Source of the DNA: a bacterium | Lineage (GTDB): Bacteria; Joyebacterota; Joyebacteria; Joyebacterales; Joyebacteraceae | Assembly: GCA_025782395.1 (NCBI GenBank) | Contig: JALGZD010000174.1 | Coordinates: 1 to 35,832, forward strand | Length of the DNA stretch: 35,832 nt | Reading direction: 5' to 3' | Shown: positions 1 through 35,832 of the stretch, in pieces | Layout of the letters: every line of letters starts with the position of its first letter | Position numbering within the stretch: position 1 is the first letter of the stretch | Made by a program: the position numbers and the translations under genes | Notes under the pieces: model-generated | What the model saw: the letters and a program-made list of their open reading frames with translations, nothing else | What the model was told of the DNA's origin: nothing | Databases searched by the model: none

Positions 1-131
1 TCTGAAGCTCTCAGAGGCCAGGATCTTCTTCAACTGCCTATGGGTCCTGGGGCCGAAGCAGGCCAGCTTCCTCACCCGGCTCGGTGGGTCACGATGTACC
101 CATGCTTTGCCACCAACAGAAGTGAATCGTC

Positions 132-161
132 TTGACCCAGCCCGAATACAAGAGATAAACT
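132..161 (+). promoter_or_regulatory. possible sigma70-type promoter before holB cluster
   Basis: TTGACC at 132-137 and TAAACT at 156-161 are 18 bases apart. The -10 box is only a partial match. It would start transcription near 168, about 70 bases before holB. It overlaps an inverted repeat (152-174), so an operator is possible. Confidence 0.35.
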
Positions 162-174
162 TATAAGTTATCTC
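152..174. repeat. AT-rich inverted repeat over the -10 region
   Basis: The arms GAGATAA (152-158) and TTATCTC (168-174) are perfect complements around a centre that contains the palindrome CTTATAAG. It is the most AT-rich spot of a GC-rich neighbourhood and lies on the putative -10 box. It could be a repressor operator or just a melting-prone promoter core. Confidence 0.4.
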
Positions 175-235
175 ATGATGGGGAGTTTCGTCTCCGGGGC
201 GGACCGTTTCGTGGGCCTGTGACCGAGAGTGTCCA

Positions 236-1348
236 ATGGGTCTCGACAGGATAAGAGGGCAGGAGCAGGCGATCTCGCTTCTGAGATCCGCGTTCGATTC
301 CGGCCGCCTTGCTCACGCCTATCTCTTCAGGGGCCCCTACGGTGTCGGTAAGGAGACGGTGGCACTGGAGCTAGCCAAGGCGCTTCACTGCGAAGCGGAA
401 GGGTTTGAAAACTGCGGTGACTGCCCGGCGTGCAAGATGTCCGATGGACAGAGCCACCCCGACACACATTTGATCTTCCCGGTCCCCCGGACCATCAAGC
501 CGGCGGAGCGCGCCGAGCGGGTCTCCGAGTCCGTGAAGAACGGCTTCCGGGACGAGGACTTCGGGAGGAAGACAGCCATCATCTCGGTGGAGACGATCCT
601 GGCCGACGTTGTGGTCAAAGCGGGGAAGCGGCCATACATCGGTCCCTGGAAGGTATTCATCATCGCCGACGCGGACAGAATGACAACTGAGGCGGCGAAC
701 ACGCTTCTCAAGACTCTCGAGGAACCACCGGCTCAGACGGTCCTGATTCTCACATCGTCGCGATCGGGCGCACTTCCGGTGACCGTAGTGTCACGCTGTC
801 AGAAGATACCATTCTCGCGCCTCTCGAGAGCCGACGTGGAGACAGTTCTGACCGGTGATCCGCGACTGGGAATGGATGCGAGGAAGGCGCGCGCAGCATC
901 AGCGATAGCCCGGGGCAGTCCCGGGCTCGCGGTTCGCGCCAATCAAGGCGGGCTTGCGGCGGAGCTCAAGAAGGTCGCCGCCATTATGGATGGGAGCCGG
1001 ACCCGAGGGGTCCGGCCGCTCATCGAGGAAGCAAATCGTCTCGCATACAACCTGGGACGGGATGAGCAGCAGAAGGCCCTGGATCTGATGCTGTTGTGGC
1101 TTCGCGATGTTCTGGTGGTCTCCGAGTCCAAGGATGCGGCCGTTCCGGAGCTCCTGTACTCGTCCTACGCGAACCAGATCAGATCTCAGGCGGACATCAT
1201 GGAGCTTGAGGACCTGGAGGAGTTGATCACAAAGATCGACGAGGCGCGAAGGGCGATAGAGCGCTATTCCAGCCCGTCGATCGTCTTCACGTCAGTACTT
1301 CTGGACATGGCGGTCGTGCGAAAGAGGGCGGCGACAAGGGAGAGGTAA
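236..1348 (+). CDS. holB: DNA polymerase III delta' subunit
   Basis: This is the clamp-loader AAA+ subunit that helps load the beta sliding clamp during replication. The 370-aa protein has a P-loop (GPYGVGKE, about residues 33-40), a four-cysteine zinc module (C-x7-C-x2-C-x2-C pattern around CGDCPAC, about residues 52-66), a Walker B-like region followed by LLKTLEEPP, and a sensor-1 segment with VVSRCQ, as in DnaX/HolB proteins. The last P-loop position is Glu instead of Thr/Ser, which suits a delta' subunit that does not hydrolyse ATP. The start ATG has only a weak GAGAG upstream. It begins a tight cluster and ends 5 bases before the next gene; holB next to a PSP1 gene is also the Bacillus order. 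Confidence 0.9.
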   Translation: MGLDRIRGQEQAISLLRSAFDSGRLAHAYLFRGPYGVGKETVALELAKALHCEAEGFENCGDCPACKMSDGQSHPDTHLIFPVPRTIKPAERAERVSESVKNGFRDEDFGRKTAIISVETILADVVVKAGKRPYIGPWKVFIIADADRMTTEAANTLLKTLEEPPAQTVLILTSSRSGALPVTVVSRCQKIPFSRLSRADVETVLTGDPRLGMDARKARAASAIARGSPGLAVRANQGGLAAELKKVAAIMDGSRTRGVRPLIEEANRLAYNLGRDEQQKALDLMLLWLRDVLVVSESKDAAVPELLYSSYANQIRSQADIMELEDLEELITKIDEARRAIERYSSPSIVFTSVLLDMAVVRKRAATRER

Positions 1349-1353
1349 CCTCA

Positions 1354-2475
1354 GTGGAATCCAGTGACATTCTGCGCGGAACGCCTGACTCTTTTGAGAT
1401 AGAGTTCAAGGGAGGCCGATCAGCGCTCTACTCCAATCCCCGGAGCATACCACTGAAGGCGGGTGATCACGCGATCGTCGAGGTGGAGCGCGGGAAGGAT
1501 ATCGGCTTGGTCGTACGCGAAGGCGCAACTGCGAGCGCCAAGCTCCAGGGCAAGGGTGCGCAAGGGCTGATTCTCCGGCACGCGACCAGCGATGACAAGA
1601 ACCGTCTCAAGGAACTGGGCGACAAAGAGCTGGAAGCCCACCGCATCTGCCAGCAGTGCATAGGGAGACAGAATCTTCCTATGAAGCTCGTCGATGTCGA
1701 GTGGCAGTTCGACGGCAATAAGATCCGTTTCTACTTCACATCGGACAGGCGTGTCGATTTTCGGAAGCTCGTGCGCGATCTCGCCGGGATCTTCAAGACG
1801 AGAATCGAAATGCGTCAGATCGGCGTGCGAGACGAGGCGAGGCGGCTCGGAGGCTACGGCCGCTGTGGGCGCTACTACTGCTGCAGGGGTGTTATCGGTG
1901 ACTTCGACCCGGTGACACTGAAGATGGTCAAGGAGCAGCATCTGGCGCCCGGCTCGCCCAAGATATCGGGAGGCTGCGGCCGGCTCATGTGCTGTCTGAG
2001 ATACGAGCGTTCGTTCTACAGCGAGTCACTCAAGGAATTCCCGAAGGTTGGAACAAAGATAGATTTGGGCGACGGCACGAGGAAGGTGACGGGTGTGGAC
2101 ATCTTCCATCGTACGGTGACACTCGATGATGGCGAGCGCGAGACGATCAAGGTCGCGATCGAAGACTACAAGAAAGGTCGCCTGGCGTCCGAAGACGCGG
2201 AGAGCAACCCTAGGGACTCGGAATCGGTTTCCGAGGAAGCAATGCCGGGTCGCGGGGATGCCAAGTCGGATCGTAAGGACACCGGGTCGGTCCGCGAGGA
2301 CGCCAAGTCGGATCGTAAGGACACCGGGTCGGTCCGCGAGGACGCCAAGCCGGTTCGCGAGGACACCAAGCCGGTCCGCGAGGACACCAAGTCAAACCGC
2401 GAGGATTCCCCGAGACGGTCGCGTGGGCCCAGTCGCCGGAACAGGCGGCGCAAAAAGGAAAAAGATGTCACGTAA
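1354..2475 (+). CDS. ricT: PSP1/RicT (YaaT) family protein with repeat tail
   Basis: This 373-aa protein belongs to the PSP1 C-terminal domain family. In Bacillus the relative RicT (YaaT) works in the RicAFT complex that binds Fe-S clusters and assists RNase Y-dependent mRNA processing; that role is transferred, not shown here. The conserved core spans about residues 1-260 and carries Cys pairs in ICQQC, GRCGRYYCC and GGCGRLMCC, plausible Fe-S ligands. It starts with GTG. The tail from about residue 275 is a hydrophilic, charged run built of seven-residue units (AKSDRKD, TGSVRED and variants), then an Arg/Lys-rich end. The tail is probably disordered and is absent from typical PSP1 proteins. 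The last 11 bases overlap metG, suggesting translational coupling. Confidence 0.85.
   Translation: MESSDILRGTPDSFEIEFKGGRSALYSNPRSIPLKAGDHAIVEVERGKDIGLVVREGATASAKLQGKGAQGLILRHATSDDKNRLKELGDKELEAHRICQQCIGRQNLPMKLVDVEWQFDGNKIRFYFTSDRRVDFRKLVRDLAGIFKTRIEMRQIGVRDEARRLGGYGRCGRYYCCRGVIGDFDPVTLKMVKEQHLAPGSPKISGGCGRLMCCLRYERSFYSESLKEFPKVGTKIDLGDGTRKVTGVDIFHRTVTLDDGERETIKVAIEDYKKGRLASEDAESNPRDSESVSEEAMPGRGDAKSDRKDTGSVREDAKSDRKDTGSVREDAKPVREDTKPVREDTKSNREDSPRRSRGPSRRNRRRKKEKDVT
2260..2406 (+). repeat. 21-nt tandem repeats in the ricT tail
   Basis: Seven 21-base units run without gaps. The first four form two perfect 42-base copies (2260-2301 and 2302-2343); three diverging 21-base units follow (2344-2406). 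Each unit encodes seven residues, so unit gain or loss keeps the ricT frame. The repeat also keeps the metG frame open, which explains a long spurious N-terminal extension there. Confidence 0.95.
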
Positions 2476-4402
2476 GTACTACATCACAACAGCAATAGAC
2501 TATGTGAACAGCCCTCCGCACATCGGCACCGCATACGAGAAAGTATCAGCCGATGTCTTTGCGCGTTTCCATCGCCTCCTGGGTGACGATGTCTACTTTC
2601 AGATGGGGAATGACGAGCACAGTCTCAACGTGGAGCGTGCGGCGAGAGTGAAGGGTATGGACCCGGTCACCTACTGCGACCAGATGGAGGAGATCTTCAG
2701 AGACATCTGGGGCCGGCTTGAAATATCCTTCGATCGGTTTGTCCGCACGACCAGCCGGGAACACGAGCGGCGCTTGAGCCTACTCTTCGAAGCGATCGGC
2801 GATGACATCTACCAGGGCCATTACGAAGGGTACTACTGCGAGTCGTGTGAGGCCTTTCTTCAGGAGAAGGACCTGGTCGATGGGTGCTGCGCCACCCACG
2901 GAACGCAACCGGCGTGGATCACTGAAGAGAACTACTTCTTCCGGCTCTCGAAGTACGCACAGCCGCTTCTGAAGTACATCGAGGAGCATCCCGAATTCAT
3001 TCAGCCTGAGACCAGGCGCAACGAGATCATCCAGCTGATCAAGGGAGGGCTCGACGACATCAGCGTGACGCGCGCCGGTTCCGAGTGGGGAGTTCCGCTG
3101 CCGGGAGACAAATCGCACGTCATCTACGTGTGGGTGGACGCGCTCACCAACTACGTGACCGGTGTCGGATACGGAGAGGACGAGGAGTTGTTCGCCAAGT
3201 GGTGGCCGGCCGACGTGCACATCATCGGCAAGGACATCACGAGATTCCACTGCGTCATCTGGCCTGCGATGCTCATGAGCGCCGGCATCGAGCTGCCGCG
3301 CACCGTGTTCGGCCATGGTTTCGTCTACTTCAAGGGGCAGAAGCTCTCGAAGAGTCGGAGTGTCACGATTGACCCGCTTGAGGCTGCAGACATGTTCGGC
3401 CCCTGCGCGCTCAGGTACTTCCTGATGCGCGAGGGAACCTATGGAAAGGACATTGATTTCACGTGGGAGCAGTTCCGATCCAGGTACGATTCGGAGCTCG
3501 CCAACGATTTCGGGAATCTCCTCTCTCGCTCCGCAGCGATGGTCCAGAAATTCCTGGGAGGAAAGATCGAGAACCTCGCTGCGACCACGCCGGACGGCAA
3601 CGGAGGAGCACTCGTCGAGCTGTCGCGATCCGTGGCATCTGATGTGGCGGCGGCAATGACCGGGTACGCGCCGCAGGTTGCCCTGTCCAGGATGTGGGAA
3701 CTCGTCCGGCGCGGGAATAGCTACATCGAGGAGGAGAAGCCGTGGGCTCTTGCCAAGGAGGGCTCATCGCGTCTCCCCCAGGTGCTCTTCGACGTGCTCG
3801 AGATCGTTCGCCAAGTGGCCGTGATGGCTTGGCCTGTGATGCCGGGGAAGTGCGAGGAGATACTCAACCAGCTTGGGCTCCCCTCGGTCACGGGGGATGG
3901 GGAGTTTTCTGAACTGCTTGTCTGGGGTGCGGGATGGCCGCGGGAAATCGAGGTTACGAAAGGGGAACCGGTCTTTCCCAAGTACACGGATGAAGATCTT
4001 GCGAAGCGATTCGATGTGCAGGTCGGAGCCGGCTCGGAGGGTGGCCCTGCTGCGGATAGGAAGAAGGACGAGAAACACATGGCGACATTCAGTGATTTTG
4101 AGAAGCTGGAATTCAAGCTCGCGAAAGTCCTCGAGGCGGAGCGGGTAGAGGAAACCGAGAAGCTTATCAAGATGAAGGTCGACCTGGGCGGCGGAGACGT
4201 CAGGCAGATGGTGGCCGGAATCGCGCTCGGGTACGCCCCTGAAGAACTCGTCGGCAAGACCATCGTCGTCGTCGCAAATCTGGAACCGGCTACGATCAGA
4301 GGCATAGAATCCCGGGTCATGCTTCTCGCAGCGACCGGCGACGACGCCATAGCTGTGGTTGTGCCAGACAAGGACATGCCGGTCGGAACGAAGGTGAGCT
4401 AG
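2465..4402 (+). CDS. metG: methionyl-tRNA synthetase
   Basis: Charges tRNA-Met with methionine in the cytoplasm. The 645-aa product starts MSRKYYITTAIDY, carries the class I signature as PHIGT and the KMSKS loop as KLSKS, a Cys pair (YCESC) in the connective region, the anticodon-binding helical domain, and a C-terminal EMAP-II/Trbp111-like tRNA-binding domain (about residues 540-645, beginning FSDFEKLEF) that usually dimerises the enzyme. I chose ATG 2465 because the class I fold begins there and AAAAGGAAAA precedes it; the frame is open for 113 more codons upstream only because of the ricT repeats. The start overlaps the ricT stop, and the tatD fusion begins two bases after the stop. Confidence 0.95.
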   Translation: MSRKYYITTAIDYVNSPPHIGTAYEKVSADVFARFHRLLGDDVYFQMGNDEHSLNVERAARVKGMDPVTYCDQMEEIFRDIWGRLEISFDRFVRTTSREHERRLSLLFEAIGDDIYQGHYEGYYCESCEAFLQEKDLVDGCCATHGTQPAWITEENYFFRLSKYAQPLLKYIEEHPEFIQPETRRNEIIQLIKGGLDDISVTRAGSEWGVPLPGDKSHVIYVWVDALTNYVTGVGYGEDEELFAKWWPADVHIIGKDITRFHCVIWPAMLMSAGIELPRTVFGHGFVYFKGQKLSKSRSVTIDPLEAADMFGPCALRYFLMREGTYGKDIDFTWEQFRSRYDSELANDFGNLLSRSAAMVQKFLGGKIENLAATTPDGNGGALVELSRSVASDVAAAMTGYAPQVALSRMWELVRRGNSYIEEEKPWALAKEGSSRLPQVLFDVLEIVRQVAVMAWPVMPGKCEEILNQLGLPSVTGDGEFSELLVWGAGWPREIEVTKGEPVFPKYTDEDLAKRFDVQVGAGSEGGPAADRKKDEKHMATFSDFEKLEFKLAKVLEAERVEETEKLIKMKVDLGGGDVRQMVAGIALGYAPEELVGKTIVVVANLEPATIRGIESRVMLLAATGDDAIAVVVPDKDMPVGTKVS

Positions 4403-4404
4403 CG

Positions 4405-5832
4405 GTGGCCGGCAAGGCAACCAGCCGACCTGGACACGTCCTCACAGACACCCACGTCCATCTCAACCTCAAGGATTTCAGCCGGGACCGTGATGAAGTC
4501 ATCGCGAGGGCGCTTGAGGCCGGCGTTGGGTTGATGATCAACGTTGGGTTCGACCTCGCCACGACCCGAGGGTCCATTGAGCTCGCCGAGCAGCACGATT
4601 TCATCTACGCGACAGCCGGTATCCATCCTCACGAAGCCTCCTCCTACAACCACGAGACGGAGAAGGAGCTCAGAGAGCTGGCCGCACACCCGCGCGTGGT
4701 TGCCATCGGTGAGATCGGTCTCGACTACTACAGGAACCTCTCACCGCGGGGTGACCAGCTGCGAGCGTTTCGAGCACAGATACGCCTGGCGCGCGAACTC
4801 GGGCTCCCGCTCGTCATCCACAACAGAGACGCGCTCGATGATGTCCTTGATGTTGTAGATGAGGAAGGAGCTGGCGGGGTCGGTGGTGTCATGCACTGCT
4901 TTCCCGGCGACGCCGACTATGCGCGGGAGGTTGTGGATCGCGGTTTTCACGTTGGGATAGGTGGGCCGATCACATACTCGCGCGAGGGCAGATTTGTGAG
5001 AGCCGTCAGAGCAATACCACTCAACAGGATTCTCCTCGAGACGGATTCACCGTGGCTGACTCCGGAGCCGTTCAAGGGGCAGGGAACGAAGCGGAACGAA
5101 CCGGCCTTTGTTTCGGAAGTGGCTGAGGCCGTGGCCATCGCGACCGGCATTGGCATTGAGGACATCGTGCGACAGACCACAGGGAACGCGATGCGGCTCT
5201 TCCGAATCCCGGAGAAGCCGGTGTCATCGATAGCCTATGAGATGTGGGGCAATCTCTATCTGAATATCACCAACAGGTGCACGAACGAGTGTCGGTTCTG
5301 CATCAGATACCAGACCGATATCCTGTGGGGATACAATCTACGTCTTGAGAGGGAGCCTTCGACGGAGGAGCTTCTGGAGGTGATCGGAGATCCGACCCGA
5401 TACCGCGAGGTGGTGTTCTGTGGATACGGGGAGCCGACGATAAGACTGGACGTCATCAAAGCGGTCGCGGCTCGCGTGCGCGAGCTCGGCGGGAAGGTGC
5501 GCATCGACACAAATGGGCACGGCAACCTCATATGGAACAGGAACATCGTTCCGGAGCTTGCCTTGGTCGCGGACTCCATCTCTGTCAGTCTCAACGCCGA
5601 GAGCGCTGCTGTCTATGAGAGTATCTGCCGACCGAAATTCGGAGCAGGCACGTACGAGCACGTTCGTTCTTTCATACGAGAGTGTGTGAAGACGGGGCTG
5701 GATGTCACGGTCAGCGTCGTCGATATCCCAGAGATTGACATCAAGTCGGCCAAGAGAGTTGCCGATGAGCTCGACGTCCCGTTTCGTGTCCGTGGCGGCG
5801 GTAGAAGACGGCCCGAGGACGGCGGAGACTGA
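4405..5832 (+). CDS. TatD-family hydrolase fused to a radical SAM domain
   Basis: This 475-aa protein joins two enzymes usually encoded separately. Residues 8 to about 265 are a TatD-type metal-dependent DNase/hydrolase: DTHVH (metal ligands), GEIGLDYY (Glu ligand), HNRDA and HCFPGD (His ligands), ETDSPWL (Asp ligand). From about residue 275 there is a short radical SAM domain with the cluster motif CTNECRFC, GYGEPT for SAM binding and an IDTNGHG segment. It resembles the TatD-linked radical SAM proteins that sit beside tatD in many genomes. The radical SAM substrate is unknown; a link with tRNA or DNA repair is only suggested by context. The start is GTG, two bases after metG. Both halves appear complete, and the fusion reads through without a stop. 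Confidence 0.88.
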   Translation: MAGKATSRPGHVLTDTHVHLNLKDFSRDRDEVIARALEAGVGLMINVGFDLATTRGSIELAEQHDFIYATAGIHPHEASSYNHETEKELRELAAHPRVVAIGEIGLDYYRNLSPRGDQLRAFRAQIRLARELGLPLVIHNRDALDDVLDVVDEEGAGGVGGVMHCFPGDADYAREVVDRGFHVGIGGPITYSREGRFVRAVRAIPLNRILLETDSPWLTPEPFKGQGTKRNEPAFVSEVAEAVAIATGIGIEDIVRQTTGNAMRLFRIPEKPVSSIAYEMWGNLYLNITNRCTNECRFCIRYQTDILWGYNLRLEREPSTEELLEVIGDPTRYREVVFCGYGEPTIRLDVIKAVAARVRELGGKVRIDTNGHGNLIWNRNIVPELALVADSISVSLNAESAAVYESICRPKFGAGTYEHVRSFIRECVKTGLDVTVSVVDIPEIDIKSAKRVADELDVPFRVRGGGRRRPEDGGD

Positions 5833-5838
5833 TCGCCC

Positions 5839-6702
5839 ATGGATCTCACATTACCGTCTGTCATGCTCTCCAAGTACGGGCTTGCGCCTTCGAAACAACG
5901 CGGGCAGAGCTTCCTGAGCGACTGGAATGTGACCCGGAAGATAGTTGACGAGATTGCGCCGGAACCGGATGATGTCGTTGTCGAAATCGGCCCGGGTTTC
6001 GGAGCACTGACATTTGAACTCGCTGAGAGAGCGCGTCACGTCATAGCGGTGGAACTCGATGGTGGAATAGTCCGCGCATTCAGGGAGGAGTACGGTGAAA
6101 ACCCGCGCATCACGCTTGTCGAAGGTGATATCCTCCGCTTGGATTTCGAGGAGATTCGGGGGATTCACAAGTGCGAGCGGCTGCTCGTCGCCGGGAACAT
6201 CCCGTATAGTATTACGAGTCCACTGATCCGGATGCTGACGGATGTAAAGGGTGTGGTCAAGCGAGCCGCGCTCATGGTGCAGTCGGAAGTAGGTGAACGG
6301 ATCGTGGCACGCCGGGGTGACAGGGAGTACTCGGGGCTGTCTGTGGTGGTTCAGTATCATGCACTGGCGCGACTTCTTTTCACCGTGAAGAGCACGTGCT
6401 TCTTCCCGAGACCGAAAGTCGACTCGAAGCTCGTGGAACTCAGTTTCGAACGGGCTCCAAGGAGAGACTCCAACGCCGAGCTCTTCGAAGCGGTCGTTCA
6501 AGCAGCGTTTGGAAAGCGGAGAAAAATGCTTCGCCGGTCCCTCGAGGATCTCATGGTTCGTTTCGATGTGACCAGTGAGGGTCTGGAAACGGCGGCAGGG
6601 ATAGACCTGACGCGCAGGGGCGAGACGCTCGACGTATCGGACTTTGAGTTTCTCGCGATAGCGCTGGAAGCATCGGGGACGAGTGCGGGTATAACCGAGT
6701 AA
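5839..6702 (+). CDS. ksgA: 16S rRNA adenine dimethyltransferase
   Basis: RsmA/KsgA dimethylates two adjacent adenines in the 3' terminal hairpin of 16S rRNA during small-subunit maturation. The 287-aa product has the family start (KYGLAPSKQRGQSFL), the SAM-binding loop VEIGPGFGALT (about residues 50-60), the acidic VELD, EGDIL, and the catalytic NIPYSI motif (about residue 118), followed by the usual helical C-terminal domain with FGKRRKMLRRSL. The length is typical. It starts six bases after the TatD-radical SAM gene and its stop codon overlaps the next start (TAATG), so it is cotranscribed with an envelope gene. Confidence 0.95.
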   Translation: MDLTLPSVMLSKYGLAPSKQRGQSFLSDWNVTRKIVDEIAPEPDDVVVEIGPGFGALTFELAERARHVIAVELDGGIVRAFREEYGENPRITLVEGDILRLDFEEIRGIHKCERLLVAGNIPYSITSPLIRMLTDVKGVVKRAALMVQSEVGERIVARRGDREYSGLSVVVQYHALARLLFTVKSTCFFPRPKVDSKLVELSFERAPRRDSNAELFEAVVQAAFGKRRKMLRRSLEDLMVRFDVTSEGLETAAGIDLTRRGETLDVSDFEFLAIALEASGTSAGITE

Positions 6703-8756
6703 TGAAAGGCCGGGTCGTGCGCAACCACCATCTCTCTCATCTTCCTCTGGTCATCCCGATGGTCCTTCTTGTTCTGCTGCTCTGTGTCGGTCACTCGTGG
6801 GCGGACGATGGTGATCCTCCTCCGGAGAGTGAACCGGAACAGGGAGAGGCGCCGGACGGAGGGCAGGTCCCGGAAGGGCCGCCGGAGGGCGAGGGTGTGG
6901 AAGAAGGCGATGAATCTGACGATGGCGCGGACGAGGGAGAAGAGGGCGATCTCCAGGGATTTGAGAATCGTGGCGTCGCCGAGCGTCGCCAACGTCTGGG
7001 ACTGGCCGCAGAGTTTCACCCCAGCTACAAGCTGACGTATGGGAGAGATCAGGACGTGAGCAAATGGGGTCACGATTTCGGTCTCTCCTATCAACTGTCC
7101 CCCAAGGTTGATTTCGTCGCATCGTCCAGCATAAACACACGGTCGAACGACATTCTCAACAGGGAAAACCGCCAGGAGATCTGGAGAACGAATCTCAATG
7201 TCGCCGTGACGGACGCCGTTATCATGGGGGTGAAGTTCAACCGCAGCACCCAGGTGGACGTTCGGAACGAGGGGGCACCGAACGAAGTGAGGAGTGAGCG
7301 AGAGAAAGAGACCATGGATCTCACGATGGGTTATGTGAAAGCGTTTCTGAATGGGGTCAAGACATCACTGAGCGCGAGCTCCGGCATGGAGAAGAACGAA
7401 TACTCCGACGTCAGAAGCCGGGGATCGGCTCAGACGATCGCCGCGAAATTCGACTACGATCCAATGGAGAATCTTACCAGCTCGTTCGGCTACTCCGGGG
7501 GCCACTCACTGCTGGATTCAAGGCAGGCTGAGGGTGTGGAGAACCAGAACGAATCGTTCGATCACGCGCTCAACGGCACCATGAAGTACGAATGGGATGT
7601 GAACTCGCTTGAGACAAGCGCGCGAAGATCGTTCTCGACCATGCAGTATCCTAAGGAGGGAGGGATCGAGGAGCGTGAGCGGGAGAGCGGAGCGTTCAGC
7701 GTGAGCGGCGCTTTTGCGCCCATGGAAGATCTCAAGATGGGGTTCGACTACAACTACTCTCGGAGCCAGGCCTACTATCACGTTGAGACGACAAAGGACA
7801 GCGATATCACTGGGCACTCGGTGAAAGGCAGCATCGAGTACACATTCAGCGGAGTGAGATTCACCACAAATCTCGGGTCCGAGCGAAAGGCCAACGAGTA
7901 CTTCAACTTTCAGACCGGCGACACGCACCACGACACTTTCTCCATGTCGCTCTCCCGCGACTTCGGGGACCGGTTCGACGTGGACCTGCGTGGGCGCATG
8001 AGCCTTCTGTCGCACCAGTACGAGGACACAGCGGCCAACGATCAGGACCGCGACCTCTTTGAGCAGGAAGTGACATTGAATCTGTCATACAAGCCGAGGA
8101 CCAGCATTACAGCGAGCCTGAATCTGAAGATCAAGGAGAACGATCTCATCTACATGAGGACGTCCAGGACGGGCGACAACAAGACCACCCAGACCTATTC
8201 GCTGCAGCCGACACTGCGAATACAGGTGAGTCCTGCAGTCACCCTCACACAGAAGTACACCCTGTCGGCCGACTACGCGTTCTACACGTTCGATCACACA
8301 TCGAACTTCCTGATCCGGGGACTGTCGATCTCCACAGACCTTGGCTGGAGCCCGATGGCCGGGCTCTCTCTCGATGCGACCCACAAGTACACAGGGCAGG
8401 ATGAAGGAAGCTATGTGGAGGATGAATTCGGTGTCGAGCGCTATGGGAGAAGCAGCGAGCGGGATGATCACAGGATCTCGCTCAAGGCGCGATACACGTT
8501 CTTTGATCTAATAGACATCGAAGCAAAGCAAGATCTCAGCGTCAGACGGAAGTGGACGATCCGTGACGGCGTGCGGCAGCTGTCGTGGGAGAAGCAGGAC
8601 ACCCGTTTTACGGGGAAGGCGAGCGTGGACTACAAGCTCGAAGACGATTCAACCCTCAGAATCTCCGTCGCTCGCACTCTGAGGGATGCAGCGAACATCA
8701 CCGAGCAGCAGGCGGATGTGTGGGATATTTCTGCGACGCTCGACAAGACTTTCTAA
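6702..8756 (+). CDS. outer-membrane beta-barrel protein with acidic linker
   Basis: I recognise no named family in this 684-aa protein. Residues 1-34 form a signal peptide (hydrophobic LVIPMVLLVLLLCVG, cleavage likely after SWA). Residues 35 to about 88 are a very acidic Pro/Gly/Glu/Asp-rich linker. The rest is a long series of alternating-residue beta strands rich in Tyr, Thr, Ser and charged turns, such as LTYGRD, GFSYSGG-like and FDYNYSRS segments, and the protein ends ISATLDKTF. The terminal Phe and strand pattern fit a BAM-assembled outer-membrane barrel of roughly 20 or more strands. It could be a porin or a surface scaffold; no substrate can be inferred. It follows ksgA with a one-base overlap. 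Confidence 0.75.
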   Translation: MKGRVVRNHHLSHLPLVIPMVLLVLLLCVGHSWADDGDPPPESEPEQGEAPDGGQVPEGPPEGEGVEEGDESDDGADEGEEGDLQGFENRGVAERRQRLGLAAEFHPSYKLTYGRDQDVSKWGHDFGLSYQLSPKVDFVASSSINTRSNDILNRENRQEIWRTNLNVAVTDAVIMGVKFNRSTQVDVRNEGAPNEVRSEREKETMDLTMGYVKAFLNGVKTSLSASSGMEKNEYSDVRSRGSAQTIAAKFDYDPMENLTSSFGYSGGHSLLDSRQAEGVENQNESFDHALNGTMKYEWDVNSLETSARRSFSTMQYPKEGGIEERERESGAFSVSGAFAPMEDLKMGFDYNYSRSQAYYHVETTKDSDITGHSVKGSIEYTFSGVRFTTNLGSERKANEYFNFQTGDTHHDTFSMSLSRDFGDRFDVDLRGRMSLLSHQYEDTAANDQDRDLFEQEVTLNLSYKPRTSITASLNLKIKENDLIYMRTSRTGDNKTTQTYSLQPTLRIQVSPAVTLTQKYTLSADYAFYTFDHTSNFLIRGLSISTDLGWSPMAGLSLDATHKYTGQDEGSYVEDEFGVERYGRSSERDDHRISLKARYTFFDLIDIEAKQDLSVRRKWTIRDGVRQLSWEKQDTRFTGKASVDYKLEDDSTLRISVARTLRDAANITEQQADVWDISATLDKTF

Positions 8757-8821
8757 ATCACGCGGACAGAACTTGACCTCTGATGATCGCGGGCGCGGGG
8801 GAACAACAGGGAGAGCGACAC

Positions 8822-9433
8822 GTGAAAAACAGGTTGCCGGTGACAAATATCACCCTTGTGGTGCTCACGGTTGCCCTGGTGTTTGGGTTGAGCGGGTGCC
8901 TGTTCTCGCCCCGAGCGCCCGACGGTCCCCCGGATGAGGGTGGTATTCCGTGGGAGACGCCCGTGACGACGTCGATCGTGCTCACGAATCTTAAGGCCGC
9001 GTTGGTGGGCGAGGGCACTGCAAACTACGTGGACTGTTTCACCGACGACTTCCGCTTTCACGTCGACCCGGAGGACTCCCTCGACGCGGGCCAGGAGGGA
9101 GAGGCACGCTACGCGAACTGGGTGGTGAGCGACGAAGAGCAGGCCGTCTCAGGCATCTTCGCAGAGGCGTCCGGGATCTCGATCTCCTTCACGGCCTTCG
9201 AGCCGCCCGACGAGTCGCAGGACGAGACCTTTCGGAGAGACGACTACGTTCTGGTCGTCGACTGGGCGTCCGGGCAGCATGTGAGCGAGCAGGTAACCTA
9301 CAAGGGCCGGGCAACGCTCCATATGCGGAAGACCGGATCACGCTGGGCCATTTACGAGTGGGTCGACCGCCGGACCGAGGATCCTGAGGACTTCGAGACG
9401 TGGGGTGTCCTGCGTGGCGACTACAGAAACTAG
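8822..9433 (+). CDS. lipoprotein with NTF2/SnoaL-like appearance, copy 1
   Basis: This 203-aa lipoprotein has a signal peptide ending in the lipobox LSGC (Cys 26) and then a Pro/Gly-rich tether. The body (TTSIVLTNLKAALVGEGTAN, YVDCFTDDFRFHVDP) looks like a SnoaL/NTF2-like alpha+beta fold, ending WAIYEWVDR then WGVLRGDYRN. I start it at GTG 8822 because AGGGAGAG lies seven bases upstream and the signal peptide begins there; an upstream ATG at 8783 would put 13 extra residues before it. It is related to the lipoprotein at 9705, sharing the layout and the C-terminal motif. Function unknown; anchored in the cell envelope. Confidence 0.78.
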   Translation: MKNRLPVTNITLVVLTVALVFGLSGCLFSPRAPDGPPDEGGIPWETPVTTSIVLTNLKAALVGEGTANYVDCFTDDFRFHVDPEDSLDAGQEGEARYANWVVSDEEQAVSGIFAEASGISISFTAFEPPDESQDETFRRDDYVLVVDWASGQHVSEQVTYKGRATLHMRKTGSRWAIYEWVDRRTEDPEDFETWGVLRGDYRN

Positions 9434-9704
9434 CAGTGTACATCCGGACCCCCCGCTTCGTACCCACCGCCACGCAGGCGAGGGTGTTCACAGCCTCGAA
9501 TACCCGGGCTTGACAATCGTCAGATCATCTGAAACAGCGAGAAAGCTCATACAGGCACGGGGTTTGCACTGATCCGTGAAGCGAGCTTTGCATGGGGAAC
9601 CAGTGGTCTCGACTGTAGTTGCGCGCCACAGGCGAGCTTGACTTATGTATAGGAAACTGGTATATTTGACTCTGAGTAAGGGCATGAGGAAGGAGACCAA
9701 CATC
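9434..9704 (+). other. intergenic region between the two lipoprotein genes
   Basis: No coding frame is convincing here. It holds a strong promoter (9638-9666). Upstream is a nested inverted repeat: AAAGCTC (9542-9548) with GAGCTTT (9583-9589), enclosing CACGG (9556-9560) with CCGTG (9574-9578). There is no T-tract after it, so it is not a standard terminator; it could be an end-of-transcript structure for the first lipoprotein gene. Confidence 0.5.
9638..9666 (+). promoter_or_regulatory. sigma70-type promoter for lipoprotein copy 2
   Basis: TTGACT (9638-9643) and TATATT (9661-9666) with exactly 17 bases between them, giving a start near 9673, about 30 bases before the ATG at 9705. An ATG at 9645 lies inside the promoter spacer, which rules it out as the gene start. 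Confidence 0.8.
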
Positions 9705-10364
9705 ATGAAACGGGTAGTGCCATGGCGACTTGCCGTAGTCGTCATCGCTGCGGTTCTCATCATGCCGTTGAGCGGGTGCTGGAACCCTTTTGCGCCGCCG
9801 GGTGGCGATCCCCACGACGTTGACGAGGGTTTCCGCGAGAGAACAAGCCCTGAGAACGTCATTCACAATCTCGTCCGCGCGTATGAGGAGATGGACGCTG
9901 AGTATTACCTTGCCTGTCTCGCGGATACGTTCGAGTTCTGGCTGTATCCTCCGGACGTTGCCGAGGATCCGGAACTCCCCGGGTGCGGATATTGGGGCAA
10001 GGCCGATGAGGTACTGATCGCCGAGGGCATGTTCTGTGAGGGCTCGAATATCGACTATATCACCCTGACGCTGACTCAGCGTAACGAGAGTGAAATCCCA
10101 GCTGCCGACCCGAGTGACCCGTCCAGCTGGCAGTACGAGCACGACACAGACCTGCGTGTCTACATCGGCGAAAACCAGTTGTGGGCGAACGCCGGTGCGC
10201 GCTTCCTGTTCTCTGTCGATCCCAATGAGACGGCGAGCAACGGCGCGGACCTTTGGGAGATCGCGAAATGGGAGGACGTCGTCTTCAGGGGGCGGAGTTC
10301 TCACGATCGAGAGGGTGGTGAGGAGATCTCCTTCGGGCGCCTGAAGGCGCGGTACCGTAACTAG
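9705..10364 (+). CDS. lipoprotein with NTF2/SnoaL-like appearance, copy 2
   Basis: This 219-aa lipoprotein starts MKRVVPWRLA and has the lipobox LSGC (Cys 25). The body opens with SPENVIHNLVRAYEEMDAEY and YLACLADTFEFWL, a helix-plus-strand pattern like SnoaL/NTF2-fold proteins, and closes with LWEIAKWEDV and FGRLKARYRN. Start ATG 9705 is supported by AAGGAG nine bases upstream and by the promoter at 9638-9666. It is a diverged paralogue of the gene at 8822 with its own promoter and a good terminator at 10392, so it can be expressed alone. Such lipoproteins are numerous in some uncultured phyla; role unknown. Confidence 0.8.
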   Translation: MKRVVPWRLAVVVIAAVLIMPLSGCWNPFAPPGGDPHDVDEGFRERTSPENVIHNLVRAYEEMDAEYYLACLADTFEFWLYPPDVAEDPELPGCGYWGKADEVLIAEGMFCEGSNIDYITLTLTQRNESEIPAADPSDPSSWQYEHDTDLRVYIGENQLWANAGARFLFSVDPNETASNGADLWEIAKWEDVVFRGRSSHDREGGEEISFGRLKARYRN

Positions 10365-10391
10365 GGATCGAGTTGAGACTGTAATCCGGAA

Positions 10392-10420
10392 GGGGGCGGG
10401 AGACCGTCCCCTTTTCTTGT
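10392..10420 (+). terminator. Rho-independent terminator
   Basis: An eight-pair stem (10392-10399 with 10404-10411, one G-T pair) closes a GAGA tetraloop and is followed directly by TTTTCTTGT. It ends the lipoprotein copy 2 transcript. Confidence 0.92.
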
Positions 10421-10426
10421 GTCGTA

Positions 10427-10455
10427 TTGACTGGCCGGCCTTCTCCCCATAGAAT
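10427..10455 (+). promoter_or_regulatory. sigma70-type promoter for the deacetylase gene
   Basis: TTGACT (10427-10432), 17-base spacer, TAGAAT (10450-10455). It sits just behind the terminator and would start transcription near 10462, leaving a leader of about 100 bases before the TTG start at 10565. Confidence 0.7.
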
Positions 10456-10564
10456 CCACGTGTAAGCAGATCGGCGCTCCTCTGATTCCCCGGGTCCGGA
10501 CAGGGTCACCAGTACTTGGGCAGTAGGCAAGGCATGTTGTTTCCCCTTTGCGAGGTTTGAGATC

Positions 10565-11773
10565 TTGGCCCAACGATCCAAGAAAGCAAGACGAGAGCAG
10601 AGAGCACAAGCCATGTCGGGCATCCGCTTATGGCTTCTGGTCATCGCGATGGCGATCATCGCCCTATTCATAGTCGCGGAGCTGAGATCGAGCGGAAGGC
10701 TTACGCAGTTCACATCCCGCATCTTCGATGGCGGGGATCTCTCTCGCCGTGCGCAGCGCGTGAATGACGCGATCGATGGGGCATTGGTCACTCTGGGGAT
10801 AGAGCGACTTGAGAGCGTGCGAGAGGAGCTGGGCGAGGACGGGGCGAAGCGAATCGCCTGGGAGAAGAGCGGCCGCATTCCCCTGGGTGAGAGGCTGTAT
10901 CGCTGCAACCTTGAGATCACGAACGCAGTGCGCTCAGCGGGAGGAGAAATACTCCGGGTGCGCGAGAGCGACCCCGACTGGCGAGACCTCCGAACACTCG
11001 ATATGCGATTCGGGATCGAGGGCGTAGAGACGCATCACCTCGTTCTGAGGGAGTCGCCTCGCGGCGCCGAGACGCCCGCCCGGCAGCCGACCGAAGAGGG
11101 TCCGATGATTGCCATCGTGATCGATGATTTCGGCCACAACATGTCCGCGACCACGCGCGGGTTTCTCGCACTTGATGAACCCGTGACGATAGCCGTTCTC
11201 CCGCACACACCTCAGGCCCCGGCCGTGGCCGAGGCTGCACACGAGGCTGGGAAAGAAGTGCTCGTTCATCTTCCCATGGAGCCGAAGGGCTACCCCGATG
11301 TGGATCCCGGTGACGGTGCCCTCCTGCTCTCGCAGTCGACGTCCGAAATGGGGGAGATGGTGCGCGAGTGCATTTCCGACGTTCCCTACGCTGTCGGAGC
11401 CAACAATCACATGGGCTCGAGACTTACCGAGGACACCTCAGCGATGAGAAGCGTCATGTACGTTCTCAAGGAACGGGGGTTCTTCTTCGTTGACAGCATG
11501 ACAACACCGCTCTCGGTGGCTCGAGCTGAGGCAGCGCGTGCCGGCATTCCGACAGCGCGTAGCAGCATGTTCCTTGACAGCACCCTGGATGAGACGGGAC
11601 GGAGGGACGTTGAGGGCAAGCTCAGGGCCCTCGAGGAGCTGGCGAAAAGAAAGGGAGTTGCGATAGGCATCTGCCACCCCAGACAGGAGACCTTGAGTGC
11701 TCTCAGGCGGATGCTCCCCGGCATGAGGGAGCGGGGATGCCGAATCGTGCCGGTCTCCAGGATCGTGCAGTAG
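10565..11773 (+). CDS. YibQ-type divergent polysaccharide deacetylase
   Basis: A 402-aa protein with a basic N terminus, one membrane anchor (about residues 20-40) and a long spacer. From about residue 180 it has a divergent polysaccharide deacetylase domain (Pfam family of E. coli YibQ): IAIVIDDFG, LPHTP, LVHLPMEP, GANNHMGSRLTED, FFVDSMTT, GICHPR. These are the metal-site and active-site positions of the NodB-like fold, so the enzyme probably acts on an envelope glycan in the periplasm; the substrate is not known. The start is TTG, with GAGGT about nine bases upstream; an in-frame ATG at 10613 is the alternative and would keep the anchor. It has its own promoter. Confidence 0.82.
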   Translation: MAQRSKKARREQRAQAMSGIRLWLLVIAMAIIALFIVAELRSSGRLTQFTSRIFDGGDLSRRAQRVNDAIDGALVTLGIERLESVREELGEDGAKRIAWEKSGRIPLGERLYRCNLEITNAVRSAGGEILRVRESDPDWRDLRTLDMRFGIEGVETHHLVLRESPRGAETPARQPTEEGPMIAIVIDDFGHNMSATTRGFLALDEPVTIAVLPHTPQAPAVAEAAHEAGKEVLVHLPMEPKGYPDVDPGDGALLLSQSTSEMGEMVRECISDVPYAVGANNHMGSRLTEDTSAMRSVMYVLKERGFFFVDSMTTPLSVARAEAARAGIPTARSSMFLDSTLDETGRRDVEGKLRALEELAKRKGVAIGICHPRQETLSALRRMLPGMRERGCRIVPVSRIVQ

Positions 11774-11794
11774 CCGGGCGCGGGCAACGCCCGG
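11774..11794 (+). terminator. GC-rich hairpin after the deacetylase gene
   Basis: A seven-pair stem (CCGGGCG with CGCCCGG) directly after the stop codon. No T-tract follows, so it may only stabilise the 3' end or attenuate read-through into pdxJ. Confidence 0.4.
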
Positions 11795-11844
11795 TCGTGC
11801 CGTGTGCTGCGGTCGCACCGTATGCTGATTAGGGAGGAGCAGCC

Positions 11845-12561
11845 ATGAGGTTGTCCGTCAATGTCGATCACGTTGCCACTATCAGGCAAGCTCGTATGGC
11901 CGGTGAGCCGGACCCCGTGTGGGCGGCCGTTGAGGCGGAACTCGCCGGGGCCTGTGGAATCACGATCCACCTGAGAGGAGACCGACGCCACATCCAGGAC
12001 CGCGACCTGAAGCTTCTGAAAGAGACCGTCGCAGGTGTTCTCAATCTCGAGATGAGTACGTCCGACGAGATGCTCGACATCGCACGGGACGTGCGTCCCC
12101 AGATGTGCACGCTGGTTCCGGAGGGCGAAGGAGAGCTGACCACTCAGGGCGGGCTCGACATCATATCGGAGGAGGAAAGTGTCCGGAAAGCCGTCTCCGT
12201 GCTCAAGAAATCGGGAATCATGGTGAGCATTTTCATCGATCCGGATGTGGTTCAGGTCGGACGCGCGAAGGCCGTTGGCGCCGACATCGTGGAGCTTCAC
12301 ACCGGCATCTACGCTGAAGCCACAGACCCGGACGAGATAGAGCGCGAATTCCAGAAGGTGCGCGTTGCAGCGATAGCGGCGCAGGAGATGGGTCTCAAGG
12401 CTCACGGGGGGCACGGACTCACCTATCTGAACATCGGTCCCATAGCTGCCATACAGGAGATCGATGAGCTGAGCATCGGCCACAGCATCGTTTCAAGGGC
12501 GGTTCTGGTGGGAATGGACGGGGCCGTGGCTGAGATGATCTCCCTTATTGAAGGGGCCTAG
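11845..12561 (+). CDS. pdxJ: pyridoxine 5'-phosphate synthase
   Basis: PdxJ condenses 1-deoxy-D-xylulose 5-phosphate with 3-amino-2-oxopropyl phosphate to form pyridoxine 5'-phosphate, the last step of the DXP-dependent vitamin B6 route. The 238-aa protein carries the family features: VNVDHVATIRQAR at residues 5-17, ITIHLRGDRRHI, the catalytic Glu/His region (LEMS, CTLVPE), VELHTG, HGGHGL and ELSIGHSIV near the end. The length is typical. The ATG is preceded by GGGAGGAG. It lies between the deacetylase and secD, with a separate promoter for secD downstream. Confidence 0.96.
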   Translation: MRLSVNVDHVATIRQARMAGEPDPVWAAVEAELAGACGITIHLRGDRRHIQDRDLKLLKETVAGVLNLEMSTSDEMLDIARDVRPQMCTLVPEGEGELTTQGGLDIISEEESVRKAVSVLKKSGIMVSIFIDPDVVQVGRAKAVGADIVELHTGIYAEATDPDEIEREFQKVRVAAIAAQEMGLKAHGGHGLTYLNIGPIAAIQEIDELSIGHSIVSRAVLVGMDGAVAEMISLIEGA

Positions 12562-12599
12562 CTGAAGCCCACGGGCGCCGGCTCGACCATCATTTGTCA

Positions 12600-12628
12600 T
12601 TGCCTTCACTCGCATCTCAAGCTATTAT
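12600..12628 (+). promoter_or_regulatory. sigma70-type promoter for secDF
   Basis: TTGCCT (12600-12605), 17-base spacer, TATTAT (12623-12628). It is the only AT-rich stretch between pdxJ and secD and gives a leader of about 70 bases. Confidence 0.65.
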
Positions 12629-12703
12629 ATAGAGTTATGTCTTGAACTCGGGAACCACGTACCGCGTCTGGAACCGGAGGGGACGCGTCCGCGGAGGTAG
12701 TAG

Positions 12704-14350
12704 ATGACGTCGAACATGCGATGGAAGGTTATCCTAGTTCTGCTCGTTCTTGTTCTGGCGGTGTGGCGGTCATCGTATACGTTCCGCTTCCTGTCGCTGA
12801 ATGAGACTGAGAAGGAACAGATGACTGCGGAGCAACTCGAGGACCTCAAGGCGAGCTCTCTCAGTCTGGGTCTCGACCTTCAGGGTGGAATGCATATTGT
12901 GTTGGATGTGGACAAGGAAGGACTCCCGGCCGACGAGGCGGCGGACGCGATGGAGCGCGCCGTTGAGGTTATCACGAACCGAATTGACCAGTTCGGTGTG
13001 GCCGAGCCGTCCATTCAGATCGAGGGCGAGAACAGAATCATAGTTCAGCTGCCCGGCTTGAAGGACGAGCAGAGGGCGAAGCGGCTTATCGGGCGGACTG
13101 CACTGCTCGAGTTCATTGCGGTTGCGCCTCCCGCCGAGACCGACATCGTCCTCCGATCGATCGACCGCGCGTTGGTCGACACGCTCGTCGCACGCGGCGA
13201 GGTGCCGCTGGAGTCAGAGACGGGGCTCCCGTTGACCGAGATGGAGCAGCTTGAAAAGGAACATCCCTTCTCGATCCACGTTCGCTACCTGCACCAGCTT
13301 CCATTCTTCCTCGAGGAAGAAGTGGCGTGGGCGAAGGAGAAGCTTGACAGGATCGATCTCGACAGCGTGTTGCCCGGCCATCCCAGCGATCCGAGCAGGC
13401 CGCGCTACAGGATCGCCTGGGGACAGGAGGCGCGACAGTTCGGCACCGAGGAGAAATACCGGCCATTCTATGTTCTGGAGCGGGACGCGGTCCTGACGGG
13501 GTCATCGATAGTCTCGGCAGACGTGAGGCCGGGGCTGGACCAGGACAACCCGAACGCGCCCGGCGTCTCGATGAGACTGTCGAGGGCAGGTGGGCGGACG
13601 TTCGCCAAGCACACGGGCGCGCACATCGGTGAGTACCTGGCGGTGGTCCTTGACGGTTTTGTGTACAAGGCTCCGGTTATTAAATCCCGCATACCCGCGG
13701 GGACGCCGACCTCGATCACCGGCGGTTTCACAGATGAGGAGGCGAAGGACCTGGCGATCGTCCTGCGCGCAGGCAAGTTGCCGGCGCCGATGACCATTGT
13801 CGAAGAACGGACGGTCGGTCCGTCGCTCGGCAAGGACTCGATCAGACTGGGTCTTCGTGCGATGGTAGTAGGTTTCCTTCTCGTCATCATCTTCATGCTT
13901 GTCTACTACAAGGCGTCCGGCGCTATTGCCGTGGGTGCTCTCGCAGCGAACATAGTAATCGTTATCGGGATCATGGCGACACTTCCCGTGAATCCGCGCC
14001 CGGCGCTTACGCTTCCGGGCCTCGCGGGTCTGATCCTTACGATCGGAATGGCGGTGGACGCGAACGTGCTGATCTTCGAGCGCATCCGAGAGGAATTGAG
14101 AAACGGGAAGACCATTCGCGCGGGGATTCGCGACGGATACGAGCGCGCGTTCACGACCATCATGGATGCCAACGTGACCACCCTGATCGCGGCGGCCGTG
14201 CTGCTTCGCTTCGGCAGCGGTCCGGTGAAGGGATTCGGAGTGACGCTCTCACTCGGAATCCTCGCGAGCATGTTTACTGCTATCGTGGCGACGCGGGTGG
14301 TGTTTGATCTCATTACTGTGAAGTGGAACGTCAAGAACCTGAGCATCTAG
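12704..14350 (+). CDS. secD: protein translocase subunit SecD
   Basis: SecD works with SecF in the inner membrane and uses the proton gradient to finish export of Sec-translocated proteins. The 548-aa protein has an N-terminal membrane helix (about residues 5-25), the LGLDLQGGMH motif, a large periplasmic domain, and five C-terminal membrane helices with TIGMAVDANVLIFERIREE, the SecD D4 signature. The periplasmic part is longer than in short SecD proteins because of an insertion around residues 140-250. ATG 12704 follows GGAGG. secF follows after 49 bases. Confidence 0.96.
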   Translation: MTSNMRWKVILVLLVLVLAVWRSSYTFRFLSLNETEKEQMTAEQLEDLKASSLSLGLDLQGGMHIVLDVDKEGLPADEAADAMERAVEVITNRIDQFGVAEPSIQIEGENRIIVQLPGLKDEQRAKRLIGRTALLEFIAVAPPAETDIVLRSIDRALVDTLVARGEVPLESETGLPLTEMEQLEKEHPFSIHVRYLHQLPFFLEEEVAWAKEKLDRIDLDSVLPGHPSDPSRPRYRIAWGQEARQFGTEEKYRPFYVLERDAVLTGSSIVSADVRPGLDQDNPNAPGVSMRLSRAGGRTFAKHTGAHIGEYLAVVLDGFVYKAPVIKSRIPAGTPTSITGGFTDEEAKDLAIVLRAGKLPAPMTIVEERTVGPSLGKDSIRLGLRAMVVGFLLVIIFMLVYYKASGAIAVGALAANIVIVIGIMATLPVNPRPALTLPGLAGLILTIGMAVDANVLIFERIREELRNGKTIRAGIRDGYERAFTTIMDANVTTLIAAAVLLRFGSGPVKGFGVTLSLGILASMFTAIVATRVVFDLITVKWNVKNLSI

Positions 14351-14399
14351 CGATCCCCCCGGAGCGGGTGAGGACGGCTCCGACACTGGAGGACACAAT

Positions 14400-15308
14400 A
14401 TGGAGTTTCTTGTCGGCACTAAATTCAAGTTCCTCGGGCACCGCAGAGCTGCGTTTATTCTGTCAGCAGCGCTCATCCTCATCGGTGTCGTGTCGATGGT
14501 TGTTCAGGGTGGACTGAAGCTGGGCATCGATTTCGCAGGCGGCGTTCTTCTGCAGGTGAGATTCGAGAACCCAGTGTCGGCGGAGGATATTCGTTCGACG
14601 CTCGACGCGATCGGTGTTGAGGAGGCCGAGATACAGCACTTCGGAGGTGACCGTGAGGCCATCATCCGGATGTCGGCCGAATGGGCGGAGGAGCACGACG
14701 CAGCAGGAGAGGTTCTGACGGCGCTCAATGAGCGGATGCCCGACAACCCTGCTGAGTTTATGCGCGAGGAGCTGGTCGGCCCCAAGGTCGGGCAGGAGCT
14801 GCGCGGCAAGGCCGCGATGGCGATTCTCTACGCCCTCATAGGCATTCTCATCTACATCTCAGTCAGGTTTGAGTTCAAGTTCGCGGTTGGTGCGGTCGCT
14901 GCGCTCATCCACGACGTGGCGATCACACTCGGCTTTTTCTCGCTCACTGGTCGTGGGCTGACGCTACCGGTCATCGCGGCTCTGCTGACGATCGTCGGGT
15001 ACTCACTGAATGACACGATCGTCATCTATGACCGGATCCGCGAAGACAGAAGGAAGCTGTACGGAAAGAGCTTCGTGGATATCGTCAATATCAGTCTCAA
15101 CGAGTCACTGAGCCGGACCGTTGTCACGTCAGTGACGACACTCCTTGTTGTGCTGTGCCTGTTCGTCTTTGGTGGAGAGGTCATTAAGGACTTCGCATTC
15201 GCGCTCACGATCGGCATTGTCGTCGGTACCTACTCATCGATCTATGTGGCCAGCCCACTGGTCGTGGAATGGCAGATAGCCGCGGAGGCCCGGAAGCACA
15301 GGAAGTAG
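14400..15308 (+). CDS. secF: protein translocase subunit SecF
   Basis: Partner of SecD in the inner-membrane SecDF complex. The 302-aa protein has an N-terminal membrane helix (about residues 20-40), the LGIDFAGGVLL motif, a small periplasmic domain and five further helices containing GYSLNDTIVIYDRIRE and LNESLSRTVVTS, both diagnostic of SecF. The ATG is preceded by GGAGG at good spacing. A strong terminator (15364-15394) closes the transcript. Confidence 0.96.
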   Translation: MEFLVGTKFKFLGHRRAAFILSAALILIGVVSMVVQGGLKLGIDFAGGVLLQVRFENPVSAEDIRSTLDAIGVEEAEIQHFGGDREAIIRMSAEWAEEHDAAGEVLTALNERMPDNPAEFMREELVGPKVGQELRGKAAMAILYALIGILIYISVRFEFKFAVGAVAALIHDVAITLGFFSLTGRGLTLPVIAALLTIVGYSLNDTIVIYDRIREDRRKLYGKSFVDIVNISLNESLSRTVVTSVTTLLVVLCLFVFGGEVIKDFAFALTIGIVVGTYSSIYVASPLVVEWQIAAEARKHRK

Positions 15309-15363
15309 GTGGGGCGGCGAGATGTTCAGCAGTCCCAAACGGGCGACAGTAGATGCACTCCTT

Positions 15364-15394
15364 GGCGGCGCTCTTCGGGGCGCCGCCGTTTCTT
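15364..15394 (+). terminator. Rho-independent terminator after secF
   Basis: A perfect eight-pair stem (GGCGGCGC 15364-15371 with GCGCCGCC 15380-15387) around an eight-base loop, followed by GTTTCTT. Confidence 0.85.
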
Positions 15395-15501
15395 GGGCGC
15401 GAGCAGTGAACTGATGTGGCGCCGCACGTGTCTAAGTAGAGGCCCTCAGGATGTTGCGGCCACGGGATAGGCCGCCGCGGCACAAGCGATCGCGAGGACA
15501 G

Positions 15502-15546
15502 CGGTCACGGGAGCAACGGTCGCGGGAGACGCGGCCACGGGAGGAA
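15502..15546 (+). repeat. 15-nt tandem repeats before the DUF4159 gene
   Basis: Three adjacent imperfect 15-base units of the type CGGYCRCGGGAG plus three variable bases; a weaker fourth unit precedes them. The last unit supplies the GGAGG ribosome binding site of the gene at 15549. The DUF4159 frame is open back to a stop at 15468 but has no good start in the repeats. Confidence 0.6.
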
Positions 15547-15548
15547 CT

Positions 15549-16271
15549 GTGCAGGGTAGATGCATTCGAGGACGTCCATTCGTCGCATTCATGTTTGGCC
15601 TTTCGGTGCTCGTGAGCGTGGTTCTGCTTGCGGATGCGGCGCTACCGACGTCCGCGGCCGCGGCGAGTGATGTCGGGCGCGGGGTTACGATCGCACAACT
15701 TAAGTATCGCGGCGGTGGAGACTGGTACGCGAACTCGACGGCCCTTCCGAATCTGCTCGCTGAACTGCGTCTCAGATCAGATCTGGATATCGCACTTGAG
15801 CCCGCGGCTGTTTCTCCTAATGACGATGGCATTTTCCTTTACCCTATCACCTACGTGACCGGACACGGACGGATACACTTCAACGAAGAAGATGTCAGCA
15901 ATCTGATGGCGTACTTTGAGCGGGGTGGATTCATGTGGGTCGATGACAACTACGGCCTCGACCCCTACTTCCGGGCTGAGATAGCCAAGGTACTACCCGG
16001 GAGCCCACTCGTTGAGCTTCCGTTCGACCACGACATCTATCATTCGTTCTACGACTTTCCGGAGGGTCTACCGAAGATCCACGAGCATGATGGCGGGCCG
16101 CCTCACGGATACGGCATCTATCTCGATGGCCGCATGGTCGTGTTCTACAGCTTCAATACCGACATCGGCGACGGCATGGAGGACAGGGAAGTTCACAACG
16201 ATCCTCCGGAGAAGCACGAGGCTGCGCTACGCATGGGAGTGAACGTTGTCGTCTATGCACTGACGCACTGA
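15549..16271 (+). CDS. DUF4159 domain secreted protein
   Basis: This 240-aa protein has a long signal peptide (hydrophobic residues about 11-32, cleavage probably after the Ala-rich stretch near 39) and a DUF4159 domain: IAQLKYRGGGDWY, then LAELRLRSDLDI, YPITYVTGHG, YFERGGFMWVDDNYG and a C-terminal SFNTDIGDG segment. DUF4159 has a class I glutamine amidotransferase-like flavodoxin fold, but no catalytic Cys is visible, so an enzymatic role is doubtful. The GTG start follows GGAGG by six bases. It opens a four-gene run with the DUF4175, TPR and 443-aa genes, which suggests a joint envelope function. Confidence 0.8.
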   Translation: MQGRCIRGRPFVAFMFGLSVLVSVVLLADAALPTSAAAASDVGRGVTIAQLKYRGGGDWYANSTALPNLLAELRLRSDLDIALEPAAVSPNDDGIFLYPITYVTGHGRIHFNEEDVSNLMAYFERGGFMWVDDNYGLDPYFRAEIAKVLPGSPLVELPFDHDIYHSFYDFPEGLPKIHEHDGGPPHGYGIYLDGRMVVFYSFNTDIGDGMEDREVHNDPPEKHEAALRMGVNVVVYALTH

Positions 16272-16287
16272 GGGTGGGAAGGCCGGC

Positions 16288-19200
16288 ATGACGCGGATCG
16301 AGCAGAAGCACACTGAACTTGTGGCCGTTATCGCGGGCATCTGGCGCCGCTCAAGACGGCACGTCGCGTTCACCGGGCTGATTCGCGCGCTGGTGCGTCC
16401 CCTGGCAGTCGCCACCCTCATCCTTCTGGTCGATTCCCTCTTGCTCCTCCCGATGTGGCTTCGCGCGACGGGGGTCCTGCTGATCCTCGTGTCTCTTGGA
16501 GCGGGCGCGGCTCTCTGGTTCATTCGCCCGCTTTCAAGAAGGTTCGATGCCGTCTCCGTGGCTGCCCAGATCGAGTCGAAGTTCCCTGACCTTGGCGAGA
16601 GACTTGAGTCCGCAACGGAACTATGGGACAAGCGGGGCGCGGGACGCCACGGGTATTCGACGGCCCTCATCGATGCTCTCGTCATGGAGACGGCATCGGA
16701 GATTGCCGGAGTGGATCTGAGCTCGGCTGCGCGCGGTAGCGGGCGACGACGAGCCGCACGCACACTCGGTCTGACAGTACTCGCATCCGCCGTTATCTTG
16801 GTTGCGCTCGGATCACGCGTCGGACCGGCGGCAGAGAGACTCCTTCACCCGTTTGCACGCGTGGAGCGGATCTCCGTGGGTATAGCGGTGGAACCGGGAG
16901 ACACGGAACTCGTTGCGGGAGAGAGCCTCATCGTGACCGCCGTCATCACGGGGCCTGCGGAAGCCCCGGCGACGCTCGTCTTCCAGTTCAAAGGGGAGGC
17001 CGTTCTGGAGCGTGAGATGCGGGAGGCTGGGGAGACGGTTGTGGGGCGGGGGACGATGGAGCAAGAGGAGACGGATGAAGCCGTAAGGCAGGAGTCTCCC
17101 GGGCGGAGGTACGAAGCGTCGCTCATCGACGTACGCACACCCCTCACATACTCAATCACGGCCGGCGATTTGCAAAGCCCGTGGTTCCGGGTGAACGTTC
17201 TGGAGCGACCGTTCGTCTCGAACATCCGCCTTGACTACGCCTTTCCCGCCTACAGCGGACTGGTTCCCAGAACCGTCGATGAGAACAATGGTGACATCGC
17301 CGCGCTCAGAGGATCGGAAGTGACGGTGACAATTGCGGCAGGCAAGCCTCTTGAATCGGCGGCTCTCGTGATGCGCTCCGGGCGTCGCATCGAGCTTTCC
17401 CGGCGCGGCCCCAGCAGCTTCACCGGTGTGATAGCGGTGCGCGGGGGCGACACCTACTCGATTGAGCTCCTGGACACTGATGGTCTCTTCAACGTGAACC
17501 CTCCCGTCTACTCAATCGTGGCGGTGCGCGACGAGTACCCGCTCGCGAAGATAGTAGACCCGGGCGAGGATCGCGAACTCCCACGCGACATGATGCTACC
17601 GCTTGCGGTCTCAGCGATAGACGACTATGGGATCTCCAAACTGAGGCTTCACTACGCGCTGCAGGAACGAGCCGAAGAGCACACGGTCTCTCTCGCCGAG
17701 TTCGGGACGCGTGGAGCGAGGGAGCTTGTGCACGATTCCGTCTGGGATCTGAGCGAGACAGGCATCATGCCCGGCTCAGTTCTCGTCTATTTCGTTGAGG
17801 TTGTCGACAACGATCTCATCGGAGGACCGAAAAGCGCGCGGACCAAGAGCTACCTCGTTCGCTTCCCTTCCATGGCCGAGATATACCGGGAGGTCACGGA
17901 CGAACAGGACGACATCCTCGACGAGCTCGATGATCTTGTCGAGGAACAGAAGGAACTGAAAGATGAGTTCGAGGAACTCCGTGAGGACGTACTGAGCGAC
18001 CCCGAGATCAGCTGGCAGGATGAGGCGAAGGTCGAGCAGGCACTTGAGAGCCAGGAGGAGGCGGCGGAGCGCGTGAGCGAGATGGCGTCGCGGATGGCTG
18101 ATCTCTCCGACAGGATGAGCGAGACGGACCGGGTAACGCTCGACGCTCTCGAGAAGATGGATGAGATCTCGAAACTCATGGCGGAAGTGGCTACCGACGA
18201 GATGCGCGAGTTGCTCCAGGAGATCAGAGACGCAATGCGCGAGATACGGCCCGAGCAGGTAGCCGAAGCGATGAGTGAGATGACGTTCACGCAGGAGGAC
18301 TACCTCAAGAGGCTCGAGCAGACCCTCAACCTTCTGAAAAGGGTGAAGGCGGAACAGGGACTGCAGGATGTCGCGAACCGCGCTGAGCGTCTGGCGGAGC
18401 AGGAACAGCGCGTTGCCGACAAGAGCGCGGAATCCCCGGGACAGGAACAGTGCGAGAACATGGCGGATCGGCAGGAGCGGCTTCGCGAGGACGCGGAGCG
18501 GTTGCGGGAGGATGTTGAGCGCGCCATACGCGACATGGAAGACGTCGACCGCGAGACCGCTGACGCGATGCGAGAGGCCGCATCGGAGTTCGACAATGCT
18601 GAGACGCTCGAAAAGATGCAGGAGGCGGCCCGGAAGCTGGCCGCATTGAAGCCGCAAGAGGCTTCCTCTCAGTGTCAGTCAGCGGCGTCCGATCTTAAAG
18701 CGCTCTTTACGAATCTCTCGTCGTGTCAGGGAGGCATGTCGTGCAGCATCCAGCGTCGCGACCGCGAGACGGTGCTGCGGGCGATCGGGGAGCTTCTTGG
18801 CGTGTCGCAAGAGCAGGAGGAGATTCTGTCAGCGATCGAAGACCGGGAACGTCTGCCGCGAAGCGAAGTGATCGAACTCGTCGCGAAGCAGACCGATCTC
18901 GCAGAGTCCGTATCGTTCGTGGCGGAGCGCATGTTCAGGGTGTCGAAGGATTCATTCCAGATTGATGCAGGTCTGTACCGGATCTTCGGCATCATTGAGA
19001 TGGTGATGGCCGGATCATCGGCGGCGCTGGCTGACGGTCCCATGTCTGCAGCACGGAAAGAGGCTCGCAATGCGCTGGGCCGCGTGAATTTCCTGATTGT
19101 GAAGCTCCTCACCGCGAATCAGTCCAGTTCCTCGAGTGGATCGAGCGGTGCGCTCGAACAGCTGATGCAACAGCTGCAGCAGATGGCTGACCGGCAGCAA

Positions 19201-19716
19201 GAGATGAACCAGATGATGGAGGAGTTGAGTCGCCGGACGGAGGAGCAAGGGGGAGGCTCGACCTTTGAAGATGAGCTCGCCGAGCTGAGGGCCCAGCAGG
19301 AGCGGATGCTCGAGGAGGCGAGGAGACTCGCGGAGGAGTTCGGGGAGAGGAGCGAGATTCTGGGGCGCCTGGACGACACCGTGAAGGAGATGGAAAAGAC
19401 GGTCGCTGAGATGGAGCGGAGCGGCGTCTCACAGGCGACGATCGACCGCCAGAAGAGAATCCTGTCGCGGCTTCTGGACTCGCAGCGATCGCTGAGGCGT
19501 CGGGACTACAAGCGAGAGCGGAGGTCGCGGAGCGGGGAGAGCTACACACGAACAGCACCAGGCGGTCTTCCCGACGACGTGACCAGAGCGTCGCGGGAAC
19601 TCAGGGAGGATCTCCTTCGTGCGATGCAGCACGAGTACCCGGCCGAGTACCGCGAGCTCATTCGCGCTTACTTCGAGAACCTGACACAGGATGCGGTGGG
19701 GGAGGTGAACCCATGA
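16288..19716 (+). CDS. DUF4175 membrane-anchored coiled-coil protein
   Basis: A 1142-aa DUF4175-type protein. Three membrane helices lie at about residues 38-57, 60-79 and 159-176. Residues 180 to about 500 look like two Ig-like beta domains (SVGIAVEPGDTELVAGE, DDYGISKLRLHYALQE). Residues 527 to about 1090 are nearly unbroken charged coiled coil, with a Cys-containing break (SSCQGGMSC) near 815-825 and a Gln/Ser-rich hinge near 950. It ends with EYPAEYRELIRAYFENL, a motif usual in this family. The layout suggests a long periplasmic rod fixed to the inner membrane. No enzyme motif is visible. Its stop overlaps the TPR gene start (ATGA), so the two are translationally coupled. Function is not known for the family. 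Confidence 0.82.
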   Translation: MTRIEQKHTELVAVIAGIWRRSRRHVAFTGLIRALVRPLAVATLILLVDSLLLLPMWLRATGVLLILVSLGAGAALWFIRPLSRRFDAVSVAAQIESKFPDLGERLESATELWDKRGAGRHGYSTALIDALVMETASEIAGVDLSSAARGSGRRRAARTLGLTVLASAVILVALGSRVGPAAERLLHPFARVERISVGIAVEPGDTELVAGESLIVTAVITGPAEAPATLVFQFKGEAVLEREMREAGETVVGRGTMEQEETDEAVRQESPGRRYEASLIDVRTPLTYSITAGDLQSPWFRVNVLERPFVSNIRLDYAFPAYSGLVPRTVDENNGDIAALRGSEVTVTIAAGKPLESAALVMRSGRRIELSRRGPSSFTGVIAVRGGDTYSIELLDTDGLFNVNPPVYSIVAVRDEYPLAKIVDPGEDRELPRDMMLPLAVSAIDDYGISKLRLHYALQERAEEHTVSLAEFGTRGARELVHDSVWDLSETGIMPGSVLVYFVEVVDNDLIGGPKSARTKSYLVRFPSMAEIYREVTDEQDDILDELDDLVEEQKELKDEFEELREDVLSDPEISWQDEAKVEQALESQEEAAERVSEMASRMADLSDRMSETDRVTLDALEKMDEISKLMAEVATDEMRELLQEIRDAMREIRPEQVAEAMSEMTFTQEDYLKRLEQTLNLLKRVKAEQGLQDVANRAERLAEQEQRVADKSAESPGQEQCENMADRQERLREDAERLREDVERAIRDMEDVDRETADAMREAASEFDNAETLEKMQEAARKLAALKPQEASSQCQSAASDLKALFTNLSSCQGGMSCSIQRRDRETVLRAIGELLGVSQEQEEILSAIEDRERLPRSEVIELVAKQTDLAESVSFVAERMFRVSKDSFQIDAGLYRIFGIIEMVMAGSSAALADGPMSAARKEARNALGRVNFLIVKLLTANQSSSSSGSSGALEQLMQQLQQMADRQQEMNQMMEELSRRTEEQGGGSTFEDELAELRAQQERMLEEARRLAEEFGERSEILGRLDDTVKEMEKTVAEMERSGVSQATIDRQKRILSRLLDSQRSLRRRDYKRERRSRSGESYTRTAPGGLPDDVTRASRELREDLLRAMQHEYPAEYRELIRAYFENLTQDAVGEVNP

Positions 19717-21548
19717 GGGCGACAGGTCCGGGACGAGTCACGGCGGGCGTGTGTCTTGTCATCGCGCTTCTGACGTCGGTCGCCGGAGTGGAGGCGCGGG
19801 AGCTTGCGAACGCCGATGCCGTCGAACTCGGGCTCGGAGATGTCCGGCGAGCACTCGCGCTCGGCGACAACGAAGCAGCCGTGCATCTCGCGACGGAGCT
19901 TCTGGGTCGATTCCCTGATGATGAGCGTGCCTTCTGGGGCCTCGCACGTGCGTACGCGCAGGCCGGGGTGGAGCGTGACGGATTGATCCCGCTTCTCGAG
20001 AACCGTCTCTCCATGCTTCCGGGAAACAGAAAGGCGGTCTACGAACTCGCGGCTGCGTACGCCAGGATCGGAGAGAGAGACCGGGCCCATGCGATGTGGC
20101 GCGATATGCTGGAGGCAAGACGCGCCGACCCCGGCTCGTACGCGGACGTCGGTTCACTTGAGATGCACTACGGTATGCACGAGGACGCCATTGAGACCTT
20201 CCTCCGGGGCAGGGAACGACTTGAAGACAGGACGTTTTTCAGCCAGGAACTGGCCCGTGCGTATGTGACAGTCGGCGATCACGGACACGTAATCGACGAG
20301 TGCCTTGTTGTCGTGAACGAGCATCCCGGAATGGTGCAGTGGGCCACGAACCTCGTTGAGCTGATGCTTGAGTCGGGCGAGAGGGGCGATCGCGTGAAGT
20401 CGCGTGCCGACAAGATCGTCGGGGGCGCCGCCACACCTCCCGAGCTCAGTTTCGCGGGCAGCATGTACGTGCTCACCGGCAGATTCGACGACGCGCTACA
20501 GGCGTACCTGAGATCCGACGAGCTCGGCGGCCGGCGCGGCAGGGAGCTTCTCGAACACGCGTATTCTCTCAGAGACAGGCATCTTCTCCTGGAAGCTCGC
20601 AACGTATTCAGGGTTATCATCGAGCGACATCCCGGTTCGGTCAATGCCGCACTGGCAGGGATCGGGGCGGCCGACCTTCTCGTGGAGCTGGGTAGACCCG
20701 CGGACGCCGTCGTCGAGCTCAAACGCGTTGCCGCTGCATTCAACAGTCGTGCGGACGGCGGTGAGGCGCTTCTTCTGGCGGCACGCATCGAACTCGAGCA
20801 GATGTCGGATCCTGAAGCGGCTCTCGCGACCGTGGCAAGCATAGATAGAGAATTCCCCAGACGGGCAGTACATCTCGCGGAGGAAGCGGCGATGATCGCG
20901 GTGGACGCGCACATGGCCCTCGGAGATCTCGACACGGCCTACAGGCTTGCAGCGGAACTGCAGGAACGGAATCCCCGGGAGGGAGTGGCCGAGCGAGCAG
21001 CGTTCGCCCGAGGCTACATATCGTTTCTGCGCCACGACGCGCGTCGCGCGTTGGAGGAGTTCAGAGGCATGGTTGAGGAACACCTGTCCGGGAAGCTCGT
21101 GAACGACGCGCTCAGACTTATGCTTGTTATCTCCGATGCCGAGGAGGCGGGAGATGATGCGATGTTCACGATGTTCGCTGACGCGCGCGCGGCTCTCCTG
21201 ACCGGTGAGACTGAGCTTGCGGCCGGGCTCCTTGCTCAAGTGGTTCGAGCATACCCCAAAGCGACGGTGGCATCGGAGGCCATGATGCTCCGCGGGGGTC
21301 TTGCTGAGATGGCGGGGGACCCCGAAGCCGCGCTCTCGATCTACGGGCGCATTGTTACCGAGATTGAGGCGATAGCCGTGCGGGCCGAAGCCATGATGCG
21401 GCGGGGGCGGATTCTGAAGAACATGGATGGCCGCGAGAGCGAAGCGATCGCTCAGTTTCAGGCGGTTCTCGATGACCTGCCTCCGAACTGGCTCTCCGGG
21501 GAAGCGCGCCGTGAGATCGAGCGGGTCAGGCGGAAGGAGAGAAGGTGA
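19713..21548 (+). CDS. secreted TPR repeat protein
   Basis: A 611-aa protein with a signal peptide (residues 1-28, cleavage likely after VEA) and tetratricopeptide-type helix pairs along its length, for example DNEAAVHLATELLGRFPDDERAFWGLA-like units near residues 50-75, PADAVVELKRVAAAF near 330, and the final REIERVRR. The repeats are the Ala/Leu/Tyr spaced kind seen in outer-membrane assembly and envelope scaffolds. It overlaps the DUF4175 gene by four bases and the next gene by four (GTGA), so it is firmly part of the operon. It is probably a periplasmic partner that binds other proteins of the cluster; no target can be named. Confidence 0.78.
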   Translation: MRATGPGRVTAGVCLVIALLTSVAGVEARELANADAVELGLGDVRRALALGDNEAAVHLATELLGRFPDDERAFWGLARAYAQAGVERDGLIPLLENRLSMLPGNRKAVYELAAAYARIGERDRAHAMWRDMLEARRADPGSYADVGSLEMHYGMHEDAIETFLRGRERLEDRTFFSQELARAYVTVGDHGHVIDECLVVVNEHPGMVQWATNLVELMLESGERGDRVKSRADKIVGGAATPPELSFAGSMYVLTGRFDDALQAYLRSDELGGRRGRELLEHAYSLRDRHLLLEARNVFRVIIERHPGSVNAALAGIGAADLLVELGRPADAVVELKRVAAAFNSRADGGEALLLAARIELEQMSDPEAALATVASIDREFPRRAVHLAEEAAMIAVDAHMALGDLDTAYRLAAELQERNPREGVAERAAFARGYISFLRHDARRALEEFRGMVEEHLSGKLVNDALRLMLVISDAEEAGDDAMFTMFADARAALLTGETELAAGLLAQVVRAYPKATVASEAMMLRGGLAEMAGDPEAALSIYGRIVTEIEAIAVRAEAMMRRGRILKNMDGRESEAIAQFQAVLDDLPPNWLSGEARREIERVRRKERR

Positions 21549-22876
21549 CTCCAGGAACGAACGTCCGAACCACTAGGGCGCTCACTCAAGCAACGACGAT
21601 GCGACGGAGCAGGTGCGCGAGCGTGCTACTCATTGTAGTGATGGCGCTCCTGGTGATCTCGTCCACGACCTCCGCGTCCTATCTCATACCGATGGATCTG
21701 TCACAGACCGATCACCTCAAATCGTACGGGGTCGCGTACTGGGCGATCGAGAAGGGCTACCGCGTCGAATGGCTTCTCAACTACCGTGGCGGGTCGTTCC
21801 ACATCCTCGATGGCGGCGCCGACGTTGAGACCGAGTGTCGCTACCGGGGGGTGCTGGTTGAAGCTACAGGCGGTGCGGCGCTGGCGCACGTCTACCGGAC
21901 AATCGAGGAGGAGAACATGGAGGTCGTTCTCCTTGAGAAGGCCCCGGCTGTCGCCCTTTATGCTCCCGATGCCGATGTCCAGCCGTGGGATGATGCCGTG
22001 ATGCTCGTGCTGGATTATGCGGAGATTCCCTACACGATCATATGGGACAAGGACGTGCTGTCCGGCGAGCTGGGGAAGTACGACTGGGTTCACCTGCACC
22101 ACGAGGATTTCACCGGACAGTACGGGAAGTTCTATGGGAACTACCGGAACGCGGACTGGTACAAACAGCGGCAGGCGGACTTCGAGCGACTGGCAACAGA
22201 GCAGGGGTTCGAGTCGGTCTCCGAACACAAGAAAGCCACCGCGCGTGCGATCAAGGATTACATTCGTCGCGGAGGTTTCGTCTTCGCGATGTGCTCAGCT
22301 ACGGACAGCTTCGACATCGCTTTGGCCGCAGCCGGTGTCGACATCGTTGGTGTGCCGTTTGATGGGACGCCACCCGCTCCGGATTGCCGGAATCGCCTCG
22401 ATTACTCACAGTGTCTGGCGTTCGAGGACTTCACGCTTCTTACAAACCCAAGCACGTACGAGTTCTCCGACATAGATATGACCGATGAAGTGAAGCACCG
22501 TCCTCAGGAGACAGATTACTTCACTCTTTTCGAGTTCGCGGCGAAGTACGATCCGGTCCCCACGATGCTCACACAGTGCCACGTGAGTGTTGTGAAAGGG
22601 TTCATGGGACAGACGACGAGCTTCCGAAGAAGCCTCGTCAAGCGACATATCCGCATCCTTGGCGACTATCCCGGGCGGGACGAGGTGAAGTACCTCCACG
22701 GCAGCCTGGGGCGCGGTACCTTTACCTTCCTCGGAGGACACGATCCGGAGGACTACCGTCACATGGTCGGAGATCCCCCGACGATTCTCTCAATGCACAG
22801 GAACTCGCCCGGCTACCGGCTCGTTCTCAACAACGTTCTCTTTCCGGCGGCGAAGAAGAAGGAGAGGAAGACGTAG
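21545..22876 (+). CDS. secreted protein of the family mislabelled 'asparagine synthetase B'
   Basis: A 443-aa exported protein: basic N terminus, signal helix LLIVVMALLVISS (about residues 29-41), cleavage near SAS. The mature part begins YLIPMDLSQTDHLKSYG and includes EWLLNYRGGSF. From memory this matches a family common in Bacteroidetes/Ignavibacteria-like genomes that databases often call asparagine synthetase B; it lacks an N-terminal catalytic Cys and an ATP-pyrophosphatase loop, so that name should not be used. The part with IRRGGFVFAMCSATD and FTFLGGHDPEDY resembles DUF4159-like amidotransferase folds. GTG 21545 has AAGGAGAG upstream and overlaps the TPR stop; ATG 21599 is an alternative start. 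It ends the four-gene operon. Confidence 0.65.
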   Translation: MTPGTNVRTTRALTQATTMRRSRCASVLLIVVMALLVISSTTSASYLIPMDLSQTDHLKSYGVAYWAIEKGYRVEWLLNYRGGSFHILDGGADVETECRYRGVLVEATGGAALAHVYRTIEEENMEVVLLEKAPAVALYAPDADVQPWDDAVMLVLDYAEIPYTIIWDKDVLSGELGKYDWVHLHHEDFTGQYGKFYGNYRNADWYKQRQADFERLATEQGFESVSEHKKATARAIKDYIRRGGFVFAMCSATDSFDIALAAAGVDIVGVPFDGTPPAPDCRNRLDYSQCLAFEDFTLLTNPSTYEFSDIDMTDEVKHRPQETDYFTLFEFAAKYDPVPTMLTQCHVSVVKGFMGQTTSFRRSLVKRHIRILGDYPGRDEVKYLHGSLGRGTFTFLGGHDPEDYRHMVGDPPTILSMHRNSPGYRLVLNNVLFPAAKKKERKT

Positions 22877-22947
22877 GGCAGTTGCGGATTGACATCCAGC
22901 ATTTCTTCGCGTAGCCTGTCGTCAGTGGTGACTGGGAGATGTGGACG

Positions 22948-23613
22948 ATGGTGGTTGATGCTCACCCGTGGAACGTCTCCGTGCAGGAGGCGTTTCAGAT
23001 ACAGAAGGAACTCGTTGGCCGATTGGTCCGCGAGGATGATTTCGGTCGGATTGAATCCATCGCCGGGATCGATGTGTCCTTCTCGCCTCAGAAGAACCTT
23101 CTCTACGCTGCCATCGTTGTGATCGACGCGGAGACTCTCGAGCCGCTGGAGATCGTATCTGCGTCTCACGAGCCGGGGTTTCCATACATTCCGGGTCTCC
23201 TCACTTTCCGAGAGGGCCCGGTCGTTCAGGAGGCGTATGCGAAGCTCGGGCGCGAACCCGACCTCCTGATGTTCGACGGCCAGGGCATCGCCCATCCGAG
23301 GGGGCTCGGGCTCGCAGCACATATGGGCGTGCTGATGGACGTGCCGTCGATCGGGTGTGCGAAGTCGCGCCTGGTCGGGGAGTTCAAAGAGCCGAAGCAG
23401 AAGCGGGGCTCGATGAGGACCCTGAGCCTTAACCGCAAGAAAATAGGTGTGGTTCTCAGGTCGAAAGACAACACGAAGCCGCTGTTTGTCTCCCCGGGCC
23501 ACCGGATATCGGTTGAGACGGCGGCGGAGTGGGTGCTCAGGACGGGGAAGGGATACAGGCTGCCGGAGCCGACGAGACTTGCCCACCTTGAAGCCGGGCG
23601 AGCCAAGAGGTAG
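22948..23613 (+). CDS. nfi: endonuclease V (deoxyinosine endonuclease)
   Basis: Cleaves DNA one base 3' of deoxyinosine, starting repair of deaminated adenine; some homologues act on RNA. The 221-aa product has the family motifs AGIDVSF (catalytic Asp), YIPGLLTFREGP (catalytic Glu and PYIP-type wedge) and LLMFDGQGIAHPRGLGLA (second catalytic Asp), then GCAKSRL. I use ATG 22948, nine bases after GGGAG; an in-frame ATG at 22939 touches that GGGAG and is less likely. The C terminus is complete. It stands between the envelope operon and a small zinc-ribbon gene with short gaps. Confidence 0.93.
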   Translation: MVVDAHPWNVSVQEAFQIQKELVGRLVREDDFGRIESIAGIDVSFSPQKNLLYAAIVVIDAETLEPLEIVSASHEPGFPYIPGLLTFREGPVVQEAYAKLGREPDLLMFDGQGIAHPRGLGLAAHMGVLMDVPSIGCAKSRLVGEFKEPKQKRGSMRTLSLNRKKIGVVLRSKDNTKPLFVSPGHRISVETAAEWVLRTGKGYRLPEPTRLAHLEAGRAKR

Positions 23614-23743
23614 ACTTCGGCAGAGTTGGTGGCGCAGCGGAGTCCGACGTGGATCACACCACGGGGCGGCACTCCTGTTCGTCACCGGAAGAGCGAGGAG
23701 AGCACGGGTGGAGTCATCACATAGAGGGATGGGAGGTGTTGAG

Positions 23744-23935
23744 ATGCCCAGTACGTATCCTGCTTGCCGTATGTGTGAAAAGGGGGTTCTGGTCCCTCTG
23801 TCGGATTACGGACGCGATGGCGCCGCAATAACGTACAAGGCTTGGGTGTGTTCCAACCCGGAGTGTGGATTTCACATCAGGATTGATAACGGTGAGATCA
23901 GCCGCGGCACGAGAGTGAACGAAAGCACAAAGTAG
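23744..23935 (+). CDS. 63-aa zinc-ribbon protein
   Basis: A small protein, MPSTYPACRMCEKG..., with four cysteines in two pairs (C-x2-C near residues 8-11 and C-x4-C in CSNPEC), a classic zinc ribbon or rubredoxin-like knuckle. A strong ribosome binding site GGGAGGTG lies just upstream of ATG 23744, which is why I place the start there rather than at the longer open frame. The ribbon could bind nucleic acid or protein; no family name is certain. A hairpin follows the stop directly. Confidence 0.75.
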   Translation: MPSTYPACRMCEKGVLVPLSDYGRDGAAITYKAWVCSNPECGFHIRIDNGEISRGTRVNESTK

Positions 23936-23971
23936 CCCGGATCACGGCTTCACAAGGTGGTGTGATCGGGG
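23936..23971 (+). terminator. hairpin after the zinc-ribbon gene
   Basis: A ten-pair stem with one mismatch (23936-23945 with 23962-23971, core GATCAC/GTGATC) starts right after the stop codon. There is no clear T-tract, so it is either a weak terminator or an mRNA-end structure. Confidence 0.45.
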
Positions 23972-24042
23972 TTCGCTGAATCTGGATTGTCACGATTTCG
24001 CCCGTGCTCATATCCCGTACTTCCCAACAACAGGATGGTCGG

Positions 24043-24726
24043 ATGCTGAAGGCAATCATCTTCGATCTCGACAATACACTTACCGACTTCATGAGAATGA
24101 AAATGGTGTCGATCGACGCCGCCATCGAAGCGATGATAGACGCCGGTCTGCAGATGTCGGCGGCGGAGACCCGAACCAAGCTGTTCGAGATCTACGATCG
24201 GGAGGGTATCGAGGACCAGCGGGTCTTCGACCGGTTTCTGGAGGAGCAATACGGAGAGATAGACCCGAAGATCCACACCGCGGCCGTGCTCGGCTACCGA
24301 CGTGGAAGAGAGTACACACTGGTGCTCTATCCGCACGTCAAGAAGACGCTTCTTGCGCTGGCAAAGCGAGGATTCAAGTTGGCAGTCCTCTCCGATGCAC
24401 CACGCTACCAGGCATGGTCCCGCCTTTGCTATCTCGGACTCGAGCACTTCTTCGATCATGTCGTAACCTTTGAGGACACTCACGTGAGGAAGCCTGACCC
24501 AGCACCGTTCATGAAGACGTGCGAAGTTCTCGGCGTGGGTCCTGATGAGGTCATTATGGTCGGCGACTGGCCGGCGCGGGACATGGTTGGTGGGAAAGGC
24601 GTCGGGATAAAGACGGTCTATGCGAAGTACGGTGATACGTCGGGAGCGACGACCTCAGGCGCGGACTACGAGATCGATGATATCTCGCAGCTCGTCGGGA
24701 TCGTGGGCGAGCTCATGGGGTCGTAG
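24043..24726 (+). CDS. HAD-superfamily hydrolase
   Basis: A 227-aa haloacid dehalogenase-type phosphatase. Motif I is DLDNTLTD (nucleophile and acid/base Asp), motif II is LSDAP, motif III Lys is in VRKPDPAPF, and motif IV is VGDWPARD. A helical cap lies between motifs I and II (about residues 20-95), so it is a C1-cap enzyme similar to phosphoglycolate or pyrophosphate phosphatases; the substrate cannot be read. I start at ATG 24043, directly before the first strand (LKAIIFDLDNT); a GTG at 24004 would add 13 residues with no family support. Confidence 0.85.
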   Translation: MLKAIIFDLDNTLTDFMRMKMVSIDAAIEAMIDAGLQMSAAETRTKLFEIYDREGIEDQRVFDRFLEEQYGEIDPKIHTAAVLGYRRGREYTLVLYPHVKKTLLALAKRGFKLAVLSDAPRYQAWSRLCYLGLEHFFDHVVTFEDTHVRKPDPAPFMKTCEVLGVGPDEVIMVGDWPARDMVGGKGVGIKTVYAKYGDTSGATTSGADYEIDDISQLVGIVGELMGS

Positions 24727-24799
24727 CCTTGGATCCGTGGACGAGCGTGGTGCGGTATCCGGGGAGTGACGGAGTTCCGCCGGCGCGTGGAGGATCGTC

Positions 24800-25192
24800 G
24801 TGATCCGTGGGATGGGCACAGACGTCGTTGATATCGCCCACTTCGAGCGCATCATGAAGGCGTCGAGCCCCGGCTTCCGCGAGCACCTCTTCACCGCGCG
24901 CGAGATCGCGTACTGCCGGAAGTACAAAGAAGACACGGCCTCCTATGCAGCGATCTTCGCGGCCAAGGAGGCCTTTCTCAAGGCGCTGAGAACGGGACTG
25001 GCTCCCGGCATGCGATGGACGGATATTGAGGTGGTCCACGCCGCGAGCGGAGCTCCTGATATCGTCGCGCACCGGAAGTGCAGAGAGCTGTTGGGCGACG
25101 GCCGCGTGCACGTGAGCCTGTCGCATTCTGAGAGCGAGGCCACCGCGGTCGTGGTCGTCGAGGACACCCGCGTGGTCGTCGAGGACGCCTAG
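24800..25192 (+). CDS. acpS: holo-[acyl-carrier-protein] synthase
   Basis: AcpS transfers 4'-phosphopantetheine from CoA to acyl carrier protein, activating fatty acid synthesis. The 130-aa protein has GMGTDVVDIAHFERI with the Mg-binding Asp, FAAKEAFLKAL with the second acidic ligand, and a C-terminal VSLSHSESEATAVVVVE strand pair. The GTG start follows GGAGG. The last 15 residues contain an internal near-duplication (VVVEDTR / VVVEDA), reflected in the DNA by a repeated GTGGTCGTCGAGGAC. acpS next to nnr is a common bacterial pairing. Confidence 0.94.
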   Translation: MIRGMGTDVVDIAHFERIMKASSPGFREHLFTAREIAYCRKYKEDTASYAAIFAAKEAFLKALRTGLAPGMRWTDIEVVHAASGAPDIVAHRKCRELLGDGRVHVSLSHSESEATAVVVVEDTRVVVEDA

Positions 25193-25258
25193 CGATTCCC
25201 GCAATGTCCTGGGCGTTGCGGCCGCAGGCGCGGGAGAGAAAGCACTGGAGGACTCAAG

Positions 25259-26818
25259 GTGAGACTGGTTACGCCGGACGAGATGCGCGCCATTGACAGC
25301 CGGGCGATAGATGGCTTGGGGATTCCCGGGCTTACCCTGATGGAGAGCGCCGGGATGGGCACCGTTCGGTTCATCGAGAGTGAACTAGGCGATCCCGGTG
25401 GCGCCCGGATCGTGGTCGTCTGCGGCAAAGGGAACAACGGTGGCGATGGTTTCGTCATCGCTCGAGGACTCACGGAACTCGGGGCCGAGGTGGGTGTATT
25501 CCTACTCGGGCGGGCAGATGAGCTTACCCGGGATGCGCGCGCCAATCATGAGCGCCTGGATCCGGAGTGCATATGCGAACTCATGGACGAGAGAGGGCTT
25601 CTCAATCTCCTGAGTGAGATGGCAGATGCAGAGCTCATTATCGATGCGATCTTCGGCACGGGGTTCGAGGGCGCCCCGCGAGGGCTCCACAAGGAGATCA
25701 TAGCCGCGATCAACGCAAGCGAGCGGCCGGTCCTCGCCGTGGATGTGCCATCGGGGCTCGACGCTCTGACGGGTGCCACGGAGGGCGAGTGCATCAGGGC
25801 ATCATGGACTTGCACAATGGCGCTGCCGAAGTTGGGGTTCTATCTGCACCCGGGTCGCGAGGCAGCCGGCATCGTTCATGTCGTCGACATTGGCATTCCG
25901 GAAGAGGCCGTCACTACCGTTGCCCCTTTGCGGAGCGTCCTTACAGAGAAAGAAGCATCCAGCCTTCTCCCGCAGAGAGATCCAGGCGGGCACAAGGGAA
26001 CGTTCGGAAAGATAGCCGTCATCGCGGGCTCGGTCGGCTACACGGGCGCTGCGGCGCTGACATCGTTGGCGGCGCTACGAAGCGGCGCCGGACTTGTGAC
26101 CCTTGGGACACCGGGGAGCCTGAACGACATCCTCGAGGCCAAGTTGACCGAGGTCATAACAAGACCGTTGGCCGAGACATCCGAGAGATCCGTCTCTGCT
26201 GCTGCGCTTCCGGCAATAGAAAGCCTGCTCGATTCGTCCGATGCTCTTGCGCTTGGACCGGGGCTCTCGCAGAACGGCGAGACCCAGGAGCTGATCAGAG
26301 CTATTGTGAAGGAGCTATCGCTTCCGTGCATCATCGACGCCGATGGTCTGAATGCACTGACCCCAGAGGAGATCGGCGCACGATCGGGTGACGCGCCCGT
26401 CGTCATCACGCCGCATCCGGGTGAGATGGCGAGGCTGTGTGGTCGGACGATGTCGGAGGTGCGGGACGCGCGTGAGAATGTGGCGGCCGATGTCGCCACG
26501 CGGGCGCGAGCAACCGTCATCCTTAAGGGAGCCGCATCCGTTGTGGCCGATGCTTCCGGCGAGATCTACATCAATCCGACCGGCAACGATGGCATGGCGT
26601 CCGGTGGGAGTGGTGACGTCCTCACGGGCATTGTCGCAGCACTCCTCGGTAGGGGGATGTCGGCACTGGACGCCGGCGTGCTTGGAGCGTACATCCACGG
26701 GAGGGCAGGCGACATTGCGGCGTGTGCTATGGGAAGGATGGGGATGATAGCGGGGGATCTGATCGATCTCCTGGCGGACGTCTACGCGGAGCTTGAGAGC
26801 GGTGTGTACGAGGGCTAG
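25259..26818 (+). CDS. nnr: bifunctional NAD(P)HX epimerase/dehydratase
   Basis: Repairs hydrated NAD(P)H. Residues 1 to about 215 are the YjeF_N epimerase half (NnrE) with GKGNNGGDGFVIARGL, IDAIFGTG and DVPSGLDA; residues about 230-519 are the ADP-dependent dehydratase half (NnrD) with KIAVIAGSVGYTGAA, ALGPGLSQ, TPHPGEMARL and GSGDVLTGI, whose Asp is the catalytic base. The length is normal for the fused enzyme. The GTG start has GGAGG about eight bases upstream. It follows acpS after 66 bases. Confidence 0.94.
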   Translation: MRLVTPDEMRAIDSRAIDGLGIPGLTLMESAGMGTVRFIESELGDPGGARIVVVCGKGNNGGDGFVIARGLTELGAEVGVFLLGRADELTRDARANHERLDPECICELMDERGLLNLLSEMADAELIIDAIFGTGFEGAPRGLHKEIIAAINASERPVLAVDVPSGLDALTGATEGECIRASWTCTMALPKLGFYLHPGREAAGIVHVVDIGIPEEAVTTVAPLRSVLTEKEASSLLPQRDPGGHKGTFGKIAVIAGSVGYTGAAALTSLAALRSGAGLVTLGTPGSLNDILEAKLTEVITRPLAETSERSVSAAALPAIESLLDSSDALALGPGLSQNGETQELIRAIVKELSLPCIIDADGLNALTPEEIGARSGDAPVVITPHPGEMARLCGRTMSEVRDARENVAADVATRARATVILKGAASVVADASGEIYINPTGNDGMASGGSGDVLTGIVAALLGRGMSALDAGVLGAYIHGRAGDIAACAMGRMGMIAGDLIDLLADVYAELESGVYEG

Positions 26819-26885
26819 GAGTCTGACTCCCAGGGGGTGACATCCGGCGCGGCACGGTCTTGAGACGACAATGCAGGGGGATGCA

Positions 26886-28060
26886 GTGAAGAACACGATG
26901 GCGAAGGATGCGGAGAGGCTCGCCGGCAAGCTTACGAAGCTGCGCCGCCGCATCCACATGTACCCGGAACTGGCGTACGAGGAGCACCGCACGTCGGAAC
27001 TCGTGGCGGATACGCTGAGGGCCGCCGGAATCGACGTCACGACCGGAGTTGCGAAGACGGGAGTCGTCGGCTTTCTGCGCGGGGCCAAGCCCGGCAGAAC
27101 GGTCGCACTCCGGGGAGACATGGACGCGCTTCCGATCACGGAGCAGAACGATCGAGGGTGGAAGGGGTCATGCACGCGTGCGGCCACGATGGGAACACAA
27201 CGACCGTGCTCGGCGCGGCGATGCTTCTTGCGGCAAGGCGTGACGATATCGCGGGCAACGTGAAATTCTTCTTCCAGCCGTCCGAGGAGGCTCCGCCCGG
27301 AGGGGCGCTCCCGATGATCGAGGAAGGGGTTCTTGAGAAGCCAAAGGTCGACTATGTTATAGGTGTGCACGTCGACTCAATGATTCCTGTCGGGAAGATC
27401 GGAGTGCGGGACGGGCACATGATGGCGGCGGCCGACGACTTCTCACTGTCCATCCTGGGGGAAGCGTCGCACGGCGCGAAGCCGCATCTGGGAGTCGACG
27501 CTATCACACTCCAGGCGCAGGTCATAACGGCGCTCCAGACGATTGTGAGCCGGAGGGTGAACCCGACGCACGCGATCGTTCTCACGCTGGGCACGATCCA
27601 CGGCGGATACAGGCAGAACGTCATTGCCGATCGCGTCGACATCGAGGGAACGCTTCGGACACTCGATCCCAAGGACAGGCGGGACGGCGTACGCATGATA
27701 GAGAAGACCGTCGACCATGTGACGAAGGCCTTTGGAGGTCGGTACGAATTCGACTTCCGGGATGGCTATCCGCTTCTGACGTGCGATCCTACGATCACCG
27801 AGATAGTGCGGAAGGCAACGAGCGAGCTCTTCGGAAAGCGTAGTGTTGTTGAAATCACCGAGCCGTCCATGGGAGGCGAGGACTTCGCCTATTTCGTCAA
27901 TCGCGTTCCCGGCATGATGTTCCGTCTGGGCACGGGCAACAAGAAACGCGGCTTCACCTACCCGTGGCATCACCCCAGGTTTGACATCGACGAGAACGCT
28001 CTCTGGATCGGCGCTGCCGTAATGGCCCACTCGGCCTTGCTCTGTCTGGGGGACGGCTAA
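26886..28060 (+). pseudogene. M20D-type amidohydrolase broken by a frameshift
   Basis: The two halves lie in different frames. The first (to about 27151) gives RRRIHMYPELAYEE and RGDMDALPITEQND; the second, from about 27152, gives SRVEGVMHACGHDGN, PSEEAPPGG, GEASHGAKPH, and WHHPRFDIDENAL near the end. Together they make a full-length amidohydrolase of the hippurate/N-acyl-amino-acid M20D family, about 395 residues, with the metal-binding Cys/His and Glu residues intact. At the junction, END-type sequence jumps to SRVEG: in relatives about five more residues (the LPYAS stretch) stand there, so a deletion of about 13 bases explains the shift. It could be a genuine pseudogene or an assembly error. 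GTG 26886 follows AGGGGG; ATG 26871 is also possible. Confidence 0.85.
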
Positions 28061-28077
28061 TCCCCCAGCACGTCTGT

Positions 28078-28147
28078 GGATCGAGGATGACCTGACGCCG
28101 GATCGAATCCGCGGATCGAGGATGACCTGACGCCGGATCGAATCCGC
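28078..28147. repeat. two perfect 35-nt tandem repeats
   Basis: The unit starting GGATCGAGGATGACCTGACG is present twice without a gap (28078-28112 and 28113-28147), all bases identical. Each unit holds an inner inverted repeat, CGGAT-CGA-ATCCG. It fills the gap between the amidohydrolase and thiL and does not encode a continuing product. Confidence 0.97.
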
Positions 28148-28177
28148 CCGGCGGATGCTTGCACAAAGAGGTAGGCG

Positions 28178-29197
28178 ATGAGTGGGGGAGAACGAGAGCT
28201 GATCAAGCGCATACGCGAGAGCGTGGGCGCGCCGGGGCGGGCGACCATCGTCGGGATAGGCGATGACGCGGCCGTCTTTGAACCAGCGCCGGGGCTCGGT
28301 CTCATCACATGTGACGCGTTCGTGGATGGCGTTCACTTCCGCCGGGATTTTGCGACACTCCGCGATATCGGCAGCAAGTGCATGGTTGCAAACGTCAGTG
28401 ACATTGCTGCAATGGGCGGGTTCCCGACCCGGGCGGTGGTCTCTATCTGTGTCCCCGAGCACATCACAGAGAGTGATATCTCCGCCATCTACAACGGGAT
28501 GCTTGACGTCTGCCGGCGTTTCTCGTTCGAGATCGTCGGCGGCGACATCGTCGGCTCCCCGCACGACCTCGTCATCTCGATTGCACTCACGGGGGCCGGA
28601 AGCCGGGACAGAATTGTCACCCGTTCAGGCGCGGTCGTGGGTGACGCGATCATGGTCACCGGCCGGATCGGGGGCGCCGAGGCAGGACTCCGGGCGCTTA
28701 CCGCAGGTCTTCCGCAGGAGGGCGCCGTGCTGGCGGCCGTAAGACGACACCTCAGGCCGGTCCCGCGGATTGCCGAGGCTCAGGCGTTTCTCGACGTCGC
28801 TACGCCTCACGCCATGATCGACATAAGCGACGGGTTAGGGTCGGAGCTCTGGCACCTTGCGGAGGAGAGCGGAATCGGAGTGAGAATAGAGGAGGATCTT
28901 ATTCCGATTGACGAGTCCGCGATCGCAGTCGCTGACAGGATCGGTTGCAATGCACTCGAGCTCGCAATGGGAAGCGGGGAGGAGTTCGAACTCGTCGTCG
29001 CGATACCGCGGTCTGAGATGTTACGGACGATGGAGCACGTGGCGGCTGTGACCGGAACGACGGCAACGTACATCGGTGATGTAGTGAGTGCCGCCGAGGG
29101 ATGTAGTATGGTGAGAGCGGATGGTTCCGTCGAGCCGCTTGAGCGCTCGGGGTACGAGCATCTTGGTGGGGTGGATGGGGGAGGTGACGGGGAATGA
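28178..29197 (+). CDS. thiL: thiamine-monophosphate kinase
   Basis: ThiL phosphorylates thiamine monophosphate to thiamine diphosphate with ATP. The 339-aa protein shows the PurM/ThiL fold markers: ELIKRIRE, VGIGDDAAVF (metal-binding Asp pair), TCDAFVDGVHF, GSKCMVANVSDIAAMGG, GGDIVGS, VTGRIGGAEAGL, and MIDISDGLGSEL. The ATG follows AGAGGT. The length is typical. It overlaps the next gene by four bases, an odd partnership between a cofactor enzyme and a secreted protein. A 35-nt tandem repeat lies immediately upstream. Confidence 0.95.
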   Translation: MSGGERELIKRIRESVGAPGRATIVGIGDDAAVFEPAPGLGLITCDAFVDGVHFRRDFATLRDIGSKCMVANVSDIAAMGGFPTRAVVSICVPEHITESDISAIYNGMLDVCRRFSFEIVGGDIVGSPHDLVISIALTGAGSRDRIVTRSGAVVGDAIMVTGRIGGAEAGLRALTAGLPQEGAVLAAVRRHLRPVPRIAEAQAFLDVATPHAMIDISDGLGSELWHLAEESGIGVRIEEDLIPIDESAIAVADRIGCNALELAMGSGEEFELVVAIPRSEMLRTMEHVAAVTGTTATYIGDVVSAAEGCSMVRADGSVEPLERSGYEHLGGVDGGGDGE

Positions 29198-30087
29198 GTG
29201 AGCCAGATGGAACCCGACGATCTGGTCTGCGCGGGGGCACGCAGTCCTGCGGGCGGTGTGCGTGTGTGTGCGGGCGTGCTGTGTGGTTGTGTGCTGTGTG
29301 GCTATGTGCGGCTGGGCTCTTTGCTCTGTCTGGTCGTGCGTACGCCGACGAGGTGTTCGGTGGTATTGTCGCGGATACTACCTGGACGAGAGCGGGGAAT
29401 CCGTGGACTGTCACCGGGAACGTCACGGTCAAGTCGGGAGCGACACTGACGATTGAGAGTGGTGTCGAGGTCCTGTTTAACGACAACTGGTACCTGTGGA
29501 CCGACGCTACTACCGGAGGGACTATCATTGTTGAAGGTGCGATGGGGGACAGCGTCGTGTTCAGGGCAGCCTCCGGGCTGCCGGACGAGAGGCAGTGGAG
29601 GGAGATCGGGATCTTCAACTCGACAGGAACGTCGTTCAGCTACTGTGTGGTGATGCACGCGAAGACCGGTATCAAGCTGGACGGCTCCGACAGTCCGATC
29701 ACGCACTGCGCCTTGAGGCACTGCCAGACCGGGATCTGGTGCAGGAGAGCGTCACCGTCGATCGAGAGTTCATGGATAACGGACTGCTCGTTTACGGGAA
29801 TCCTTTGCGAGATGAGATCGAGCTCGCCCGTCATCCACGACTGCAACCTCTACGATAACCCCGGGCACAATGTCCGGCTCAGGAGCTACCGCGATCCACC
29901 GATGGTCACGATCGATGCCGAAGAGAACTGGTGGGGGACGGCCGACCCGGTGGAGATAGAGGCGAGCATCTTCGATCACGACGACGATACGGATATCTAC
30001 GGGACCGTGGACTACAGCAACTGGTGCCCGGGAACGCCTGTCGAGGAGTGCTCCTGGGGCCATATCAAGGCATTGTTCAGACACTGA
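29194..30087 (+). CDS. secreted right-handed beta-helix protein
   Basis: A 297-aa exported protein. The N terminus is unusual: a 28-residue basic and Cys-rich leader, then the hydrophobic AVWLCAVWLCAAGLFAL and a cleavage site after RAYA (residue 51). The DNA there is strikingly GT-rich. The mature part is a parallel beta-helix: TVTGNVTVKSGATLTIESG, then coils such as SYCVVMHAKTGIKLDGSD, SPITHCALRHCQTGIWC and SPVIHDCNLYDN, and NWWGT, a common cap motif in such proteins. It ends SWGHIKALFRH, matching the tail motif of the two lipoproteins upstream. ATG 29194 overlaps the thiL stop and has GGGAGGTG at good spacing. It probably acts outside the cell or in the periplasm as a carbohydrate binder or adhesin. 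Confidence 0.8.
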   Translation: MSEPDGTRRSGLRGGTQSCGRCACVCGRAVWLCAVWLCAAGLFALSGRAYADEVFGGIVADTTWTRAGNPWTVTGNVTVKSGATLTIESGVEVLFNDNWYLWTDATTGGTIIVEGAMGDSVVFRAASGLPDERQWREIGIFNSTGTSFSYCVVMHAKTGIKLDGSDSPITHCALRHCQTGIWCRRASPSIESSWITDCSFTGILCEMRSSSPVIHDCNLYDNPGHNVRLRSYRDPPMVTIDAEENWWGTADPVEIEASIFDHDDDTDIYGTVDYSNWCPGTPVEECSWGHIKALFRH

Positions 30088-30183
30088 ACACATGAGATCA
30101 GTCTTTGACCTCGTCCCATGGAGTCGAAAAGCCCCTTGCCTTGGGCAGAACGGGAAAAGAGGGGGGAAGCGGGAGATTTACTG

Positions 30184-30212
30184 TTGACAGGTTGAACAAG
30201 CTGTGATATTCT
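30184..30212 (+). promoter_or_regulatory. sigma70-type promoter for the C25 protease gene
   Basis: TTGACA (30184-30189, perfect -35), 17-base spacer, TATTCT (30207-30212). The start is expected near 30219, giving a leader of about 49 bases with strong secondary structure. Confidence 0.85.
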
Positions 30213-30218
30213 TAAGTT

Positions 30219-30280
30219 GTGATGGGGATCACAAAGCCTGCGGCCGGCAAACGGTCGGAGGCTTTCTTTGTACACCATCA
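30219..30280 (+). promoter_or_regulatory. structured mRNA leader burying the ribosome binding site
   Basis: Two hairpins abut. Hairpin 1 is GTGAT-GGGG-ATCAC (30219-30232). Hairpin 2 pairs AAAGCCT (30233-30239) with AGGCTTT (30259-30265) and CGGCCG with CGGTCG inside, loop GCAAA. The ribosome binding site GGAGG (30257-30261) lies in the 3' arm, six bases before the TTG start. A competing pairing, TGATGG (30220-30225) with CCATCA (30275-30280), would open hairpin 1. No known riboswitch class matches. Confidence 0.6.
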
Positions 30281-32781
30281 GAATCAGAAGATCGAAGCTG
30301 GATGTTGCAAACAGCGTGGGCGCAAGTCTGCTTGGCGGCACCGTCAGTGCCGGCTCCGCAGTCAGGACTTCTGTCCTCCAGGTCGTCCTCTCAGTGCTGC
30401 TCCTCACTGTTCCTGTTCTTGAAGCGAACGCCGGACTCGACCCGGCGGCTCTGACTGCCACCAGCTATGAAGTGGCAGTCACCGCCACGGCTGACGCCGT
30501 GGTCGCTACCCTGTTGCTCGACCCAGCACAGCTGGAATTCGAGCGGCATGAGGGGTACGACCTGGTCTCCCTTGAGGGAGCCCACTATACCACCGAGCCA
30601 GCTCTGCCCATGCTTCCCCTCCTCAACATCCAGCTTCTTCTTCCTCCAGATACAAGAGCTGAGGACCTGTCCTACAGCTATGGCGGCACGGTCTATCTTC
30701 CCGACTCATACGTGATTCTACCTGCTCCCCGGCCAGCGCGGTTCTCTTCTGGTGAAGCAGTCAAAATACCCCATCCGAAAGCAGAGACCTATGGCTCTGT
30801 GCTGCCATACCCCAGGGAGATAGCACGCCTGGCCGGGGGCGGTTCCTCTGCTGGTTACAGGATGGCCGATATTCTTGTGACGCCACTGCAGTATGTGCCG
30901 GCGACCGGGGAACTCCTTTTTCATACACGCATCGAGATCACAATCGATCTGAGCTCTACCTCCAACCGCTCGCCGGTTGCCGCTTCTCTCTCCTCGGCGG
31001 CCGGCGCGGCGGTTGTCGGCTCCGCGGCTAATCCCGGCGACACCGCTTCGTACACGAGTAGATTGTCAGCACGGGACGCCTCTGCTGTCGACTACATCAT
31101 CATATGTGCGGAGTCGTTCACTGATGCGTTCCAGCCGCTTGCCGACTGGAAGACGAAGAAGGGTGTGAAGGCAGAGATAGTGACCCTCGAGTCCATCTAT
31201 GCGAACCCTCTGTTTGATGGAAGAGATGATGCCGAAGAGATCCGGAACTGCATCCGTCAGTACTTCTCTGAAGACGGAACGAGCTGGGTTCTTCTTGGTG
31301 GAGACACCAACATCATCCCGGCGCGCAGGGCTTACGACTTCTTCTACGACCAGGGTATTCCGGCGGACCTCTACTACTCGGCTCTCGACGGAAGCTGGAA
31401 CGACGACGATGACGGCCGATGGGGTGAGATCGGAAGCGACGGCGTGGACATGTACGCCGACGTGTTCGTCGGGAGGGCGCCCGTCAGCACCACGGACGAA
31501 GCGGCGATCTTCGTCGACAAGGTCCTCGTGTACGAGGGTGCGTCGTTCACGGTGTCTTCCGACTTCCAGACAGACATGCTCTTTCTCGCCGAGATTCTCT
31601 GGGATTCACCGAACCCGTACACCGATGGTGGCATTGCGCTCGATATGATCGACGACGGTTACGTCCCGGACGTGTTCGGCCCGATCACCAAACTCTATGA
31701 GAGCTCCGGCAACCTGAGCACGGCGTCAGCCGTTCAGGCGCTGGAAGATGGATACGGGATCATCGTCCACGAAGGACACGCCAACATCTCGACCGCCAGC
31801 GTTGGTCCCGGTGCGCTCACCTCCGCGACACTCGACGGTCTCTGTAACGGTGAGCGCGGTGGTCTCTGGTACTCGGTCGGGTGCTGGTCCGCCGCCATCG
31901 ATTACGACACGTTCGGCGAGCACTGGCTTACGAACAGCGCCGGTGGCGGCGTCGCGTATGTCGGCAACTCCCGCTACGGCTGGGGCTGCCCGGGCTACCC
32001 TGGACAGTGCGTGTCCGATCTCTACAGCCAGCGCTTCTTCGAGTCACTCTTCACGAAGGACCTGGTTCACGCCGGGCTGGTTCACGCGGATGCGAAGCAC
32101 AATTTCATCGGCCTTGCAGAGAGCGACGATTACACCCGCTACGTGATGTACGAGCTCAATCTTCTCGGGGACCCGGAGCTTCCGATCTGGACGGATGCTC
32201 CCTCTCTTCTCACGGTCAACTACGACGATGTGGTTCAGCTCGGGAACGATCGAGGCGATCTCGAGATTGAGGTGACGGTCGGCGGTTCACCCGTCGGTGC
32301 CGCCACCGTCTGCCTCATGACTGAGGATGGCGAGATCTACGTGACCGGCGAGACTGATGCTGCCGGCCGCACGGTTCTCACGATCGAGTTCGACCAGCCG
32401 CGCGAGGCCATGCTGACCGTCACCGCACACAATTGCGTGCCGTTCGGCGGGACTATCGGCCTCGGTGAGCCGACGTCGGATGTCGGCGACGCAGAGTTTG
32501 GAAGCGTCACCGCCCTTCACCAGAACTACCCGAATCCTTTCAATCCCATGACCGGCATCGCCTTCAGTCTCGCGGAGCGCGGGCACGCGCGGATCGCGAT
32601 CTATGATGTGTCCGGCCGGCTCGTGAGAGTGCTCATCGACGAAGATGTTGATGCGGGGCCGGGCTTTGTGGCCTGGAATGGCAGAGACGATGGAGGCAGG
32701 GACGTGGCCTCTGGGACGTACTTCGCGCGCATGAGCGGTGGGGGGATTTTCACAGAGAGAAAGATGGTGCTGATGCGATAG
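30268..32781 (+). CDS. secreted C25 family cysteine protease (gingipain-like)
   Basis: An 837-aa exported protease. Residues 1-55 form a long signal region with the hydrophobic helix VLQVVLSVLLLTVPVL. An N-terminal prodomain-like beta region (LTATSYEVAVTATADAVV, ALPMLPLLNIQLLLP) follows. The catalytic C25 domain (about residues 270-620) begins DYIIICAESF and includes GGDTNIIPARR, the catalytic His region IIVHEGHANIST and the catalytic Cys in YSVGCWSAAID, then ELNLLGDPELPIW. An Ig-like domain is next, and the last 90 residues are a FlgD/type-IX-like tail (NYPNPFNPMTGIAFSL, YDVSGRLVRVL, WNGRDDGGRDVASGTYF) ending RKMVLMR. The start is TTG with GGAGG six bases upstream. Such tails are used for export by type IX-like systems in FCB bacteria. 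It probably digests extracellular protein. Confidence 0.88.
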   Translation: MYTIRIRRSKLDVANSVGASLLGGTVSAGSAVRTSVLQVVLSVLLLTVPVLEANAGLDPAALTATSYEVAVTATADAVVATLLLDPAQLEFERHEGYDLVSLEGAHYTTEPALPMLPLLNIQLLLPPDTRAEDLSYSYGGTVYLPDSYVILPAPRPARFSSGEAVKIPHPKAETYGSVLPYPREIARLAGGGSSAGYRMADILVTPLQYVPATGELLFHTRIEITIDLSSTSNRSPVAASLSSAAGAAVVGSAANPGDTASYTSRLSARDASAVDYIIICAESFTDAFQPLADWKTKKGVKAEIVTLESIYANPLFDGRDDAEEIRNCIRQYFSEDGTSWVLLGGDTNIIPARRAYDFFYDQGIPADLYYSALDGSWNDDDDGRWGEIGSDGVDMYADVFVGRAPVSTTDEAAIFVDKVLVYEGASFTVSSDFQTDMLFLAEILWDSPNPYTDGGIALDMIDDGYVPDVFGPITKLYESSGNLSTASAVQALEDGYGIIVHEGHANISTASVGPGALTSATLDGLCNGERGGLWYSVGCWSAAIDYDTFGEHWLTNSAGGGVAYVGNSRYGWGCPGYPGQCVSDLYSQRFFESLFTKDLVHAGLVHADAKHNFIGLAESDDYTRYVMYELNLLGDPELPIWTDAPSLLTVNYDDVVQLGNDRGDLEIEVTVGGSPVGAATVCLMTEDGEIYVTGETDAAGRTVLTIEFDQPREAMLTVTAHNCVPFGGTIGLGEPTSDVGDAEFGSVTALHQNYPNPFNPMTGIAFSLAERGHARIAIYDVSGRLVRVLIDEDVDAGPGFVAWNGRDDGGRDVASGTYFARMSGGGIFTERKMVLMR

Positions 32782-32796
32782 AGCGCTGGCCTACTG

Positions 32797-32904
32797 AGAA
32801 AGTGTTGCTGGCCGGTTCCCTCGTCGAAGTCATCGGAGAGCCTCCTGGAACATGACTAGCGGAGGGGCCGGTCGGCAAACAGATCGATCCAAATCTCACT
32901 TTCT
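32797..32904. other. long stem structure between convergent genes
   Basis: Outer arms AGAAAGTG (32797-32804) and CACTTTCT (32897-32904) are perfect complements. Directly inside, 32805-32815 pairs with 32868-32878 over 11 base pairs (two G-T), and CCCTC (32818-32822) pairs with GAGGG (32862-32866). About 24 pairs in total, with an 18-base bulge on one side and a 39-base loop. It sits 16 bases after the C25 protease stop. The G-T pairs favour folding of the + strand transcript. Confidence 0.6.
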
Positions 32905-32932
32905 ACCACCGACAATAGAAACGGGTTCCTGT

Positions 32933-33700
32933 CTACCCCGCCTTCACCACCTTTTCTTTGAGCGCCTCGATGTGGTCGCCGATGATGTCCGGGCCGGTTA
33001 TCTCACCGTGCCCGGGCACGACATGCTCGATCTCCAGCTTCTGCAGCTTCTCGAGCCCTGTGATCCATCTCTTCCAGTCCTTGAGGTCTCCGAACATCGT
33101 AACCGGTCCGGATCTCTGATTGATGGCGTCGCCCGCAAAGAGCGTCCTCGAGCGCGGATGGTAGACTACGAGTTCGGAGCGCGTGTGGCCGGGGAGATGG
33201 CTTATGGTGATCTCCTCGCCGTCGATGGCGATGGAGAGTTCCTCGCTGACGTGTCGGTGCGGAGCTACCGGATGAACGTTGCCGACCATCTCGCGGTATG
33301 ATGTCTCGTCCATCTTGAGGAGTTCCATCAACATTCCGGTGTAGTCGTGTTGACCGAGGTGCTTTCGCATCTCCGCCATACAGCCCGAGAACGACCGGTG
33401 CCCGTAGATAAGCGCGTGGCGGTCGTCGAAGTAGCTCGTGGCGAAGCAATGGTCGAGGTGGTGATGTGTGAGAACGAGATAGGCAAGGTCGCGCCTTGGC
33501 GCGACCTTCTCGGCGTACTCCCAGATAAATCTTGCCTGCGCCTCCGTCTGTCCGGAGTTTACGAAGACGTGAGCCATCCTGGTTTCTATGAGACCAACAT
33601 TGGCGGCATGCGCCTCGCCTATCGTGGTCATGTCGAGGATGGCGTAGACGCCGTCCGCCAGTTCCACGGTGCGTGGTGTACCGAGACCCGGCTGGTTCAT
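32933..33700 (-). CDS. metallo-beta-lactamase-fold hydrolase
   Basis: A 255-aa MBL-superfamily protein with the full metal set: THHHLDH (HxHxDH), the next His in LPGHTRSE, the Asp in LFAGDAINQ and the last His in VVPGHGEITG. Its layout matches general hydrolases such as glyoxalase II- or lactonase-like enzymes; the substrate is not readable. It starts 13 bases after the thrS stop with AGGGG before the ATG, so it is the second gene of a thrS operon. No signal peptide, so cytoplasmic. Confidence 0.87.
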   Translation of the reverse strand: MNQPGLGTPRTVELADGVYAILDMTTIGEAHAANVGLIETRMAHVFVNSGQTEAQARFIWEYAEKVAPRRDLAYLVLTHHHLDHCFATSYFDDRHALIYGHRSFSGCMAEMRKHLGQHDYTGMLMELLKMDETSYREMVGNVHPVAPHRHVSEELSIAIDGEEITISHLPGHTRSELVVYHPRSRTLFAGDAINQRSGPVTMFGDLKDWKRWITGLEKLQKLEIEHVVPGHGEITGPDIIGDHIEALKEKVVKAG

Positions 33701-33713
33701 GTCTGTTCCCCTG

Positions 33714-35594
33714 TTAGCCGACGAAGATCGGTCGCACTGACAGTCGGGCAGCTACGTTGAGGGGCTTATACGGCAATCCTTTGATCTTCTCTTCGATGGC
33801 CGCGTTCAGCTGCTCGATGCTCATTGTCTCCTGGTCGTCACCGCGGACCCGCACGGTGAGCGATCCGCTCTCAATTTCGTTGTCCCCGACGACGAGCACG
33901 TACGGAATCCAGTTTCGCCCGGCATCGCGGATCTTCTTGCCCACGCTCATATCGCGGTCGTCAAGATCAGCGCGATACGGGATCTTCCGGAGCAGTGACG
34001 CACAGAAGTCATTGTGCCGCTCGGCCACCGGGATGATGCGCACCTGTGTGGGCGCCAGCCAGAGCGGCAGCATAGGGACTTCCTTGTTCTCTATCCTCAT
34101 CGCCTGCTGCTCGAGGATGGCGCAGAGGACGCGGTCGATGGCTCCCGACACGGAGGTGTGCATGAGAATGGGGTGCTTCTTCTGCCCGTCCTCATCCACG
34201 TAGGTGATGTCGAATCGCTCCGTGTTCTCGACGTCGATCTGCACGGTAGAAAGGCAGAACGCCTTTCCCTGCGCGTCGATGAAGTTGAACTCCAGCTTCG
34301 CTACGAAGTAGAAGAAACGCTCCTCCCAGATCTCACCCAGTATCGGCCTGCCGGCGTGTCTTGCGATCGCGCGCGCGAACTCGGGGTCCTCGTCGAGGAA
34401 GCCTCGGACGAACCTCACTGCGACTTCATACTCGAGGCCAAAGTCATCCAGGCACTTCTTTGCAAGCTCCATCTGCGCCAGGAATTCCTCGCGCGCCGAG
34501 GCCTTGTCCTTCGTGAGCGTGTGAAGATCCGGCATCGTGAAGGTGCGCAGGCGCCTCAGCCCCGCCAGCTCGCCGCTCTGCTCGCGGCGGAATGAGTAGT
34601 GGCTGATCTCGTAAAGGCGGCACGGGAGCATCCGGTGCGAGAGCTGCATGTCGTGCTGCATCATGTACTGCCCGAAACACGCCGCGAACCTCAGGAAGAA
34701 CTCCTTCTGGTCCGAGATGACGACGTACTGCCGCGCGGGGAACCTGTTGAGATAGCTCTTGAGATTGGGGTGCTCGTAGTCGTACATGATGGGCGTCTCA
34801 ACACGCATCGCGCCGTACTCGTTCGTGAGTCTGCTTACCTGCTCCTCGGCGAGCCACTTGATGAGCTGGCCCTGCGGGTACCAGCGCATGTTGCCGCCGT
34901 CGGACGCCGGCTCGTAGTCGACGAGCTCCAGGCGCCTCATGAGCTCGATGTGCGCTGGCGGCTCAGTGACCGCGCGGGAGCCCTCGAACTCGTAGTCGCA
35001 CATTTCTTTCAGATGCGGAGCGCTCTTCATATCGAACTCGGCGGTCGGGATGTCGCCGCCATCAGGCGTGAAGATGCGCCAGTCGGACTTGATTGCATCT
35101 TCGGTCTTGACCGCCTCGGAGACGTGCAGGTCCCCCTCTTCGCCCGCCTTCTTCTCGCCCGATGGAGTGATGGTCTTCGCCAGCTCGGAGAGCGGGTGGC
35201 CCTTGCAGACGATATCGAAGCCCTTGTAGAAACCGAACGGCGCATCGAGCACTTCAAACTCCAAGGTCTCCTCCATGAGTTCGCGGAGGCGGGTGAGTAG
35301 CTTCGTGGCTACGCGGGGCGATGAGAGATCGCTCGAGAGGTGGGCGTAGGGGTAGAGCATGACCGTACCAACGGAGAGCTGCTTCGCCTGTTTGATGATG
35401 GTCGCCACCGCCTGCTTCGCGACCGACTCGATGTTCTTCTCGTCGGCTTTCTCGGAGGCCATGAACGCGACGAGTGACTCGCCGCAGCCGCCGTTCATCC
35501 GGGAGTCATCGAGTTCAGCGAGTTTCGACACAGCCGAGGTCTTCTCGGTGACGTGGTAGCTGAACTTGTCAGCGTGAATCAGAAGAATGCGCAT
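33714..35594 (-). CDS. thrS: threonyl-tRNA synthetase, archaeal type
   Basis: Charges tRNA-Thr. The 626-aa protein begins MRILLIHADKFSYHV, the archaeal ThrRS editing domain (about residues 1-145), related to D-aminoacyl-tRNA deacylase. It removes wrongly attached serine; His85 (YPYAHLSS) and Tyr123-Lys124 (GFYKGF) match the residues used in archaeal enzymes. The bacterial TGS plus N2 editing domains are absent. The class II core carries zinc ligands Cys (FAACFG), His (PDLHTL) and His (LMHTSVSG), motif 2 around FRREQSGEL, and a C-terminal anticodon domain (IIPVAERHNDFC). I chose ATG 35594 because the domain starts there and AGGAAGACGG precedes it; a 74-codon open extension upstream has no family support. 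Presumably acquired by horizontal transfer or retained from an old lineage. Confidence 0.93.
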   Translation of the reverse strand: MRILLIHADKFSYHVTEKTSAVSKLAELDDSRMNGGCGESLVAFMASEKADEKNIESVAKQAVATIIKQAKQLSVGTVMLYPYAHLSSDLSSPRVATKLLTRLRELMEETLEFEVLDAPFGFYKGFDIVCKGHPLSELAKTITPSGEKKAGEEGDLHVSEAVKTEDAIKSDWRIFTPDGGDIPTAEFDMKSAPHLKEMCDYEFEGSRAVTEPPAHIELMRRLELVDYEPASDGGNMRWYPQGQLIKWLAEEQVSRLTNEYGAMRVETPIMYDYEHPNLKSYLNRFPARQYVVISDQKEFFLRFAACFGQYMMQHDMQLSHRMLPCRLYEISHYSFRREQSGELAGLRRLRTFTMPDLHTLTKDKASAREEFLAQMELAKKCLDDFGLEYEVAVRFVRGFLDEDPEFARAIARHAGRPILGEIWEERFFYFVAKLEFNFIDAQGKAFCLSTVQIDVENTERFDITYVDEDGQKKHPILMHTSVSGAIDRVLCAILEQQAMRIENKEVPMLPLWLAPTQVRIIPVAERHNDFCASLLRKIPYRADLDDRDMSVGKKIRDAGRNWIPYVLVVGDNEIESGSLTVRVRGDDQETMSIEQLNAAIEEKIKGLPYKPLNVAARLSVRPIFVG

Positions 35595-35637
35595 GGTTGT
35601 CCGTCTTCCTGCGCCCGGCCGCGTGGCGCGGGTTGAC

Positions 35638-35832
35638 ATGGCAGTCATGGCGTGCTTTGTCATGGGAGGCTCGACTCGGAAGAGCGCCCTAGTAGGCGAG
35701 CTCAGACGCAGGATCCGTCCCATGGGCTCGTTCACCAACATCCGAAGTTGCGAACGCATCATCTTCTCACTGATTACCGTGCTGGCACCCATGCAGGAGG
35801 ATATGCCCGGCTCCAAGAAATCTGAAAGTCAC
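35638..35832 (+). pseudogene. C-terminal remnant of an IS256/mutator-type transposase
   Basis: The + frame here reads STRKSALVGELRRRIRPMG then SFTNIRSCERIIFSLI and runs off the window edge. This resembles the C-terminal part of IS256/mutator transposases (ExRRRxRPMGxFxNxxSCxRII). The upstream 300 codons of a transposase are absent: thrS lies there on the other strand. So it is a leftover fragment. The start is nominal, since no ribosome binding site precedes it. The family call is from pattern memory. Confidence 0.4.

Follow-up and report, generated by a model that had tools for sequence, protein, structure and literature searches.

A nine-residue peptide of the form WGxIKALYR ends dozens of exported proteins of unrelated sequence from several poorly known bacterial phyla, and it is probably a sorting signal that has not been described before. 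I consider it very likely that the peptide serves exported proteins as a C-terminal tag for export or sorting. The tag is conserved as protein, it is carried mostly by proteins with an export-like start, it occurs in genomes that encode SprA and members of the PorV family, and on related protein bodies it alternates with the T9SS type-A CTD. Judging from these sequence patterns, the chances seem to me about even that the tag is a short, alternative signal for T9SS cargo. None of the PMC papers listed by the literature searches describes the motif, as judged from titles, the opening lines of abstracts and selected passages.

The stretch of DNA analyzed (the window, 35,832 nt) comes from a bacterium of the phylum Ca. 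Effluviviacota, which passages of PMC11323493 equate with VGIX01. The features of the window that concern the tag are given below, the tags themselves being read directly from the sequence.

8783..9433, + strand: lipoprotein A, with a signal peptide and the lipobox LSGC; an internal VKNRLPV may be the true start
9401..9430, + strand: divergent tag WGVLRGDYRN, C-terminus of lipoprotein A
9645..10364, + strand: lipoprotein B, a homologue of lipoprotein A, with the lipobox LSGC
10332..10361, + strand: divergent tag FGRLKARYRN, C-terminus of lipoprotein B
29194..30087, + strand: exported right-handed beta-helix protein (Pfam PF13229, E 8.3e-9)
30055..30084, + strand: near-canonical tag WGHIKALFRH of the beta-helix protein, after TPVEECS (modelled without secondary structure)
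30268..32781, + strand: C25-family peptidase, a neighbor with the alternative (T9SS type-A) tail (PF01364, E 2.3e-59)
32527..32769, + strand: T9SS type-A CTD (FlgD-like) of the C25 peptidase (TIGR04183, over cut-off)

An earlier, sequence-only reading of the window had quoted these three C-termini, all of them correctly, and had taken them as three cases of one motif. The motif is real in each, but the two lipoproteins are homologous (lipoprotein B as query matches 8810-9193, within lipoprotein A, with E 1.2e-7) and are therefore not independent cases, so that the window holds two. The tails of both lipoproteins are divergent forms of the canonical WGxIKALYR, in which Arg is last, perhaps because a lipid anchor is already present. 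Relatives of lipoprotein A mostly keep TWGVLRGDYR at the end, with or without one extra residue, and the relatives of lipoprotein B that were seen have no Trp at the corresponding position of the tail. Both may be NTF2-like proteins; a Pfam search of the two gave no NTF2-like match. The AlphaFold model of lipoprotein B (mean pLDDT 36) is useless for the question of how the tail folds, placing a strand at 228-237 over the tail with a pLDDT there of 36-44. The model of the beta-helix protein (mean pLDDT 47, about 70 in the central part) leaves the tail unstructured, at low confidence (pLDDT 28-30 in the last blocks). The C25 peptidase next to it ends RKMVLMR, and its tail scores 24.3 bits against TIGR04183, the model of the T9SS type-A CTD (cut-off 23).

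Elsewhere in the window, a barrel-like protein (6702-8756) ends DKTF. What appears by eye to be an M20-type amidohydrolase (26871-28060) is split into overlapping ORFs in different frames (26871-27263 and 27158-28060), which suggests a frameshift or an assembly error, and a single ORF (4405-5832) seems, also by eye, to fuse a TatD-like hydrolase with a radical-SAM domain.

The canonical tag is (S/T)PVExx[ST]WGxIKA[LM]YR, found at the stop codon or a few residues upstream of it. A logo built over 132 tags reads [ST]PVExx[ST]WGxIKA[LM]YR-stop and contains no hydrophobic span. Its W, G, K, [YF] and R, and also the Ala in the case of the named scan loci, were set by the search. Left free by the search were Ser/Thr before the Trp (129/132), Val at -5 (95/132), Glu at -4 (86/132), and the stop directly after the Arg, which is seen in 118 of the 132 tags. 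In the window's own genome, a loose form of the pattern applied to the DNA gave 51 matches, as compared to 10 for the reversed pattern, and a strict form gave 39 as compared to none. The strict pattern found 873 matches over 20 genomes of the phylum (14-69 per genome), again with none for its reverse. A sample of 400 kb of the own genome, taken without regard to the tag, contains 306 ORFs (about 110,000 residues), and the only copy of the motif among them stands C-terminally in an exported-like ORF. Conservation is near background at third codon positions that are free to vary and in the 3' flank of the tag, and so selection acts on the protein. The notion that the tag is a DNA repeat at the 3' ends of genes was rejected on the same grounds.

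A relaxed scan of the sequence fetched from the own genome yielded 44 tagged ORFs, 34 of which end exactly with the tag (Arg last, Lys in one) and 10 of which have 1-10 extra residues. These derive from 52 rows, of which five chance frames were removed, as were three internal copies in L005 and L006 (one gene being listed twice) and a 43-residue ORF (L036); to the remaining 43 C-terminal rows was added the one case ending in Lys. L010 and L026, each at a contig end, probably belong to a single gene. Length was the criterion for calling ORFs, with no gene finder, and several regions around PorV loci that gave antisense ORFs were re-read for tags.

The sequence-only reading proposed that the motif be checked for enrichment among proteins with signal peptides or lipoboxes, and such enrichment is strong. 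A signal-peptide-like start was found in 34 of the 38 tagged own-genome ORFs with a complete N-terminus and in 55 of the 306 background ORFs (Fisher p 1.4e-18), a comparison that is approximate, since the rule was stricter for the background (no more than one hydrophobic segment further on, and a narrower limit on the start). The rule is a simple heuristic, a hydrophobic 11-mer after a basic n-region, and not SignalP. By the same heuristic, 85 of the 102 complete tagged ORFs among the matches listed in a scan of one genome per species have a signal-peptide-like start. The tagged proteins are shorter than those with a CTD, with a median of 320 residues (n=38) as compared to 818 for 70 CTD-bearing open frames, the latter measured from stop to stop (p 2e-12).

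The bodies that precede the tag are diverse. Those longer than 50 residues, 41 in number, fall into 21 clusters without detectable mutual similarity, or about 20 unrelated clusters, as the window's lipoproteins separate in the clustering though they are remote homologues. The largest cluster, one beta-helix family, accounts for 15 of the 41. The 44 tagged proteins match 14 Pfam and 9 NCBIfam families, all of them body families by name, with models for beta-helix, FG-GAP, X25/CBM, lamin-tail, InhA-MAM, and choice-of-anchor proteins. No tail model of Pfam or NCBIfam was matched by these 44 own-genome proteins, and the nine NCBIfam families include no tail model of the PEP-CTERM type. Two models of sortase-dependent M36 proteins were matched, each by one tagged protein, and these are peptidase families. 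The choice-of-anchor matches are to J in two proteins and to X in one, a name with which NCBI marks mixed anchors. One shared fold as the source of the tag, of which it would simply be the last strand, was one of the results that the sequence-only reading regarded as fatal to its proposal; the clustering of the bodies and the Pfam matches reject it.

The tag extends to other phyla. A scan of one genome per species gave at least 113 loci with at least 124 tag matches (the first named set held 80 of the loci, and the counts were then redone on all 113). Among the matches listed, 108 of 124 have Arg last and 121 of 124 lie within 13 residues of the end, two of the 121 by chance. The C-terminal matches listed are labelled Eisenbacteria (62), plain "bacterium" (43), Krumholzibacteriia (6), and Ca. 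Effluviviaceae (3), with single matches, besides the two chance ones, in Coatesbacteria, Latescibacterota, Zixibacteria, Acidobacteriota, and Gemmatimonadota; none of the matches listed is labelled Bacteroidota. A viral collection, searched as a control, gave 12 matches, eight of them in near-identical ORFs of 30-31 residues, one in an ORF of 26 residues, one inside a protein, and two exactly C-terminal. Exact C-terminal matches thus occur, few in number, outside the expected records. These two lie in proteins of contigs filed as viral, L399 and L402, which end in WGxIKAFYR, the first with a signal-peptide-like start; either host DNA was misfiled or a phage carries a tagged protein.

The sequence-only reading also suggested a search for a co-occurring processing enzyme. 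The search, which covered parts of T9SS, found that machinery and no processing enzyme specific to the tag. SprA is present in 19 of the 20 genomes of the phylum (over cut-off in 17) and the PorV family in all 20, with 9-19 matches each. The own genome has about 13 PorV-family genes and 70 T9SS type-A CTDs over cut-off, including that of the window's C25 peptidase. PorU, for which the own genome was searched, scores 536 bits and adjoins a PorV-family gene whose own score is 238 for the family and 177, as against 250, for strict PorV; also beside PorU is a protein that resembles the inactive T9SS M6 protease (391 bits against a cut-off of 600). The scan listing led to 39 genomes, 35 with at least four tag matches and four with one. 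In 29 of those 35, SprA exceeds its cut-off. Sixteen of the 35 are genomes of the window's own phylum met again (recognized by equal counts and coordinates). The Ca. Effluviviaceae record L051 is one such case, its genome agreeing in both with G017 of the window's phylum, and this ties the name Ca. Effluviviacota to that phylum. With the 16 removed, there are 19 genomes from other phyla with at least four tag matches, and SprA exceeds its cut-off in 16 of them. No SprA over cut-off was found in G035 (16 tag matches), G042 (8), and G053 (4), genomes that are possibly incomplete. I assume that these lineages inherited T9SS from their ancestors, in which case its co-occurrence with the tag is weak evidence.

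A closer connection comes from the tails of related proteins. Contig C117 encodes two neighboring beta-helix paralogues, 35% identical across 482 positions (E 2.8e-60), that differ in their tails, the tag of one sitting where the CTD region of the other starts. For a sample blind to the tails, the beta-helix body alone was searched in 20 genomes (394 matches), and the census used those matches listed that cover the query body to its end (30 loci and follow-up fetches). Among the matches listed are 83 distinct proteins whose 3' end is complete: 52 with the tag, 11 with a variant of it (counted as tags after inspection), 17 with a CTD, and 3 with neither. Tag or variant thus ends 63 of the 83, and tag or CTD 80 of the 83. 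A wider set of 90 proteins, to which seven own-genome proteins fetched for their tags contribute, comprises 59 tags, 11 variants, 17 CTDs, and the same 3 with neither, rows that were 3'-open, partial or duplicate having been dropped from an initial 98. No protein of the 90 has both tails, and the three with neither constitute one small clade. A tree of the bodies (88 of the 90 rows) requires at least six changes between tag and CTD, as compared to a mean of 14.9 when the tails are shuffled; its well-supported (starred) branches force one change only.

The same relation is seen beyond this family. In all the DNA fetched, a sample not designed for finding them, CTD-tailed homologues turned up for 6 of 49 clusters of tagged bodies, in one case as a pair within a single 8 kb locus of Krumholzibacteriia (L117). 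No ORF with both tails was found among the 221 tag and 127 CTD ORFs of that DNA. A contig from Zixibacteria encodes two tagged proteins whose bodies are of a kind that usually ends in a CTD. Replacement of tag and CTD by each other on related bodies points to one pathway. The sequence-only reading had set the motif apart from the FlgD-like tail of the C25 peptidase, a separation that is apt for the sequences but, given that this tail is a T9SS type-A CTD and that tag and CTD interchange, probably not for the pathway.

In 11 of the 20 genomes of the phylum the lipoprotein array has a PorV-family gene as its neighbor. Nine of these 11 arrays contain a terminal tag or a variant of it; the contigs of the other two, G002 and G018, break off before that point. 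In the window's genus (five genomes, the own and four others) the same PorV-family gene stands without lipoproteins. The neighborhood is probably one ancestral locus. Of the roughly 13 PorV-family genes in the own genome, six have a TIGR04183 match no more than about 3 kb away (over cut-off for four of them), and none has a tag match within 3 kb. The sequences suggest a PorV-type protein as a candidate reader of the tag. Matches to the PorV/PorQ family are many throughout the genomes G000-G019 (9-19 each), several of those in the own genome being beside T9SS-tailed proteins. Next to the PorV-family gene of the genus (L305, L306, L307, L308) is a conserved protein of ~330-390 residues that ends in a hydrophobic stretch and a basic tail (such as AWLIWKRTKPRR), resembling a membrane-anchored C-terminus.

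Some copies of the tag are out of place. L005 and L006 (G000 C13:11632 and 13059), tandem MAM-like paralogues, have the intact tag as a mid-body insert of ~30 residues and no tag at the end, and the same insert is found in L074, a probable relative from the same genus. Two lipoproteins of two domains have an altered inner copy (SWGVIKYCF, GWGGIKYCF) and an intact terminal one, which fits a need for the C-terminus.

Of the known C-terminal signals, the T9SS type-A CTD (TIGR04183/PF18962; FlgD_ig-like tails) is like the tag in standing at the extreme C-terminus of Sec-exported proteins, on related bodies and in the same genomes, and in having a basic end after hydrophobic residues (28 of 30 tails from the CTD screen end in K or R). 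Passages of PMC11285876 describe the extreme C-terminus of known CTDs as essential and terminal extension as tolerated, and short extensions likewise occur at the ends of the tag, in the 10 of 44 with 1-10 extra residues. The CTD, however, is an Ig-like domain of 70-80 residues with the motifs PNPF, WDG, and SGxYF, whereas the tag is some 16 residues long and is marked by W, G, I, K, Y, and R. TIGR04183 matches none of the 44 tagged own-genome proteins at E <= 0.01, and the tag, with no profile match and no Ig-like domain, is not a T9SS type-A CTD. Two attributes of T9SS cargo are present: an N-terminal Sec signal (by the heuristic), and a translocon with attachment proteins (SprA, the PorV family, and, in the own genome, PorU). 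The tails of PEP-CTERM/exosortase, rhombosortase (GlyGly-CTERM), and LPXTG sortase systems are, like the tag, short C-terminal signals on unrelated exported proteins. They combine a motif with a transmembrane helix and a basic cluster, and the tag, whose logo has no hydrophobic span, does not belong among them. The beta-signal of BAM is also a short, aromatic-containing C-terminal signal in the envelope, carried by outer-membrane proteins. Its last residue is aromatic and belongs to a barrel strand, whereas the tag ends in Arg (118 of 132 stop there) and its bodies (beta-helix, FG-GAP, MAM, CBM) are mostly not barrels.

If the tag is indeed a T9SS signal, then tagged proteins would reach the periplasm by the Sec route, by virtue of a signal peptide or lipobox; the C-terminal peptide, exposed behind a linker of the PVE type, would then be read by the SprA translocon and a PorV-family shuttle. 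Transport to the surface would follow, and PorU may cleave the tag. The tag would serve smaller proteins as the Ig-like CTD of 70-80 residues serves larger ones. A more particular version, which I put forward tentatively on the basis of the sequences, is that 9-16 residues form a minimal T9SS signal that replaces the Ig-like CTD and is served by dedicated PorV-family shuttles, in parallel to CTDs, in several candidate phyla. Against a T9SS role, the tag aligns unconvincingly with the last strand of the CTD, its Lys one place off, L005 and L006 carry the tag intact inside the body, and lipoproteins such as those that bear the tag are not classical T9SS cargo. The main competing explanation, possible but rather doubtful, is a tag for sorting or anchoring in the envelope that is read by a separate system beside T9SS (a sortase-like enzyme, a receptor, or an outer-membrane dock), the body families being common to both since exported domains combine with any available anchor. 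The enrichment and the position of the tag are accounted for equally well in this way, and the choice-of-anchor matches (3 of 44 proteins), the tag's want of sequence likeness to the CTD, the smaller size of tagged proteins, and the PorV-family genes of the own genome, which adjoin CTD matches and no tag matches, all speak for it. But a separate system would have to explain why the alternation is specifically with the T9SS CTD, the two together ending nearly all tail-blind members among the matches listed. It is further disfavored by the tag's lack of a transmembrane segment, a feature of exosortase- and rhombosortase-type tails, and by the absence of a candidate enzyme in a search limited to T9SS parts.

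Sorting, anchoring and quality control were named together in the sequence-only reading. A C-terminal tag on exported-like proteins is borne out, but a quality-control role is not. A signal unconnected with transport, whether a tag for periplasmic proteolysis or quality control or a peptide for assembly or oligomerization, seems to me unlikely. A free C-terminus that is hydrophobic, aromatic, and basic would suit PDZ-type proteases or chaperones, and the conserved internal copy in L005 and L006 fits an interaction peptide, but such a role leaves unexplained why related bodies carry either the tag or a T9SS CTD, and the tag is encoded permanently on whole gene families rather than put on damaged products. 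It is very improbable that there is no functional tag at all, only the ancestral last strand of one fold or a DNA repeat at 3' ends. The homology of the window's lipoproteins, the large share of one beta-helix family among the bodies, and the strand over the tail in the poor model of lipoprotein B lean that way; the lack of mutual similarity among about 20 clusters, the unconserved synonymous sites and 3' flank, and the unstructured tail in the (low-confidence) beta-helix model lean the other.

In phyla that are known mostly through metagenomes, the tag would define a C-terminal sorting signal for many exported proteins that lack annotation, and the envelope proteomes of these phyla could be listed from sequence. 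If the tag is read by T9SS, then the signal of that system would shrink from the size of a domain to that of a peptide, synthetic peptides would allow recognition by SprA and PorV to be tested, and the abundance of PorV-like genes in these genomes could in part be explained.
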